From positions 62,001 to 126,000 of the forward strand of contig NZ_JAOQMX010000004.1 in assembly GCF_025960985.1 (NCBI RefSeq): a stretch of 64,000 nucleotides of DNA, read 5' to 3'. Position 1 is the first letter of the stretch; each line of letters opens with the position of its first letter. The position numbers were made by a program, and so were the translations under genes. The notes beneath the pieces are model-generated. The model saw only the letters and a program-made list of their open reading frames with translations. It did not search any database and was not told the origin of the DNA. The stretch is from Flavobacterium psychraerolatum. GTDB lineage: Bacteria; Bacteroidota; Bacteroidia; Flavobacteriales; Flavobacteriaceae. Shown here piece after piece: positions 1-64,000 of this stretch.

Positions 1-1
1 A

Positions 2-1267
2 AACTTTCAAGCGGGAGGATATACTATTCCGTGTAAAGGGCTATATCCTTTTCAATGGAAATGGGATGCTGGATTTATTGCGCTTGGATTTGCACATTAT
101 GATATGGAAAAAGCAAAGACTGAGATGAAAACTCTTCTTGATGCACAATGGGAGAATGGATTTATTCCACATATTGTTTTTCATCAAAAGTCCGACACTT
201 ATTTTCCTGGACCAGATTTCCACCAAGCCGAGTTGCATCCTTTGTCCAACAAAGACTATCCTTCAACAGGAATGACACAACCTCCCGTTTTGGGCTTTAC
301 ATTAGAAAAAATGTATCAAATAGCACAAAATAAAGAGGATGTACTCCAATTTATTACAGAAAATATTGGAAAAGTATACGACAATCACAACTATTTCTAT
401 AGTAAGAGGGATCCTCAAAATGAAGGCTTGGTGTACATCTACCACAATTGGGAATCGGGAACAGATAATTCGCCACTTTGGGATGATATTTGGGAAACAA
501 TGGATCCGCCAACGTATACTTTTGAACGAAAAGATACTAAGCTTATTGACCCTTCGGAGCGTCCTTCTAATAGAGAATACGACCATTATTTGTACATTAT
601 AGATATTGCAAAAGCGCACAATTATGATGACCAAAAAATTGCCGAACTATCTCCGTTTTTAGTTCAAGATCCGCTTTTCAATGCGATGTTGATTAAATCG
701 AATGAAGCAATGATTGATTTGTACAAAATCATTGGAGGAAACGAAGATAAAATTGCACAACTAGAAAAATGGCAAACAAAAAGTAAAGCCTCTTTTAATT
801 CGAAATTGTACGATGCGGAACTAGGAGCTTATATTCATTATGATTTAAGAAATGAAAAGCCTATTCGCTTTGTGAGTTCTTCGTCATTTTCACCTTTGTT
901 TGCTGGGATTCCAAGCAAGGAACAAGCAGCAACAATCATAAACACTATGATGACTAAGTTTGGTGGTGATGATATGTATTTATGCGCGTCTTTTGATCCT
1001 ACGAATGAACGTTTCAATCCAAAGAAATATTGGAGAGGACCGGTTTGGATCAACCTTAACTGGATGTTATATTATGGATTGAAAGATTACGGTTATGATG
1101 AAATTGCCGATAGAGTAAAATCGGATAGTTTTGAATTGTTGTCGAAAGTTGGTTTTTATGAGTATTTTAATCCCATAAAAGCAGCTTATGACACAGAAAC
1201 CAAAGGGTATGGAGGAGGAAATTTCTCTTGGAGTGCCGCTTTGTACTTGGATTTGATGAATCAATAA
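2..1267 (+). CDS. MGH1-like glycoside hydrolase (GH63-type), 5' partial
   Basis: The reading frame is open from base 2, so the N-terminal part lies outside the window; about 421 residues are visible. The (alpha/alpha)6-barrel style of GH63, mannosylglycerate/glucosylglycerate hydrolase and trehalase-like enzymes is recognisable. A WDAGF motif lies near bases 63-77, where this family has its general-acid Asp. An aromatic stretch YWRGPVWINLNW lies near 1028-1063. A late YEYFNP motif has a Glu at 1160-1162, which could be the general base. The family hydrolyses alpha-glycosides, and characterised members cleave mannosyl- or glucosyl-glycerate. It sits 20 bp upstream of a sodium/solute symporter, probably in one operon, with a glycerate kinase following. 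The family is confident; the substrate is inferred from neighbours only. Confidence 0.8.
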   Translation, partial: NFQAGGYTIPCKGLYPFQWKWDAGFIALGFAHYDMEKAKTEMKTLLDAQWENGFIPHIVFHQKSDTYFPGPDFHQAELHPLSNKDYPSTGMTQPPVLGFTLEKMYQIAQNKEDVLQFITENIGKVYDNHNYFYSKRDPQNEGLVYIYHNWESGTDNSPLWDDIWETMDPPTYTFERKDTKLIDPSERPSNREYDHYLYIIDIAKAHNYDDQKIAELSPFLVQDPLFNAMLIKSNEAMIDLYKIIGGNEDKIAQLEKWQTKSKASFNSKLYDAELGAYIHYDLRNEKPIRFVSSSSFSPLFAGIPSKEQAATIINTMMTKFGGDDMYLCASFDPTNERFNPKKYWRGPVWINLNWMLYYGLKDYGYDEIADRVKSDSFELLSKVGFYEYFNPIKAAYDTETKGYGGGNFSWSAALYLDLMNQ

Positions 1268-1287
1268 TTTTGATAAAATAATTAATT

Positions 1288-2910
1288 ATGAACTGGATAG
1301 ACTATATAGTGGTTATCGTTTACCTAATTGCTTTTCTAGGATTAGGAGTGTTTTTTAAGGAAAACAAAGATGCAAAGGATTATTTCCTAGGAGGTAAGGA
1401 AATGGGATGGTTTCCGTTAAGTTTATCTGCCATGGCAACCCAACTCTCTGCCATCAGTTTTATTTCGGCGCCTGCGTTTGTTGGTTTAGCACAAGGCGGA
1501 GGAATGAAATGGTTGACTTTTGAGTTGGCAGTTCCATTGGCCATGATTGGGATTATTTTGATTATTGTTCCGCCACTTTATCGTGCGAATATTGTAAGTA
1601 TATATGAGTTTGTTGAAAGACGTTTTTCGACTTCTACTCGAATTGTTTTGAGTTTTGTTTTTCAAATTAGCCGTTCGTTATCTACTGGCGTTGCGGTGTA
1701 TACCATAGCCATTATTTTGCAGTCGGTTTTAAATATTAGCTTTCACTACACCATTATATTGATTACTGTAATTACCATTGTTTACTCCTTTATGGGTGGA
1801 ATGAAAGCCGTAGTATGGGGTGATGCTATCCAGATGATTATCCTTTTTGGTGGATTATTGATTTGTATTTATTACGGTTGGGGTTTATTGCAAGCGAATC
1901 CAAATTTCAACGGTTTTGAAACGGAACGTTTGCAAGTGGTAGACATGAATAATTTAGGATTTGATGGTGGTACTTTTGGGTTTTTACCTATGATGTTAGG
2001 AGGTTTGTTTTTATACTTATCTTATTATGGTACCGATCAAACACAAGCACAACGATTATTGTCTGCGAAAGATGAGAAGGCAGCCAAAAATATATTATTA
2101 GCCAATGGATTGTTGCGTTTTCCAGTCGTGTTGACCTATTGTATTATGGGATTAATCATTGGAGCTTTGGTACATTTAACGCCTGATTTCATGAGTGAAA
2201 TTGCAGCGGTTACGCAAAAGCATTATCCAAAAGAGTTTGCAACCAGCGGTATTAAACCAGATTTGATGTTGCCTGTTTTTATCATGAAATATTTACCTCA
2301 TGGTATGATTGGAATTTTGATTGTCGGAATTTTATCGGCAGCTATGTCTTCTGTGAGTTCTACGATCAACTCTTTGGGTGCGGTAACAGTAGAGGATCTT
2401 TTTAATAGAGGTAAAGTGAAATTGAGTCAAGCAAAATATATGAAATTGTCTAAAATTTCTATTGTATTTTGGGGGTTTGTTTGTATTGCTTCAGCCTATC
2501 TTTTTGGGAATACGGGAGGAACGGTGATAGAATTGATTAATATGATTTCGTCACAATTTTACGGACCTATATTAGCCACTTTTATTATCGCTATTTTGGT
2601 CAAAAGAGTGAATTATATTGGGATGAATGTGGGGATTGTAGGTGGGGTTTTGATTAATATTAGTATTAAATATTTCTTTGATGATATTTTCTGGATTTGG
2701 TTTAACCTTACTGGTTTTGTGATCACTTTTGTGTTGGCATTAGTAGTTAGTGCTTTGTTTAAAACAGAGAAAAATAAAGATTTTAATATTGAATTTAAAG
2801 TAAAAAGAGAAGATGTTTTGTCAAGAGATGTTATCATCTTACTAATCTTTTTTGTTATTATTTTGGGAGTTAGTTTTAGTTTGCCATCCATTTTGGCTGG
2901 AATACGCTAA
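1288..2910 (+). CDS. Sodium:solute symporter (SSS/SLC5 family)
   Basis: A 540-residue polytopic inner-membrane protein with about 13-14 hydrophobic helices. The N-terminus is typical of SSS transporters: a first helix, then a D-Y-F-L-G-G type segment near residues 33-38, and a helix rich in small residues with LSAISFISAPAF around residues 55-66. It should take up a sugar or organic acid by coupling to Na+. The gene starts 20 bp after the glycoside hydrolase and is likely co-transcribed with it, so it may import that enzyme's substrate or product. The exact substrate cannot be read from the sequence. Confidence 0.9.
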   Translation: MNWIDYIVVIVYLIAFLGLGVFFKENKDAKDYFLGGKEMGWFPLSLSAMATQLSAISFISAPAFVGLAQGGGMKWLTFELAVPLAMIGIILIIVPPLYRANIVSIYEFVERRFSTSTRIVLSFVFQISRSLSTGVAVYTIAIILQSVLNISFHYTIILITVITIVYSFMGGMKAVVWGDAIQMIILFGGLLICIYYGWGLLQANPNFNGFETERLQVVDMNNLGFDGGTFGFLPMMLGGLFLYLSYYGTDQTQAQRLLSAKDEKAAKNILLANGLLRFPVVLTYCIMGLIIGALVHLTPDFMSEIAAVTQKHYPKEFATSGIKPDLMLPVFIMKYLPHGMIGILIVGILSAAMSSVSSTINSLGAVTVEDLFNRGKVKLSQAKYMKLSKISIVFWGFVCIASAYLFGNTGGTVIELINMISSQFYGPILATFIIAILVKRVNYIGMNVGIVGGVLINISIKYFFDDIFWIWFNLTGFVITFVLALVVSALFKTEKNKDFNIEFKVKREDVLSRDVIILLIFFVIILGVSFSLPSILAGIR

Positions 2911-2943
2911 TAAGTATAAAATAATATTTGGTTGAACGGGTTT

Positions 2944-3070
2944 GCGTGAGGGATAGGAATAAGCTACCGAAGTAGCATGGATAGCCCGACAGCTTCCTGA
3001 AAAAGGGCACCTGTACGCAAAGATAATTTAGCCCTTTTTTGAGGATGGTGGCACGCCCAAATAATAATTT
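2944..3070 (+). repeat. Dispersed structured repeat, family A, copy 1
   Basis: It opens with GCGTGAGGGATAG and closes with GGCACGCCCAAATAATAATT, so the outer GCGTG and CACGC ends are complementary. Inside are the hairpin GCTAC-CGAA-GTAGC, the box GGATAGCCCGAC, and a second hairpin with arms AAAAAGGGC and GCCCTTTTTT. The same outer boxes and order recur at 20029-20155 and, inverted, at 45971-46080. It fills most of the gap between the symporter and the glycerate kinase; the rest (3071-3212) shows no gene. Confidence 0.8.
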
Positions 3071-3212
3071 TAAAAAGGAAATAGATTTAAACAAACACTC
3101 TTGAGAATGCTTACTAGTTCAAAAAGCCTAAATTAGTGCTGCTAATTTGGGTTTTTTATAAATGCAAATTACCACCGAGAGTGTTTTTTTTTAATTGTAA
3201 AACGTAAAAGCG

Positions 3213-4349
3213 ATGAGGATTTTAATAGCACCAGATAAATTTAAAGGTTCGCTGTCGGCGATGGAGGTTTGCAATGCAATTGAGCGAGGAATCCTTAACT
3301 ATGACGCGACGATTGAAACGATAAAACATCCGTTGGCAGATGGAGGAGAAGGTACACTGGCTATTTTGCAAAACTATTTTGAATTAAAAACAGAATCAGC
3401 GGTAGCGATAGATCCTTTATTTCGAACTACTACGGCGACCTATAAGCACAATGATGATACAGCATTTATAGAAATGGCAAATGCATCGGGATTATTGATG
3501 GTAGAAGAAAATAATAGAGATGTGTGTAATTCGACATCGTTTGGAACAGGCCAGTTAATATTGGATGCAATTAATAAGGGGTTTCGAAAAATAATTTTAT
3601 TTATAGGGGGTAGTGCTACCAATGATGGCGGAGTAGGAATGGCAGCTGCACTTGGTTACAAGTTTTTTTCGAAAGAGGGAATAAATATTTCTCCAACGGG
3701 TAAAGGATTAATTAGCATTGATGAAATTAAAAATCAAGATTTATCTTTTAGTTTGAATGAGATTTGCTTTACGGTAGTTTGTGATGTGAAGAATCCGTTG
3801 TATGGTCCTAATGGTGCGGCACATGTGTATGCAGCTCAAAAAGGAGCTTCGGCTGAAGAAATTGAGCAGTTGGATTTGGGGTTGCGGAATTTTAGTAAGC
3901 AAGTGGAAAGATATTTACATAAAGATGTAGCTCACTTGCAAGGTGCTGGCGCAGCAGGAGGAATGGGAGCTGGAGCGGTTTGTTTTTTGAATGCTAAAAT
4001 GCAATCAGGAATTGACTTTGTTATGGAACAAACACACTTTGATGCTTCGGTGAAAAATAATGTAGACTTAATTATTACAGGAGAAGGGAGTTTGGACAAA
4101 CAAACTGTAGAAGGAAAGGTGATTAAGGGGGTGAGTATAAGAGCACATCAAAACCATATTCCGTTTTCGATTCTGGCAGGTGTTGTAAAAGATGTAGCCT
4201 TGATAAAGAGTAACTTAAAACCAGCTCGTATTCAATCGATTATGGAAATGGATATTACCGTTGAAGATGCAATGGAAAATGCGGCAAAATATGTAACGGA
4301 AATGAGTTATCAATTGATAAAAAGCCAAAATGATCATTTTATAAATTAG
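3213..4349 (+). CDS. glxK: Glycerate kinase (GK-I, GarK/GlxK family)
   Basis: A 378-residue cytosolic kinase that phosphorylates D-glycerate with ATP; class I enzymes give 2-phosphoglycerate, which enters lower glycolysis. The N-terminus has the family signature APDKFKGSLSA at residues 6-16. Gly-rich segments GGSATNDGG (near 132-140) and GAGAAGGMGAGA (near 246-257) and the late TGEGSLDKQT motif are also typical, and the length matches the family. The upstream MGH1-like hydrolase could release glycerate from a glycosylglycerate, which would give this kinase its substrate. A family A repeat separates it from the symporter, so it may have its own transcript. Family is certain; the symbol is by homology to garK/glxK. 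Confidence 0.93.
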   Translation: MRILIAPDKFKGSLSAMEVCNAIERGILNYDATIETIKHPLADGGEGTLAILQNYFELKTESAVAIDPLFRTTTATYKHNDDTAFIEMANASGLLMVEENNRDVCNSTSFGTGQLILDAINKGFRKIILFIGGSATNDGGVGMAAALGYKFFSKEGINISPTGKGLISIDEIKNQDLSFSLNEICFTVVCDVKNPLYGPNGAAHVYAAQKGASAEEIEQLDLGLRNFSKQVERYLHKDVAHLQGAGAAGGMGAGAVCFLNAKMQSGIDFVMEQTHFDASVKNNVDLIITGEGSLDKQTVEGKVIKGVSIRAHQNHIPFSILAGVVKDVALIKSNLKPARIQSIMEMDITVEDAMENAAKYVTEMSYQLIKSQNDHFIN

Positions 4350-4667
4350 AATCCTTAAACAATACTACTATAAAGGATAAAAATTAAGAGCTTTTTTGAA
4401 ATTATAGCTGTAGTTAAAATAAAACAAATATACTATATAAGTACAGTTAAGGAAGAGATGGTAAGGTTATAAGTTGATTTCTTACTGATCTTTTTTGGAG
4501 TAAATAGTTTGATTTTGTTAGAGTCGTTATGTTGCTGCATAACGACTCTTTTTTTGTTAATTATTTTACAAAGGGAGCATCTTACCGGTATAAAAACGTT
4601 ATTTTGAACTAAATTTGAGTTTAGAATATGAAGTGTAAAGTGTAAATATTTTTATTAAATCCTAATT
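4350..4667. other. Intergenic stretch with one terminator
   Basis: There is no credible ORF in these 318 bases. The only clear element is the hairpin terminator at 4520-4555; the rest is AT-rich spacer, presumably including the promoter of the oxidoreductase gene. Confidence 0.6.
4520..4555 (+). terminator. Rho-independent terminator after glycerate kinase
   Basis: A perfect 12-bp stem (AGAGTCGTTATG / CATAACGACTCT) with a 6-base loop is followed by a T run. It lies about 170 bp beyond the kinase stop codon. Confidence 0.85.
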
Positions 4668-5657
4668 ATGAGTGTAGCTATATCAATTTCAAAAAATATT
4701 CGTTGGGGTATAATTGGTTGTGGTAATGTGACTGAACTAAAAAGTGGCCCTGCTTATCAAAAAGTACAAGGTTTCGAATTGGTAGGTGTGATGCGTCGCG
4801 ATGCACAAAAGTGTGCTGATTATGCTAAAAGGCACGGTGTGAAAAAATATTATGTTGATGCTGATGAACTAATAAATGATCCCGAAATAGATGCTATATA
4901 TATTGCTACACCTCCAGATTCTCATGCTTTTTATGGTCTTAAAGTAGCTGCAGCGGGTAAGCCTTGTTGTATTGAGAAACCAATGGCGCCAACCTATGAA
5001 GAGAGTTTGGTATTGTATAATGCATTTACTGAAAAAAATATTCCATTATTTGTAGCATATTATCGTCGTTCTTTGCCACGATTTGTTCAAGTGAAAAAAT
5101 GGGTTGATGAAAAAGAAATTGGCGAAATTAGACACGTCAGTTGGCATCTAAGCAAAACAACTTCCGATCAAGATAATTCTGGCGAATACAATTGGAGAAC
5201 GGATGCAAAAATAGCCAAAGGTGGTTATTTTGATGATTTGGCTAGCCACGGAATGGATTTGTTTGAGTATTTGTTGGGTGAGATTATAAATATTTCTGGT
5301 TTTACTACAAATCAACAAGGTTTGTATTCTGCCCAAGATGCTATTGTAGCTTCTTGGATTCATGAAACGGGAATTACAGGAGCTGGAAGCTGGAATTTTG
5401 GTTGTGCAACTCGCGAAGATGTGGTACAAATTATTGGTAGTAAGGGTAAGATTGAATTTTCTATATTTGAGGAGAACCCAATAAAATTGACTAATGAAAA
5501 AGGAAAAACAGAACAGTTTATAAATCATCCCGAAAATGTACAGTTTAATCATGTACAAAACATAAGAGAACATCTTTTGGGTAATAAAACTCACCCGTCT
5601 ACTGGAAAAACAGGATTGCATACTAGTTGGGTATTGGAGAAAATAGTAAGAGGTTAA
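4668..5657 (+). CDS. Gfo/Idh/MocA family NAD(P)-dependent oxidoreductase
   Basis: A 329-residue cytosolic dehydrogenase. The N-terminal Rossmann fold has GIIGCGNVTE at residues 14-23. ATPPDSHA (80-87) and the family's EKP motif (103-105) follow, then the C-terminal alpha/beta substrate domain. Members oxidise or reduce sugars, inositols and related polyols. It follows the glycosidase-symporter-glycerate kinase group on the same strand but is separated by a terminator, so membership of that pathway is uncertain. No substrate can be assigned from sequence alone. Confidence 0.88.
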   Translation: MSVAISISKNIRWGIIGCGNVTELKSGPAYQKVQGFELVGVMRRDAQKCADYAKRHGVKKYYVDADELINDPEIDAIYIATPPDSHAFYGLKVAAAGKPCCIEKPMAPTYEESLVLYNAFTEKNIPLFVAYYRRSLPRFVQVKKWVDEKEIGEIRHVSWHLSKTTSDQDNSGEYNWRTDAKIAKGGYFDDLASHGMDLFEYLLGEIINISGFTTNQQGLYSAQDAIVASWIHETGITGAGSWNFGCATREDVVQIIGSKGKIEFSIFEENPIKLTNEKGKTEQFINHPENVQFNHVQNIREHLLGNKTHPSTGKTGLHTSWVLEKIVRG

Positions 5658-5790
5658 GGTGTTTTGCGTAGCTATTATTTTGCAAAATATTAACGATTAA
5701 AGAATTGTTTACGGGCTGTTTTAGTTGTAAATTTGTTATAGCATATATTACATTTTAGACTTTCTCTTTTGTAAGATGTTTGAGAAAGTA

Positions 5791-5826
5791 AAAATCCCAA
5801 TTCTGATTTGTTAGAATTGGGATTTT
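5791..5826. terminator. Bidirectional terminator between convergent genes
   Basis: A 14-bp perfect stem (AAAATCCCAATTCT / AGAATTGGGATTTT) with an 8-base loop. A-rich and T-rich arms allow it to serve both the oxidoreductase (+) and the beta-barrel gene (-). Confidence 0.85.
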
Positions 5827-5838
5827 GATTTTTAGCGA

Positions 5839-6642
5839 TTATTCTATGTAATAGATGTAGCCAAAATTTAACCAAACGAGCCAGTCATTGGATCTGTTCT
5901 CTTTATAGATATTTGGATTTGGATTTAAACCATCTACCCAATTAGAAAAGAAATATTGAAATCTCAAATCAATCATTAAATCTCGAAGCGGCGACAATTT
6001 ATAACGTGTTCCGACACTTGATACCACGGACCAAACCGTATTACTTTCGGTCGAAAAACCATAGGGATGGTTTCCAGAGGGAGTTAAGTATTTTGGAAAT
6101 GTAGTAGAAGGAGTTCCTAAAGGCCCTAATGAGGAATGAACCTCGGCATTGTAATAACTAAATTGAGTACCTAGACTTACAAAAGGCCCCCAACTTCCAT
6201 TTGTAGCTGTGAAATCACGTATGCTTAAAGGAAAATATTCTAATTGTATGCCTAAATTAGTCAACTGTGTACTTCCTTTCATTGCTCTTAATTGGTCTGC
6301 CCCAAGTCCTGTCCTTTCAGGTTTAACCCATTCACCTTCATGTTGTAAATTGGTTTTATTGTATGACAATTCTGTTCTAAATTTAAAATGGTCATTAAAA
6401 TAATTTTGAGGAGTATAACAGTTACAATCGGCTTCATATGAAAAATTCATATAGTGAATGATTCCAATACCAAAACCAGAATTCTCAAGATTAGTTTTCA
6501 GGTCATAACGTTGTCCATAATCAGATTGAAAGGCAATAGGGCCAGCAATAATTCCAACTTCATGAGAAAACCCAAATTGCGCTTTCATAGTATTTGAAAA
6601 GCCAAATACAATAAGTAAGGGGGCAAATAAGTGTTTGAGCAT
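5839..6642 (-). CDS. Exported beta-barrel-like protein divergent from gdhA
   Basis: 267 residues with a signal peptide (hydrophobic 5-15, A-Q cleavage near residue 22). The sequence is rich in alternating aromatic and polar strands and ends in WLVWLNFGYIYYIE, which fits an outer-membrane or periplasmic beta-rich protein. From memory it resembles the THC0290_0291 family of Bacteroidota; this could not be checked. It is transcribed divergently from gdhA and has its own -7 box (6668-6675). No enzymatic motif is visible and the function is unknown. Confidence 0.65.
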   Translation of the reverse strand: MLKHLFAPLLIVFGFSNTMKAQFGFSHEVGIIAGPIAFQSDYGQRYDLKTNLENSGFGIGIIHYMNFSYEADCNCYTPQNYFNDHFKFRTELSYNKTNLQHEGEWVKPERTGLGADQLRAMKGSTQLTNLGIQLEYFPLSIRDFTATNGSWGPFVSLGTQFSYYNAEVHSSLGPLGTPSTTFPKYLTPSGNHPYGFSTESNTVWSVVSSVGTRYKLSPLRDLMIDLRFQYFFSNWVDGLNPNPNIYKENRSNDWLVWLNFGYIYYIE

Positions 6643-6667
6643 AATTTAAGTAGGTTTTGGGGTAAGA

Positions 6668-6675
6668 CAAAGATA
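6668..6675 (-). promoter_or_regulatory. -7 box of the beta-barrel gene
   Basis: On the minus strand this reads TATCTTTG, a full match to the Bacteroidota consensus TAnnTTTG, 26 bp upstream of the start codon. Confidence 0.6.
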
Positions 6676-6802
6676 TAAAATTGTAAGTACAGACTTCTAC
6701 TAAATTAAAAATAACCCAAATAATATCAAAACCTGCTAAAAATTCATCTTTTTAACGCATATTACTGCTGAAAATAAGGAAAATTTAAGGGTTCATTTTA
6801 TG

Positions 6803-6829
6803 TTGATTTTTGTAAAAAATGTATATTTG
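6803..6829 (+). promoter_or_regulatory. Promoter of gdhA
   Basis: TTG at 6803-6805 and TATATTTG at 6822-6829 match the -33 and -7 elements of Bacteroidota, separated by 16 bases. The -7 box is about 45 bases upstream of the gdhA start at 6875. Confidence 0.65.
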
Positions 6830-6874
6830 TTATAGCACGAAATCGTTTTCTTAAATGTGCTTAATATTATATTT

Positions 6875-8218
6875 ATGTCAAAAAATATTGAAAATTTTAT
6901 AGCAGAGGTTACTCGAAAAAACCCCAACGAGCCAGAATTTTTACAAGCAGTTGTAGAGGTAGCAGAAACAGTGATGCCTTTTATTGAGAAAAATGAAAAG
7001 TATCAAAATAAAATGCTTTTGGAACGAATGGTCGAATCCGATAGGATTATCATTTTTAGAGTAGCTTGGATGGATGATAAAGGTCAAACACAAGTTAATC
7101 GTGGTTTTCGTGTTCAAATGAATTCGGCAATTGGACCTTATAAAGGAGGACTTCGTTTTCACCCCTCTGTGAATTTAAGTATTTTGAAATTTCTTGCATT
7201 CGAACAAACATTCAAAAACAGTCTAACATCGCTTCCGATGGGCGGAGGAAAAGGTGGGGCAGATTTTAACCCAAAAGGAAAGTCAGATAATGAAGTAATG
7301 CGTTTTTGTCAAAGCTTTATGACCGAATTGTCTAAACATATCGGTGCAAATACTGATGTTCCTGCAGGAGATATTGGTGTTGGCGGTAGAGAGATTGGCT
7401 ATTTATTTGGTCAATACAAAAGATTAAGAAATGAATTTACAGGAGTTTTAACTGGAAAAGGAATGTCTTATGGAGGTTCGTTAATTAGACCCGAAGCTAC
7501 TGGATATGGAGCTGTATATTTTACTCAAAGTATGCTAGCAACCAAAGAAGATAGTATAGCGGGTAAAATTATTGTAATTTCAGGTTCTGGAAATGTAGCT
7601 CAATATGCAGCAGAAAAAGCGACTAATTTGGGAGCAAAAGTAATAACAATGTCTGATTCTGGAGGTTATATTTATGATGAAGAAGGAATTACTTTAGATA
7701 AACTAGCTCATATAATGTTTATAAAAAATGAACTAAGAGGTAGGATAAGTGAATATGTTACCAAATATCCAAATGCTAAGTATGTTGCCGATCGTCGCCC
7801 TTGGGAGGTGAAATGTGATATTGCAATGCCTTGTGCAACTCAAAACGAAATTAACGAAGAGGAAGCGAAATTACTAGTTACAAATGGTTGCTTTTGTGTA
7901 ACTGAAGGTGCTAATATGCCTACAACCTTGGAGGCATTGATTGTTTTTCAAAAAGCCAAAATATTATTTTCACCTGGGAAAGCTTCAAATGCAGGAGGTG
8001 TAGCCACATCGGGATTAGAGATGTCTCAAAATTCATTACGATTAAATTGGACCGCAGAAGAAGTAGATGAAAAGTTAAAAGGAATTATGAGTTCAATTCA
8101 TGCCTCTTGTGTGGAATATGGGTCAGATTCTAGTGGTTATGTTGATTATGTGAAAGGTGCCAATGTCGCTGGATTTGTAAAAGTAGCAGATGCCATGTTG
8201 GCCCAAGGAATAGTTTAG
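6875..8218 (+). CDS. gdhA: Glutamate dehydrogenase (hexameric, probably NADP-specific)
   Basis: Catalyses reductive amination of 2-oxoglutarate with ammonium to glutamate, joining carbon and nitrogen metabolism. ATG at 6875 is chosen because it gives MSKNIENFI and 447 residues, the usual length; an in-frame GTG at 6857 would add six residues of poor quality. PYKGGLRFHPSV (residues 88-99) and PMGGGKGGADF (121-131) carry the glutamate-binding and catalytic lysines, with K126 equivalent to the known active-site Lys. GSGNVAQYAAEK is the Rossmann dinucleotide site. It is monocistronic, with its own promoter and terminator. Confidence 0.97.
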   Translation: MSKNIENFIAEVTRKNPNEPEFLQAVVEVAETVMPFIEKNEKYQNKMLLERMVESDRIIIFRVAWMDDKGQTQVNRGFRVQMNSAIGPYKGGLRFHPSVNLSILKFLAFEQTFKNSLTSLPMGGGKGGADFNPKGKSDNEVMRFCQSFMTELSKHIGANTDVPAGDIGVGGREIGYLFGQYKRLRNEFTGVLTGKGMSYGGSLIRPEATGYGAVYFTQSMLATKEDSIAGKIIVISGSGNVAQYAAEKATNLGAKVITMSDSGGYIYDEEGITLDKLAHIMFIKNELRGRISEYVTKYPNAKYVADRRPWEVKCDIAMPCATQNEINEEEAKLLVTNGCFCVTEGANMPTTLEALIVFQKAKILFSPGKASNAGGVATSGLEMSQNSLRLNWTAEEVDEKLKGIMSSIHASCVEYGSDSSGYVDYVKGANVAGFVKVADAMLAQGIV

Positions 8219-8237
8219 TACGTTAAAAAAAATATTA

Positions 8238-8284
8238 AGACTCTCTCTGGTTTTGCTTATTGCATTGCTTGAGAGAGTCTTTTT
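8238..8284 (+). terminator. Terminator of gdhA
   Basis: Arms AGACTCTCTC and GAGAGAGTCT form a 10-bp stem around a 23-base loop, followed by TTTT, 20 bp after the stop codon. Confidence 0.8.
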
Positions 8285-8317
8285 ATGGGCATACATCTCA
8301 AATACTTATCTTTATGT

Positions 8318-8325
8318 TATATTTG
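8318..8325 (+). promoter_or_regulatory. -7 box of porZ
   Basis: TATATTTG, a perfect TAnnTTTG match, 13 bases before the first possible ATG and 22 before the second. Confidence 0.6.
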
Positions 8326-8338
8326 CTCACCTAAATGA

Positions 8339-10627
8339 ATGAAAATAATGAAAAAAATAACTTTAAGTTTTCTAACGTTATTAATAAGTCAATTGTGTTT
8401 GTCACAAAGTAATTTGTCTTGGCAGAGTTATTTTTCATATAATGAAATAAAGGATATTTCAGTTAGTGAAAATGTAGTATTTGCAGCCTCAGAAAATGCT
8501 TTGTTTTCTAAAAGTTTACTTTCAAACGAGATTAAAACGATAACTACGGTAGATGGATTATCTGGCGAGACTATAAGTGCAATGTATCATGATATCTTAT
8601 TAAATAAGACTATGGTAGGCTATGAAAATGGGTTAATTGTAGTAATCGATGATGCTAATGGTAAAATTTTAAAAGTAGTTGATATTCTTAATAAGCAACT
8701 TCCGTCTACTGTAAAGAAAGTTAATCATTTTATGGAATATCAAGGGATTATTTATATTTCTTGTGACTTTGGGATTGTTCAGTTTAACTTGAAAACCATG
8801 CTTTTTGGGGATACTTATTTTATAGGGGACAATGGTATAGAAATTAGTGTAAGGCAAACAGCAGTTTTTAATGGATTTATTTATGCCTCGACATCAAGTG
8901 GGATAAAGAAAGCAGATGTTGCTAATAAAAATTTAGTAGATTTTAATCAATGGGTACAAGTTGCTACAGGCAATTGGACAGGGGTTGATTCTATTGGTAG
9001 TGAATTGGTTGCAGTAAATTCTTCGGGTAGCGTTTATAGATATAGCTCAAGTACTTTTGTAAATATTAGAGATTTAAATACTTACGTATATGACATAAGA
9101 GTTGAAGGTGATTATTTGTTACTAACCACTGATAGTACTGTTTTAATTTACAATAAGTCCCTTGCATTAATACGTCAGATAGATAATGGTCTTTTTCCAG
9201 TGGGCACCCAGTTTAGCTGTGCAACTATAATTGACGATAAAGTATATATTGGTACTACAGATAAAGGGCTTTATTTCACATCAATTTTAGAAGGCTCTAT
9301 ATTTGAAAACCTAACACCATCTGGACCTTTGAAGAATAATATTTTTGCTATTGATGCTGCTGCAAACTCATTATGGGCAGTTTTCGGGGGATATAATGTG
9401 CAGTACAATCCTTATCCTTTAACGAAATATGGAGTAAGTAAATTTAGTAAAAGTGGATGGCTAAATATCCCTTATAATGATGTTTTTGGGGCTAGATCGA
9501 TTAGTCGTGTGATTATAAATCCATTAAATGAGAATCAGGTATATGCTAGTTCCTTTTTTTCGGGCTTATTGAAAATAGAAGAAGATGAGCCAACGATTTT
9601 GTACAATGAGAAAAATAGCCCTTTAAAATCCCTTGGTTCAGATCTAAGTTATATTGATATCCGTATTAATGGAACTGCTTATGACAAAGTAGGGAATTTG
9701 TGGGTAACAAATAGTTTGGTGGTAAATGGCTTGAAGGTACTTAAAGCTAATGGTGACTGGCAAAGTTTTTCGACCAATCCTATGTTGAATGATAATGCGG
9801 TAGATACAAATTACGGAAGAATTGCTATTGATAAAAATGACGTTAAATGGATTACAACTCATAATGCTGGAGTATTTGGTTTTAATGATAAAACGAATAG
9901 ATTTAAAAATATAACTTTTGGAGAGACTTTGGGAGACTTACCAACAACAACCGTAATGGTAGTAAGCGTTGATAAAGATAATCAACTTTGGATTGGTACA
10001 AAAGTAGGTTTGAGAGTATTACCAAATGTAAATAGTTTTCAATCAGATGACCAATTAACAACCAAAGCGATAATAATTTTAGAAGATGGTCTTGCTCAAG
10101 AATTGATGTACGAACAATTTATTACAGATATTGTGGTAGACGGAGCCAATAACAAATGGATTGCTACGGCAGATTCAGGAGTGTTTTTGGTTTCTCCAGA
10201 TGGTCAAACTACTATTTATCATTTCACAGCTGCAAATTCTCCTTTGCCAAGTGATGTAGTGAATGATGTTGCGATTAACGATACTACAGGAGAAGTTTTT
10301 ATAGCAACATCAAAAGGGATGATCTCCTTCAAAGGAGTGGCTACAAAATCGAGTTCTGATTTGAGTAATGCTTATGTGTACCCCAATCCTGTTCGCCCAG
10401 GTTACCAAGGAACCGTGAAAATAGCAGGTTTAATAGATAAAGCAAATGTCAAAATTACCGATATAGAAGGGAATTTGGTTTACGAGACAACTTCTGAAGG
10501 GGGAACAATAGAGTGGGATACAACGGCTTTTGGTAAATACAAAGTTGCATCGGGTGTGTATATGATCTTTATTGCTGCCGAGGATGGAATTGAAACGAAA
10601 GTGAAGAAAGTAATGATTATTAGATAA
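8339..10627 (+). CDS. porZ: Type IX secretion system protein PorZ (anionic LPS delivery)
   Basis: 762 residues. A signal peptide (MKKITLSFLTLLISQLCLSQ from the second ATG at 8348) precedes two seven-bladed propeller-like regions of the two-component-regulator-propeller type, with repeats such as KWITTHNAGVFGF and LWIGTKVGLRVL. The last 80 or so residues form a T9SS-type sorting domain, starting at VYPNPVRPGYQG and ending near KVKKVMIIR. In Porphyromonas gingivalis PorZ is part of the attachment complex that presents anionic LPS to the sortase PorU. Either ATG 8339 or ATG 8348 may be used; the second suits the promoter position slightly better. Confidence 0.88.
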   Translation: MKIMKKITLSFLTLLISQLCLSQSNLSWQSYFSYNEIKDISVSENVVFAASENALFSKSLLSNEIKTITTVDGLSGETISAMYHDILLNKTMVGYENGLIVVIDDANGKILKVVDILNKQLPSTVKKVNHFMEYQGIIYISCDFGIVQFNLKTMLFGDTYFIGDNGIEISVRQTAVFNGFIYASTSSGIKKADVANKNLVDFNQWVQVATGNWTGVDSIGSELVAVNSSGSVYRYSSSTFVNIRDLNTYVYDIRVEGDYLLLTTDSTVLIYNKSLALIRQIDNGLFPVGTQFSCATIIDDKVYIGTTDKGLYFTSILEGSIFENLTPSGPLKNNIFAIDAAANSLWAVFGGYNVQYNPYPLTKYGVSKFSKSGWLNIPYNDVFGARSISRVIINPLNENQVYASSFFSGLLKIEEDEPTILYNEKNSPLKSLGSDLSYIDIRINGTAYDKVGNLWVTNSLVVNGLKVLKANGDWQSFSTNPMLNDNAVDTNYGRIAIDKNDVKWITTHNAGVFGFNDKTNRFKNITFGETLGDLPTTTVMVVSVDKDNQLWIGTKVGLRVLPNVNSFQSDDQLTTKAIIILEDGLAQELMYEQFITDIVVDGANNKWIATADSGVFLVSPDGQTTIYHFTAANSPLPSDVVNDVAINDTTGEVFIATSKGMISFKGVATKSSSDLSNAYVYPNPVRPGYQGTVKIAGLIDKANVKITDIEGNLVYETTSEGGTIEWDTTAFGKYKVASGVYMIFIAAEDGIETKVKKVMIIR

Positions 10628-10658
10628 ATGATTAAAAATATCAAAAAAAATAATTTTA

Positions 10659-11732
10659 ATGAAACATCTTCCAAACTTGACAGCTATTCGTTTTATTTTA
10701 TCAATTTTGGTTGTTATTTTTCATATTCCACAATTTTTTGAAAATAGAGGATTTCCCTTTTATAATGATTTGGCTATTTTTAAGAAAGGAGGAGAAGCGG
10801 TATGTGTATTTTTTTCTTTGAGCGGTTTTCTAATAATCAAGCAGCTCTATGAAGAGAAGAAAATAAAAAACACCATAAATATAAAATATTTTTTTACAAG
10901 AAGAGCACTGCGAATTTTCCCTTTGTACTATTTAGTTTTAATTTTTGGTTTTTTATATTATCGTACTATTTTGCCCTATTTTGGTTATAATTATGAAAAT
11001 AACTATGATTTAATCACAGGGTTACTATTGTCAGTGACTTTTTTTTCAAATATTTTTTGTTCTTATGGACCCGGTGGTATATTAGAGATATTGTGGTCAA
11101 TTGCAATTGAAGAGCAATTCTATTTTATTATTGCACCAGCATTTTTTATTTTACCTTTCAAAAAAATTCCGCTGTTTTTAGTGCTATTTACAGTAGCTTT
11201 TATTTTAATGTATTTTTCAGAAAATTTCATTTATTTAGTCCGTTATCAAATGTTGTTTTTTTATTTTTCGTTCAGTGGATTATTTGCTATACTGTTAAAC
11301 CAGGCAAAAGTTCAATATCTATTTAGGAGGATTAGATATCCTATTTTGATTGTTGTTTTATTATATTTCGGAACATCTATCTTCAAAAATAATTTAAATA
11401 ATATCTCATATCACCTCTTCAGTATGGTATTGTTTGGTTTAGCGATTTCAATTTTATCGCAAAAGCCAATCAAAATTTTAGAAAACCGAACTATCAATTA
11501 TCTTGGAAAAATATCTTATGGTATTTATATGTTTCATCCAATTATTATGCAGTTTATTGGTTTAGCATATTTAAAAGTAATTCAAAAATTAAATCTATCA
11601 AGAATGATAGATATAGTAATGATTAACTTTTTAATCATTACTATTACGATAATTGTAGCGCACCTTTCATTTAAATATTACGAAAGTTATTTTCTAAATT
11701 TAAAAAAAAGGTTTAGAGCCGTATCAAAGTAA
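10659..11732 (+). CDS. Acyltransferase 3 family membrane protein
   Basis: 357 residues with about ten hydrophobic helices. The N-terminus LTAIRFILSILVVIFHIP matches the acyltransferase-3 (OatA/NodX-type) family, including the conserved His at the end of helix 1. An RRALRIFPLYYLVL segment near residue 80 and an SIAIEEQFY motif near residue 150 are also typical. Such enzymes O-acylate surface polysaccharides or lipids at the inner membrane. It starts 31 bp after porZ and ends 48 bp before recO, on the same strand. Given PorZ's role with LPS, a surface-glycan substrate is plausible but not shown. Confidence 0.88.
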   Translation: MKHLPNLTAIRFILSILVVIFHIPQFFENRGFPFYNDLAIFKKGGEAVCVFFSLSGFLIIKQLYEEKKIKNTINIKYFFTRRALRIFPLYYLVLIFGFLYYRTILPYFGYNYENNYDLITGLLLSVTFFSNIFCSYGPGGILEILWSIAIEEQFYFIIAPAFFILPFKKIPLFLVLFTVAFILMYFSENFIYLVRYQMLFFYFSFSGLFAILLNQAKVQYLFRRIRYPILIVVLLYFGTSIFKNNLNNISYHLFSMVLFGLAISILSQKPIKILENRTINYLGKISYGIYMFHPIIMQFIGLAYLKVIQKLNLSRMIDIVMINFLIITITIIVAHLSFKYYESYFLNLKKRFRAVSK

Positions 11733-11780
11733 AAAAGATTTAAAATTGAATTTAAGTACTACCCTTTTAAAAACATCAAA

Positions 11781-12494
11781 TTGCAAGTAAAAACCAAAGC
11801 AATCGTCCTCTCATCACTTAAGTTTCAAGAGAAAAGTTTAATAGTAAAATGTTTTACGCACTCTAGTGGATTGAAATCTTATTTTGTACGTTCTGCTTTT
11901 TCGGGTCGAAAATCAAATCAAAAAATTGCTTATTTTCAGCCCCTTTCGATATTAGAAATTGAAGCAGTACATAAAAATAAAGGAACCTTAGAACATTTCA
12001 AAGAAATTAAAATCAGTACGCCTTTTCAAACTATACATACCGATATTTTCAAGAGTACAATGGTGCTTTTTTTATCAGAAGTATTGTATCATTCGATACA
12101 TGAAGAAGAAAAGAACGAGCTGCTTTTTGATTTCCTAGAAACAGCCTTATTGTGGCTTGATCATAATGATGAAATCGCTAATTTTCATTTAATTTTATTA
12201 TTAGAAACTACTAAATATCTTGGTTTTTATCCAGATATATCAGATATTGATCAATCTTTTTTTGATATGAGAGACGGGCAGTTTACTCCTTTTATTGGTA
12301 TAGATTCTCTCACAGAACACCAAACCAATTTGTTTAAAAAACTGGTAAGCTTGAAATTTGATAACAATCAAAAAATATTTCATGTGGTAGAAAGGCAAAT
12401 TGTACTTAAGATTCTAATGGATTATTATCGTTTGCATTTGGATGGTTTTAAAAACCCAAAATCACTTGATGTTCTGAAAGAAGTTTTTTCTTAA
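11781..12494 (+). CDS. recO: DNA repair protein RecO
   Basis: 237 residues. The N-terminal OB-fold begins QVKTKAIVLSSLKFQEKSL, as in Bacteroidota RecO, and the helical C-terminal domain follows. RecO helps RecR load RecA onto SSB-coated single strands in recombinational gap repair. The start is TTG at 11781; no ATG exists nearby in frame that would keep the conserved N-terminus. The zinc-finger cysteines of some RecO proteins are absent, as is usual in this phylum. It follows porZ and the acyltransferase and has no obvious terminator. Confidence 0.9.
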   Translation: MQVKTKAIVLSSLKFQEKSLIVKCFTHSSGLKSYFVRSAFSGRKSNQKIAYFQPLSILEIEAVHKNKGTLEHFKEIKISTPFQTIHTDIFKSTMVLFLSEVLYHSIHEEEKNELLFDFLETALLWLDHNDEIANFHLILLLETTKYLGFYPDISDIDQSFFDMRDGQFTPFIGIDSLTEHQTNLFKKLVSLKFDNNQKIFHVVERQIVLKILMDYYRLHLDGFKNPKSLDVLKEVFS

Positions 12495-12590
12495 GGAAAT
12501 TCTTTCTACACTGAATAAAATAATTGAATTTAAGATCAAAGTTTACTCCCTCTGCCAGTTAGAAAGCTTTTTAAGATCACCTTAATAAAT

Positions 12591-12770
12591 TTAAACGAAG
12601 TTGCGTTGTCCTTCTAGTTTTAAAAGGTAAATGCCATTTGTTAATTTCGACACGATTTGATTAAGTTGTTTTTTCTCTTTTACCTTTTTATCATCAATAA
12701 TATAAGTCTTTCTAGTCGCATCTTAATTTTGTTTCATAAGTAGTATTTGATAACAGTGCAGCATTTTCTA
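12591..12770 (-). pseudogene. Decayed T9SS cargo C-terminus (minus strand)
   Basis: Read on the minus strand, two adjoining frames give LENAALLSNTTYETKLR and then, after a frameshift near 12716, DATRKTYIIDDKKVKEKK followed by VSKLTNGIYLLKLEGQRNFV and a stop. The N-G-I-Y-L-L-K-L pattern is that of the beta-strand end of a type A T9SS sorting domain. No start or complete frame remains. Confidence 0.5.
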
Positions 12771-12779
12771 ACAAAATAC

Positions 12780-12930
12780 ATTATTAAGTTCCTTATGAAA
12801 CAGATTTTGGGTCAAAAAGCAAGTGAAGAAAACATGATTATCGAAAAGATGAATGGATTGTACTTTTTTATTTAGTAGATGAAAAAGGTTATATAATCAT
12901 CAAAAAATTAATAGTTAAAAAAATAATGTA
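12780..12930 (+). pseudogene. Decayed T9SS type A sorting domain (plus strand)
   Basis: The frame of the ATG at 12795 gives IIKFLMKQILGQKASEEN and then IIEKMNGLYFFI before a stop. After a +1 shift the sequence continues LVDEKGYIIIKKLIVKK. The LGQ.., NGLYF and KKLIVKK elements, in that order, match the end of a type A sorting domain, so this is a fossil of a secreted-protein gene. Confidence 0.5.
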
Positions 12931-12951
12931 CAATAGCTTCAGTTGATGAAA

Positions 12952-12978
12952 TTTCGACTTTCGACTTTCGACTTTCGG
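12952..12978 (+). repeat. TTTCGAC tandem repeat upstream of ileS
   Basis: Three exact copies of the 7-mer TTTCGAC (12952-12972) are followed by TTTCGG, in the leader/promoter region 45-70 bp before the ileS start. A promoter-like TTACTTTCG follows at about 12989. Confidence 0.7.
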
Positions 12979-13022
12979 TTTAATTTCCTTACTTTCGCAC
13001 TTCGATTAAAGAAAAGGATAAA

Positions 13023-16000
13023 ATGAGTACAAAATTTACTGAATACAAAGGACTTGACTTGCCTACAGTGGCGTCAGAAGTACTTGATTTCTGGAAGAAA
13101 GAAAACATATTTGAAAAAAGTGTAACTACCCGTGAGGGAAACGAACCATTCGTTTTTTTTGAAGGTCCTCCTTCTGCAAACGGATTGCCAGGTATTCACC
13201 ATGTAATGGCACGTGCGATTAAAGATATTTTTTGTAGATATAAAACTCAAAAAGGGTACCAAGTAAAACGAAAAGCAGGATGGGATACCCATGGTTTGCC
13301 AGTTGAGCTAGGTACAGAAAAAGAATTGGGAATTACCAAAGAAGATATTGGAACCAAAATTACGGTCGCAGAATACAACGAAGCTTGTAAGAAAACCGTA
13401 ATGCGTTACACCGATGTTTGGAATGACCTTACCGAAAAAATGGGCTATTGGGTAGATATGGAAGATCCTTATATTACCTATAAATCCAAATACATGGAGA
13501 CCGTATGGTGGCTTTTGAAACAAATCTACAATAAAGATTTGATGTATAAAGGCTATACTATTCAGCCTTATTCTCCAAAAGCAGGTACAGGATTGTCATC
13601 TCACGAAGTAAACCAGCCAGGAAGTTATAGAGACGTGACGGATACTACGATTGTTGCTCAGTTCAAAGCGTTAAATGAAACTTTACCGAATTCTTTTCAA
13701 GGATTTGGAGATATTCATTTTATGGCTTGGACTACAACTCCTTGGACATTACCGTCTAATACAGCATTAACAGTTGGTCCAAAAATCGACTATGTTGTCG
13801 TAAAAACCTTCAATCAATATACTTTTTCACCAATCAATGTGGTCTTGGCTAAGAATTTGGTCGGAAAACAATTTGGAAAAGGGTTCTTTGCAAGTACAGA
13901 AGAGACAGATTTTGAAAACTATAAAGGAGGAGACAAGAAAATTCCATTTCAAATCATCGCAGAAGCAAAAGGAGCTGATTTAGTAGGTATTCGTTACGAG
14001 CAATTAATGCCTTTGGCTTTGCCATATGAAAATCCAGAAAATGCTTTTAGAGTAATTTCAGGAGATTTTGTAACTACTGAGGATGGAACCGGAATCGTAC
14101 ATACTTCACCAACTTTCGGAGCAGATGATGCTAAAGTGGCCAAAGAAGCAACACCAGAAATCCCACCACTATTAGTTTTAGACGAAAATGGTACGCCAGT
14201 TCCTTTGGTTAACCTGCAAGGAAAGTTCATTGATGGAATGGGTGAGTACTCGGGAAAATATGTCAAAAATGAATACTATAATGATGGCGAAGCTCCAGAA
14301 CGTTCTGTTGATGTAGAAATTGCCATTCGATTAAAAGAAGAAAATAAAGCCTTTAAGGTCGAAAAATATGTCCATAGTTACCCACATTGTTGGAGAACGG
14401 ACAAACCTATTTTGTACTATCCATTAGATTCTTGGTTTATCAAAATCACAGAAGTTAGAGATAGAATGTTTGAATTGAACGAAACCATCAATTGGAAGCC
14501 AAAAGCAACAGGAGAAGGACGTTTTGGAAACTGGTTGAAAAATGCCAATGATTGGAATTTGTCTCGTTCAAGATATTGGGGAATTCCGTTACCAATTTGG
14601 AGAACCGAAGACAAACAAGAAGAAATCTTGATTGGTTCGGTTGGCGAGTTATATGAAGAAATAGAAAAAGCAATTGCTGCAGGTGTTCAGACAGAAAATC
14701 CATTCAAGGGATTTGAAACTGGAAATATGGACGAATCAAATTACGATATCGTTGATTTGCACAAAAACGTAGTCGATGCGATTACGTTGGTTTCTACTTC
14801 AGGTAAACCTATGAAACGCGAAGCCGATTTGATTGACGTTTGGTTTGACTCAGGAGCGATGCCCTATGCACAGTGGCATTATCCTTTTGAGAACAAAGAA
14901 AAAATTGATGGAAACCAAGACTTTCCAGCAGACTTTATTGCCGAAGGAGTTGATCAAACTCGTGGATGGTTTTATACCTTACATGCTATCGGAACATTAG
15001 TTTTTGATAAAGTAGCTTATAAAAATGTTGTTTCAAATGGTTTGGTGCTAGATAAAAACGGACAAAAAATGTCCAAGCGTCTAGGAAATGCTGCAGATCC
15101 ATTTGTAACTTTAGCAGAATATGGTCCTGATGCTACGCGTTGGTACATGATCTCTAATGCCAATCCATGGGATAACTTAAAGTTTGATTTAGACGGAATT
15201 GCTGAAGTGCGTCGTAAGTTCTTCGGGACACTTTACAATACGTACTCCTTCTTTAGTTTATATGCTAATATCGATGGATTCCAGTACAAGGAAGCTGATA
15301 TACCAATGAACGAAAGACCAGAGATTGACCAATGGATTATGTCTGAGTTGAATACTTTGATAAAAGACGTCGATGGTTTCTATGCTGATTATGAACCAAC
15401 CAAAGCTGCTCGTGCTATTTCAGACTTCGTACAAGAAAATTTAAGTAACTGGTACGTGCGTTTGTGTCGTCGTCGTTTTTGGAAAGGTGAATATGCTCAA
15501 GACAAAATCGCAGCTTATCAAACTCTTTATACTTGTTTGTTAACAGTAAGTAAACTAAGTGCTCCTATTGCGCCATTCTTTATGGATAAGCTTTATAGAG
15601 ATTTAACGTTGACTACACAAACAGAAGAATTTGATAGTGTACATTTGGCGAAATTCCCAGAATACGTTGAAAACTTTGTTGATAAATCCTTGGAGAGCAG
15701 AATGCAAAAAGCACAGACCATCTCATCTCTTGTTTTATCACTAAGAAAAAAAGAAATGATCAAGGTGCGTCAACCTTTGCAAAAGGTAATGATACCGGTA
15801 CTTGACAACAGTCAAAGAGCCGAAATCGAAGCCATTTCAGACCTAATAAAAGCAGAAGTAAATGTTAAAGAAATACAACTTTTAGACGATGCCTCTGGAA
15901 TATTAGTGAAGCAAATTAAACCTAATTTTAAAGCCTTAGGGCCTCGTTTTGGAAAAGATATGGGATTGGTTTCCAAGAAGATACAAGTTTTGTCAAATGA

Positions 16001-16424
16001 CGAAATCAATCAACTGGAGCGTAGCGGAAGCTTTGTGATCGAGATTGCAGGAAATAACATAACTTTAACCTTGGAAGATGTTGAGATAACTTCGCAAGAT
16101 ATCGAAGGTTGGTTAGTCGCAAATTCAAACGGAATTACAGTAGCATTAGACATTGTAATTTCACCAGAACTAAGGAGTGAAGGGATTTCAAGAGAATTAG
16201 TAAATAGAATTCAAAATCTAAGAAAAGATTCTGGTTTTGAAGTGACCGATAAAATAAAAGTTCATTTACAAAACAACAGCGTGTTAGAAGCTGCTGTAAA
16301 AGAAAATATAAATTATATCAAATCTGAGACCTTGACCGAAGAATTAATTTTTATAGAAAAAATTGAAAACGGTACAGAAATTGAATTTGATGATATTAAA
16401 ACATTAATAACGATTACTAAATAA
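13023..16424 (+). CDS. ileS: Isoleucyl-tRNA synthetase
   Basis: 1133 residues; class I synthetase that charges tRNA-Ile. The HIGH signature appears as GIHH at residues 57-60 after GPPSANGLP, and the KMSKS loop as KMSKR at about 682-686. A CP1 editing domain (WTTTPWTLPSNTAL near residue 238) is present. The length and the GIHH/KMSKR signatures fit the eukaryote-like (type 2) lineage, whose members are often naturally less sensitive to mupirocin; this is family knowledge, not tested here. It is followed 8 bp later by the DksA-like gene, so the two are probably co-transcribed. Confidence 0.97.
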   Translation: MSTKFTEYKGLDLPTVASEVLDFWKKENIFEKSVTTREGNEPFVFFEGPPSANGLPGIHHVMARAIKDIFCRYKTQKGYQVKRKAGWDTHGLPVELGTEKELGITKEDIGTKITVAEYNEACKKTVMRYTDVWNDLTEKMGYWVDMEDPYITYKSKYMETVWWLLKQIYNKDLMYKGYTIQPYSPKAGTGLSSHEVNQPGSYRDVTDTTIVAQFKALNETLPNSFQGFGDIHFMAWTTTPWTLPSNTALTVGPKIDYVVVKTFNQYTFSPINVVLAKNLVGKQFGKGFFASTEETDFENYKGGDKKIPFQIIAEAKGADLVGIRYEQLMPLALPYENPENAFRVISGDFVTTEDGTGIVHTSPTFGADDAKVAKEATPEIPPLLVLDENGTPVPLVNLQGKFIDGMGEYSGKYVKNEYYNDGEAPERSVDVEIAIRLKEENKAFKVEKYVHSYPHCWRTDKPILYYPLDSWFIKITEVRDRMFELNETINWKPKATGEGRFGNWLKNANDWNLSRSRYWGIPLPIWRTEDKQEEILIGSVGELYEEIEKAIAAGVQTENPFKGFETGNMDESNYDIVDLHKNVVDAITLVSTSGKPMKREADLIDVWFDSGAMPYAQWHYPFENKEKIDGNQDFPADFIAEGVDQTRGWFYTLHAIGTLVFDKVAYKNVVSNGLVLDKNGQKMSKRLGNAADPFVTLAEYGPDATRWYMISNANPWDNLKFDLDGIAEVRRKFFGTLYNTYSFFSLYANIDGFQYKEADIPMNERPEIDQWIMSELNTLIKDVDGFYADYEPTKAARAISDFVQENLSNWYVRLCRRRFWKGEYAQDKIAAYQTLYTCLLTVSKLSAPIAPFFMDKLYRDLTLTTQTEEFDSVHLAKFPEYVENFVDKSLESRMQKAQTISSLVLSLRKKEMIKVRQPLQKVMIPVLDNSQRAEIEAISDLIKAEVNVKEIQLLDDASGILVKQIKPNFKALGPRFGKDMGLVSKKIQVLSNDEINQLERSGSFVIEIAGNNITLTLEDVEITSQDIEGWLVANSNGITVALDIVISPELRSEGISRELVNRIQNLRKDSGFEVTDKIKVHLQNNSVLEAAVKENINYIKSETLTEELIFIEKIENGTEIEFDDIKTLITITK

Positions 16425-16431
16425 TAGGGTT

Positions 16432-16812
16432 ATGGCAGATGAAGCTACAAAATACTCAGACGCTGATTTAGCGGAGTTCAAGGTGATTATTGTAAATAAG
16501 ATAGACAAAGCACAGGCTGATTTAAACTTGATTAAAAGTGCTTATATGAATGATTTGAATAATGGTACAGATGATACATCACCAACATTCAAAGCATTTG
16601 AAGAAGGTAGTGAGACCATGTCAAAAGAGGCTAATTCGCAATTGGCTATTCGCCAAGAGAAATTTATTCGTGACTTGAAAAATGCATTGTTCCGTGTAGA
16701 GAATAAGACTTACGGTGTTTGTAAAGTAACGGGTAAGTTAATTGGTAAAGAAAGATTAAAAATCGTTCCTCATGCAACGATGAGTATTGAAGCCAAAAAT
16801 CTTCAAAAATAA
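16432..16812 (+). CDS. TraR/DksA family protein with degenerate zinc finger
   Basis: 126 residues. A helical N-terminal coiled-coil region (about 10-85) precedes the DksA-type C-terminal segment YGVCKVTGKLIGKERLKIVP. The usual four-Cys zinc finger is reduced to a single Cys (C-K-V-T-G-K), so metal binding as in E. coli DksA is unlikely. DksA-like proteins bind the RNA polymerase secondary channel and modulate transcription with ppGpp. It starts 8 bp after ileS and has a strong terminator behind it. The family is clear; the effect of the missing cysteines is inferred. Confidence 0.88.
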   Translation: MADEATKYSDADLAEFKVIIVNKIDKAQADLNLIKSAYMNDLNNGTDDTSPTFKAFEEGSETMSKEANSQLAIRQEKFIRDLKNALFRVENKTYGVCKVTGKLIGKERLKIVPHATMSIEAKNLQK

Positions 16813-16832
16813 CATCTGTAAAAGTATTATTT

Positions 16833-16858
16833 AACGCTCCTTTTGGAGCGTTTTTTTT
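16833..16858 (+). terminator. Terminator after the DksA-like gene
   Basis: AACGCTCC-TTTT-GGAGCGTT followed by a run of T, 21 bp after the stop codon. Confidence 0.88.
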
Positions 16859-17002
16859 GACAATACCAATCCAAGAGTGAAATAGTTTTCAATTGCATTG
16901 CAAAGATTTCAACTATATAGTTTTTAACTTAGTATGATTTGGACTAATTCATAAATTCGTTTGGTATAAAATGATTACTTTTACGCACTTAAAAATTTTA
17001 TA

Positions 17003-17608
17003 ATGTCATTAGCAAAAGCATACCTCTTAATCTTCTTTATTTTATTGATTGATCAAGTTTCAAAGATTTTTGTAAAAACCAATTTCATCCTAGGCGAAGA
17101 GGTTGAAATTTTTAACTGGTGCAAAATTCTTTTTGTTGAAAACGAAGGAATGGCTTGGGGTACTAGAATACCAGGCGAATACGGAAAGTTGTTTTTAACC
17201 GTCTTTAGGATTTTTGCTGTTGGTGGAATCGGGTATTGGTTGTGGGATTCAATAGAACAAAAACACAGTTCCAATTTCTTGATCATCGCCATTGCATTAA
17301 TATTTGCAGGCGCCTTTGGTAACATCATTGACTCGGTTTTTTATGGGGTTATTTTTGACGATAGTCACTCACAATTGGCCACAATTTTTAGTGACCAACC
17401 CTACGGGACCTACTTTCATGGTAAAGTAGTGGATATGTTTTATTTTCCTATTTGGCGCGGTTTTCTGCCTGAATGGATACCTATGTGGGGCGGAAAAGAA
17501 TTCACATTCTTCAACGCAATCTTCAACGTTGCCGATGTAGCCATTTCTACCGGGGTAGGAATCTTAATCGTATTCAATAAAAAAGCTTTTCATAAAGAAG
17601 GCTATTAA
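17003..17608 (+). CDS. lspA: Lipoprotein signal peptidase (signal peptidase II)
   Basis: 201 residues, inner-membrane aspartyl protease that removes signal peptides from diacylglyceryl-modified prolipoproteins. Four hydrophobic helices are visible. The two catalytic Asp motifs are present as GNIIDSVFYG and FNVADVAISTG, and N-terminal LLIDQVSKIFVK matches the family. The enzyme is longer than the E. coli form (164) because of an insertion between the catalytic helices, common in Bacteroidota. It is preceded by about 190 bp of spacer after the ileS/DksA terminator, so it has its own promoter. Confidence 0.96.
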   Translation: MSLAKAYLLIFFILLIDQVSKIFVKTNFILGEEVEIFNWCKILFVENEGMAWGTRIPGEYGKLFLTVFRIFAVGGIGYWLWDSIEQKHSSNFLIIAIALIFAGAFGNIIDSVFYGVIFDDSHSQLATIFSDQPYGTYFHGKVVDMFYFPIWRGFLPEWIPMWGGKEFTFFNAIFNVADVAISTGVGILIVFNKKAFHKEGY

Positions 17609-17630
17609 TATGTAATTTAATAATTCATAT

Positions 17631-17663
17631 AACGGGCAAGTTTCTAACTTGTCCGTTTTTTTT
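17631..17663 (+). terminator. Terminator of lspA
   Basis: A 12-bp stem AACGGGCAAGTT / AACTTGTCCGTT with one G-T pair and a 3-base loop, followed by eight T. Confidence 0.85.
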
Positions 17664-17730
17664 GTGGACTAAGGTCAGTTTGTAATATTTGTATTTTTAG
17701 GAGTGAAGTATTTATCAGTTTTAGGAAAAT

Positions 17731-17808
17731 GGGGTTCCAGCTTTCCGCTATATCTTGTGGGGCATAAACGCTTGTTCCACAAGGATACCGCCCCAATCGG
17801 GATTAAAA
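17731..17808 (-). repeat. Dispersed structured repeat, family B, copy 2
   Basis: Read on the minus strand it gives ATCCCGATTGGGGCGGTATC, CTTGTGG, a variable loop, CCCACAAGATATAGCGGAAA and GCTGGAA. The CTTGTGG and CCACAAG boxes pair. It aligns box for box with 28681-28756. Confidence 0.75.
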
Positions 17809-17849
17809 GGGGATTGCTTTCTTGTATTTGTTACTTTTAAAAAATAATA

Positions 17850-18285
17850 ATAATAAAACCACAACTCTTGCTTTGCTTTTGATGTAGTTCGTCAATTAAG
17901 ACCTCCGTATTGGGATTCCGGTAGCACAATAGCTTACTATACTGCTAATTGTATTATTCTAATGTCATCTGTATCCAAAACATAAAAACCAAAAGTTATT
18001 GAGTGCAAATCAATAGTACTTGTGTCTTGAAATTGACCATTTTATTTTTTTTCAATAGCATCGATGATCAAAGTTTTTTTTGAGTTAGGAGTACTCGTAA
18101 ACACTAATGTTTTGATGACATAGTCAACATACAGCTGATCAGTTGCAATGAGACTCGTGGTAGCTAAGTTGGTTCTAATTGGATAAATTTATGTAGCAAT
18201 AGTGTTGTCGGTATAAGCTAAGTCTGTATCTACATTACATATTATGACGACAAAAAGGAGTTTGAGTTTTTTACGATTTTATTTT
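17850..18285 (-). pseudogene. Remnant of a hypothetical exported-protein gene
   Basis: One continuous minus-strand frame reads RKKLKLLFVVIIC, DTDLAYTDNTIAT, stop, IYPIRTNLATTSLIATDQLY, VDYVIKTLVFTSTPNSKKTL, IIDAIEKK, stop, NGQFQDTSTIDLHSITFGFY, VLDTDDIRIIQLAV, stop, stop. Five in-frame stops interrupt about 135 codons that otherwise look like a small secreted beta-rich protein with a hydrophobic N-terminus. No family was recognised. Confidence 0.45.
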
Positions 18286-18328
18286 GATAAGTTCCTTAAA
18301 GGAATTTGCGCTGAATTTTATGTATACT

Positions 18329-18898
18329 CTAAAATGTATAAACCTTAAGAGGTGTTACACAATAATCCAAAGCAATATCAGATTCGAATATATCCTCTAT
18401 AGTAGTTTCTGCTTCAAAGAAGGACAAGCCAATTTTGATAGTATCCGTTTTGCACTCAGATAAAAATTTATCGTAAAAACCCTTGCCGTAACCCACACGA
18501 TGTCCTTTTTGATCAAAGGCTAATAAAGGAACAAAAACAACATCAATTTTGGATGAGGGCACTTCTAATCCGTCAATAGGTTCTGGAATGTTATATTGAT
18601 TTTTTTTGATTTTGGTGTTGTCTGTCAATAAGTAATGGGTCATTTTTCGAGTAGCAAAATCGGCTCTAGAAATGATGATTTCCTTGTCTTTACCAGAGAG
18701 TAGGTGTAGAATTAATTCGGTGTCCACTTCATTGTGTTCTACAATGGGGAGGAAAATATGAAAATAGGTTTTATTCCAGATGGGAAATGCAATGAGTTTG
18801 TTGGCAATGGCTATGCTCATTTGTTCTGCTTGATTGGCTGTTACTGTTTGCCTCAATGCTTTGTATTTGGTGCGTAACTCTTTTTTATTGTGGCTCAT
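18329..18898 (-). CDS. 5-formyltetrahydrofolate cyclo-ligase
   Basis: 189 residues from the chosen ATG at 18898 (MSHNKKELRTKYKALR). The frame is open further upstream, but those extra residues lie inside the preceding gene and look unlike the family. The enzyme converts 5-formyl-THF to 5,10-methenyl-THF with ATP, rescuing folate from an inactive form. KKELR near the N-terminus (ATP phosphate contacts), FVPLLAFDQKGHRVGYGKGF and YDKFL are the family hallmarks. It overlaps the upstream AstE/AspA-like gene by 14 bp, which implies translational coupling. Confidence 0.93.
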   Translation of the reverse strand: MSHNKKELRTKYKALRQTVTANQAEQMSIAIANKLIAFPIWNKTYFHIFLPIVEHNEVDTELILHLLSGKDKEIIISRADFATRKMTHYLLTDNTKIKKNQYNIPEPIDGLEVPSSKIDVVFVPLLAFDQKGHRVGYGKGFYDKFLSECKTDTIKIGLSFFEAETTIEDIFESDIALDYCVTPLKVYTF

Positions 18899-19862
18899 TG
18901 TACAAGGTTTTGGAGATATGATAAACAGCATCCCCTTGATAAACTATGGGTGAATGGTTGGCATTGATAATGTAGCCGTCGTTGGGTGCTTTTACTTTTT
19001 GTTCAAACTTACCAAAAGGATCGGTAATTGTTGCTAGGACATCTCCCTTTTTGACAAATTGTCCAATTTTGTTATGGTCGTGAAGCATTCCTGAACTATT
19101 AGCTCGCAGCCAGATAGATTTTTTGATATAAATGCTTTCGGTTTCTTTGAATTCGATAGATTGTTTTGGGTCAAGCATTCCAAGGAAGGACAAAAAACGT
19201 TTAACACCTTCAATTCCGGATTGAGCAACATCGTCATTAATATTTAAAGATTTTCCACCCTCGAACAACAGCATTTTTACTTGGCTTTTTTGACAAGCAT
19301 TTCGAAACGTACCCGAGATATTTTTGGAAAATAAAGTAAAGGGTGCGTTAAAGATATCGGCCAATTGTTTGAGTTCATCATTTCCAGGTACTAATCGGAT
19401 TTGTGGAGCATTGAAACGGGAGGCTCCGCCAGCATGAAAATCGACTGCATAATCAACGTGGGGAATAATTTCGGTAAGAATGTGGTGTGCAAAGCGACTA
19501 GCAAGGGATCCTTTTTTACTTCCTGGGAAAACGCGGTTCAAATCACGTCCGTCAGGAAATTGACGTGACATATTAATGTATCCAAACATATTAATGATGG
19601 GAATACAAATGATGGTTCCTCGTTTGGGTCTGTTTATTTTTTTGGATATAATTTGACGTACGATTTCGATTCCGTTAATTTCATCCCCATGAATTCCTGC
19701 TGAAAAAAGTAGGGTAGGCCCGTCTATTTTGGATCGCTGAATAATTACGGGAATTTTTAGTTTGGCAGCATTGTGCAGTTTTGCAATTTCCATATCGATG
19801 GTTTTGCTTTGTCCAGGCAAAATAGTTTCCCCCAGTATTACTAACGGTTTGTGTTGTCTCAT
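18885..19862 (-). CDS. Succinylglutamate desuccinylase/aspartoacylase family protein
   Basis: 325 residues, zinc-dependent M14-like amidohydrolase (PF04952 type). Zinc ligands are visible as H58 and E61 in GIHGDEINGIE, with a later VDFHAGG His. RDLNRVFPGS is the substrate-binding Arg-Asn-Arg region, and the C-terminal beta domain carries FVKKGDVLATITDPFG. Family members cleave N-acyl amino acids or act on N-acylated or modified peptides and lipids; the true substrate here is unknown. It is the first gene of a two-gene minus-strand unit with the folate cyclo-ligase. Confidence 0.88.
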   Translation of the reverse strand: MRQHKPLVILGETILPGQSKTIDMEIAKLHNAAKLKIPVIIQRSKIDGPTLLFSAGIHGDEINGIEIVRQIISKKINRPKRGTIICIPIINMFGYINMSRQFPDGRDLNRVFPGSKKGSLASRFAHHILTEIIPHVDYAVDFHAGGASRFNAPQIRLVPGNDELKQLADIFNAPFTLFSKNISGTFRNACQKSQVKMLLFEGGKSLNINDDVAQSGIEGVKRFLSFLGMLDPKQSIEFKETESIYIKKSIWLRANSSGMLHDHNKIGQFVKKGDVLATITDPFGKFEQKVKAPNDGYIINANHSPIVYQGDAVYHISKTLYNEPQ

Positions 19863-20028
19863 ATCTTAAATAAAGCCTAAATGTAGAAATTATTATTTGA
19901 AATTCGTAATTTTGGATGAAACGACAAAAAATAGCGCTATTTTTTTACAAATAAAATTCATGGTTATAGATGTGACTTACGGCAAGTTTTTTGAGATTCT
20001 ATTGTGAATAGCAATGAGTTGTTTTCTT

Positions 20029-20155
20029 GCGTGAGTGATAGGAGCTAGCTACCGAAGTAGCGCGGATAGCACGACAGTAGTAAGAAATGGGGCTTTGTAC
20101 CCGCAAACTGTGGTAGCCCCATTTTTTACTGGTGGCACGCCCAAATGATAATTTG
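20029..20155 (+). repeat. Dispersed structured repeat, family A, copy 2
   Basis: GCGTGAGTGATAG at the left end, hairpin GCTAC-CGAA-GTAGC, box GGATAGCACGAC, arms TGGGGCT and AGCCCCA, and GGCACGCCCAAATGATAATT at the right end. The plan is the same as copy 1, with differing bases inside the stems. It lies in the 365-bp gap between the divergent AstE-like gene and uvrC; the rest of that gap shows no gene. Confidence 0.8.
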
Positions 20156-20227
20156 AAAATAGTTTAGGATTTTGTCCTAATGAAGCAATGAAATGGTGAG
20201 AAACCCATTTGATGAAATATAAAAATA

Positions 20228-22039
20228 ATGCAAAAACCGCCTCTTGAACTTCAAATACAAACCTTGCCAGATGGGCCGGGTGTTTACCAATACTACGATA
20301 AAGACGGGAAAATTTTATATGTAGGTAAAGCCAAAAATTTAAAAAAACGCGTTTCATCTTATTTTAATAAAGTGCATGATAGTGCCAAAACGAATGTCTT
20401 AGTCAAGAAAATTGTGACTATCAAGCACATTGTCGTTCCCACAGAAACGGATGCTTTACTTTTGGAGAATAATTTGATTAAAACACTGCAGCCACGGTAC
20501 AATGTATTGTTGCGGGATGATAAAAGTTATCCTTGGATTTGTATTAAGAAAGAACCGTTTTCGAGAATTTTTGCCACTAGGAGAATGGTAAAGGATGGTT
20601 CTGAATATTTTGGTCCTTATACCAGTTTTAAGACCGTACATACGATTTTGGAATTGATCAAAGAGTTGTATCCATTGCGTACATGTAATTTTGATTTGAG
20701 TAAGTCTAATATTGAATCTGGAAAATTTAAGGTGTGTTTAGAATACCATATTGGAAACTGCAAAGGCCCTTGTGAGGGTTATGAATCCTTGGAGGATTAC
20801 CAACAGCAGGTAGATGCTATTCGGGATATTTTGAAAGGAAATTTCAAAAGTAGTATGAAGGATTTTAAAAAAGTAATGATGGACTTGGCTCAGGATATGC
20901 ATTTTGAAGAAGCCCAAAAAATCAAAGAAAAAATTGCCATATTGGAGAATTATCAATCACGTTCTACGATTGTGAATCCAAAAATTACCAACATCGATGT
21001 TTTTTCTATTGTCTCTGATGAAGGGGCTGCTTATGTGAATTTTTTACAGATTGCGCATGGTGCGATTATACGCTCACACACGATGGAAATTAAAAAGAAA
21101 CTTGATGAAAGTGACGAAGAATTGTTGGAATTGGCAATTATTGAGCTTAGGGAACGATTTAGATTGTTGTCAAGAGAAATCGTGGTTCCTTTTGCAGTTG
21201 ATTTGGGAGAGAGCTTAAAAATTACAGTACCTCAATTAGGAGATAAGAAACAGATTCTTGATTTGTCGATTCGCAATGCTAAGTTTTATAGAATTGAACA
21301 ATTGAAGCAATTGCAAATTGTAGACCCCGATCGTCACACCAATCGAATCATGGCGCAGATGCAAAAGGATTTGAGATTACCCATAGAGCCGAGACATATA
21401 GAGTGTTTTGATAACTCGAATATTCAAGGAACGAATCCAGTTGCGGCTTGTGTGGTATTTAAGGACGGGAAGGCGAGCAAGAAAGATTACCGCCATTTCA
21501 ATATTAAAACGGTCGAAGGTCCTGATGATTTTGCATCGATGGAAGAAGTAGTGTACCGCCGCTATAAACGTTTGCTAGAGGAAAATGAACCTTTGCCGAA
21601 TTTAATTATTATAGATGGTGGTAAGGGACAATTATCATCGGCTTTAAAAAGTTTGGATGCGTTAGAACTACGAGGTAAGATTGCCATAATTGGTATTGCC
21701 AAAAGATTGGAAGAGTTGTTTTATCCGGGAGACTCCGTCCCTTTGTATTTGGATAAAAAATCGGAAACTTTGAAGGTGATTCAGCAATTGCGAAATGAAG
21801 CGCACCGTTTTGGAATCACGCACCACCGAGACCGACGTAGCAAAGAAGCCTTGAACGGTTCTATAGAATCTATTCCTGGAATTGGTGAAAAGACGATGCT
21901 TACTTTGATTCAGCACTTTAAAAGTGTTAAAAGATTACAAATGGTATCCGAAAAAGAAATATCGGCGGTTATTGGTGTGTCCAAAGCCAAAAAAATAGTC
22001 GAATTTTACAAAACCCAAAAAGAACAGAAATCCACATAA
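20228..22039 (+). CDS. uvrC: Excinuclease ABC subunit C
   Basis: 603 residues, the dual-incision nuclease of nucleotide excision repair that acts with UvrA and UvrB. The GIY-YIG nuclease domain is at the N-terminus (GVYQYYDKDGKILYVGKAKN, residues 18-37). The UvrB-binding UVR helix pair is near 205-240. The RNase H-like 5' nuclease domain carries ECFDNSNIQGTNPVA and LIIDGGKGQL, and the C-terminal helix-hairpin-helix is SIPGIGEKTMLTLI. It is followed 10 bp later by the patatin gene, probably in one transcript. Confidence 0.97.
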   Translation: MQKPPLELQIQTLPDGPGVYQYYDKDGKILYVGKAKNLKKRVSSYFNKVHDSAKTNVLVKKIVTIKHIVVPTETDALLLENNLIKTLQPRYNVLLRDDKSYPWICIKKEPFSRIFATRRMVKDGSEYFGPYTSFKTVHTILELIKELYPLRTCNFDLSKSNIESGKFKVCLEYHIGNCKGPCEGYESLEDYQQQVDAIRDILKGNFKSSMKDFKKVMMDLAQDMHFEEAQKIKEKIAILENYQSRSTIVNPKITNIDVFSIVSDEGAAYVNFLQIAHGAIIRSHTMEIKKKLDESDEELLELAIIELRERFRLLSREIVVPFAVDLGESLKITVPQLGDKKQILDLSIRNAKFYRIEQLKQLQIVDPDRHTNRIMAQMQKDLRLPIEPRHIECFDNSNIQGTNPVAACVVFKDGKASKKDYRHFNIKTVEGPDDFASMEEVVYRRYKRLLEENEPLPNLIIIDGGKGQLSSALKSLDALELRGKIAIIGIAKRLEELFYPGDSVPLYLDKKSETLKVIQQLRNEAHRFGITHHRDRRSKEALNGSIESIPGIGEKTMLTLIQHFKSVKRLQMVSEKEISAVIGVSKAKKIVEFYKTQKEQKST

Positions 22040-22048
22040 CGAAAAGAA

Positions 22049-24289
22049 ATGATATTTAGTAAACCCCGACTTTTAATACTGCAGCAATTAAGTATCATAA
22101 TTCTTTTACTGCTTGTTGGTTTTCAGACGATTGCACAGGAACAAAAAAGACCAAAAGTAGGTTTGGTTTTGAGTGGTGGAGGTGCCAAGGGTTTTGCTCA
22201 TATTGGAGTTTTGAAAGTTTTGGAGGAGGCTGGTGTCAAGGTAGATTATATAGGTGGTACTAGTATGGGGGCAATCGTAGGAGGACTCTATGCAGCTGGG
22301 TACAATGCTAAGCAATTGGACTCAATCTTTAATGCAACCAATTTTGATGAGTTGCTAAGCGATTATATCCCTAGAGAATCCAAGAATTTTTATGAAAAAG
22401 ACAATGATGAAAAATATGCTTTGGTGCTGCCTTTTAATAAATTCAGAATTGGGATTCCGCAGGCAATTTCCAAGGGGCTTTATAATTTTAATTTACTAAG
22501 TAAGCTGACTAGAAATGTTAAATATGTAAAGGATTTTAATAATTTGCCTACACCATTTCTATGTATTGGTTCTAATATCGAAACTGGAAAGCAGGTGGTT
22601 TTGAATAAAGGAAATTTGGCGCAAGCCATGCTTATTAGTGCTGCATTCCCCTCTTTGTTTTCTCCTATAGAATTGAATGGCGAATTGTTAATTGATGGTG
22701 GAGTGACTAACAATTACCCGATAGACGAAATAAAAGCATTGGGAGCTGACATTATTATAGGTGTAGATGTTCAAGATGATTTGCTTTTAAAAAATTCTTT
22801 GAATGATGCCACAAAAATATTAGTGCAGATTACGAACCTACATTCGATTGAAAAAATGAAAAGTAATATCCAACGAACGGATATTTACATTAAGCCTAAT
22901 ATTAAAAATTATGGCGTAATTTCATTCGATCAAGGAGCAGAAATTGTGAAAAAAGGGGAGGAAGCCGCTTTTTCTGTTTATGAAAAATTAAAAGCCTTAA
23001 CCGAAAATGAAGACCCTTATTTGAAACCTCCTTTGAAGTTGGTCACAGAAGAAGTTTCTATTCATAGTATTAATTGTAATGATTTAAATAATTATACTAA
23101 AGAATATATCACTGGAAAATTGAGATTTAAGGCAGGATCCGAAATAACGTATAAACAACTAGAAAAGGGAATTAATAATATTGATGCAACACACAATTTT
23201 AGTAGTATTGATTATTACTTAACTCCTAATAGTGAAGGAGGGGATGATTTAAATCTAGTCCTAAAAGAGGAGCCGATTAAGTCCTATTTGAAATTTGGAC
23301 TGCATTATGATGAGTTGTTCAAAAGTGGGGTATTGATTAATCTTACCCAAAAGAAACGCTTCTTTAAAAACGATATCGCTTCTTTGGATCTTGTTTTGGG
23401 GGATAATGTGCGTTATAACTTTGATTATTATGTAGAAAACGGTTATAATTTTAGTGTCGGTTTTAAATCAAGCTTTAATCAGTTTAATAAGAATGTAACC
23501 AATGATAGAGGTAATTTGGACTTTACAGCATTGGGAGGTGCGACAACTATAAATATTGATTACTCTGATATAACCAATCAAATTTATTTTCAGTCTTTGT
23601 TTTTGCAACAATTTTTGTTAGGTGGTGGACTAGAGTTGAAACATTTGAAAATTAAGTCGGAAACTTTGGCAAATGTTAACCCAATAATAGACAATAGTAA
23701 TTATGTAAGTGCTTTTGGGTACTTGAAATACGATAGCTTGGATGATAAACATTTTCCAAGAAAAGGATGGTATTTCTCTGGGAATATGCAGTCCTATCTA
23801 TATTCTAATGATTATACCAAGTCTTTCAATCCTTTTACAATCATGAAGGGTGATTTCGGATTTGCAGCAGCCATTACTCAGGATTTTACTTTTACATTCA
23901 GGACCGATGCAGGTTTTTCTGTAGGGGATAGAAGTGTTCCTTTTCTAAATTTTGTTTTAGGGGGTTACGGTTTTAATCCAATTAATAACTTTAGACCTTT
24001 TTATGGGTATGATTTCTTTGGGTTGGCAGGAAATAGTTATATAAAATCAACTCTTAATTTTGATTATGAATTTTATAAAAATAATCATATTAATTTTTCT
24101 GCCAATTATGCCAACTTAGGTGATAAGATTTTTAATAATGTAAATGACTGGGTGTCAGTTCCTAAATATTCTGGGTATGCAGTGGGTTATGGTTTGGAAA
24201 CAATAATTGGTCCCATCGAAATCAAGCATACTTGGACACCTGATAATTCCAAAGGATATACTTGGATTAGTGTTGGTTTCTTGTTCTAA
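22049..24289 (+). CDS. Patatin-like phospholipase with C-terminal outer-membrane barrel
   Basis: 746 residues. A signal peptide ending near AQ at residue 30 precedes a patatin domain with oxyanion loop GGGAKG (43-48), nucleophile motif GTSMG (70-74, Ser72) and catalytic Asp in DGG near residue 219. A POTRA-like segment (about 345-415) and a BamA/surface-antigen type beta barrel follow to the C-terminus. The layout resembles PlpD-type Vd proteins, in which the barrel exports or anchors the lipase. It lies 10 bp downstream of uvrC. Lipid substrate and topology are inferred from the family. Confidence 0.9.
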   Translation: MIFSKPRLLILQQLSIIILLLLVGFQTIAQEQKRPKVGLVLSGGGAKGFAHIGVLKVLEEAGVKVDYIGGTSMGAIVGGLYAAGYNAKQLDSIFNATNFDELLSDYIPRESKNFYEKDNDEKYALVLPFNKFRIGIPQAISKGLYNFNLLSKLTRNVKYVKDFNNLPTPFLCIGSNIETGKQVVLNKGNLAQAMLISAAFPSLFSPIELNGELLIDGGVTNNYPIDEIKALGADIIIGVDVQDDLLLKNSLNDATKILVQITNLHSIEKMKSNIQRTDIYIKPNIKNYGVISFDQGAEIVKKGEEAAFSVYEKLKALTENEDPYLKPPLKLVTEEVSIHSINCNDLNNYTKEYITGKLRFKAGSEITYKQLEKGINNIDATHNFSSIDYYLTPNSEGGDDLNLVLKEEPIKSYLKFGLHYDELFKSGVLINLTQKKRFFKNDIASLDLVLGDNVRYNFDYYVENGYNFSVGFKSSFNQFNKNVTNDRGNLDFTALGGATTINIDYSDITNQIYFQSLFLQQFLLGGGLELKHLKIKSETLANVNPIIDNSNYVSAFGYLKYDSLDDKHFPRKGWYFSGNMQSYLYSNDYTKSFNPFTIMKGDFGFAAAITQDFTFTFRTDAGFSVGDRSVPFLNFVLGGYGFNPINNFRPFYGYDFFGLAGNSYIKSTLNFDYEFYKNNHINFSANYANLGDKIFNNVNDWVSVPKYSGYAVGYGLETIIGPIEIKHTWTPDNSKGYTWISVGFLF

Positions 24290-24745
24290 AAGCGTATTGT
24301 TTAATCATAATATCTATTATATAGCTTAATCGCAATGGTTTTAGAGTATAATTATAAGGATAATATAAAAAATAGCTTTTTTTTATAATATGTAAAAAAA
24401 TAACCGTTTTTATGAATCAACTTGATAAATCGTATCAATTTTATGTATTTTGGTGTATAATATTCAATGTTGTTAGCTAACTTTGTAATCACAAAACGGA
24501 AGGGGTGGTTTCCTTCCTATTTGATATAAATTTCATAATTTATAGTTTTTTGGTTAGTTAATAGTATAAAAACTCAGTCATTATTTGACTGAGTTTTTAT
24601 GTTTTAATATATTTGGAACAAAATTTGTACTCCTAGTCAATAAATTAAGTAAATTATGAAAGAAGCATTATCTAAAATTGGTTATTGAATACCAATGTAG
24701 AAGTGCAAATTTCATAAGGCTGATAAAATCATTAAATATCTTCCT
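24290..24745. other. Intergenic region with terminator and promoter-like box
   Basis: No credible gene in 456 bp. It contains the terminator at 24569-24597 and a perfect TATATTTG at 24608-24615 that could drive the DUF3108 gene. A short GGAAGG/CCTTCC hairpin occurs near 24499-24518. The rest is AT-rich spacer. Confidence 0.55.
24569..24597 (+). terminator. Terminator downstream of the patatin gene
   Basis: A perfect 12-bp stem AAAACTCAGTCA / TGACTGAGTTTT around TTATT; the T-rich arm serves as the tail. Confidence 0.8.
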
Positions 24746-25519
24746 ATGAAAAAGTTAATATTCTTCTTATTATTGATAACCACCTTCGGTTTTAATACTC
24801 CAAGAGACGATGCCTATGATGCAGGTGAATGGTTTAAATTTAGAATTCATTACGGTATTATAAATGCAGGTTACGCAACACTTGAAGTTCAAGATGCAGT
24901 CGTTGATCACAAAAAAGTTTTTAAAGTAACAGGGAAAGGCTATACCACAGGAATGTCTCGTTTCCTTTTTAAAGTTGACGATTTATACGAAAGCTATATT
25001 GATAAAGATTCGGGAAATCCGTATTTGTTTACTCGAAAGATTAATGAGGGCGGTTATACCAAAAATCAACAAGGATTTTTTAATCAATCATCCAATAAAA
25101 TTTTGGTTAAAGATTATAAAAACAAAAACGAGAAAACGTTTGCAATACCAGACAACACACAGGATATACTTTCTGCTTTTTACTATTTAAGAAATCATCC
25201 AAATATTGATAAATTAAAAATAGGTGAATCTATTGCAATCGACATGTTTTTTGATGAAGAAACCACAAAATTTAAGTTAAAGTACATAGGTCGTGAAGAT
25301 ATTAGTACTAAATTTGGAACCGTTCCTTCGATGGTTTTTCGCCCGTTGGTACAATCTGGTCGAGTATTTAAAGAAGAAGAAAGTTTAACAGTTTGGATTT
25401 CTGATGATGAGAACAGACTTCCTGTTCGAATAAAAGCCAATTTAGCCGTAGGCTCCATAAAAGCAGATTTAGATGGTTTTAAAGGTTTGAATAATCCTTT
25501 TAAAATCAAGGCTAAATAA
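24746..25519 (+). CDS. DUF3108 domain-containing exported protein
   Basis: 257 residues with a short signal peptide (MKKLIFFLLLITTFGFN). The body matches DUF3108: GEWFKFRIHYGIINAGYATLE near the start, VDDLYESYID, a central DILSAFYYLRN motif and a late LTVWISDDENRLPVRI motif. The family is periplasmic, probably beta-rich and lipocalin-like, with no assigned biochemistry. The M23 peptidase gene follows 59 bp later, so a role near the cell envelope is plausible. Confidence 0.85.
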   Translation: MKKLIFFLLLITTFGFNTPRDDAYDAGEWFKFRIHYGIINAGYATLEVQDAVVDHKKVFKVTGKGYTTGMSRFLFKVDDLYESYIDKDSGNPYLFTRKINEGGYTKNQQGFFNQSSNKILVKDYKNKNEKTFAIPDNTQDILSAFYYLRNHPNIDKLKIGESIAIDMFFDEETTKFKLKYIGREDISTKFGTVPSMVFRPLVQSGRVFKEEESLTVWISDDENRLPVRIKANLAVGSIKADLDGFKGLNNPFKIKAK

Positions 25520-25578
25520 TCTTACTTTCGTAAAGAGAACCTAAAAATAAGTTAGAATCATAATAAAGCAATCCAAGT

Positions 25579-26802
25579 TTGAATAAAATAGTCTCCCTTA
25601 TCATCGTATTAATTACGCTTATCTCATGCAATAAATCAGAAGAAAAGGTTGTGAAACCAAAAGCAGTTGTACCCAAAGTAGAATTTTCTGATTTTGGATT
25701 TAATTATGCTGACTTCAATGTCATTCAGGATACAGTTAAGAAAGGGGATACTTTTGGAACTATTATCGAAAAACAAAATATTGGCGACCGCAAAGTTTAT
25801 GATATTGTACAAGCTGTAAAAGATACTTTTGATGTTCGTGTCATTCGTCCAAACAAAGCCTTTACAATGTTGCGTTCCAAAAACAAAAGTAACAAGCTGG
25901 AAGTTTTTGTGTATCAGCCCGATGCTTTAAATTATTATATTTTTGATTTTAGAGATTCCATTGTTGTGGCGCACAAAAAAACAAGACCTATTACTATTCG
26001 AGAAAAAATAATTGGAGGTGTTTTAAAAGGTTCATTATCTGAAACCTTAGATAACGCCAAAGTTTCTACTGGATTAGCCAGTCAAATTACCAAAGTCTAT
26101 TCGTGGACTATTGATTTCTTTAAATTAAAAAAGGGAGACCGATTCGGAATTATTTTTACAGAAAGGTTTGTAAATGACTCTGTCTATAATGGAGTAGATG
26201 AATTAAAAGGAATGTTTTTTGAGTATAAAGGTAAAATCAGTTATGCTTTTCCATTTGTGAAAGACCTATCAACTGGAAAAATCGATTATTACGACGAGGA
26301 CGGAAAAACCCTGAAGAATTTATTTCTAAAAACGCCAATCAAGTTTAGTCGGATCTCTTCTCGATTTTCAGGCAATCGTTTTCACCCTGTACAACACCGA
26401 TGGAAAGCGCACAAAGGAACAGATTATGCAGCGCCTACGGGTACTCCCATTACAACAACAGCTGCAGGTGTAGTTGAAATGGCGGGTTATACGGCTGGAA
26501 ATGGAAATTTTGTAAAAGTGAAACACAACGGAACTTATTCTACCCAATATTTACACATGTCTAAGATATTAGTGCGTCGAGGTCAAAGAGTAACACAAGG
26601 ACAAGTAATTGGTAAAGTAGGAAGTACTGGTTTGGCAACTGGTCCTCATGTCTGTTATCGTTTCTGGAAAAATGGGGTCCAAGTAGATGCTTTAAAACTA
26701 AATCTCCCTACTGGTGAACCCATGACAGGATCAGATAAATCAAGATACTTAGAAGCCATTGCACCTCTTAAAAGGGAATTGGATAGTATAGGGGATTTGT
26801 AA
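25579..26802 (+). CDS. M23 family metallopeptidase, lipoprotein
   Basis: 407 residues. It starts at TTG (25579); residues 1-17 form a lipoprotein signal ending in LISC, so the protein should be anchored in a membrane facing the periplasm. The C-terminal LytM/M23 domain has zinc ligands in HKGTD (near 275-279) and HMS with GPHV (near 330 and 356). It would cleave peptidoglycan cross-links or activate hydrolases. A helical/beta stalk of about 250 residues precedes the catalytic domain. An IS30 element now lies directly behind the gene, between it and its likely original terminator at 27957-27996. Confidence 0.92.
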   Translation: MNKIVSLIIVLITLISCNKSEEKVVKPKAVVPKVEFSDFGFNYADFNVIQDTVKKGDTFGTIIEKQNIGDRKVYDIVQAVKDTFDVRVIRPNKAFTMLRSKNKSNKLEVFVYQPDALNYYIFDFRDSIVVAHKKTRPITIREKIIGGVLKGSLSETLDNAKVSTGLASQITKVYSWTIDFFKLKKGDRFGIIFTERFVNDSVYNGVDELKGMFFEYKGKISYAFPFVKDLSTGKIDYYDEDGKTLKNLFLKTPIKFSRISSRFSGNRFHPVQHRWKAHKGTDYAAPTGTPITTTAAGVVEMAGYTAGNGNFVKVKHNGTYSTQYLHMSKILVRRGQRVTQGQVIGKVGSTGLATGPHVCYRFWKNGVQVDALKLNLPTGEPMTGSDKSRYLEAIAPLKRELDSIGDL

Positions 26803-26843
26803 AAATTTTTTTTAAATGGTGGATTCAATTAACAAATGCAACC

Positions 26844-27806
26844 TTATGCACATTGTTTAAGTTTTTGCTCAAAAATTTCATTTGGACTTTTAAAACCAAA
26901 TCTTTTTCTGGGTCTGTTATTTAATTTATTTGTTACTCTTAAAACCTCTTCTTCTGTTATTAAATCAAAGTTATATTTTTTTGGAAAATATTGTCTTACT
27001 AAACCATTTAAATTTTCATTAGCACCTCTTTCCCAACTGCAATATGGGTTGGCAAAGAAGTATGAGATTTCTAATATTTCAGATACTTTTTTATGGTTAG
27101 CGAACTCTTTCCCATTATCAGATGTAATGGTGTGCAAAATGGGTTTCCAATCCATTAATAATTCAATTAATTTCTCCTGAATTTCTTGTGATTCCTTACT
27201 GTTTATTTTAGCCATTTTAAGCACACCTGATGCTCTGTCATTTATTGTTAACAAAGCTCCTTTGTGATTTTTACCTATTACCAAATCAATTTCTAAATCC
27301 CCAATTCTTTGCTTTTCTTCTACAACCAACGGCCTGTTTTCAATACCAACTCTATCTTTAATAATACCTCTTGAGCCTTTTAAAGCCCCTCTTTTAGCAT
27401 ATCGCTTTCCTTTTGTGCGTAGGTGCTTATAATGTTGTCCGCCTTTCTTTTTGTCGCTCCAAATGAATTGATAAATTGTTTCAATCGAAACACATTCAAA
27501 GTTTTTATCACTGCAATATCCTACTATTTGTTCAGGACTGAAATCTTCTTCTAAAAGATGAATAACACGTGCTTTTATCTGTTCAGTAAAGCGTATTTTC
27601 TTAGCTTTTTCATGCTGTCGAATACTGGCCTTACTTTGGGCTAACTTAGCTTTATAAACATTATTTCTTTGATCGGAATTTCTGGATAGCTCTCTTGAAA
27701 TTACAGATTTATCTCTACCTATAAACCCTCCAATTTTACTCATTGAAAATCCTTGTGAACGAAGTGTAGCAATTTCGTATCTTTGTTCAATCGTTAAATG
27801 TGACAT
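26844..27806 (-). CDS. IS30 family transposase
   Basis: 320 residues, apparently intact. An N-terminal helix-turn-helix region (LTIEQRYEIATLRSQGFSMS, then IGRDKSVISRELSRN) binds the ends. A DDE integrase core follows, with first Asp in IDLVIGKNHKG, second in TSDNGKEFANH and Glu in NENLNGLVRQYFP. The spacing and order are those of the IS30 family. It is transcribed opposite to the flanking M23 and pgi genes. Since all catalytic residues are present the element may still be mobile. Confidence 0.95.
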   Translation of the reverse strand: MSHLTIEQRYEIATLRSQGFSMSKIGGFIGRDKSVISRELSRNSDQRNNVYKAKLAQSKASIRQHEKAKKIRFTEQIKARVIHLLEEDFSPEQIVGYCSDKNFECVSIETIYQFIWSDKKKGGQHYKHLRTKGKRYAKRGALKGSRGIIKDRVGIENRPLVVEEKQRIGDLEIDLVIGKNHKGALLTINDRASGVLKMAKINSKESQEIQEKLIELLMDWKPILHTITSDNGKEFANHKKVSEILEISYFFANPYCSWERGANENLNGLVRQYFPKKYNFDLITEEEVLRVTNKLNNRPRKRFGFKSPNEIFEQKLKQCA

Positions 27807-27854
27807 CTTTTTTTTGTGCTTAGTAACCCAAAAATAAGAGAAATTTTTTTCGTA

Positions 27855-27906
27855 GCCTACTGATAAGTCTTGAAGATCTAGATCTTCAAGACTTATCAGT
27901 AGGCTT
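27855..27906. repeat. 52-bp perfect palindrome inside the IS30 element
   Basis: Arms of 26 bases with no spacer: the left arm (27855-27880) starts AGCCTACTGATAAG and the centre is AGATCT|AGATCT. The right arm (27881-27906) is its exact reverse complement. It lies 49 bp upstream of the transposase start codon and 21 bp inside the right terminal repeat. It is not followed by a typical T run for minus-strand transcription. Confidence 0.95.
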
Positions 27907-27956
27907 TATTTAAACAAATAAGGAGTGTTGCATTTATCACTTGAATCTAAGAATTA

Positions 27957-27996
27957 AAAAGAGAATCATTATTTGTCAATAGTGATTCTCTTTTTT
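27957..27996 (+). terminator. Terminator, probably that of the M23 gene before IS insertion
   Basis: AAAAGAGAATCA and TGATTCTCTTTT pair across a 14-base loop, followed by TT. It begins just outside the right IS30 repeat and would lie about 30 bp behind the M23 stop codon if the IS were removed. Confidence 0.7.
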
Positions 27997-28067
27997 GTAA
28001 TCTTAAATGTTTGTTTTGGTGTAATTTTATGACACTTTATTCTTTATTTAAAATTGCAATTAAATCT

Positions 28068-28075
28068 TATATTTG
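28068..28075 (+). promoter_or_regulatory. -7 box upstream of the orphan gene
   Basis: TATATTTG, a perfect consensus match, 88 bp before the ATG at 28164. Confidence 0.5.
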
Positions 28076-28163
28076 ATAGTGTAAGTTTTTGTGTATAGCA
28101 TCAAATACGAGTTAAGGAACTTGATGAACCTGTTATTGTACTATTTTAAATAAATTGAAGTTA

Positions 28164-28592
28164 ATGAAAAATGACATTGATTATCTGTATCAAAGAGCAA
28201 CTGTAATAATTCATTTTTTAGTTTCGAAAAGTAAAGACGATTCGATTATTCGACAAGTTGAAACAGTTGTAAACGTCGCTTATAGGAATAAGAAAGTAAA
28301 AGATTTAAAGAGTTTATCCAGAGATTTAAATTCTTGGGCAAATGGTTTGTCTCGGAATGATGGTAAAGAACTCGAGCTAATTTTGAAAGATAGGTTTCAA
28401 GATACTTTGTCTGGTGATGCAATTACAATCAATGCTATTCAAGAACTATTGAATAATGGAAAAATTGTAAACGAAGAATCATATAGAATTATTTATGAAT
28501 ATTTACTGGAAATCTCAAAGGAGGATTTTTTTTATGAGAGAAAAACAGTTTTAGAGAATTTAATTAAAGAATGTGATTCTACTCAAATCTAA
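28164..28592 (+). CDS. Hypothetical protein, small helical
   Basis: 142 residues from ATG 28164 (an upstream in-frame TTG at 28155 is less likely). No signal peptide or membrane segment is seen. It is predicted to be mostly helical and charged, beginning MKNDIDYLYQRATVIIHFLV and ending ERKTVLENLIKECDSTQI. I do not recognise the family. It lies between an IS30 element and a family B repeat, in a gap where flavobacteria usually have only spacer, so it may be an accessory gene. No function is proposed. Confidence 0.6.
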   Translation: MKNDIDYLYQRATVIIHFLVSKSKDDSIIRQVETVVNVAYRNKKVKDLKSLSRDLNSWANGLSRNDGKELELILKDRFQDTLSGDAITINAIQELLNNGKIVNEESYRIIYEYLLEISKEDFFYERKTVLENLIKECDSTQI

Positions 28593-28605
28593 ATTATTTT
28601 ATTCT

Positions 28606-28637
28606 CTAAAAAGTACAGTGAGCGTTGTGCTTTTTTT
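28606..28637 (+). terminator. Probable terminator of the orphan gene
   Basis: AAAAGTACA and TGTGCTTTT form an imperfect stem around GTGAGCGT, followed by T residues, shortly after the stop codon. Confidence 0.55.
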
Positions 28638-28680
28638 TGGTTTTTAAGTAATTTTCTAAATACAAAACAATAATAACCTT

Positions 28681-28756
28681 TTAGCCCCGACTGGAGCGGC
28701 ATCCTTGTGGGGGCTTCTGTTTTGCCCCCACAAGATATAGCGGAATGCGGGAAACC
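28681..28756 (+). repeat. Dispersed structured repeat, family B, copy 1
   Basis: TAGCCCCGACTGGAGCGGCA, then CCTTGTGGGGG and CCCCCACAAG pairing around an 11-base loop, then ATATAGCGGAATGCGGGAA. The order matches 17731-17808 (inverted) and the ends match 32108-32252 (inverted). It lies in the 278-bp gap before pgi. Confidence 0.78.
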
Positions 28757-28870
28757 AATTGATTGAAAGTGCTAAATTTTTTGCTCCTTAAAAAAACAAC
28801 TAAGAGGAAATAAATCAGTTTAAAGTATTTTCAGTATTTTTACATTTATTAAAAACTTGAACTAAAAAAA

Positions 28871-30514
28871 ATGGCTTTACAAACAAACAATCCAACAGCA
28901 ACTGCTGCTTGGAGTAAGCTTCAAAAACATTTTGATGCAATACAAGATATTTCGATGCAAGAAATGTTCAAAGAAGATACTTCTAGAACACAAAAATTTA
29001 ATATTCAGTGGGATAACTTCTTAATAGATTATTCTAAGAACAATATCAGCCAAGAAACCATGACCTTATTGGTAGAATTGGCAAACGAAATGGGTTTGAA
29101 AGAAGCTATTGCTGATTATTTTGGTGGTGCCATAATTAATAAAACCGAAAATAGAGCTGTACTCCACACGGCTTTGAGAGCCAAAGAGTCTGAAGTAGTT
29201 ACCGTAAATGGGGTAAATGTAATTCCGGAAGTGTATGAAGTAAAAGCAAAAATAAAAGCATTTACTAATGAAGTAGTTTCAGGACAACGCACGGGATATA
29301 CAGGCAAAACGTTTACAGATGTGGTAAACATTGGAATTGGTGGATCTGATCTTGGGCCTGCAATGGTGGTAGAAGCCTTGCAATTTTATAAAAATGATTT
29401 GAATGTTCATTTTGTGTCCAATGTAGATGGAGATCATGTAAACGAAATTATCAAGAAATTAAATCCAGAAACAACACTTTTTGTAATTGTCTCTAAAACG
29501 TTTACTACTCAGGAAACTTTGACGAACTCAGAAACGATTCGTAAATGGTTTTTAACCTCTGCCAAACAAGAGGATGTGGCCAAACATTTTGTTGCTGTTT
29601 CTACCAATTTGGAAAAAGTAACTGCATTTGGAATCAATCCTGATAATGTATTTCCAATGTGGGATTGGGTTGGAGGGCGTTTCTCATTATGGAGTGCTGT
29701 AGGTTTGACGATTAGTCTAGCAGTTGGTTATGATAATTATGAACAATTGTTGGAAGGGGCAAACGATATGGATTCCCATTTTAAGGAAACTGAATTTGAT
29801 CAAAATATACCCGTAATTTTAGCATTACTAAGTGTTTGGTACAACAACTTTTTTGGAGCTGAGAGCGAGGCTTTGATTCCTTACACACAATATTTACAAA
29901 AACTAGCGCCATACTTACAACAAGGTACTATGGAGAGTAATGGTAAAAGTGTAGGGCGTGACGGGAAACCTGTAGACTACCAAACGGGAACTATAATTTG
30001 GGGAGAGCCAGGGACCAATGCGCAACACGCCTTTTTTCAATTGATTCACCAAGGGACCAAATTGATTCCTTCGGATTTCATTGGATATGTGAAACCACTT
30101 TACGGTGATGAAGATCACCATGATAAATTGATGTCTAATTTCTTCGCCCAAACCGAAGCACTTTTGCATGGTAAAACATCAGCACAGGTACAAGCAGAGT
30201 TTGACAAGCAAGGACTAGATGCCGCTACTGCAGCTTATTTATTGCCTTTCAAAGTGTTTACAGGAAACAAACCGACCAATACAATTTTGATCGAAAAGTT
30301 GTCTCCAAGAACACTAGGTTCATTAATTGCAATGTACGAGCATAAAATTTTTGTTCAAGGAATTATTTGGAATATTTTTAGCTTTGATCAATGGGGAGTA
30401 GAGTTAGGGAAACAATTGGCTAACTCCATTTTATCAGAGATTAATAGCAAGACGGTAAAAGAACACGATAGTTCTACTTCTTTTTTATTAAATTATTTTT
30501 TTAAAAATAAGTAA
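28871..30514 (+). CDS. pgi: Glucose-6-phosphate isomerase
   Basis: 547 residues, interconverting glucose-6-phosphate and fructose-6-phosphate. Signature segments are [13 protein letters not shown] near residues 155-167, the [12 protein letters not shown] phosphate loop, the [12 protein letters not shown] active-site region and the late [14 protein letters not shown] signature. Length and domain order are those of the long bacterial form. The gene has a terminator at 30551-30588 and is preceded by a family B repeat. Confidence 0.97.
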
Positions 30515-30550
30515 GAATAATATAGCTTATTAAATAGTTGTTAAATTACA

Positions 30551-30588
30551 AAGGCCTTAACGTTTATCGATCGTTAAGGTCTTTTTTT
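30551..30588 (+). terminator. Terminator of pgi
   Basis: Stem AAGGCCTTAACG / CGTTAAGGTCTT (one G-T pair) with a 9-base loop and a long T run, 36 bp after the stop codon. Confidence 0.85.
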
Positions 30589-30603
30589 TTATTACTTTTT
30601 GCT

Positions 30604-30611
30604 TATATTTG
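30604..30611 (+). promoter_or_regulatory. -7 box of the small membrane protein gene
   Basis: TATATTTG 19 bp before the ATG at 30631, just beyond the pgi terminator. Confidence 0.6.
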
Positions 30612-30630
30612 TTTCAAAAAATATTTATTT

Positions 30631-31062
30631 ATGTACGATATCGTTAAACAGATTCATTCTGGCTGGGCTATTTTAGCTTTTTTTTTATTGATTTTAGTGG
30701 TAGTAAATTCTACTATTGGTTTGCTTACTAAAAAAGAATTTACTCCTTGGGATAGAAGAGTGGGGATTATGGGATTGATTGGGACACATACCCAGTTGCT
30801 TATTGGGTTAATTTTATACTTTGTTTCTCCATTAGGGTTTTCTTCTCTAGGAAACATGTCCGACAAAGCCTTGCGAATGACATCGCTAGAACATCCACTT
30901 ATTAATATAATTGCGATCACATTAATTACAATTGGTTGGTCAAAACATAAAAAAATAACTGAAAGTAACAAAAAATTTAAAACATTCTTAATTTTTTATG
31001 GATTAGGTTTGATCCTTATATTGAGTAGAGTACCATGGGGTTTATGGCAATCTAGCTTATAA
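30631..31062 (+). CDS. Four-helix membrane protein, cytochrome b-like
   Basis: 143 residues from ATG 30631. This start is preferred over an in-frame TTG at 30538, which lies inside the pgi terminator region. Four hydrophobic helices are visible, with histidines at IHSGWAI (helix 1), GTHTQLLIGL (helix 2) and SLEHPLINI (helix 3), spaced as possible haem ligands. Homologues are common in Bacteroidota and are sometimes called cytochrome b-like proteins. Function is not established. Confidence 0.7.
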   Translation: MYDIVKQIHSGWAILAFFLLILVVVNSTIGLLTKKEFTPWDRRVGIMGLIGTHTQLLIGLILYFVSPLGFSSLGNMSDKALRMTSLEHPLINIIAITLITIGWSKHKKITESNKKFKTFLIFYGLGLILILSRVPWGLWQSSL

Positions 31063-31146
31063 CTTATAGTAAAAAACTTCTTTTTTTGGAGTTTGTTATT
31101 GTAAGGTATGGTTATTGTTAGATAGATAGAAATTTAAAAAGTCAAA

Positions 31147-31617
31147 ATGAAAAAATCGATAACACTATTTTTTTTGTTCACAATTATTGGATTCGCATCT
31201 AGCAGAACTCCTTTATTTGATAAAATAAAATCTACTTTTCAAAAATCTGCAGCAACCAAAGATACAACCAAATCAGCAAAAGATAGTGTACGTCATGAAC
31301 AACGCTTAAAGTTGAAGTTCTATAAAAAAGATGCCAATGCCTCCTATTACCATGATAAATTTAATGGGAGGCGTACGGCAAGTGGATCAAAATTCGATAA
31401 TGATTCCTATACTGCCGCACATAGAAAGTTCCCGTTCGGAACTAAATTAAAAGTGACCAATCAAGCCAGTGGAAAGTCCATAATTGTCGAAGTCACGGAC
31501 AGAGGCCCATTCTCCAGAGGTCGTGAATTGGATCTCACCCGTAAAGGTTTTATGGAAATAGCCAAAAACAAAGGAATCGGAATTATGGTCGTAACCATTG
31601 AAGAAATTCTAGACTAG
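31147..31617 (+). CDS. RlpA-like septal ring lytic transglycosylase family protein
   Basis: 156 residues with an N-terminal signal segment (MKKSITLFFLFTIIGFASS). A double-psi beta-barrel domain occupies the last hundred residues: YYHDKFNGRRTASGSKF, AAHRKFPFGTKLKVTN, VEVTDRGPFSRGRELDLT. RlpA proteins bind or cleave glycan strands of peptidoglycan that lack stem peptides. There is no SPOR domain, which is normal for short Bacteroidota members. The 3' end overlaps the convergent CYTH gene by four bases. Confidence 0.88.
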   Translation: MKKSITLFFLFTIIGFASSRTPLFDKIKSTFQKSAATKDTTKSAKDSVRHEQRLKLKFYKKDANASYYHDKFNGRRTASGSKFDNDSYTAAHRKFPFGTKLKVTNQASGKSIIVEVTDRGPFSRGRELDLTRKGFMEIAKNKGIGIMVVTIEEILD

Positions 31618-32087
31618 ATTCCCCATTCTTTAAAATGATTTTTACTCAAATAGGAGTTGTAATATCGAGGATCAGTAGTCACTTCTTGCCCCAACCAAAG
31701 AGGTTTTTCAAATGTTTCTGTTTCAGACAATAATTCAATCTCCGCCATAATCAAACCTTCATTTTCGCCATAAAACTCATCAACCTCATAGGTCTTTCCT
31801 TTGAATTTGATCTCATAGCGAGTTTTATCAATACATCCTTTTTCACACAATAGCAGTAATTTTTCTGCTTCTTCAATTGTGATTTCCTTTTCCCATTCAA
31901 AACGAGACATTCCAGATGCGCTAGAGGCTCCTTTTATCGTCAGAAAGCCTTTGTTGCCTTTTGTCCTTACTCTAACTGTTCTTTCAGGAATCGAGCTCAA
32001 ATAGCCTTGTTTTATTCGTTTTTCAGAAAATGCTTCTTTTTTGAAATCCTCTGAAGTAACCAAAAATTTACGTTCTATTTCAATCAT
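31614..32087 (-). CDS. CYTH domain-containing protein
   Basis: 157 residues, triphosphate tunnel metalloenzyme fold. The N-terminal EIERKFLV gives the ExExK signature (E3, E5, K7). Basic strands VRVRTKGNKGFLTIKG and MSRFEWEKEI follow, and acidic strands YEVDEFYGENEGLIMAEIEL complete the tunnel. Family members hydrolyse inorganic triphosphate or act as adenylate cyclases; small bacterial ones like this are usually triphosphatases. It is convergent with the RlpA-like gene. Confidence 0.88.
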   Translation of the reverse strand: MIEIERKFLVTSEDFKKEAFSEKRIKQGYLSSIPERTVRVRTKGNKGFLTIKGASSASGMSRFEWEKEITIEEAEKLLLLCEKGCIDKTRYEIKFKGKTYEVDEFYGENEGLIMAEIELLSETETFEKPLWLGQEVTTDPRYYNSYLSKNHFKEWGI

Positions 32088-32107
32088 AATCTACTATGTT
32101 AATGGTG

Positions 32108-32252
32108 AGGAGCTTATTCCAGCTGTCCGCTTTAGCCCTCAGTTTAAAATCTTTTTTTATTAGGTCGTTGCAGGAGCTTCCGTTGGTCGCTCTGCCTCTC
32201 CCATAAAAAATAGCTTTTGCCTTCGGGGCTGCCACTTCCATCTGGGCTAGTT
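32108..32252 (-). repeat. Dispersed structured repeat, family B, copy 3 (long variant)
   Basis: Read on the minus strand: CTAGCCCAGATGGAAGTGGC, AGCCCCGAAGGC, a long internal segment with GGGAGAGGCAGAGCGACCAA, then TAAAGCGGACAGCTGGAA and CTCC. The outer boxes match copies 1 and 2, but the interior is about 65 bp longer. It fills most of the gap between the CYTH gene and dinB. Confidence 0.65.
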
Positions 32253-32309
32253 CGTATCCAAAAGTAAATTATTTTTATAACAATTTAGCATCACAAAGAA
32301 AATCCTAAC

Positions 32310-32317
32310 TAAATTTG
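32310..32317 (+). promoter_or_regulatory. -7 box immediately ahead of dinB
   Basis: TAAATTTG, perfect consensus, ending only four bases before the dinB ATG, so the predicted transcript starts at or near the start codon. Confidence 0.55.
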
Positions 32318-32321
32318 TACT

Positions 32322-33413
32322 ATGGATCAACCGTTTCCCGAAAGAAAGATTATACACATTGACATGGATGCCTTTTATGCCTCGGTGGAACAAATGGATA
32401 ATCCTGAGTTAATAGGGAAGCCCATCGCTGTAGGTGGATCTGAAAATCGTGGCGTAGTAGCCGCCGCTAGTTATGAGGCTCGAAAATTTGGTGTACGCTC
32501 GGCCATAAGTGGTGTGCAAGCCAAACGGAATTGCCCCGATTTAATTTTTGTACGTCCTCGCTTTGAGCGGTACAAAGAAATTTCGAAAAAAATCCATGCC
32601 ATTTTCAAAGATTATACCGATTTGATCGAACCCTTGTCACTCGATGAAGCTTATCTTGATGTGACTCAAAACAAAAAGGGAAACCCTAGTGCTAGTATTC
32701 TTGCAGAAGAAATTCGTACCCGAATTTTTAATGAAGTTGGATTGACGGCCTCTGCAGGAATTTCGATAAATAAATTTGTAGCCAAAATTGCTAGTGACTA
32801 CAACAAACCAAATGGACAAAAGACGGTGAAGCCAGATGAGGTTCAAGTTTTTCTAGAAAATTTAGCGATCAAAAAATTCTACGGAGTAGGTAAGGTAACC
32901 ACCGAAAAAATGTATCAGTTAGGGATTTTTACGGGAATTGATTTAAAATCGAAGTCGTTAGAATTTCTTGAAAAGCATTTTGGAAAGGCAGGTGCATTTT
33001 ATTATAATGTGGTTCGAGGGATTCATAATAGTCCAGTTAAATCAGATCGAATTTCGAAATCGGTTGCTGCAGAACATACCTTTGAAACCAATCTTTCATC
33101 AGAGATTTTTATGCTCGAACAATTACAAGGAATTGCAGCTACACTTGAAAACAGATTGAAAAAAAATGCTGTTTCGGGCAAAACGGTAACATTAAAAATA
33201 AAATATAGTGACTTTAGTCAACAAACACGCTCCAAAACATTGCCTTATTTTATTGCTGACAAAGGATTAATTATGGAAACGATTGAGGAACTATTGTATC
33301 AGGAGCGAATGAAAGATTCAGTGCGATTACTAGGGATTTCTATGAGCAATCTTAATACCGAAACTACTGAAAAAAAAGTGGTGGTAGCAGTACAGTTGAA
33401 ATTTAAGTTTTGA
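32322..33413 (+). CDS. dinB: DNA polymerase IV
   Basis: 363 residues, Y-family translesion polymerase. Catalytic acids are in HIDMDAFYASVEQ (D14, D16) and SLDEAYLDVT (Asp and Glu near 107-108). The palm/fingers, the thumb with helix-hairpin-helix (KKFYGVGKVTTEKMYQLGI) and the C-terminal little-finger domain are complete. The end LKFKF lacks an obvious clamp-binding tail. It follows a family B repeat, and its promoter box lies four bases before the ATG. Confidence 0.96.
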   Translation: MDQPFPERKIIHIDMDAFYASVEQMDNPELIGKPIAVGGSENRGVVAAASYEARKFGVRSAISGVQAKRNCPDLIFVRPRFERYKEISKKIHAIFKDYTDLIEPLSLDEAYLDVTQNKKGNPSASILAEEIRTRIFNEVGLTASAGISINKFVAKIASDYNKPNGQKTVKPDEVQVFLENLAIKKFYGVGKVTTEKMYQLGIFTGIDLKSKSLEFLEKHFGKAGAFYYNVVRGIHNSPVKSDRISKSVAAEHTFETNLSSEIFMLEQLQGIAATLENRLKKNAVSGKTVTLKIKYSDFSQQTRSKTLPYFIADKGLIMETIEELLYQERMKDSVRLLGISMSNLNTETTEKKVVVAVQLKFKF

Positions 33414-33476
33414 ATCTTGTTTTTTTGCAAATGTATTTTTTGGGTGACTTTTTATTAGGAGGAAACAGGTCAAAAA

Positions 33477-33500
33477 AAATCCTTCTGATTAGAAGGATTT
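33477..33500 (-). terminator. Terminator of the Bax-inhibitor-1-like gene
   Basis: Stem AAATCCTTCT-GATT-AGAAGGATTT. On the minus strand a run of eight T follows. It lies 33 bp beyond the minus-strand stop. Confidence 0.85.
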
Positions 33501-33532
33501 AGAATATGATAAAAATACTTTTAGAGTATGTT

Positions 33533-34300
33533 TTAGTCTTTACTTGCCAGTTTTGAGAACAACCTTAAGAACTCGATATACAACCATACGAGTGTTACCA
33601 TTAGTCCCATAGCGCCAAACCATTCCATGTATTTTGGTTTTCTTTGTTTAACACCTTGTTCTATTTGATCAAAATCCAAAAAGATATTTAATGCTGCAAT
33701 AATAATCACAAAGACACTGATTCCAATACTCATCATAGAGTTACCATAGTGTACAGGTTGATAACTAGTAAACATAGATACTACCCATGAAATAAGGTAA
33801 TACGTTGCAATAGCAAAGGTAGCAGCAATTACAACCGACTTGAATTGCTCGGTTACTTTTACAATTTTAAATTTATAAAGCCCTAAACATACCAAAAAAG
33901 TGGCAAATGTAGCACCAACTGCTTGAATTACGATTCCTGGGTATTTTGCTTCAAAGATGGCAGAAATACCTCCAATAAATAATCCTTCAAAAAGAGCATA
34001 TCCAGGAGCCAAATAGCCAGAATATTGAGGTTTGAATGCTGAAATTACGACCAATATCAAGCCCATTACTGCGCCACCGATTGCAGGTAATATTGGATTC
34101 ATTCCGTTGAAAGCCATCCACCAAATCACCATAGCCGAAGCTGTAAGTAGTAAGAATAATAGAGCAGTTTTGTTAATCGTACCAGAAAGTGTCATTTCTA
34201 GATCTGAACCAATTACTGTCGCTTCATGTACTTGTCCGGTCTTTGAAGTTGCCGAGAATGATTTATTATTTAAAAACGGGTTTCGTGATTTGAATTCCAT
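33533..34300 (-). CDS. Bax inhibitor-1/YccA family membrane protein
   Basis: 255 residues. A soluble N-terminal leader of about 45 residues is followed by seven hydrophobic helices. The segment ending LFEGLFIGGISAIFEAKYPG matches the TMBIM/YccA family, and the late DFDQIEQGV motif carries the conserved aspartates that form the pH-sensing pair in BsYetJ. The bacterial function is unclear; some members leak calcium. It is monocistronic with its own promoter and terminator. Confidence 0.9.
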   Translation of the reverse strand: MEFKSRNPFLNNKSFSATSKTGQVHEATVIGSDLEMTLSGTINKTALLFLLLTASAMVIWWMAFNGMNPILPAIGGAVMGLILVVISAFKPQYSGYLAPGYALFEGLFIGGISAIFEAKYPGIVIQAVGATFATFLVCLGLYKFKIVKVTEQFKSVVIAATFAIATYYLISWVVSMFTSYQPVHYGNSMMSIGISVFVIIIAALNIFLDFDQIEQGVKQRKPKYMEWFGAMGLMVTLVWLYIEFLRLFSKLASKD

Positions 34301-34323
34301 GTTTGTAATTTTGTTAATTAGTG

Positions 34324-34331
34324 CAAAGATA
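34324..34331 (-). promoter_or_regulatory. -7 box of the Bax-inhibitor-1-like gene
   Basis: Minus strand TATCTTTG, perfect TAnnTTTG, 24 bp before the start codon. Confidence 0.65.
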
Positions 34332-34838
34332 AAGCAAATAAGTATAAAGTAAAATTTGCATCCTTAAATTTAGTTAAAGTTTATGTTTTGAAAGGTTTAT
34401 GTTTTTAAACAAATAAATAGTTTTTATAGGATTAAAAAATGATAGAACCCGTTCGCGCAGATTTATCATAAATGTTTATTGTAGGGATGTATATGTTCGC
34501 CTTCCAATTGTCATCCAGTAATAATCTATTTTTAGGAATTTCTTATATTTATAAACATAGAAAGTTGTAACCGTTTTAATGATTGTAATCTTCTTTTATT
34601 GTACTCGTATAGCTATGTTTGCGTCAGTTAACATTTGTTTATAATCCTGCATTATCGGTTAATGAAAACGTTATAGTTAATACATTTACCGCTCTATTTC
34701 AGCTTTTTTTATGTTTTATACTACTGTTTTGTTTGGTGTTCACGTTAAATATTTTTCATAAGTATTTGATATAAAAACATTTAAGTTATTGAGTGTGTTT
34801 ATTTTAAGGAAATGTGAAAACAGTTATACAAAATAATC

Positions 34839-34846
34839 TAATTTTG
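34839..34846 (+). promoter_or_regulatory. -7 box of the beta-barrel gene
   Basis: TAATTTTG, perfect TAnnTTTG, 46 bp before the ATG at 34893. Confidence 0.55.
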
Positions 34847-34892
34847 TGATAAAGTAGTTAACAAAAATTACTATCTATAACGATTAATTATT

Positions 34893-35858
34893 ATGAAAAA
34901 GAAAATTTTACTTTTAGGAATAATGGCTTGCTCAATGACGATGTTAGCGCAATCCAAAGATGATTCTAGTGATAAAGGGTGGTACCTTAAACTTGGTGGG
35001 TCTTATTTTCTACAAACTGCAGCGACTGAATTTCCTGTAGTCGGTGGACAGTTACCAAATAGAGATGTTTATACAGGTACTTTGGGAGGTAATAAATTAG
35101 CTTCGAGAGAAAGTGTAACCGGATCCTTTGGAGCAGGTTTTAGAACTGGATTATCTGCAGGTTATAGATTTAACACACGTGTTGGAGTCGAAATGGGTGT
35201 GAATTATTATTCAAGTAATAGTAAAACGATGGCTGAAACTACCAATAGATTGATTTCGTACAATCCATTAACTAGTCCTGCCGCTACATATGTTGATTTT
35301 GAAGCTGAAGGAAAGATTCGAGCATTTGATTTATCACCTGCATTAGTTTTATTTTTAGGTAAATCTCATGGATTTGAACCATATACTAAAGTAGGCGTTA
35401 TTTTGCCGATCCACGGAACATTAGAAATTGATACAAATAGAGATTATACTACCTATGTTGGTGCAAATCCAGTAGCGGAAACAAAAGCATATTCTAAAGA
35501 TGTGATTAAGCCAAATCCAACACTTGGTTTCATGGCAACTTTGGGAACTTCTTATAAATTAGGGAAAAATCTATCTGCCTTTGCTGAATTAGAATATCGT
35601 AATTTTACGGTACATGGTAAAACTAAAGAAACTGAAATTTACACTGAAAATGGTGTGGATAAATTGAATACAACCACTAGTTTTAGGACAGCCTCTTATT
35701 CTGCTACACATACAAACTATGTGAGTAGATTAAATTCTACATCAAATAATAGTGAATACAATACAAATTCTGATTCTACAAAAGCAAAAGATGAATTAAG
35801 TTCTTACGTAGGAATTAGTGGTTTAGGATTAACATTAGGATTGAAATATAACCTATAA
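34893..35858 (+). CDS. Outer-membrane beta-barrel protein
   Basis: 321 residues with a signal peptide (MKKKILLLGIMACSMTMLAQ, cleavage after AQ). Repeated amphipathic strands follow, and the end ISGLGLTLGLKYNL has the strand pattern of outer-membrane barrels. Strands such as KGWYLKLGGSYFLQ, GLSAGYRFNTRVGVEMGVNY and PTLGFMATLGTSYKLG suggest 8-10 strands with Ser/Thr/Asn-rich extracellular loops. No enzyme motif or OmpA peptidoglycan-binding domain is present. The gene stands alone with long flanking spacers, as for an abundant or regulated surface protein. Confidence 0.8.
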   Translation: MKKKILLLGIMACSMTMLAQSKDDSSDKGWYLKLGGSYFLQTAATEFPVVGGQLPNRDVYTGTLGGNKLASRESVTGSFGAGFRTGLSAGYRFNTRVGVEMGVNYYSSNSKTMAETTNRLISYNPLTSPAATYVDFEAEGKIRAFDLSPALVLFLGKSHGFEPYTKVGVILPIHGTLEIDTNRDYTTYVGANPVAETKAYSKDVIKPNPTLGFMATLGTSYKLGKNLSAFAELEYRNFTVHGKTKETEIYTENGVDKLNTTTSFRTASYSATHTNYVSRLNSTSNNSEYNTNSDSTKAKDELSSYVGISGLGLTLGLKYNL

Positions 35859-36036
35859 TATTAAAATCTAGATTTTCTATCATTTTGGTTTTGAATTTAC
35901 TGTTATATAATGGTTGATATTATCTTGGTTGAGCGCATTCGAAATCTTATTCTGTCGAATAGTAAATAATCTCGACTTCGCTCGATTTGATATAATTAAA
36001 AACAGTAAATTCAATGATTAAATAGTATTATACTAT

Positions 36037-36078
36037 AAAAAAGGCTGCCCGAAAAGTTATTTTTTGGCAGCCTTTTTT
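36037..36078 (+). terminator. Terminator of the beta-barrel gene
   Basis: AAAAAAGGCTGCC and GGCAGCCTTTTTT form a 13-bp stem with a 16-base loop. Confidence 0.8.
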
Positions 36079-36172
36079 GATAGATTAAATGTCCTGTTGT
36101 TTTTATTTTATAGATAGTTGTTTGATCAAAACCAAACAACTTTTTACTTAAAGAAAGGATTCACTTTCATAA

Positions 36173-36208
36173 AAAAATCCGTCTTAGCGTGAGCCGAGAC
36201 GGATTTTT
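36173..36208 (-). terminator. Terminator of pyk
   Basis: Stem AAAAATCCGTCT / AGACGGATTTTT with a 12-base loop; read on the minus strand it ends in T residues, 29 bp beyond the pyk stop. Confidence 0.85.
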
Positions 36209-36236
36209 AAAATTTAGTTCAAGTTTAATCTTATAA

Positions 36237-37667
36237 TTATTCTATTTCAGAAACTCTTAAGGTGTTAACCATACCTTTATCTTTGATTGGCATTGCTGCA
36301 AGGTTGATTAAGAAATCTCCAGCTTCAACAAGACCTGATGCTTTTACAATATTATTTACATCTGTTACCGTGTCATCTGTACTTGTGTCTTGGTTATAGT
36401 AGAAAGTTTTAACTCCCCATAATAAACTCAATTGAGTAAGGATTCTTTTGTTTGGAGTAAATACTAAAATGTGAGCATTTGGTCTCCAAGCAGAAACTTG
36501 GAAAGCAGTATATCCACTATTTGTCATTGTACAAATTGCTTTAGCACCAATAGTATTGGCGATAAGAGCAGCTTGACGACAAATTGTTTTAGTAATAAAA
36601 CGTTTTGTTCTAATTTGTGCCGTGTTTTGTGGAACTTGAATTAGCGGAGAGTTCTCTACTGCTTCAATGATTTGAGTCATTTTTTGGATAACTTGTACTG
36701 GATAATTACCAGCAGCAGTTTCTCCAGAAAGCATTACAGCATCAGCACCATCCATTACAGAGTTAGCAACGTCATTTACTTCAGCTCTTGTAGGAGTTAA
36801 ACTTGTGATCATTGTTTCCATCATTTGTGTTGCCACAATTACAGGGATACGAGCCATTTTCGCTCTACGGATTAAGTCTTTTTGTACCAAAGGTACTTCA
36901 TGAGCAGGAAGTTCAACCCCTAGATCTCCACGCGCTACCATTAAGGCGTCACAGTAAGCTACAATTTTGTCCATGTTTTCAAGTGCTTCTGGCATCTCGA
37001 TTTTGGCAATAATTGGAATTTTAACGTCTGAATGTTCAGCAATTAAATCTTGTAAGTCTTTTAAATCTTGTGGTGTTTTTACAAAAGAAAGAGCAATCCA
37101 GTCTACTTTTTGCCCAATAGCAAAAATAGCATCTGCAATATCTTTTTCTGTCAATGCAGGAAGTGAAATTTTTGTATTAGGAAGGTTAACTCCTTTTTTA
37201 GATTTCAATTCTCCACCTTGTATAACTTTAGCAATAACTTCTGTTTTCTTGTCTGTAGAAACAATTTCAAAAATTAATTTACCATCATCAAGTAGTATTC
37301 TTTCTCCTTCATTTACATCGTTAGGGAAGTTTTTGTATTTCATAAAAACTCTACTAGCAGTTCCTATTACTTCTTCAGCAGTTGTGAAAGTGATTAGATC
37401 ACCATCGTTTACAACTATACCATCTTCCATAACTCCTACACGAAGTTTAGGTCCTTGTAAATCTCCTAATATTGCAGTTGAATAACCAAATTCTTCATTA
37501 AGACTTCTGATTATGTTTATTTTTTCTTTTACACCTTCGTAGTCTGCATGAGAAAAATTAATTCTGAAGACATTTACTCCAGCATCGATCATGTCTTTAA
37601 TGATTTCTCTTGTGCTACATGCTGGTCCTAGTGTGGCTACAATTTTAGTTTTTTTGTTTGTACTCAT
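36237..37667 (-). CDS. pyk: Pyruvate kinase
   Basis: 476 residues, converting phosphoenolpyruvate and ADP to pyruvate and ATP. N-terminal TKIVATLGPAC, RINFSHADYEGV, GDLQGPKLRVG, the active-site Lys in PIIAKIEMPEAL and VARGDLGVELP, and VIVATQMMETM are all present; a C-terminal allosteric domain of normal size follows. It starts 5 bp after the IPExxxVDY gene and is last in a minus-strand block that begins with acpP. Its own terminator follows. Confidence 0.97.
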   Translation of the reverse strand: MSTNKKTKIVATLGPACSTREIIKDMIDAGVNVFRINFSHADYEGVKEKINIIRSLNEEFGYSTAILGDLQGPKLRVGVMEDGIVVNDGDLITFTTAEEVIGTASRVFMKYKNFPNDVNEGERILLDDGKLIFEIVSTDKKTEVIAKVIQGGELKSKKGVNLPNTKISLPALTEKDIADAIFAIGQKVDWIALSFVKTPQDLKDLQDLIAEHSDVKIPIIAKIEMPEALENMDKIVAYCDALMVARGDLGVELPAHEVPLVQKDLIRRAKMARIPVIVATQMMETMITSLTPTRAEVNDVANSVMDGADAVMLSGETAAGNYPVQVIQKMTQIIEAVENSPLIQVPQNTAQIRTKRFITKTICRQAALIANTIGAKAICTMTNSGYTAFQVSAWRPNAHILVFTPNKRILTQLSLLWGVKTFYYNQDTSTDDTVTDVNNIVKASGLVEAGDFLINLAAMPIKDKGMVNTLRVSEIE

Positions 37668-37672
37668 TGTTG

Positions 37673-38161
37673 TTAGAAAATTAAATTGTTTTTTGATTTA
37701 ATTTGATTTGTATCCACAGCATAAGCTGTTTCTATCTCCTCAATTGTATTTAGTTTTTGTTTTATTTTGTCGACGTCAATTGTGTCGTTTATATTTTCAA
37801 TTTTTAAAAAATAATCTGCCTTTTTGAATTCAGGTAGTAAATATACCTTGGTGGCGACTTCTATACTTGTATTCGAAAACAAATCATGTGTTACTTCACT
37901 ATTTTGTTGAACAGTTTCATTTATGTTTTGTATTAAGTTCCAATCTACATCATTTTCATCATCATAATAATAGAATCTAGAAAACTGTGTGTCACCGCCT
38001 TTGCTATGTATATGAACTTCATCTTTACTCATGCTCAAATTAATGGGCAGCCTTTGATTGATAAAATAAGCCAATCTATAATTTTCCAAGGAAGTACGAA
38101 TAGCTATTAGATAATAATCTATTTCGTCAAATTCACCAATATCTAATTTATGAATCGCCAT
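37673..38161 (-). CDS. IPExxxVDY family protein
   Basis: 162 residues, no signal peptide, acidic. The opening MAIHKLDIGEFDEIDYYLIA and the segment LENYRLAYFINQRLPINL match a family restricted to Bacteroidota that is usually found next to pyk and rnc, as here. The name-giving motif is not strictly kept. The function is unknown; it starts 114 bp downstream of the rnc stop and ends 5 bp before pyk, suggesting co-expression with pyk. Confidence 0.8.
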   Translation of the reverse strand: MAIHKLDIGEFDEIDYYLIAIRTSLENYRLAYFINQRLPINLSMSKDEVHIHSKGGDTQFSRFYYYDDENDVDWNLIQNINETVQQNSEVTHDLFSNTSIEVATKVYLLPEFKKADYFLKIENINDTIDVDKIKQKLNTIEEIETAYAVDTNQIKSKNNLIF

Positions 38162-38274
38162 AATGATTTCAAATCAAGATGTAAATATACCATTTCTATC
38201 TAAGTAAAAGTACTGGCATTGTAATGATTTCGATATTTTACAAACGCAAACGTTGTAGTTTTGGTTGATAAATC

Positions 38275-39018
38275 CTACTTTTTGTCTATTTGGGACTGAA
38301 AAGCGAAATAAGCACGTTGTGATGCTTTTTCTTCAGCCTTCTTTTTTGAGGTTGCTCTTGCTTTGGCAATAACCTTATCATCAATGCTTAATTTTACTCC
38401 AAAGAGACGTTGTCCGTCGATGGCATTGTCTTCAAAAATGTCATAGTGAAAGATTTTCTTTTCCTTCTGGCACCATTCAATTACCAAGCTTTTATAGCTG
38501 ATTACTTTGCCTTCTAGTCTCGAAATATCTACATAAGGATCTACAACTCTTTTTTGTATGAATTTTTCACAATAGACATAGCCTTTGTCAATAGATATTG
38601 CTCCCACGAGAGATTCAAATATATTACCGTGTATGTTTTCTCCAAAATGATTTAAAGGGACTTTGCTGTTTACAAATTGTATCAGATTTAAATCTTTTCC
38701 TAGTTCGTTTAAATGTTCTCTACTTACAATCTTAGATCGCATTTTAGTTAGGTATCCTTCATCACCAAGAGGTGCTTTTTCAAACAAATAGGCAGCAATA
38801 ACCGCACTTAACATGGCGTCTCCCAAAAACTCCAAACGTTCGTAGTTGATGGGATTTCCGTCTGCCGTTAATTTATTTACAGATCGATGTGTGAACGCTT
38901 TTTTATAATGTTCAATATTTTGAGGCTCAAATCCGATTATTTTTTTAATAGCATCAAAAAAAATCCCGTCTTCATTTGAACGACGGGATTTAGAAAATAT
39001 TTGTTTAAAAATACTCAT
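38275..39018 (-). CDS. rnc: Ribonuclease III
   Basis: 247 residues from the ATG at 39018 (MSIFKQIFSKSRRSNEDG). A longer frame exists but would overlap fabF. The RNase III signature YERLEFLGDAML carries the catalytic Glu and Asp residues, and GNIFESLVGAISID supplies the second acidic cluster. The double-stranded RNA-binding domain starts near KVISYKSLVIEW. It processes rRNA precursors and structured mRNAs. It lies 8 bp behind fabF, an arrangement widely kept in Bacteroidota. Confidence 0.95.
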   Translation of the reverse strand: MSIFKQIFSKSRRSNEDGIFFDAIKKIIGFEPQNIEHYKKAFTHRSVNKLTADGNPINYERLEFLGDAMLSAVIAAYLFEKAPLGDEGYLTKMRSKIVSREHLNELGKDLNLIQFVNSKVPLNHFGENIHGNIFESLVGAISIDKGYVYCEKFIQKRVVDPYVDISRLEGKVISYKSLVIEWCQKEKKIFHYDIFEDNAIDGQRLFGVKLSIDDKVIAKARATSKKKAEEKASQRAYFAFQSQIDKK

Positions 39019-39026
39019 CGTAAAAA

Positions 39027-40280
39027 TTACAATTCTAATTTTTTCATCAAAACACACGCATTGTGTCCGCCAAAACCAAAAGTATTACTCATTACTACTT
39101 TCATATCCCTTTTTTGAGGTTCGTTAAAAGTGAAATTTAATTTTTGGTCGATGTTTTCGTCATCTGTAAAATGATTGATAGTTGGAGGAACAATTCCGTA
39201 TTTCATAGAAAGAATTGTAGAAATCGTTTCAACAGCTCCAGCGGCACCTAGTAAATGGCCTGTCATTGATTTTGTTGAATTCAAGTTCATTGTGTATGCA
39301 TGGTCTCCAAAGACCTGTAGGATTGCTTTTGATTCGGCTAAATCTCCAAGAGGAGTTGAAGTTCCGTGCATATTTACACCATCAACATCAGTTGGTTTTA
39401 AACCTGCATCTCTCAAGCAGTTCAACATTACATTTCTCGCTCCGATTCCTTCTGGGTGAGGAGCTGTAATATGGTGTGCGTCTGCAGACATTCCACCACC
39501 ACCTACTTCACAGTAGATCGTTGCTCCACGAGCAATTGCATGTTCGTATTCTTCTAATATTAAAGCTCCAGCTCCTTCGCCTAAAACAAATCCATCTCTG
39601 TCTTTGTCCATTGGTCTTGAAGCAGTTTTTGGATCATCATTTCTTGTTGATAAAGCATGCATGGCATTAAAACCTCCCATTCCTGCAATTGTTACAGCGG
39701 CTTCAGAACCACCTGTTACCATAATATCGGCATGACCTAAACGGATATAATTGAATGCATCAATGATAGCGTTTGTAGAAGAAGCACAAGCTGAAACTGT
39801 ACCAAAGTTTGGCCCTCTAAAGCCATATTTGATCGAAATATGCCCACAAGCAATATCACCAATCATTTTTGGAATAAAGAAAGGATTGAATTTTGGTGTA
39901 CCATCTCCTGCGGCAAAGTTCAATACTTCGATTTGAAAAGTTTCAAGTCCACCAATTCCAGATCCCCAGATCACACCAGCACGATCTTTATCGATGGTGT
40001 CAAGGTCAAAGTTAGCATCTTTCATTGCTTCCGCTGCTGAAACCACCGCATATTGTGCGTAACGGTCCATTCTTCGGGCTTCTTTTCTGTCAATAAAATC
40101 TTCTACATTAAAGTTTTTTAACTCACATGCAAATTTGGTTTTGAATTTTGAAGCATCAAAATAAGTAATAGGAGCAGCACCGCTAACTCCATTTATAAGT
40201 GCATTCCAAAACTCTTCAACAGTATTTCCTATTGGAGTAAGAGCACCTAAACCTGTAACAACAACTCGCCTTAATTCCAT
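39027..40280 (-). CDS. fabF: Beta-ketoacyl-ACP synthase II
   Basis: 417 residues, condensing malonyl-ACP with acyl-ACP in fatty acid elongation. The nucleophile Cys is in SACASSTNAI (near residue 164). The two active-site histidines are in MHGTSTPLGD and GHLLGAAGAVE, and the C-terminal NTFGFGGHNA is present. The gene lies 182 bp after acpP, with two hairpins between them, and 8 bp before rnc. The acpP-fabF-rnc order is the usual one. Confidence 0.97.
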   Translation of the reverse strand: MELRRVVVTGLGALTPIGNTVEEFWNALINGVSGAAPITYFDASKFKTKFACELKNFNVEDFIDRKEARRMDRYAQYAVVSAAEAMKDANFDLDTIDKDRAGVIWGSGIGGLETFQIEVLNFAAGDGTPKFNPFFIPKMIGDIACGHISIKYGFRGPNFGTVSACASSTNAIIDAFNYIRLGHADIMVTGGSEAAVTIAGMGGFNAMHALSTRNDDPKTASRPMDKDRDGFVLGEGAGALILEEYEHAIARGATIYCEVGGGGMSADAHHITAPHPEGIGARNVMLNCLRDAGLKPTDVDGVNMHGTSTPLGDLAESKAILQVFGDHAYTMNLNSTKSMTGHLLGAAGAVETISTILSMKYGIVPPTINHFTDDENIDQKLNFTFNEPQKRDMKVVMSNTFGFGGHNACVLMKKLEL

Positions 40281-40313
40281 AACTTTATATTTTAGTGACT
40301 TTTAACAAAAAAA

Positions 40314-40357
40314 ACCCACTCTTTTTTTTACTGTATTGTTACAAAAAAGCAGTGGGT
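40314..40357 (-). promoter_or_regulatory. Hairpin in the fabF leader
   Basis: ACCCACT and AGTGGGT, extended by T-rich and A-rich arms, form a hairpin 34 bp upstream of the fabF ATG. It may act on mRNA processing or read-through from acpP. Confidence 0.5.
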
Positions 40358-40421
40358 AATAATTGTATATACCTTTATTGATTGAAATTCAATCTGGATT
40401 ACATAATTTTTAAATAATAAA

Positions 40422-40453
40422 ACACCCGTATACATGTAAATGTATACGGGTGT
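40422..40453 (-). terminator. Hairpin between acpP and fabF
   Basis: A perfect 14-bp stem ACACCCGTATACAT / ATGTATACGGGTGT with loop GTAA lies 9 bp beyond the acpP stop. The T run on the minus side is weak, so it may be a partial terminator or a 3'-end stabiliser that keeps acpP mRNA in excess over fabF. Confidence 0.75.
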
Positions 40454-40461
40454 AAAATTTA

Positions 40462-40698
40462 TTATTTTTTAGCTTCTTCGATATAAGAAATAGCTTGACC
40501 AACAGTAGCAATGTTCTCTGCTTGATCATCTGGAATTTGGATATCAAATTCTTTTTCGAATTCCATAATAAGCTCAACTGTGTCTAATGAATCAGCTCCT
40601 AGATCATTAGTGAAGCTTGCTTCTGTTACAACTTCGTTTTCGTCAACGCCTAATTTGTCTACGATAATCGCTTTTACTCTTGATGCAATGTCTGACAT
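40462..40698 (-). CDS. acpP: Acyl carrier protein
   Basis: 78 residues, very acidic four-helix protein that carries acyl chains on a 4'-phosphopantetheine. The attachment site is Ser37 in [10 protein letters not shown], followed by the recognition helix [14 protein letters not shown]. It heads the minus-strand block and has a canonical promoter at 40729-40757. Confidence 0.98.
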
Positions 40699-40728
40699 AA
40701 TCTTTAATTTTAGAATTTAATTTGACCG

Positions 40729-40757
40729 CAAAAATAAAAAACTTTATTTTAAAACAA
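40729..40757 (-). promoter_or_regulatory. Promoter of acpP
   Basis: On the minus strand TTG (40755-40757) and TATTTTTG (40729-40736) are spaced by 18 bases, an excellent match to the Bacteroidota -33/-7 promoter, 30 bp upstream of the ATG. Confidence 0.8.
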
Positions 40758-40875
40758 TCAATATGTGAATAAATGTGTCAGCTAATTTATAAAATAAATT
40801 CAAACAAAGACATGATTTAGTTATTTGTTTTCATTTTTTATTCCGTTTTTTGTGCTTTAATTAATTGTGTGAATA

Positions 40876-41448
40876 ATGAGAAAAATTGTGATTTTTGCTT
40901 CAGGTTCTGGCTCAAACGCTGAAAATATTATAAAATATTTCAATATTAATGATGAAGCTACTGTTGTAGGAGTGTTTACAAATAACCCTAATGCGGGAGT
41001 GATTGAACGTGTAAAGAAATATAACATTCAGGTTGAAGTTTTTTCTAAATCCCAGTTATTTGAAAGTGAATTTTTACAAAAAATAGCACTACTGCAACCG
41101 GATTTAATTGTTTTGGCTGGTTTTTTATTGAAATTTCCCGAAAATATTATTGCAGACTATCCTAATAGAGTCGTTAATATACATCCTGCATTGTTGCCAA
41201 AATATGGTGGGAAGGGGATGTATGGTATGAATGTTCATAGAGCGGTTGTAGAGAATAAAGAAAAGGAATCGGGTATCACAATTCATTACGTAAATGAGAA
41301 TTATGATGAAGGTGGTGTGATTTTTCAGAAAAGCTTTCAGGTAGCTGGAGATGATTCAGCTGAAGATGTAGCGACAAAAATTCATGAGTTAGAGTTTAAA
41401 TATTTCCCAGAAGTTATTGCAGGATTATTAGAATTAAAAACAAAGTAA
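40876..41448 (+). CDS. purN: Phosphoribosylglycinamide formyltransferase
   Basis: 190 residues; transfers formyl from 10-formyl-THF to GAR in purine synthesis. The start IVIFASGSGSNAENII holds the phosphate loop. NIHPALLPKYGGKGMYG holds the catalytic Asn/His region, and TIHYVNENYDEGGVIF the catalytic Asp. It is divergent from acpP and followed 5 bp later by rnhA, in a run that ends with another purine gene (an amidophosphoribosyltransferase). Confidence 0.96.
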   Translation: MRKIVIFASGSGSNAENIIKYFNINDEATVVGVFTNNPNAGVIERVKKYNIQVEVFSKSQLFESEFLQKIALLQPDLIVLAGFLLKFPENIIADYPNRVVNIHPALLPKYGGKGMYGMNVHRAVVENKEKESGITIHYVNENYDEGGVIFQKSFQVAGDDSAEDVATKIHELEFKYFPEVIAGLLELKTK

Positions 41449-41453
41449 GTATA

Positions 41454-41933
41454 ATGAGTTATGATGTCCTTATATATACCGACGGTGCAGCCAAAGGAAA
41501 CCCTGGTAATGGAGGTTATGGTGTGGTAATGGAAAAAGCAGGGACACCTTATAAAAAGGAATTCTTTGAAGGTTTTCGACATACGACCAATAACCGTATG
41601 GAATTGTTGGGTGTAATTGTTGGGTTGGAAAAGTTGAAAAACCCTAAAACAAAAGTTTTGGTTGTTTCAGATTCAAAATACGTTATTGATTCTGTAGTTA
41701 AAAAGTGGGTGTTTGGATGGGAGAAAAAAGGATTTGTAGGGAAGAAAAATCCAGACCTATGGAAACGTTTTTTGATTGTTTATCGTAAACACCAAATTGA
41801 TTTTAAATGGGTTAAAGGTCATAATAATCATCCTCAAAATGAAAGATGTGATGAATTGGCAGTGATGGCATCGCAAACTAAACCACTTTCAATCGATGCT
41901 TTTTATGAGAAAGAAGGAACGAAATTTTTATAG
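41454..41933 (+). CDS. rnhA: Ribonuclease H
   Basis: 159 residues, type 1 RNase H that cleaves RNA in RNA-DNA hybrids. The four catalytic acids are recognisable: Asp in YTDGAAKGNPG, Glu in NNRMELLGV, Asp in VVSDSKYV and Asp in NERCDELA. A basic-protrusion-like helix (VVKKWVFGWEKKGFVGKKN) helps substrate binding. It is coupled to purN with a 5-bp gap. Confidence 0.95.
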   Translation: MSYDVLIYTDGAAKGNPGNGGYGVVMEKAGTPYKKEFFEGFRHTTNNRMELLGVIVGLEKLKNPKTKVLVVSDSKYVIDSVVKKWVFGWEKKGFVGKKNPDLWKRFLIVYRKHQIDFKWVKGHNNHPQNERCDELAVMASQTKPLSIDAFYEKEGTKFL

Positions 41934-41975
41934 AAACTTTAAAGTTAGAAACTTTAAAACTTCTAAACTAAAGTT

Positions 41976-41983
41976 TATCTTTG
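41976..41983 (+). promoter_or_regulatory. -7 box of the PfkB kinase gene
   Basis: TATCTTTG, perfect TAnnTTTG, 23 bp before the ATG at 42007. Confidence 0.65.
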
Positions 41984-42006
41984 CACCTTAATTCGAAATT
42001 CGCAAA

Positions 42007-42930
42007 ATGAACAAATTATTGATTGTTGGAACAGTCGCTTTCGACGCCATTGAAACTCCTTTTGGAAAAACTGATAAAATATTAGGGGGCGCGGGAACTT
42101 ATATAGGTCTTTCGGCTGCTTTTTTTAATTTACAATCTGCTATTGTTTCTGTTGTAGGAGATGATTTTCCACAGGAATATTTAGATTTATTAACCTCAAG
42201 AAATATTGATATTTCTGGACTTGAAGTGGTTAAGGGTGGAAAAACATTTTTTTGGAGTGGACGCTACCACAATGATTTAAATTCTAGAGATACTTTGGAT
42301 ACACAATTAAATGTGTTAGCAGATTTTCAACCAAAAGTTCCAGAAAATTATAAGAATGCCGATGTTGTGATGTTAGGGAACTTACATCCATTAGTACAAA
42401 GCGGAGTTTTGGATCAATTGATTTCAAAACCAAAATTAATAGTTTTGGATACGATGAATTTCTGGATGGATTGTGCTTTGCCAGAATTATTAGAAGTTAT
42501 AAAAAGAGTAGATGTAATCACCATCAATGATGAAGAAGCTAGACAGCTCTCTGGTGAATATTCATTGGTTAAAGCAGCTGCCAAAATTCAAAAAATGGGA
42601 CCTCAGTATGTGGTGATCAAAAAAGGAGAACATGGAGCGCTATTGTTTCATAATGAGGAAGTGTTCTTTGCTCCAGCATTACCGTTAGAAGAAGTTTTTG
42701 ATCCAACAGGGGCAGGAGATACTTTTGCAGGAGGATTTACAGGGTACATTACACAGAGTAAAAATGTATCTTTTGAGAATATGAAAAATGCAATCATCTA
42801 TGGTTCAAATCTCGCTTCCTTTAGTGTAGAGAAATTTGGTACAGAACGAATGGTTGATTTAGATAAAAAAGAAGTTGTTGCGAGATTGAAGCGATTTAAA
42901 TCCTTGACACAATTTGATATAGAATTATAA
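42007..42930 (+). CDS. PfkB family carbohydrate/nucleoside kinase
   Basis: 307 residues of the ribokinase fold. An N-terminal Gly-rich segment ILGGAGTYIGLSAAFF contacts the substrate. The C-terminal anion hole and catalytic base lie in DPTGAGDTFAGGF, and TINDEEARQLSG is the PfkB middle signature. The substrate is unclear: sugar, ribose or nucleoside are all possible. It sits between rnhA and an amidophosphoribosyltransferase gene, which hints at ribose or purine metabolism. A short GC hairpin (AAAGTCCC / GGGGCTTT near 42937-42959) with T run follows. Confidence 0.88.
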   Translation: MNKLLIVGTVAFDAIETPFGKTDKILGGAGTYIGLSAAFFNLQSAIVSVVGDDFPQEYLDLLTSRNIDISGLEVVKGGKTFFWSGRYHNDLNSRDTLDTQLNVLADFQPKVPENYKNADVVMLGNLHPLVQSGVLDQLISKPKLIVLDTMNFWMDCALPELLEVIKRVDVITINDEEARQLSGEYSLVKAAAKIQKMGPQYVVIKKGEHGALLFHNEEVFFAPALPLEEVFDPTGAGDTFAGGFTGYITQSKNVSFENMKNAIIYGSNLASFSVEKFGTERMVDLDKKEVVARLKRFKSLTQFDIEL

Positions 42931-42936
42931 TGCTTT

Positions 42937-42963
42937 AAAGTCCCATAAACGGGGCTTTTTTGT
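42937..42963 (+). terminator. Terminator of the PfkB kinase gene
   Basis: AAAGTCCC-ATAAAC-GGGGCTTT (one G-T pair) followed by T residues, 6 bp after the stop. Confidence 0.75.
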
Positions 42964-43007
42964 TTTATAGATGATTTTTTAAATAATAATACTACAAATA
43001 TACTGCA

Positions 43008-44906
43008 ATGAGCGACGCATTAAAACACGAGTGTGGAATAGCATTGGTTAGACTACTTAAACCGCTTGAATTTTATAAGGAAAAATACGGAACTGCATTT
43101 TACGGGATACAAAAAATGTATCTTATGATGGAGAAACAGCACAATCGCGGACAAGATGGCGCTGGATTTGCAAGTATTAAATTGGATGTAGAACCTGGTG
43201 AGAGATACATTAGCAGAGTTCGTTCCAATCAAGCACAACCAATACAAGATGTATTTGCTCAGATTAATGAAAGAATTAATGAGGAAATGGCTAATCATCC
43301 AGAATATGCTGATGATGTAGCGGCGCAAAAAGCAAACATTCCTTATATAGGAGAATTGTTTTTGGGTCACGTTCGTTATGGTACTTTCGGGAAAAATAGT
43401 ATTGAAAGTGTTCACCCGTTTTTAAGACAAAGTAACTGGATGCACCGTAATCTTATTTTGGCAGGGAACTTTAATATGACAAATGTTAAAGAACTTTTTC
43501 AAAATTTAGTTGAACTAGGGCAACATCCAAAAGAAATGGCGGATACGGTTACGATTATGGAAAAAATTGGGCACTTCCTAGATAAGGAAGTAATGCAATT
43601 GTATCAAGATTGTAAAACTGAAGGGTATTCAAAACAAGATGCTTCACCTATCATTGCTGAAAGGCTAGACGTGGCCAAAATTTTGGCTCGTTCTTCCAAA
43701 AATTTGGACGGTGGATATGCTATGGCTGGATTATTAGGTCATGGAGATGCATTTGTATTTAGAGATCCAGCAGGAATTAGACCCGCTTATTATTATCAAG
43801 ATGATGAAGTAGTAGTTGTGGCATCTGAAAGACCTGTAATTCAAACCGTATTTAATATTCCGTTTGAAAAAGTACAGGAAATTGATCCAGGAAATGCTTT
43901 GATTATTAAGAAAAACGGACAGGTTTCTATGAAAGAAATCTTGACGCCTACCGTAAAAAAATCTTGTTCTTTTGAACGTATTTATTTCTCTAGAGGAAGC
44001 GATGCTGAGATTTATCAAGAAAGAAAAACACTTGGAAAATTAATTTTGCCTGCTGTTTTAGATTCTATCGATCAAGATACAGACAACACAGTTTTTTCAT
44101 ATATTCCAAATACAGCAGAAACTTCTTTTTACGGATTGGTAGAGGCGGCTCAGGATTTCTTGAACCAAAGAAAAAATGATTACATTTTAGAGAATCGACA
44201 CACTCTTACTGAAGATAGCTTAAAAGAGCTCTTAAAAGTTAAAATTCGTACCGAGAAAGTAGCAATCAAAGATGCTAAGTTAAGAACCTTTATTACAGAG
44301 GATAGTAGCCGTGATGATTTGGTAGCGCACGTATATGATGTAACATATGGTGTGATCAAAGCAACAGACAACCTTGTGATTATTGATGATAGTATTGTTC
44401 GAGGAACAACTCTAAAAAAGAGTATTATCAAAATGATGGATCGTTTGGGGCCAAAAAGGATCGTAATTGTTTCTTCTGCCCCACAAATTCGTTTCCCGGA
44501 TTGTTATGGTATTGATATGGCAAAACTAGAGGGATTGATTGCTTTTAAAGCGGCTTTAGAGCTTTTGAAAGAAAGAAACCTATATCATATTGTAGATGAG
44601 GTGTATGTGAAATGTAAAGCACAAGAAAACTTCAAGGATACAGATGTAGTGAATTATGTTACAGCTATATATGATCAATTTGAGCCACAAGAGGTTTCGG
44701 ATAAGATTGCTGAGATGTTAAGCTCACCTGAGATTAACGCCGAAGTGAAAATTATTTTCCAAACTGTAGAAGATTTACATATCGCTTGTCCTAAGAATTT
44801 AGGAGACTGGTATTTTACTGGAGATTATCCTACTCCTGGTGGTAACAGAGTGGTTAATAGGGCTTTCATGAATTTTTATGAAGGAAAAGATGCTAGAGCT
44901 TATTAG
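43008..44906 (+). CDS. Amidophosphoribosyltransferase (long Bacteroidota form)
   Basis: 632 residues. The class II glutaminase nucleophile is Cys9 in HECGIALVRL, so an 8-residue propeptide would have to be removed. QHNRGQDGAGFAS and GHVRYGTFG are further glutaminase motifs. The phosphoribosyltransferase PRPP loop is VIIDDSIVRGTTL near residue 463-475. The enzyme makes phosphoribosylamine from PRPP and glutamine, the first purine step. It is over 100 residues longer than usual PurF; such long forms occur beside a normal PurF in this phylum, so this could be a paralogue. Confidence 0.9.
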   Translation: MSDALKHECGIALVRLLKPLEFYKEKYGTAFYGIQKMYLMMEKQHNRGQDGAGFASIKLDVEPGERYISRVRSNQAQPIQDVFAQINERINEEMANHPEYADDVAAQKANIPYIGELFLGHVRYGTFGKNSIESVHPFLRQSNWMHRNLILAGNFNMTNVKELFQNLVELGQHPKEMADTVTIMEKIGHFLDKEVMQLYQDCKTEGYSKQDASPIIAERLDVAKILARSSKNLDGGYAMAGLLGHGDAFVFRDPAGIRPAYYYQDDEVVVVASERPVIQTVFNIPFEKVQEIDPGNALIIKKNGQVSMKEILTPTVKKSCSFERIYFSRGSDAEIYQERKTLGKLILPAVLDSIDQDTDNTVFSYIPNTAETSFYGLVEAAQDFLNQRKNDYILENRHTLTEDSLKELLKVKIRTEKVAIKDAKLRTFITEDSSRDDLVAHVYDVTYGVIKATDNLVIIDDSIVRGTTLKKSIIKMMDRLGPKRIVIVSSAPQIRFPDCYGIDMAKLEGLIAFKAALELLKERNLYHIVDEVYVKCKAQENFKDTDVVNYVTAIYDQFEPQEVSDKIAEMLSSPEINAEVKIIFQTVEDLHIACPKNLGDWYFTGDYPTPGGNRVVNRAFMNFYEGKDARAY

Positions 44907-45020
44907 GTAATTAATCGGCTTTATAAGCTGTTTGTCTAAAAGTTTTGTTTTAAGCAACTAACTAATATATATTTGAAGAACCATAACATTAGTAGGTTAA
45001 GTTTATGGTAGATTTGGGGC

Positions 45021-45050
45021 AAAAAGGGTGGAAGCAATTCCACCTTTTTT
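45021..45050 (+). terminator. Terminator of the amidophosphoribosyltransferase gene
   Basis: GGTGGAA-GCAA-TTCCACC flanked by A and T runs, 115 bp beyond the stop codon. Confidence 0.8.
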
Positions 45051-45100
45051 ATTGGAATAAAGTCAAGGAATCTAGAGTGTTAGAGATTATAACTCATAAA

Positions 45101-45136
45101 AAAAGTCGGATGAACTATACAGTTCATCCGACTTTT
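45101..45136. terminator. Terminator of sodA (bidirectional)
   Basis: A perfect 16-bp stem AAAAGTCGGATGAACT / AGTTCATCCGACTTTT with loop ATAC between convergent genes. Confidence 0.88.
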
Positions 45137-45195
45137 TGTTTTCAAAGAATAAATTATTGTTGATGTAAAAAAATAATTTAATCTTATTTGTTTTC

Positions 45196-45804
45196 TTATT
45201 TTTCAGAAGCATATCTTCTAGAAACTTCTGTCCAGTTAATTACACTGAAGAATGCTTCAATATAATCAGGTCTTCTGTTTTGGTAGTTCAAGTAGTAAGC
45301 GTGCTCCCAAACATCCATTCCTAAGATTGGAGTTCCACCACAACCGACACCTGGCATCAATGGGTTATCTTGGTTTGGTGTTCCACAAACGTCTAATTTT
45401 CCACCTTTTTGAACACATAACCAAGCCCATCCAGAACCAAATTGAGTTGCACCCGCTTTGCTGAATTTACCTTTAAAGTCTTCAAAAGATCCAAAAGCAG
45501 CTTCAATTGCAGCAAGCAAATCTCCAGTAGGAAGTCCGCCACCGTTTGGAGTCATTACAGTCCAAAACAGGTTATGGTTATAATAACCACCACCATTGTT
45601 ACGAACAGCTCCATTAGCCATATCAAGGTTTATAAGAATGTTTTCGATTGTTTTTCCTTCCATATCTGTTCCAGCAACAGCTGCATTTAGATTGGTAGTA
45701 TAAGCATTATGGTGCTTAGAATGGTGAATTTCCATTGTTCTAGCATCAATATGTGGTTCCAAAGCGTCATACGCATACGGTAATTGTGGTAATTCAAAAG
45801 CCAT
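45196..45804 (-). CDS. sodA: Superoxide dismutase (Fe/Mn type)
   Basis: 202 residues, cytosolic. Metal ligands are seen as His in [12 protein letters not shown], His in [10 protein letters not shown], and Asp and His in [15 protein letters not shown]. The residues around the active site do not settle whether Fe, Mn or both are used. A promoter box lies 38 bp upstream. It is followed by a bidirectional terminator and preceded by a family A repeat. Confidence 0.96.
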
Positions 45805-45841
45805 GATGTATTTTTTTTAAGTTATTATTGATTTTATTATC

Positions 45842-45849
45842 CAAATTTA
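45842..45849 (-). promoter_or_regulatory. -7 box of sodA
   Basis: Minus strand TAAATTTG, perfect TAnnTTTG, 38 bp before the start codon; a TTTG lies 14 bases further upstream. Confidence 0.65.
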
Positions 45850-45970
45850 TGGAATTATGTTTACAAACCGAACTAGAAGTTTGTTATAATTTATGTAAAC
45901 ATTTTTCATTTTCTAGTTTTTTAACTAATTCTAGTAGTTATATTCTCCTCCATAACAAAGTGAGAAAATA

Positions 45971-46080
45971 AATAATTTGGGCGTGCCCCGCTGAAAAAAG
46001 CGGGTCAGGCTATCCGTTCCCGCTTTTTTTATCTTGCAAAAAAGCAAGATAAAAAAGAGCTCCACTGCTATCCTTCACGC
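45971..46080 (-). repeat. Dispersed structured repeat, family A, copy 3
   Basis: On the minus strand: GCGTGAAGGATAG, CAGTGGAGCTC, a nested hairpin ATCTTGC/GCAAGAT, CGGATAGCCTGAC between pairing arms AAAGCGGG and CCCGCTTT, then GGGGCACGCCCAAATTATT. End boxes and the GGATAGC box agree with copies 1 and 2. It occupies the 351-bp divergent gap between sodA and the next gene; the remainder is spacer. Confidence 0.8.
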
Positions 46081-46155
46081 AAAAAAAAGCGACATACATT
46101 CATTTATAGATAAATAAAAAGCTATTTTTATCTCCTTAAAATAAAAAATAAAAAA

Positions 46156-47154
46156 TTGAGTAAAAAGTGGTTTGTATTTTTAGTACTTATTTTGTGTTCC
46201 TGTACCTCTCATGACAAACCTTTAGTTTCTTTTTATTATTGGAAAACAGTTTTTAAACTTTCGAAACTAGAAAAAGAGGTGTTAAAAGACAATATGGTGA
46301 CAAAATTATATATCCGTTATTGTGATATTGATTTAGATTCAAATAAAAAACCATTTCCAGTTTCTCCCATTCATTTTGAAGAGGTGCCTAATGAGTTTAC
46401 AATCGTTCCAGTAATTTATATTAAGAACAGGGTATTGCTAGAGAAAAATACAAACGTAGAGGACTTAGCTAATAAAGTAAGTAATTTTATTACCCAGATT
46501 AATACCAAAAATAACCTGAACTGTTCTGAAATTCAAATTGATTGTGATTGGAGTTTGCAAAGTCAAAATAACTATTTGCGGTTTATAAATGTTTTGAAAA
46601 AAGTGAGTCCAAAAAAACTCTCAGCAACCATACGATTGCATCAAGTGAAATATTATAAAAAAACCAAAATCCCAGAAGTAGATTCAGGTGTATTAATGTA
46701 TTATAATATGGGAACCATTGCACCAGATTCTGCAATTTCTATTTATGATCAACAAATCGCAGCACGATATTTATCAAGTTTAAAAAAATATCCTTTGCCA
46801 CTTAACTTTGCCTTGCCTATCTTTTCGTGGTCAATTCATATTAGAGATGGAAAAGTTATGGGACTAAGAAATAAGTTGCGCAGAGAAAATTTAGATAAGG
46901 ATTCTCATTTTAAGTCATTAAATAATATTTTTTATAAAGTTACAAAAGACAATTATAAAGCGGGCGTTTATTATAGACAAGGCGACTTACTCAAACTAGA
47001 AACTATTGTTACTAATGATTTAAAAGAAATGGCAGATGACTTAAACGATGCTAAATCTCAACAGCCCAAAGAAATAATTTTTTACGATTTAGATGAATTC
47101 AATATACAACAATATGAAAAAAATATCTTTCAAGAAGTTACTAGTCGCTTTTAG
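46156..47154 (+). CDS. Uncharacterised lipoprotein, possible TIM-barrel fold
   Basis: 332 residues, TTG start; lipobox LCSC (Cys16) predicts a lipoprotein. Motifs read like alternating strands of a glycosidase-type TIM barrel: MVTKLYIRYCDID, FTIVPVIYI, CSEIQIDCDWS, LSATIRLHQVKYY, VLMYYNMG, LNFALPIFSW and KEIIFYDLDEF. No catalytic assignment is possible. It overlaps the next gene by 41 bp, so the two are co-translated or coupled. The function is unknown and I recognise no named family. Confidence 0.75.
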   Translation: MSKKWFVFLVLILCSCTSHDKPLVSFYYWKTVFKLSKLEKEVLKDNMVTKLYIRYCDIDLDSNKKPFPVSPIHFEEVPNEFTIVPVIYIKNRVLLEKNTNVEDLANKVSNFITQINTKNNLNCSEIQIDCDWSLQSQNNYLRFINVLKKVSPKKLSATIRLHQVKYYKKTKIPEVDSGVLMYYNMGTIAPDSAISIYDQQIAARYLSSLKKYPLPLNFALPIFSWSIHIRDGKVMGLRNKLRRENLDKDSHFKSLNNIFYKVTKDNYKAGVYYRQGDLLKLETIVTNDLKEMADDLNDAKSQQPKEIIFYDLDEFNIQQYEKNIFQEVTSRF

Positions 47155-49372
47155 TGCCGCATTGGCATTGGTATACGGTACAATCTATGCCTGTGGTGGG
47201 GGTGATGATTGGGGATGGTCCTTTGATTCCAACTTTGCACCCGAGACATTTGTTGATCAATCCTATCGTTCCTTATTTTTGTCAACGGATATTTTTTATG
47301 GTGACGGTTTTGATAGGGAGCACAACTCAAGATTCAATGATGAGATCGTACAGGATTGGTCTACTTATTTGAAAGGTGTAGCGAAGACTGCCGAAGTGAA
47401 ATATTTTTTAATTGACTCAAGTGCAGTTGATGTAAAGCAATTGGATTCCTTCTTTACGACTAAAAAAACAAATCGTACAGTTGAAAAGTGGAAAAATAAA
47501 ATTGATTTAACAAACAAACGATTTGTTGAATTTATACATTTTTTGGAACTGGCGCAACAGCTAGAAGCTATTTCTATAAATAATGAGTATTGGTCTTATG
47601 AACCTGTTGTCAAAAAAGTGTTTAAAGGTTCAAGAATACTTCCGTCCTTATTAAAAAAATATAACAGCACTACTGATGCTTTTTTAAAAAATAGGTATTG
47701 GTTTCAAATCATCAAAACATATTTCTATAGCGATGAGTATAAAAACGCCAATGATTTTTTTCAGGCTACAACGGCTATAATGCCCAAAAATACTTTGTAT
47801 TATAGGGCCTTTTCTTATGTAGCTGGAGTGAACTATAAGCAAAAAAAATATGCGCTATCTAATTATCAATACAGTCAAGTTTTTGATCAATGTCCTCCCA
47901 TGCGTGTGGTAACAGCCTATTGTTTTCATCCCCAAAATGAAACGGACTGGTTGATGTCGTTGGATATGGCAAAAACAAATGACGAAAAAGCAGCACTGTG
48001 GGCACTTTTTGGTTATTATACCAATGAAGAAAAAGCAATTGAGCATATCTATGAATTAAATCCAAAAAGTAGCCATTTGGATTATCTTTTGACCCGATTG
48101 GTGAATCGCTCGGAGTTAAAAGCAAATCGTTCTTTTGAAAAAATTACAGTTTCAGAAAATAAGAAAAGTACAAAAGATAGTTTGAGTTCCACTGGAACAG
48201 CTTTAGTATATAAGATTGCAGATGCTGGAATTGTGAAAAATCCTTTTTTGTGGAATACTGCAGCAGGTTATTTGGCTACTTTAACCTCTAATTACAAACA
48301 AGCCGATATTTATTTTGCCAAAGCTGATAAATATTCGACTAAAACTCCTTTGGCAATCAATCAATTGCGTTTGCTTCGTTTTGTCAATAATCTGAGTAAA
48401 GTGAATACCATTACAGAACTGAATCAAAAAGAAATTAGTAAAGAACTGAATTGGTTGTATTTTGAGATTTACAAATTAAAAATAGACGATTTTAGGTTTG
48501 AAAATGCTATTAACTGGAGTAAAAATTACATTTCAACTTTATTCAAAACGGCCAATAAACCAGTGCTTGCTGAGTTGTTCGTTCGTAATACTAATTTTTA
48601 TGACAACGAAAGTAATTTGCTAGCCATGAAAGCTTTCTTGGAAAAGAATAAGAAATCAGATTTTGAAAACATTGCTGTCAAAATTTATGATGTAAAATGG
48701 GCAGATATTGTGGAATATGAGGCTATAAAATCTGCATTTGATAATAAAATTCCAGAGGCTATTACTTTAATGAAAGAAGCAGGACCCGTTCAAAACTATA
48801 ATTTATATGGAAATCCATTTAATGGAACCATAAAGGATTGCCACGATTGTGATCATATGGTATATCAAAAGAAAAAATATTCGAAATTAGATTTTCTAGC
48901 TACGATGTTGATTATGCAAAACAAACTGGCTGCAAATGAAGAGGTGTATCCCAACGCTTTATTGCTAGGAAATGCTTTTTATAATATGTCTCACTACGGA
49001 AATGCAAGGAGTTTTTATGAATCGAATATTGTAGGTTATGGGTATACTGAGTTTGAATTTAGAGATAAAATTCGTAAAATGGTTACCAATACTGCTCAGT
49101 CCCAAATGTACTATAAAAAAGCACTTATGGCAGCAGAAACGGACGAGCAAAAAGCTAAGTGTAATTTTTTATTGGCCAAATGTGAACGAAGTGATTATTT
49201 CGTCAATAAGTATAAAGGGATACATAGTTATTGGGAAGTACGTAACGACGGAATAAATTTCCTTGCTTGGAATGGATTTAAAAACTTATATACTAAGTAT
49301 TCCAATACTAAATATTATCAAGAAGTTATTGCGGAATGTGGGTACTTTGATAGTTATGTAAGACAACAATAA
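47114..49372 (+). CDS. Uncharacterised exported protein with TPR-like repeats
   Basis: 752 residues from ATG 47114, which begins MKKISFKKLLVAFSAALALV; the in-frame ATG at 47093 would weaken the signal peptide. After cleavage near YACGGGDDWGW the protein has an aromatic/acidic N-terminal region. It then becomes mostly helical with TPR-like pairs (NPFLWNTAAGYLATLTSN, YKQADIYFAKADKYS, NALLLGNAFYNMSHYGNARS). A CHDCDH motif near residue 577 could bind metal. It is coupled to the upstream lipoprotein gene and convergent with comF. Function unknown. Confidence 0.78.
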   Translation: MKKISFKKLLVAFSAALALVYGTIYACGGGDDWGWSFDSNFAPETFVDQSYRSLFLSTDIFYGDGFDREHNSRFNDEIVQDWSTYLKGVAKTAEVKYFLIDSSAVDVKQLDSFFTTKKTNRTVEKWKNKIDLTNKRFVEFIHFLELAQQLEAISINNEYWSYEPVVKKVFKGSRILPSLLKKYNSTTDAFLKNRYWFQIIKTYFYSDEYKNANDFFQATTAIMPKNTLYYRAFSYVAGVNYKQKKYALSNYQYSQVFDQCPPMRVVTAYCFHPQNETDWLMSLDMAKTNDEKAALWALFGYYTNEEKAIEHIYELNPKSSHLDYLLTRLVNRSELKANRSFEKITVSENKKSTKDSLSSTGTALVYKIADAGIVKNPFLWNTAAGYLATLTSNYKQADIYFAKADKYSTKTPLAINQLRLLRFVNNLSKVNTITELNQKEISKELNWLYFEIYKLKIDDFRFENAINWSKNYISTLFKTANKPVLAELFVRNTNFYDNESNLLAMKAFLEKNKKSDFENIAVKIYDVKWADIVEYEAIKSAFDNKIPEAITLMKEAGPVQNYNLYGNPFNGTIKDCHDCDHMVYQKKKYSKLDFLATMLIMQNKLAANEEVYPNALLLGNAFYNMSHYGNARSFYESNIVGYGYTEFEFRDKIRKMVTNTAQSQMYYKKALMAAETDEQKAKCNFLLAKCERSDYFVNKYKGIHSYWEVRNDGINFLAWNGFKNLYTKYSNTKYYQEVIAECGYFDSYVRQQ

Positions 49373-49386
49373 TAAGGAACGGTAGA

Positions 49387-50067
49387 TTATTGAGCGATTG
49401 CCATACACACAATACTAATTTTTGTGCCTGGGATTTTTTGCATGGCGCGACAACATGCCTCCAATGTTGCGCCAGTAGTGAGTACATCATCAACAAGAAT
49501 GAAATGTTTGTGATGATGTTGTTCTGAAAAAGTAACATCAAAGGCATTTTGAATTGCTTCAGATCTACCCAAAAGGTTTTTCTTGGATTGTGTTTTGGTG
49601 TACTTTGTTCGAATTAGTATATCGTTTTTACATTCAATTTGCAATCCTTTTGAAAGCGTTTCCGCAAACGAGCTTACTTGGTTATAACCTCTGGATCTTC
49701 TTTTTTTTGGATGAATTGGAACTGGAATAATAAAATCGACCGTATCCAAAGCTTTTATTTTCTTTAAATCCATTAGATACCACTCGCCAATTAGTACGCC
49801 AATTTCTTGGTGGCCACGGTATTTTAAATTATGAATTAACTCTTGTACGATTCCTTTTTTATGAAAATAAAATAAAGCAGATGCATGTTGGAGGTCAATT
49901 CGGCCATAAAATTTACCCATGGCTTCATTTTCATGTAGTAAATGATGGTTGGTAACTGGAATTTCATGTCGGCATACCGTGCAAATTATCTTCTCATTTG
50001 GAAGCAGCAAGTTCTTGCATCCTGTACAAATGGGTGGAAAAAATAAGTTTAAAATCGATTTTAGCAT
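49387..50067 (-). CDS. comF: ComF family protein (phosphoribosyltransferase fold)
   Basis: 226 residues. An N-terminal zinc ribbon (CTGCKNLL and CTVCRHEI) is followed by a PRTase domain with the PRPP loop FILVDDVLTTGATL near residues 196-209. ComF proteins take part in DNA uptake in naturally competent bacteria and are widely kept elsewhere, with the enzymatic role unclear. The stop lies 15 bp from the end of the convergent TPR-like gene. Confidence 0.92.
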   Translation of the reverse strand: MLKSILNLFFPPICTGCKNLLLPNEKIICTVCRHEIPVTNHHLLHENEAMGKFYGRIDLQHASALFYFHKKGIVQELIHNLKYRGHQEIGVLIGEWYLMDLKKIKALDTVDFIIPVPIHPKKRRSRGYNQVSSFAETLSKGLQIECKNDILIRTKYTKTQSKKNLLGRSEAIQNAFDVTFSEQHHHKHFILVDDVLTTGATLEACCRAMQKIPGTKISIVCMAIAQ

Positions 50068-50149
50068 GGAGGAATGTATTTATTTATAAAAATATGAAAA
50101 TCAGGCATTCAATCTTTAACAATTTTCTTTTTTTTAAGTACACTTTTTA

Positions 50150-50157
50150 TATTTTTG
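50150..50157 (+). promoter_or_regulatory. -7 box immediately ahead of glyS
   Basis: TATTTTTG, perfect TAnnTTTG, ending four bases before the ATG at 50162; transcription would begin at about the start codon. Confidence 0.55.
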
Positions 50158-50161
50158 CAGT

Positions 50162-51700
50162 ATGGCAAAACAAGAAGATATTTTTAAGAATGTAGTTTCG
50201 CATGCAAAAGAGTACGGTTTTATTTTTCCGTCAAGCGAAGTTTACGATGGTTTAAGTGCAGTATATGATTACGCACAGAATGGTGTTGAATTGAAAAAGA
50301 ACATCCGTGAATATTGGTGGAAATCCATGGTTCAAATGAATGATAATATTGTTGGCCTTGATGCTGCTATATTAATGCATCCAACCACTTGGAAAGCTTC
50401 TGGTCACGTAGACGCTTTTAACGATCCATTAATTGATAATAAAGATTCCAAAAAAAGATATAGAGCAGATGTTTTGGTAGAAGATTATGCTGAAAAGCTT
50501 AATGTGAAAGCTAAAAAAGAAATCGAAAAAGCTAAAGCTCGTTTTGGAGATGCTTTCAACGAAGAAGAATTTATAACAACTAATCCCCGTGTGGTTGAAT
50601 ATCTAGCCAAAGAAAGACAAATTTTGGAAAGGCTTGCAAAAGGAATGAGCGATGATCTTGCGGATGTAAAAGCTTTGATAGAAGAATTGGAAATTGCAGA
50701 CCCAGAAACAGGTTCGAGAAATTGGACAGACGTTAAGCAATTTAACTTGATGTTTGGTACTAAATTGGGAGCCTCTGCAGACTCAGCAATGGACTTGTAT
50801 TTGCGACCAGAAACCGCCCAAGGTATTTTTGTAAACTTCTTGAACGTTCAAAAATCAGGAAGAATGAAAGTTCCTTTTGGTATTGCTCAAACTGGTAAGG
50901 CTTTTAGAAACGAGATTGTAGCAAGACAGTTTATTTTTCGTATGCGTGAATTTGAACAAATGGAAATGCAGTTTTTTGTACGTCCAGGAGAAGAAATGAA
51001 GCATTACGAATATTGGAAAGAGACTCGTTTAAAATGGCATTTGTCATTAGGGTTGGGTCAAGCAAATTATCGTTTTCATGATCATGAAAAATTAGCGCAT
51101 TATGCAAATGCAGCAGCAGATATTGAGTTTAACTTTCCATTTGGTTTCAAAGAGCTAGAAGGGATCCACTCGCGTACTGATTTTGATTTAAAAGCACACG
51201 AGCAACATTCTGGTAGAAAACTACAGTATTTTGATGCTGAGTTGAATAAGAATTATGTTCCTTATGTTGTTGAAACTTCATTAGGATTGGACAGAATGTT
51301 CTTGGCTGTTTTTGCCACGTCCTTAAAAGAAGAAGTTCTTGAAGACGGATCAAGTAGAACTGTACTGAAACTTCCAGCAGTTTTGGCTCCAACCAAAGCA
51401 GCTGTTTTACCATTAGTTAAAAAAGATGGGTTACCTGATATCGCTCACAAAATCATAGAAGATTTAAAATGGGACTTCAATGTAGCTTATGATGAAAAAG
51501 ATGCCGTAGGACGTCGTTATAGAAGGCAAGATGCGCTTGGTACACCTTTTTGTATTACAGTCGATCATCAAACTATCGAAGATCAAACAGTGACCATTCG
51601 TCATAGAGATACGATGAAACAAGATCGTGTAGCGATCGCCGATTTAAAATCAATCATTGAAGATGAAGTTGCAATGAAAAATTGGTTAATGAAAATGTAA
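50162..51700 (+). CDS. glyS: Glycyl-tRNA synthetase (single-chain, dimeric type)
   Basis: 512 residues, class II synthetase of the alpha2 type also found in eukaryotes and archaea rather than the alpha2beta2 type of E. coli. N-terminal GFIFPSSEVYDGLSAVYDY, motif 2 region FRNEIVARQFIFRMREFEQ and the ETSLGLDRMFLAV motif 3 region are present. The anticodon-binding domain covers about the last 110 residues. It charges tRNA-Gly. Its promoter box is four bases from the ATG and a terminator follows. Confidence 0.96.
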   Translation: MAKQEDIFKNVVSHAKEYGFIFPSSEVYDGLSAVYDYAQNGVELKKNIREYWWKSMVQMNDNIVGLDAAILMHPTTWKASGHVDAFNDPLIDNKDSKKRYRADVLVEDYAEKLNVKAKKEIEKAKARFGDAFNEEEFITTNPRVVEYLAKERQILERLAKGMSDDLADVKALIEELEIADPETGSRNWTDVKQFNLMFGTKLGASADSAMDLYLRPETAQGIFVNFLNVQKSGRMKVPFGIAQTGKAFRNEIVARQFIFRMREFEQMEMQFFVRPGEEMKHYEYWKETRLKWHLSLGLGQANYRFHDHEKLAHYANAAADIEFNFPFGFKELEGIHSRTDFDLKAHEQHSGRKLQYFDAELNKNYVPYVVETSLGLDRMFLAVFATSLKEEVLEDGSSRTVLKLPAVLAPTKAAVLPLVKKDGLPDIAHKIIEDLKWDFNVAYDEKDAVGRRYRRQDALGTPFCITVDHQTIEDQTVTIRHRDTMKQDRVAIADLKSIIEDEVAMKNWLMKM

Positions 51701-52054
51701 ATACTACCACAAATTATACAGAAGGCTTCCCTGATAAAGGAAGCTTTTTTTTGTCAGTTCAAATACATGATTTTTATGGGTGTACAAATTTTATACTAAA
51801 TTTTGAAAACAATCGTTTTTAATCTGATTTATTTGTAATTTAACGGAAAAAATTAGTACTCATTTTTCTTATTGAATTTTAATAATAGTGTGGATAGTGT
51901 TGTTTCTAAATATGAAATAGGATTTTTTGAGTGTATAAGTAAAATAAGTGTTTAGTTTTTAGCAAAACTACGTTTATTGTCAGGCTAAAGTTGAACACAA
52001 TATATTTTGCTTTGTCTGCAGTTGCTTTATATAACCAATTGTGAAAAACTACAA
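51701..52054. other. Intergenic region before the LytTR gene
   Basis: Holds the glyS terminator (51725-51752). Beyond it is about 300 bp of AT-rich DNA without a gene or recognisable RNA. No TAnnTTTG box close to the LytTR start was identified. Confidence 0.55.
51725..51752 (+). terminator. Terminator of glyS
   Basis: GCTTCC-CTGATAAA-GGAAGC followed by eight T, 25 bp after the stop. Confidence 0.85.
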
Positions 52055-52873
52055 ATGAATCTTACGTACATTATTATTGATGACAATATAAAAAGTGCTG
52101 AAATAACGAAAACTATCACAGATAGTTTTTCGGAACTTTCCTATTTGGGTTCAGCACATGATCATGAAAGTGGTCTTGATTTGATACTTGAGTCTCGTCC
52201 CAAAATTGTTTTTCTAGAGATAGACCCTAAAAATAAAAATAGTAATTTGTCTTTACAACTGATTAATGACATCTCTAGTTTCCTTAAAGTTGTTCCGAAA
52301 ATCATTATTACTACTTCAAAAAAAGACTTGGCTTTTGACGCTATTCAATATGGTGTAACAGATTATATTTTAAAGCCGGTTACTAAAATCCATTTAACGA
52401 AGTTGCTACTAAAAATTGAAAAGGTAGCTTTAGTTCAAGATACTGTTGAATCAATAGACCATGTTGAAGACGCAACATCCTGCAAACCGGTACTTAATTT
52501 ATCCAAAGTAACTGGGATTAAGACTCCATTTATACTTTGTATTAAATCATATGGTGACTACAGGTACATTGACTCAAGGGATATTACTTATTTTCAGGCA
52601 GACAATAACTCTACCGATATTCACTTGAATAACGGAGAAATGATTACTGCTTTTAAAACTTTAAAACATTTTGAAGGGTTAATGTCTTATCCTTTTGTGC
52701 GCATTCACAATAGTTATATCGTAAATAGTAATTATATTTCTAGAATACATACAGGTAATGCTATTTGTTTTATCAAGAATTCGGTAATAAAATTGCCATT
52801 CTCCAGATCTTATAAAATAAATATAGACTTAATTATTGGTAAGATTTCAAATGGTAATTACCTCGAAATCTAA
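52055..52873 (+). CDS. LytTR-type response regulator with Glu at the phosphoacceptor site
   Basis: 272 residues from ATG 52055 (MNLTYIIIDDNIKSAEI); an earlier in-frame start at 52007 adds 16 atypical residues. The receiver domain has the acidic pair D9-D10, the conserved Thr in IIITTS and Lys in ILKPV, but the position normally held by the phosphorylated Asp is Glu55 (VFLEID). A C-terminal LytTR DNA-binding domain (about 165-265) contains YIDSRDITYFQAD and FVRIHNSYIVN. No sensor kinase of the LytS type is adjacent. It probably regulates nearby surface-protein genes, but the target is not shown. Confidence 0.88.
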   Translation: MNLTYIIIDDNIKSAEITKTITDSFSELSYLGSAHDHESGLDLILESRPKIVFLEIDPKNKNSNLSLQLINDISSFLKVVPKIIITTSKKDLAFDAIQYGVTDYILKPVTKIHLTKLLLKIEKVALVQDTVESIDHVEDATSCKPVLNLSKVTGIKTPFILCIKSYGDYRYIDSRDITYFQADNNSTDIHLNNGEMITAFKTLKHFEGLMSYPFVRIHNSYIVNSNYISRIHTGNAICFIKNSVIKLPFSRSYKINIDLIIGKISNGNYLEI

Positions 52874-53051
52874 ATAACATTCATTTACCAAGATTTCATA
52901 TCCATTCACTATCAAACAAGTGTATTCTACCATTGAGTTCTTTAAATTGCTGATTTATAATGTATTCCTGTGTAGTTTTACATCAAGATAAAGCGATAAA
53001 CGCCCAACTCTTATAACATGTAAAACAATATAAACATATAAAACTCAAATT

Positions 53052-53363
53052 ATGAAAAAGTCAATTTTAGTATCAGGATTATTCTCGTTAGTAATGGTTT
53101 TAACTTCATTCACAACTGTTGAGACGGTAAGTAGTTCAGGTAACGTTGGTGGAAATAGTGTAGAGGTTTCAGGTTCTGGAGCAGCAAGAAGCACAAAATT
53201 AGATGTGTCAGGTTCTGGAGCAGCAAGAAGTACAAAATTAGATGTGTCAGGATCAGGAGCAGCAAGAAGTACAAAGTTAGATGTATCAGGATCAGGTGCA
53301 GCAAGAAGTACAAAGTTAGATGTATCAGGATCAGGTGCAGCAAGAAGTACAAAACTAGATTAA
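53052..53363 (+). CDS. Small exported protein of five identical 13-residue repeats
   Basis: 103 residues. A signal peptide of about 22-24 residues (MKKSILVSGLFSLVMVLTSF) and a Ser/Gly/Val linker (to residue 38) are followed by five copies of VSGSGAARSTKLD that run exactly to the stop codon. The amino-acid repeats are identical; the DNA copies differ at seven of thirteen codons, always synonymously. GSG turns with alternating beta residues recall the beta-solenoid pattern of GIN/DUF2807 head domains, and Arg/Lys in each unit could be protease sites. It has its own terminator and lies between a LytTR regulator and a histidine kinase. Function unknown. Confidence 0.85.
   Translation: MKKSILVSGLFSLVMVLTSFTTVETVSSSGNVGGNSVEVSGSGAARSTKLDVSGSGAARSTKLDVSGSGAARSTKLDVSGSGAARSTKLDVSGSGAARSTKLD
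53166..53360 (+). repeat. 39-bp tandem repeat, five copies, in-frame
   Basis: Five direct 39-bp units encode VSGSGAARSTKLD. Variable codons are Val1, Gly3, Ser4, Gly5, Ser9, Lys11 and Leu12; all changes are silent. Units 3-5 are closer to one another than to units 1-2. Confidence 0.97.
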
Positions 53364-53389
53364 CCAACTCTGTTTAATATACATTAAAG

Positions 53390-53413
53390 GCTATCAAATT
53401 GATAGCTTTTTTT
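53390..53413 (+). terminator. Terminator of the repeat-protein gene
   Basis: GCTATCAA-A-TTGATAGC followed by seven T, about 27 bp after the stop; it separates the gene from the downstream kinase. Confidence 0.8.
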
Positions 53414-53434
53414 ATGCGTATTGATTTTATTTAG

Positions 53435-53442
53435 TATTTTTG
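53435..53442 (+). promoter_or_regulatory. -7 box of the histidine kinase gene
   Basis: TATTTTTG, perfect TAnnTTTG, 16 bp before the TTG start at 53459. Confidence 0.5.
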
Positions 53443-53458
53443 ATTCAAAACTTAATCA

Positions 53459-55498
53459 TTGTTGAAAAAAACATACATACTTCTATTTCTATTAATTCTT
53501 GCAGGTTGCTCAAAAAAGAAATCTACCTACAAGGTAGAAGATTCTTTAAAAGATAGTCTAATAAATTATTTTGATCTAGCTAATGATCAAACGGTTTCAA
53601 CATCTCGAAGATTTCAAATCACACAAAGAGCTTATAATATAGTGATGAATCAAGAAAATGATTCTATACATCGGGTTAACTTAATTAGAATTGCTAACCG
53701 CTTTTATAATCTGAATAAATTGTTAGATTATGAAAAGACTGTACGTACATTAATTAATAATTCTAAGCAAGCTGATGATACTTTATGTTTAGCTAAAGCT
53801 TATTCTTACCTGGGGGATTATTATGGAGAAATTATAAAACCAGATAGTGCTTATACTTTCTATTTTAAGGCCGAAAAACTATTTTTGACTAGTAATGATT
53901 TTTATAACTTAGGACGTACCAGGTATAATAAAGCTTTTTTACAATATAATTTAAGTGATTATTTGGGGAGTGAAATAGCAGTTTTTAATGCATTAAGAGC
54001 GGTGAAAGGTAAGGATGGTAAAGATTTAATTTTTGATTGTTACAACTTATTAGGAATTCTTTATAATGATTTAGGGGAATTTGCTAAAGCGATAGAATAC
54101 AATGCAAAAGCATATGCTATTATTGATGACGATATAAATTCCTCTATATTGCAGCCTAGAGCTATGTCTTTAAATAATATGGGATTGGTCTATCAAACAA
54201 TGAAGAATAATGAAAAAGCAATCGTGTATTTTGAAAAGGGATTGAGTCAAGAAAATTTATTAATTAACCAACCGTCAGTATATGCAATGCTTTTAGATAA
54301 TTTGGCTTATTCCAAATTTAAAATCGGACAAACAAAAGGAGTAATGAGATTGTTCGAAGAAGCTTTGAAAATTAGAAATAAATTAAATGTAAAAACGGGT
54401 ATTATAATTAACAAGGTTCATTTATCCGAATTTTATGCTTTTGAAAAAGACACAGTTACTGCAATATCCTTAGGTCTTGATGCTTTAGAAACTGCCAAAA
54501 AATCAAACAATAACCGTTACGAATTAGTCCCATTAAAACAATTAGCTTTATTGCAACCCAAAAAAGCAGGTGCTTATACCTCAGAATACCTACGCATAAA
54601 CGACAGTCTCCAAAAAGCAGAGCGTTCCATGGGAAATAAATTCACTCGAATTGAGTATGAGACAGATAAAATTAAAGGAGAATATTCAACCCTTGAACTC
54701 AAGAATCGTAATTTAATTTACCTCTTCGGCTTCTTTATAATCATTGCTTTGTTTTTGTATATTGTAAAATCGCAAGGAACAAAGCATAAAGTGCTTTTAT
54801 ACAAGCAACAACAACAGCAAGCAAATGAATATATCTATAACTTGATTATCAATCAACAAAATATGATTGATACCAGTCGAGTTATGGAAAAAAAACGAGT
54901 TGCTCAAGAATTACACGATGGTGTTTTGGGAAGAATGTTTGGGGTAAGAATGAATCTTGAAGGGTTAAATAGTTTTAATGATGATCTTGCAATTTCGCAA
55001 AGAAAAGAGTATATTATTGAATTAAAAAAAGTAGAACAGGATATTCGTGAAATTTCTCATGAGATGAATAGGGAAAAATCGGAATTAATTAATAACTTCG
55101 TAGCGATAGTTGATAATTTATTTGAAGAACAGCGAAAAACTTTTCCAACAAAACTAATTACAAAAATCGATCGTACAATTCATTGGGATGATTTGACCAA
55201 CTTAATCAAAGTAAATTTGTTTCGAATTATTCAAGAATCGCTTCAAAATTGTAATAAATATGCTAATGCAAAAACTATTAAAATTGAATTATTAAAAATC
55301 AATGGTAATATAAGTTTGGAAATTGCAGATGATGGAGCAGGTTTTAATACAAAAATGAAGAAAAAAGGAATCGGATTACAGAATATGATTTCAAGAGCTA
55401 AAGAGTGTCAAGGCGAATTATATGTTATGTCGAATAAAAATATAGGTACAAAAATTACGGTTATAATACCATTAGAGCAAAAACAAATACCACATTAA
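53459..55498 (+). CDS. TPR-containing sensor histidine kinase (HisKA_3), lipoprotein-type N-terminus
   Basis: 679 residues. TTG start; lipobox LAGC (Cys17) suggests the N-terminus is lipid-anchored outside the inner membrane. A periplasmic TPR array (about 90-400) includes NLLGILYNDLGEFAKAIEYN and NNMGLVYQTMKNNEKAIVYF. One membrane helix (LIYLFGFFIIIALFLYIV, about 420-437), a Gln-rich coiled coil and the kinase core follow. The phosphorylated His is near residue 486 in QELHDGVLG, with N box NLFRIIQESLQNCNKYA, DDGAGF and GIGLQNM. It is followed by its response regulator 4 bp later. Confidence 0.92.
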   Translation: MLKKTYILLFLLILAGCSKKKSTYKVEDSLKDSLINYFDLANDQTVSTSRRFQITQRAYNIVMNQENDSIHRVNLIRIANRFYNLNKLLDYEKTVRTLINNSKQADDTLCLAKAYSYLGDYYGEIIKPDSAYTFYFKAEKLFLTSNDFYNLGRTRYNKAFLQYNLSDYLGSEIAVFNALRAVKGKDGKDLIFDCYNLLGILYNDLGEFAKAIEYNAKAYAIIDDDINSSILQPRAMSLNNMGLVYQTMKNNEKAIVYFEKGLSQENLLINQPSVYAMLLDNLAYSKFKIGQTKGVMRLFEEALKIRNKLNVKTGIIINKVHLSEFYAFEKDTVTAISLGLDALETAKKSNNNRYELVPLKQLALLQPKKAGAYTSEYLRINDSLQKAERSMGNKFTRIEYETDKIKGEYSTLELKNRNLIYLFGFFIIIALFLYIVKSQGTKHKVLLYKQQQQQANEYIYNLIINQQNMIDTSRVMEKKRVAQELHDGVLGRMFGVRMNLEGLNSFNDDLAISQRKEYIIELKKVEQDIREISHEMNREKSELINNFVAIVDNLFEEQRKTFPTKLITKIDRTIHWDDLTNLIKVNLFRIIQESLQNCNKYANAKTIKIELLKINGNISLEIADDGAGFNTKMKKKGIGLQNMISRAKECQGELYVMSNKNIGTKITVIIPLEQKQIPH

Positions 55499-55502
55499 AA
55501 AG

Positions 55503-56189
55503 ATGACTATTGAACCAGTTTCTAACAAAATACATAAAAATATATTAATCGTTGATGATCATCCGTTCATTATTCAGGGATATAAAAATGCAATAACGCG
55601 GTATCAACCTGATGATTACGATTTTTTTATCTCTGAAGCTAAGGATTGCGAGTCTGGCTACAATGCTATTGTAGATCCACATGCTGACTTTGATATTGCT
55701 TTTCTAGACATAAGTATGCCATCATATGAATCTATGAATTTGTATTCAGGTGAAGATTTGGCGAAATTAATTTTGAAACACTCTCCTGATTGTAAAATTA
55801 TAATGTTAACCATGTTTACTGAGTTTTTAAAATTAAAAACAATGATAAATGGGGTTAATCCAATGGGGTTAATCATCAAAAATGACTTAACATTTGATGA
55901 ATTATTACATGCTTTTGATAAAGTAATAAAAGGTAAAATGTATTATAGTAAGTCTATTTTGGAGATGTTGGAGTCGCATGATAACGCTATTGAAATTGAC
56001 TTATTCGATAAGCAAATTTTATTTCATTTATCCAAAGGAACAAAATTGAAGAATATCCCACAATTTATTCCGATATCTTTGAATGCTATAGAATCTCGCA
56101 TCATAAATTTAAAAAAAATATTAAATGTAGTTGATAAAAAAGATAATGAATTAGTTAAGGAAGCAAAAAGTAAGGGGTTGATTTTTTAA
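55503..56189 (+). CDS. Response regulator with divergent LuxR-like output domain
   Basis: 228 residues. The receiver domain has the acidic pair D18-D19 in LIVDDHPF, phosphoacceptor D69 in AFLDISMP, the conserved Thr in IIMLTMF, and Lys in LIIKNDLTF. The C-terminal domain (about 165-228) follows the LuxR/GerE layout, with LFDKQILFHLSKGTKLKNI and ISLNAIESRIINLKKIL and a final KEAKSKGLIF. The usual L-T-x-R-E start is absent. It is coupled to the kinase (4-bp gap) and almost certainly its partner. A palindromic terminator follows. Confidence 0.9.
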   Translation: MTIEPVSNKIHKNILIVDDHPFIIQGYKNAITRYQPDDYDFFISEAKDCESGYNAIVDPHADFDIAFLDISMPSYESMNLYSGEDLAKLILKHSPDCKIIMLTMFTEFLKLKTMINGVNPMGLIIKNDLTFDELLHAFDKVIKGKMYYSKSILEMLESHDNAIEIDLFDKQILFHLSKGTKLKNIPQFIPISLNAIESRIINLKKILNVVDKKDNELVKEAKSKGLIF

Positions 56190-56206
56190 TTGCCTATAAA
56201 AATAGA

Positions 56207-56254
56207 AAAAGCCGCAAATTCAAAAAAGATATCTTTTTTGAATTTGCGGCTTTT
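56207..56254. terminator. 48-bp perfect palindrome, bidirectional terminator
   Basis: Two 24-base arms with no spacer; the left arm starts AAAAGCCGCAAATTC and the centre is AAGAT|ATCTT. It lies between the convergent response regulator and thiL genes, with T-rich ends in both directions. Confidence 0.9.
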
Positions 56255-56274
56255 GTGTAGATGGAATAATCGTG

Positions 56275-57321
56275 TTATTCACTCAAAGCATTCCAACCTC
56301 TTGCTTTTAAGGCTATTTTGGTGTTTGCTCGAGTCACCAAATGGATCCCTTCACTTTCTTGAACCATATGTCCAATGATTGAAAAGTTTGGATTTGCTTT
56401 TATCTTTTCAAAATCCTCCATGGCTATTGTAAAAAGTAATTCATAATCTTCTCCACCGTTTATAGCAACAGTTGTACTATCAATATCAAACTCCTCACAT
56501 ACACTAATTAATTGCGGGTCAAGTGGTAATTTGTCTTCATATAGATTACAACCTACTTTAGATTGTTTGCAGAGGTGCATGATCTCAGACGATAAACCAT
56601 CTGAAATGTCAATCATTGAAGTGGGTTTAATTTCTAATGCATGCAATAATGTACGCACATCTTTGCGAGCTTCTGGTTTTAATTGACGTTCAATTAAATA
56701 AGTATAAGCGTCCAAATCAGGTTGTGCATTTGGATTTACTTGAAAAACTTGTTTTTCTCTTTCCAAAACTTGTAACCCCATATAAGCTGCGCCTATATCA
56801 CCAGTTACAATCAATAAGTCAGAAGATTTGGCACCATTTCGATAAACAATTTCTTCAGCATCTGCTTCTCCCAAAACAGTGATACTAATAATTAGTCCTT
56901 TTTGAGAGGAAGTGGTATCACCTCCGATTACATCTACCTTGTATTCATTAGCGGCAAGCGTAATTCCCGCAAATAATTCTTCTAATGCTTCCAATGGGAA
57001 ACGGTTAGAAACTGCAATAGAAACTGTAATTTGGGTTGCTTTGGCATTCATAGCACAAATGTCAGAAACATTTGAGACGACAGCTTTGTATCCCAAATGC
57101 TTCAGAGGCATGTATGCTAAGTCAAAATGAACACCCTCGATCATAAGGTCTGTAGAAACGACTACCTTTTTGTCTTTAAAATCTAAAACAGCTGCGTCAT
57201 CTCCAATTGCTTTCAGGGTTGAAGGTTGATTTACTTCAAAGTTTTTTGTCAAATGTTCAATTAATCCAAATTCGCCTAACTGAGCTATACTAGTACGTTG
57301 CGGGTTTTTATCTTCTATCAT
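56275..57321 (-). CDS. thiL: Thiamine-monophosphate kinase
   Basis: 348 residues; phosphorylates thiamine monophosphate to the diphosphate cofactor. Family motifs are AIGDDAAVLDF near 41-51, VVSTDLMIEGVHFDLAY near 54-70, VIGGDTTSSQKGL, TGDIGAAYMGLQ, MIDISDGLSSEIMHL and NGGEDYELLFT. It is convergent with the response regulator and transcribed alone from a canonical -7 box. Confidence 0.96.
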   Translation of the reverse strand: MIEDKNPQRTSIAQLGEFGLIEHLTKNFEVNQPSTLKAIGDDAAVLDFKDKKVVVSTDLMIEGVHFDLAYMPLKHLGYKAVVSNVSDICAMNAKATQITVSIAVSNRFPLEALEELFAGITLAANEYKVDVIGGDTTSSQKGLIISITVLGEADAEEIVYRNGAKSSDLLIVTGDIGAAYMGLQVLEREKQVFQVNPNAQPDLDAYTYLIERQLKPEARKDVRTLLHALEIKPTSMIDISDGLSSEIMHLCKQSKVGCNLYEDKLPLDPQLISVCEEFDIDSTTVAINGGEDYELLFTIAMEDFEKIKANPNFSIIGHMVQESEGIHLVTRANTKIALKARGWNALSE

Positions 57322-57385
57322 TGTTTCTGTATGGAGTGAGTTTTAGTTTTAGTAACTAAAATAATTTTATATAAAATTAAGACTG

Positions 57386-57393
57386 CAAATATA
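57386..57393 (-). promoter_or_regulatory. -7 box of thiL
   Basis: Minus strand TATATTTG, perfect TAnnTTTG, 65 bp before the ATG. Confidence 0.6.
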
Positions 57394-57469
57394 CAAAGAA
57401 ATAGTTGCTTTAAAATTTATGGTTATTGGGTATTTTTTTGCACCTTTAAGTTATAAAATTATAAAACAA

Positions 57470-58399
57470 ATGAACGCAATAGATATAGTTACTCTTACCG
57501 TAAATCCAGCATTAGATAAAAGTACTCATTTTAAAGGATTAATTTCCGAACAAAAGATTCGATGTGACGAACCCAGATTTGATGCTGGTGGGGGCGGAAT
57601 TAATGTTTCAAAAGCTATTTCTCGCTTAGGAGGTACATCATTAGCAGTCTATACTTCGGGGGGAGCAACGGGTAAAATTTTGGAAGACCTAGTGGTTAAA
57701 GAAAATATTTTTTCTAAAGCAATTCCAGTGCAAACATGGACAAGAGAAAGTTTTGTTGCAGTGGACGATCATACCAATTTACAATATCGTTTTGGCTTTT
57801 CGGGTGGTAGAATCGAAGCTTCTGAAGTGGAAGCAATTTTGAAAACAATAGAAAATCAAAAAGCAAAATATCTGGTTGCTAGTGGAAGTTTGAATGAAGG
57901 TTTGTCATCAGATTTTTATCAAAAAGTAGCACAAATTGCTAAGAAAAACAATTCAAAACTTATCGTAGATACATCGGGAGAGGCATTGTCCAAAATTATA
58001 GAAATAGGGGCATATTTGATAAAACCTAATGTTGGAGAATTAGCCAAACTTGTTGGAGTTGATAATCTAGAAATGGATGAAGTTAATCATGCAGCAAAGC
58101 AAATTATAGCAACTGGTGGTGCTGAAATTATTGTTGTTTCTCTTGGTCCGCAAGGCGCAGTTCTTGTTACTAAAGATTTGTATCAATATGTGCCTGCTCC
58201 CAATGTTGCCAAAAAAAGTACCGTAGGCGCAGGAGATAGTATGGTGGGTGGTATCACTTGGGCATTGTCAGAAAATAAAAGTCTAGAGGATGTCATTCGT
58301 TGGGGTGTTGCTTGTGGCTCTGCTGCAACAATGAATGAAGGTACGCAGTTGTTCAAACGTGAGGACGCTCAACGCCTTTTTGAGTGGGTTTCAAAATAA
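57470..58399 (+). CDS. 1-phosphofructokinase family hexose kinase (PfkB type)
   Basis: 309 residues from ATG 57470, which gives MNAIDIVTLTVNPALDKSTH, the family's N-terminus; the open frame extends 17 codons further upstream without similarity. AGGGGINVSKAISRLGG binds the sugar phosphate, IKPNVGELAKLVG is the PfkB signature and STVGAGDSMVGG the anion hole and base. Members phosphorylate fructose-1-phosphate, fructose-6-phosphate or tagatose-6-phosphate. There is no PTS gene nearby, so a Pfk-2-like role is as likely as FruK. Confidence 0.9.
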   Translation: MNAIDIVTLTVNPALDKSTHFKGLISEQKIRCDEPRFDAGGGGINVSKAISRLGGTSLAVYTSGGATGKILEDLVVKENIFSKAIPVQTWTRESFVAVDDHTNLQYRFGFSGGRIEASEVEAILKTIENQKAKYLVASGSLNEGLSSDFYQKVAQIAKKNNSKLIVDTSGEALSKIIEIGAYLIKPNVGELAKLVGVDNLEMDEVNHAAKQIIATGGAEIIVVSLGPQGAVLVTKDLYQYVPAPNVAKKSTVGAGDSMVGGITWALSENKSLEDVIRWGVACGSAATMNEGTQLFKREDAQRLFEWVSK

Positions 58400-58445
58400 T
58401 ATTAATTAAATTATAGTAGGGTTATGTTAATTTTTAATAGTTTTT

Positions 58446-61400
58446 TTATCTCTTTAGACTAAAATGAGATTTATATATTTTGCTTGTTTTTTCAAAATTA
58501 TAATTAACAACAAACCAATAATCGTCGGAAGGTAATTCAGTATTGTGGTATCTTCCATCCCATCCGTTGGAGGAGGGGTTAAGTTGAGTGATTAGTTTTC
58601 CATATCGGTCAAAAATAGAGATTACGGCATTGGGCTGTGATGCTAATTCCGGAATATTCCAAAAGTCATTGTAGCCATCATTATTTGGTGTGAAAAATTT
58701 TGGATGATTCAAGACTATTGCAGTGATAATAGTTGGATTGCAATTCCCTTTTTTGTCAATTATTGAAATAGAATGTTCTCCAGAATTTATGTTTTTGAAA
58801 ATGGGACTTTCTTGGTAAGATCCATCATCCAACTTGAATTCATAGCTTCCGTATCCTAGAATTGCAATTGCTGTAACATCAATTTTATCCGTAAATGAAT
58901 CTGAAACATTAATATTAGCAATTGCAGGACTAGATTTTATTATATTAAAGCTAGTTGGATTATACCCACAATCATTACCTATATCTGGTACGTTTTTGGT
59001 GATATCCACATCATAAGTTCCCTCTTGAGTTGCTATAAAATCAGACCCTGTACCTACCAATTCTCCATTTAAGAGCCAGTCAACGGTATATTTTATAGGG
59101 TCCAACCCTGAGTCTATGTATGCAGGATTAAGTAATTCTCCTGTTTTGTAATCAACACATATTACGCCATTTTTTAACTCTAAATTATTTAAAGGGTAAA
59201 TAGTGATATTAAATTTCTTTTCGTCAAAACAGTTTATGTTATCTGTTGCTGTTGCATAGACATATAAAGTTTGGTCTTTTTTTATCTCATCTCCTGCAAA
59301 ATATTTTGTTCCGCTTCCATTTGATTTTTCATAATAATTCCCTTCCGTAAGTTCAGGAAGTGTGTAGGAATTACAAATGGCTATATCAGAGGGTTGGAGC
59401 AAATTGGGAGTTTTAGAAATGGTTATGATAAATTCATTTTCATCTTCACAAATAAATCGTGTGCCATTTTTACCATAGATATAAAGTTTTTGGGTGCTAG
59501 GAATAATGCTTCCAGCATTTAGGAGTGTTCCTTTTCCTCCAGGTTGAGTATAATAATTTCCGCTAGTTAAAGCAGGTAATGTGTAGCTGTTACATGTTTT
59601 TACGTTTACAGGGTTATCAACCTTAATACCAATAATGTTAATGTTGATAGCATTCTCATTATCACAAGAACTTAAGTCAGGCCATTTATTATATAAATAA
59701 ATTACTTGTGTTTGAGTAATGATGGTGCCGGGGGCTATTAATTTTCCTTTACCTTTCGATTCACTGTAGAACAAACCATCCGAAACAGTAGGGATTTTGT
59801 ACGATTTACAAGTCGTAACATCAGTAATGATTGTTAGTTTTGGAAGCTCTCTTATTTCGACCTTAAAACTAGATTCATTCGTACATCCATCTACTATGTT
59901 GTTTATATATATGGTTTTTGAATTAGTGATTTGATCTCCTTCTTTGAGGTGTATACCGGTTCTATTTGGGCCCGTAAAATAATCGCCATGAATCAGTGTG
60001 CTCAAAACATAAGGATCTTCTTTACAACGCAGAACATTCTTTATTTGATCTACTATTGGAATAGGCTTGATGTTAACTTTAAAAAACATATTGTTTGTAC
60101 AATTTGGGATAATCGTAGTGTTTGCATAAATATATATTGTAGTTGACTCTGTAATGGTCGTGCCAAAAGGGATCGATGATCCTGCACCTTCAGGCTCTGT
60201 GTAATATTTACCAGTAGGTAAATCGGGAAGTTTATAACTTCCGCAGGAGGGTTGGTCAATTACACTAGGGATGATTGTTACATTAAATATATTTTGATTA
60301 GCACAGTTTGCCTGTTTAGAATAAACATATATAGATTGAGATTTTGTTATAACTGTTCCAGCAGAAAGTTTTTCACCTAATCCATCGCTAGCTGTGTAGT
60401 ATTCGCCATGAGATAATATGGGTAATTTATAGCTGTTACAAGTTACAACATTGGGTGTAGGGTCTAAAATAGGTAATGGAAGTATGTTGATGGCATAACT
60501 ATCATCTGTGCAGATACTTCCGTTTACAACAGCATAATAATATACCGTTTGGTTGGTAGTAATTTTAGTTCCTGTTGGAAGTAGTGTTCCAGTTCCATCA
60601 GGCCCCCCACTATTGGTATAGAAGTTTCCTATTGATGGATCTGGTACGATGAAAACACCGCAATAGTCCAATGGAATGGAGTATTCATTGCTTATTATGA
60701 CATTAAAAGTAGATTGGTTAGTGCAAGCACTATCACCTGAAATACTATAAATATAAAAGGTACCACTAGTTTCTATAAGATCACCAGCATGTAGCATGGT
60801 TCCCTTACCATCACTTTCCGTATAGTAGTTACCATTAGTTAGCGGGGGAAGTGTGTAACTGACGCATTCTATCACTTTTTCAAGTCTATCTACTAATGGT
60901 TTTGGGTTTACAATGATATCAAACGAAGTAATGTTGAAACAATTTTTGCTTAATATATTGGTCATCCTTACCCAAACTGTATTGACCTTAGGAAATGAAG
61001 TTACGGTGTAATTTGAAGGTAGGGCATTGCTATCGGTAGCCGCATCTTCTGGGCTACTGTGGTAACTTATGGTATATGTATCTGGATCTTGACCATTAAG
61101 GATAATACTATTGTTTATTAGTAAATTAATTTTGTTCCCTGTAGTGTTATCGCATATTTCGATATTGTTCGGCTTTTTGGGTAAAGCAGGCGTATCAAGT
61201 AATAATTGAAATGACTGAATCCAATTACAGAAGGTATTTGTCGTTTTGTTTTTTATTTTGATATAAATTGTTTGTTCTCCAATGTTTTCATAGGTTTGAG
61301 GGTTTTCGATAGCTTTAGTATTTGTTTGTGCATTTGCAGAGGTTTCGTAGTAGAATAATTCATATTTGGTTTCGTCTATTGCTAGTTTTTTAGCATTATT

Positions 61401-62489
61401 GGTTGTTAAGTCATATATGTAGGTCGCTGCTCCAGAATTACAGTTTCTTAAATCTATTGAGTTATTTGTTTTTAAATTTGAGAAAATTATTTTGTCGGTA
61501 ATCACGCAGCTAGTTCCTACTTGTTCAATTACTACTTCATAAGTACCTGCCTGAGTCACCATCAAGGATTCTTTATTTTCTCCAATGATGATTTGATCAT
61601 CTTTTTTCCAAACGTGATGGTATTTTGGGTCGGTTAATCCTGTTTTGATTTCTACCGTATTTCCTTCACAAATAGTTTGATTTGGACCTAGGTCAGCATT
61701 GGTTGTAAAGCTACCAGAGCGTAAAAATACTGCAGAGTCGTAATTAGAGTCATTTGCATCGCCTATCATTAAACGAATACGGTACAAATGATTGGGAGTA
61801 ATAGTTGCCGAAGCGGTTAGTACTTGCGTGTAACCTCTCATGTTTAAGGTAGATGATAAAGGGTCAGAAACAGTGTAAGTCGAAAATAAATTGGAGTTTA
61901 CAGAAGCACATGAGGAGTTGTATTTGTTATCTCTAATGTTTTTCACCGATATTGGATCGCTTGACCCTGGGACAATGGCTAAGTTCTGGGTTGTATTCTC
62001 ATCTAGGTCAGTTAGTAGAAATGCAAAAACATCACTAAAACCGCATTGGTACTCACCATATTCATTCGAAGCAAATAGAAAATCAAAACTAAATTCATTT
62101 GACAAAGGAACAAAATCAAATTGCAAGTAAGCAACATCTGTAATAGGGATATTTTGTCCCGTACTATTACTAATTTTTTGTAAGTCAGGATCAGTATTAG
62201 TATTCAATTCACTGCTCAGATTTAGTCCAGTATAAGGTCCTTCAGTATGTTTTGCAATTCCATTTCGAATAATTACTCCTTCATTTATAGGAAAAGAGGA
62301 GGAGTTGTTATTGAAATAAGCCGTTGATTGATTTGATGAAATCGAAATGTTAGATACTGTTGTACACGAATTACCTAGTAGTAACTGGATTAATTGATTG
62401 GCGTCACGACTACTGTCGTCAACGGTTATTGATTGTGCAAGGATTCCGGTATAGAACACAAGACAAAAAAGTAGGTATAGTTTTTTCAT
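58446..62489 (-). CDS. T9SS type B sorting-domain protein with choice-of-anchor L and eight repeat modules
   Basis: 1347 residues, secreted. The signal peptide (MKKLYLLFCLVFYTGILAQ) is followed by a choice-of-anchor L domain (about 25-265; SFDFLFASNEYGEYQCGFSD) and an Ig-like segment (about 268-345). Eight tandem modules of 60-80 residues (about 540-1100) each begin C-x-S-Y-x-L-P and continue GNYYT, GxGT, AGxxI and LYIY. The C-terminus is a gliding-motility type B sorting domain starting FFTPNNDGYNDFW near residue 1255. Such proteins are exported by T9SS and held at the surface, often as adhesins. Confidence 0.92.
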   Translation of the reverse strand: MKKLYLLFCLVFYTGILAQSITVDDSSRDANQLIQLLLGNSCTTVSNISISSNQSTAYFNNNSSSFPINEGVIIRNGIAKHTEGPYTGLNLSSELNTNTDPDLQKISNSTGQNIPITDVAYLQFDFVPLSNEFSFDFLFASNEYGEYQCGFSDVFAFLLTDLDENTTQNLAIVPGSSDPISVKNIRDNKYNSSCASVNSNLFSTYTVSDPLSSTLNMRGYTQVLTASATITPNHLYRIRLMIGDANDSNYDSAVFLRSGSFTTNADLGPNQTICEGNTVEIKTGLTDPKYHHVWKKDDQIIIGENKESLMVTQAGTYEVVIEQVGTSCVITDKIIFSNLKTNNSIDLRNCNSGAATYIYDLTTNNAKKLAIDETKYELFYYETSANAQTNTKAIENPQTYENIGEQTIYIKIKNKTTNTFCNWIQSFQLLLDTPALPKKPNNIEICDNTTGNKINLLINNSIILNGQDPDTYTISYHSSPEDAATDSNALPSNYTVTSFPKVNTVWVRMTNILSKNCFNITSFDIIVNPKPLVDRLEKVIECVSYTLPPLTNGNYYTESDGKGTMLHAGDLIETSGTFYIYSISGDSACTNQSTFNVIISNEYSIPLDYCGVFIVPDPSIGNFYTNSGGPDGTGTLLPTGTKITTNQTVYYYAVVNGSICTDDSYAINILPLPILDPTPNVVTCNSYKLPILSHGEYYTASDGLGEKLSAGTVITKSQSIYVYSKQANCANQNIFNVTIIPSVIDQPSCGSYKLPDLPTGKYYTEPEGAGSSIPFGTTITESTTIYIYANTTIIPNCTNNMFFKVNIKPIPIVDQIKNVLRCKEDPYVLSTLIHGDYFTGPNRTGIHLKEGDQITNSKTIYINNIVDGCTNESSFKVEIRELPKLTIITDVTTCKSYKIPTVSDGLFYSESKGKGKLIAPGTIITQTQVIYLYNKWPDLSSCDNENAININIIGIKVDNPVNVKTCNSYTLPALTSGNYYTQPGGKGTLLNAGSIIPSTQKLYIYGKNGTRFICEDENEFIITISKTPNLLQPSDIAICNSYTLPELTEGNYYEKSNGSGTKYFAGDEIKKDQTLYVYATATDNINCFDEKKFNITIYPLNNLELKNGVICVDYKTGELLNPAYIDSGLDPIKYTVDWLLNGELVGTGSDFIATQEGTYDVDITKNVPDIGNDCGYNPTSFNIIKSSPAIANINVSDSFTDKIDVTAIAILGYGSYEFKLDDGSYQESPIFKNINSGEHSISIIDKKGNCNPTIITAIVLNHPKFFTPNNDGYNDFWNIPELASQPNAVISIFDRYGKLITQLNPSSNGWDGRYHNTELPSDDYWFVVNYNFEKTSKIYKSHFSLKR
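59190..60880 (-). repeat. Eight-module repeat region in the T9SS cargo gene
   Basis: Modules start at CVSYTLPPL, CGVFIVPDP, CNSYKLPIL, CGSYKLPDL, CKEDPYVLS, CKSYKIPTV, CNSYTLPAL and CNSYTLPEL. They share the pattern G-x-Y-Y-T, then G-x-G-T, then I-x-x-x-Q-x-L-Y-I-Y and a C-x-N/D-E. The fifth is the most divergent. The copies are diverged in DNA, so the array is old. Confidence 0.85.
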
Positions 62490-62816
62490 CTGATTTATAT
62501 TTGGGGTAATAATTAATCAGCATAAAAATAGGAAAAAAATACTCAAATAAACACTTTAGCAGTTTTATATGTATTTTATCGATTCTTATTTATTTTTTTA
62601 TAAATTAAATCTTATATAAGTATTGAAATAGATTGACTTTTTTTATAGAATTGTTTGTAGTGTTTAATCAATATATTTCCTTTTATAAATAGTTAAATAC
62701 CTCAACAGGAGTGATTTATTTAATTTTTTAAACAAAAAAACCTGACAATTTTACATCATCAGGTTCTCTCTTTATTCTATTCTCTATTTTCTTTATTCTA
62801 AAAAATCTAAAAAAAA
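62490..62816. other. Intergenic region between lepA and the T9SS cargo gene
   Basis: 327 bp, strongly AT-rich, with no gene; it holds the lepA terminator at 62733-62765 and presumably the promoter of the cargo gene. Confidence 0.55.
62733..62765 (-). terminator. Terminator of lepA
   Basis: AACCTGA and TCAGGTT pair across a 13-base loop; the minus strand continues into a T run, 52 bp beyond the lepA stop. Confidence 0.75.
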
Positions 62817-64000
62817 TTAATCATTCAATTTCAAAACAGCCATAAACGCTTCTTGCGGAATCTCAACGTTTCCAACCAATCTCATACGTTTTTTACCTTT
62901 TTTCTGTTTTTCCAATAATTTACGTTTTCTCGAAATATCACCACCATAACATTTGGCGGTAACATCTTTACGTAATGCTTTGATGGTTTCACGCGAAATC
63001 ACTTTCACACCAATCGCCGCTTGAATCGGAATATCAAATTGTTGTCTTGGGATCAATTCTCTCAACTTCTCACACATCTTTTTACCAATAGAGTAAGCGT
63101 TGTCCGTGTGCATCAATGAGGATAAAGCATCCACAATAGTCGCATTTAATAAAATATCTACTTTCACCAAGTTCGAAGTTCTCATTCCAATCGGCGTATA
63201 ATCAAACGAAGCATAACCCTTTGAAACCGTTTTCAATCGATCATAAAAATCAAATACAATCTCCGCTAGTGGCATGTCAAAAGTTAATTCAACACGTTCC
63301 GTAGTCAAATACGTTTGGTTGGTTATCAAACCACGTTTTTCGATACACAAACTCATTACATTTCCAACATAATCAGATTTTGTAATAATCGTCGCTTTGA
63401 TAAAAGGTTCTTCCACATGGTCCAAACGCGAAGGTTCAGGCAAATCAGATGGATTGTTCACAATCAAAATGGTGTCAGGCTCTTTTTTGGTATACGCATG
63501 GTACGAAACGTTGGGAACCGTAGTAATCACTGTCATGTTAAACTCACGCTCCAAACGCTCTTGGATAATCTCCATGTGCAACATTCCTAAGAATCCACAA
63601 CGGAAACCAAATCCTAAAGCCGCCGAACTTTCAGGTAAAAACACCAACGACGCATCGTTTAACTGTAGTTTTTCCATCGAGTTTCTCAACTCTTCGTAGT
63701 CTTCGGTGTCTACCGGGTAGATTCCAGCAAATACCATTGGTTTTACATCCTCAAATCCAGTTATTATATTTGTAGTTGGATTTTTTGCATCTGTCAATGT
63801 ATCTCCAACTTTTACTTCTTTCGCTTCTTTAATACCCGATATCAAGTACCCAACATCACCAGCCGAAATTACTTGTTTCGGAACTTGGTTTAATTTCAAC
63901 GTACCAATTTCGTCAGCAAAATATTCATTTCCTGTAGCCATGAATTTTATCTTCTGACCTTTTTTAATTTGTCCGTTTTTCACACGGAAAATTACTTCAA
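62817..64000 (-). CDS. lepA: Elongation factor 4 (LepA), 5' partial
   Basis: The frame is open to the right edge, so the GTPase domain lies outside the window; the visible part is about 394 codons of a protein normally near 598 residues. Domain II begins near [37 protein letters not shown], the [20 protein letters not shown] segment and [19 protein letters not shown] mark domains III and V. The LepA-specific C-terminal domain, with [20 protein letters not shown], is intact. LepA binds ribosomes and helps initiation or back-translocation. Confidence 0.96.

Follow-up and report, generated by a model that had tools for sequence, protein, structure and literature searches.

A repeat-bearing exported peptide precursor and its co-diverging sensor kinase in Flavobacterium: a candidate peptide-pheromone cassette

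A short gene in Flavobacterium psychraerolatum encodes a putatively exported protein that ends in five copies of one 13-residue peptide, identical in amino acids and variable in DNA. A preliminary description of the locus had offered a multi-copy peptide signal precursor or a small surface fibre. We analysed the gene within its window (the whole stretch of 64,000 nucleotides), its neighbours and its relatives across the genus.

A precursor of identical units and its family

The precursor gene and its parts are as follows.

53052..53363, forward strand: putative exported multi-copy peptide precursor, 103 aa (sequence, open reading frame list, family comparison)
53052..53117, forward strand: conserved leader MKKSILVSGLFSLVMVLTSFTT, presumptive Sec-type signal (alignment of 23 family members)
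53118..53165, forward strand: variable pro-segment VETVSSSGNVGGNSVE (sequence; poorly conserved among relatives)
53166..53360, forward strand: five identical 13-residue units VSGSGAARSTKLD, the proposed mature ligand (Tandem Repeats Finder, copy comparison)

The precursor consists of MKKSILVSGLFSLVMVLTSFTTVETVSSSGNVGGNSVE followed by five exact copies of VSGSGAARSTKLD (53166-53204, 53205-53243, 53244-53282, 53283-53321 and 53322-53360) and directly by the stop codon TAA; Tandem Repeats Finder returns a 39-bp unit in 5.1 copies. Codons for V1, G3, S4, G5, S9, K11 and L12 vary among the copies, and every change is silent. Both the five identical repeats behind a leader and the synonymous variation at 7 of 13 codons had been described beforehand, and the codon comparison bears them out. 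Neighbouring copies carry 9 synonymous differences over 42.3 sites against no non-synonymous difference over 113.7 sites. By our own arithmetic the odds of nine silent changes out of nine, were there no selection on the protein, are about 8e-6, an estimate that treats as independent changes which, from one copy to its neighbour, are not entirely so. The reading frame is not a chance one, because orthologs occupy the same locus throughout the genus. No Pfam or NCBIfam family matches the precursor above its curated cut-off. Pfam also gives CW_7 at E 0.008, whose 16 bits fall short of the cut-off of 25; we rejected it as a short chance match, and a weak second match in the same genome (E 0.35) also looks like chance.

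The gene is a member of a large, unnamed family. The comparison with related genomes that had been suggested as a check, a search of 100 relatives, recovers homologs across the genus, with species-specific units and a low within-gene pN/pS. The leader is constant among them (MKKxILTIGLFSLVMVLTSFTTPE). The unit varies by species, yet its copies within each gene are nearly always identical: relatives carry, for example, six copies of IIGGNATGGNMKLD, four of IIGQGATGGNMKVD, six of a EIGGRSSQGEFA-type unit, or four of DEGGTRRIKTD with short linkers. Periods in relatives range from 11 to 16 residues and the sequences are unrelated; some precursors have divergent spacers and some hold single unit copies. 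Common to most members is a unit ending in K/R-x-D. Some precursors in the non-tandem species (L083-L131) bear two different units ending in K-x-D; one of these, L122, has IDGGATGKQKKGD and SVNQSIGTDKKVD, which may be read as two signals or as one signal and a decoy.

For 94 distinct genes taken together, comparison of the copies inside each gene gives 545.9 synonymous and 37.1 non-synonymous differences, a pN/pS of 0.022 that is biased downwards by the choice of segments on amino-acid similarity. This corresponds to differences at about 31% of synonymous and 0.7% of non-synonymous sites. With silent-site divergence among the copies at about 0.31, their identity does not come from recent duplication, and the earlier proposal of strong selection on the unit itself holds. 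Identical cores also persist where the spacers between them have diverged (L097, L110, L083-L085, L093, L101); in L097, with three copies of IDGGGSAGGGRKQD, and in L083-L085, L093 and L101 the spacers differ completely. The preliminary description had counted amino-acid change in relatives as evidence against such selection. Units do change between species, but they do so in all copies of a gene at once and in parallel with the sensor described below; that test was mis-specified. Release by cutting at basic residues, also proposed there, finds no support: a dibasic site is conserved nowhere in the family, and we reject dibasic cleavage.

The cassette and its receptor-like kinase

In the window only four genes lie between glyS and thiL, encoding a LytTR regulator, the peptide precursor, a histidine kinase and a response regulator. 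The features around the precursor gene are as follows.

52055..52873, forward strand: LytTR-type regulator with a receiver in which Glu replaces the phospho-acceptor Asp (VFLEID; Pfam LytTR 9e-16, Response_reg 1.1e-7)
52882..52932, forward strand: three LytTR-like direct repeats, the probable operator of the peptide gene (CATTTACCA at 52882-52890, CATTCACTA at 52903-52911, ATTCTACCA at 52924-52932; period ~21 bp)
53390..53413, forward strand: hairpin and T-run between the peptide and kinase genes, terminator-like or attenuator-like
53459..55498, forward strand: histidine kinase with TPR sensor, TTG start (Pfam HisKA_3, HATPase_c; AF2 model mf9dcb4b940c3)
55503..56189, forward strand: NarL-type response regulator that retains the receiver Asp and presumably pairs with the kinase (Response_reg 1.2e-10)

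The order LytTR gene, peptide gene, TPR kinase gene and response regulator gene is kept in 20 of 20 loci, mostly inside comF-glyS-...-thiL-pfkB. Among the 80 Flavobacterium loci obtained by a kinase-anchored search of named genomes, the peptide gene is directly upstream of the kinase gene in 79, and the remaining locus is at a contig end. By a mechanical criterion, a small exported-looking open reading frame precedes 76 of 78 kinase genes and 1 of 436 control genes (p=1e-87). An apparent lack of the peptide at three paralogous loci (L139-L141) was traced to this criterion: at least L140 and L141 do carry the same motif at the C-terminus, and L139 has a close variant. At L160, L161 and L165 no peptide was seen, and the kinase gene there apparently follows a ribosomal protein gene. 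The cassette includes no dedicated processing or modifying enzyme of the AgrB or ComQ type, in the window or in relatives with the same gene order, and no exporter, dedicated protease or immunity gene, in the window or in the 20 loci compared for gene order. Elsewhere in the window (58446-62489, reverse strand) a 1347-aa exported repeat protein has a FFTPNNDGYNDFW-type C-terminal domain and resembles type IX secretion cargo.

Of 76 aligned orthologs of the LytTR protein, 74 have Glu where the phospho-acceptor Asp would stand, and the protein is perhaps constitutively active; the Asp of the downstream response regulator is kept in 80 of 80. Over 75 loci, 122 LytTR-like sites were found upstream of the peptide gene against 15.8 expected from shuffles, spaced by 21 bp in 56 cases and by 42 bp in 19. 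A 21-bp period is the spacing expected of LytTR operators, and the three direct repeats are probably the operator of the peptide gene. A comparable hairpin with a T-rich tail stands between the peptide and kinase genes in 61 of 75 loci and would allow more peptide than kinase to be produced.

The kinase begins with a lipobox-like LILAGC whose Cys17 is invariant in 63 orthologs. Pfam and AF2 place a TPR superhelix at residues 34-365 and a transmembrane segment at ~415-437, followed by HisKA_3 and HATPase_c; the TPR domain, lying between the lipobox-like N-terminus and the transmembrane segment, is therefore predicted to be outside the cytoplasm. For the TPR part the AF2 model has high confidence (pLDDT ~90), and the best PDB matches of this part by Foldseek are the peptide-binding TPR of LGN and Rap in complex with its pheromone; the matches of the kinase part are DesK/VraS. 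Invariant residues occupy concave TPR positions (N80, N84, Y117, N196, N240, N281 and E324, with K113 at 99%), and conserved residues are over-represented at such positions relative to non-structural ones (p=0.001).

Co-divergence of the unit with the sensor

Divergence in step with the unit is confined to the sensor. Over 38 species the distance between units correlates with the distance between TPR domains once the kinase domain and ThiL are removed (partial Mantel r=0.55, p=0.0005), whereas the correlation with the kinase domain is -0.28; among related sequences, a Mantel test can make an association look more significant than it is. The relation is kept within the GGNxKxD class (r=0.30, p=0.0005) and within the 13/14-mers (r=0.22, p=0.022).

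Close pairs of loci reveal a mosaic, in which a hypervariable block begins at the peptide repeats, stops where the sensor ends and sits in more conserved DNA. L095 and L099, whose units are one residue apart, are 98% identical in DNA upstream of the LytTR gene and 100% in the leader, fall to 65-80% in the stretch that runs from the intergenic region up to and including the TPR part, and return to 96-99% for the kinase and 97% for the response regulator. L080 and L082, with identical units, present the reverse pattern, with 97-100% identity in the peptide-TPR block and 88-93% in the flanks. A counter-example is the pair L099 and L080, which have the core GGSRNIKTD in common although their TPR domains are 30% diverged; the full units differ outside the core. 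The contrast between same-core and different-core pairs is weak (6 same-core pairs, p=0.018).

At the level of sites, covariation with the unit clusters near kinase residues 204-206 and 228-274. The covarying TPR columns as a class show no enrichment on the concave face (6 of 13 registered top columns). Within these clusters such enrichment is weak, and we therefore claim no mapped specificity pocket.

A second and unrelated peptide family gives a similar picture. Outside the window, the same genome has another cassette of peptide, TPR kinase and regulator (G000:C21; L133:1104-1337 and 1396-3111), in which a 77-aa exported-type peptide ending in EGPGDDCITIYPPK, unrelated to the five-repeat precursor, precedes a TPR kinase with a lipobox-like start and a response regulator. 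Peptides of this family in relatives end in variable (D)GPGD...PPKP motifs, and they co-diverge with the TPR domain (r=0.47, p=0.0005) and not with the kinase domain (-0.11). Their leaders are lipobox-like, and on this feature the precursors may stay membrane-bound. A small exported open reading frame is found at the same place in 36 of 40 more distant kinases, other genera included, and among these distant loci are independent tandem units: CDDCAHDSDDRETLA in six copies (L256), ATDDDEVGEPQPSNGEV in five (L258) and DSPDGDDIPDIET in three (L261). Six Flavobacterium genomes (G006, G042, G049, G052, G054, G057) have four to six TPR kinases of the second family each, often adjacent. At L227, L228 and L231 two small exported peptide genes stand in tandem upstream of one TPR kinase; at L227 and L231 both peptides have similar hydrophobic-basic tails, such as LVIIIKRD and PIIIIKRD.

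A proposed ligand and the alternatives to it

We propose that the 13-residue unit, supplied by a multi-copy exported precursor, is the ligand of the neighbouring kinase, a reading drawn from the comparison of sequences and predicted structures, to which we give a probability of roughly 0.7. The conserved leader would take the precursor across the inner membrane, and a protease would cut it into units ending in K-x-D. These would bind to the kinase encoded directly downstream, in the concave groove of its extracytoplasmic TPR domain, and the kinase would then signal through its paired response regulator. The LytTR pseudo-receiver protein probably drives the precursor promoter via the three direct repeats. 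The unit and the TPR sensor would form one exchangeable specificity module, which would therefore most likely make this self-produced pheromone signalling with species-specific pherotypes. That the unit acts as a released pheromone is a narrower proposition, to which we give somewhat better than even odds; export, processing, binding, release from the cell, density sensing and action between cells are all steps that we infer. Of the two possibilities first offered for this gene, the multi-copy signal precursor is strongly supported by synteny with the TPR kinase, concerted species-specific units and ligand-receptor co-divergence.

The most serious competitor, which we nevertheless consider unlikely, is a cell-autonomous one, in which the precursor remains in the periplasm and binds the kinase of its own cell, acting either as co-sensor or as inhibitor; it might, for instance, report envelope proteolysis, several copies would raise avidity, and no message would pass between cells. 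Co-divergence and multi-copy units would be explained equally well; the cassette has no exporter, and the lipobox-like leaders of the second family would allow membrane anchoring. Against it, rapid, concerted, species-specific turnover and exchange of the module between species are typical of recognition of self and non-self and less expected of an internal adaptor. A small, exported, hypervariable peptide beside a two-component system could also be a species-specific, bacteriocin-like antimicrobial that the system regulates or protects against. We regard this as very improbable: the units are hydrophilic, the cassette lacks immunity and exporter genes, and co-divergence with a fused sensor demands ligand recognition in any case. 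A double-glycine-leader bacteriocin or pheromone was likewise rejected, the leader being Sec-like and the cassette having no peptidase-containing ABC exporter.

Two further accounts carry almost no weight with us. The suggestion of a beta-solenoid, amyloid or other surface fibre came from the tandem repeats and their GSG/LDV rhythm, and the AF2 model of the precursor, made as had been advised, does contain short, low-confidence strands. Its pLDDT is ~40 over the repeats, a score with which an amyloid is compatible; relatives keep neither unit length nor sequence, their unrelated units of 11-16 residues coming in some cases as single copies or between divergent spacers, and a structural protein would not account for a sensor kinase that is obligately linked to it and co-diverges with it. 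The fibre is left without support. Tandem arrays are prone to homogenisation, and a functionless recent expansion could in principle be kept uniform by gene conversion only; the excess of synonymous over non-synonymous differences contradicts this, and the identical cores across diverged spacers speak against it as well.

Set beside known systems, the proposed ligand-kinase pair would work like agr and comQXPA but is not one of them. As there, a small peptide precursor, exported to judge by its leader, adjoins a histidine kinase and a response regulator, and a hypervariable ligand-sensor block is joined to a conserved kinase and regulator as in matched pherotype modules; ComP has a variable N-terminus and a conserved cytoplasmic domain (PMC4008528). 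The cassette differs in having no ComQ or AgrB enzyme, in a ligand that is multi-copy and apparently linear, in a predicted extracytoplasmic TPR sensor where theirs is a multi-pass membrane domain, and in belonging to a phylum other than the Firmicutes. With the RRNPPA receptors (Rap, PlcR, NprR, AimR) it has in common a TPR superhelix, which there reads a short linear pheromone and here, with its fold and conserved concave residues, is proposed to bind one; RRNPPA pheromone precursors are exported by Sec/SPI or SPII (PMC9765709). Those receptors are cytoplasmic phosphatases or HTH regulators that read a re-imported peptide, whereas the TPR domain of this cassette forms part of a membrane histidine kinase and has a predicted extracytoplasmic location.

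The precursor of yeast alpha-factor has a signal peptide, a pro-region and several identical tandem copies of a 13-residue pheromone, an architecture also seen here in the presumptive signal, pro-segment and 13-residue units. The bacterial precursor lacks KR/EAEA processing spacers, its units abutting head-to-tail or being separated by unconserved spacers, and the yeast receptor is a GPCR rather than a histidine kinase. By domain content the kinase is an ordinary member of the Bacteroidota TPR-sensor HisKA_3 two-component systems. Titles and abstracts from a literature set that excludes preprints and most subscription journals contain no description of the five-repeat peptide or any peptide-TPR-kinase pair, of an adjacent peptide ligand for Bacteroidota TPR/HisKA_3 kinases, or of a peptide system of this kind for Bacteroidota.

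Most known examples of peptide quorum sensing come from Gram-positive bacteria; for the Gram-negative group studied here, the cassette would represent a form of peptide signalling not described before. We think it slightly more probable than its contrary that Flavobacteriaceae possess a large undescribed class of peptide pheromones, with often multi-copy precursors and lipoprotein-like TPR kinases, several per genome, whose peptide and sensor are exchanged between species as a pherotype cassette. If so, this would be a general mechanism of peptide communication for Bacteroidota, would join the peptide-reading TPR fold of RRNPPA to a membrane kinase, and would include, to our knowledge, the first alpha-factor-like multi-copy pheromone precursor in bacteria. 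The ligand could be read from the genome and then synthesised, which offers an experimental handle, and dozens of matched sister-species pairs, down to one peptide residue apart, would make these bacteria a natural laboratory for the co-evolution of ligand and receptor.
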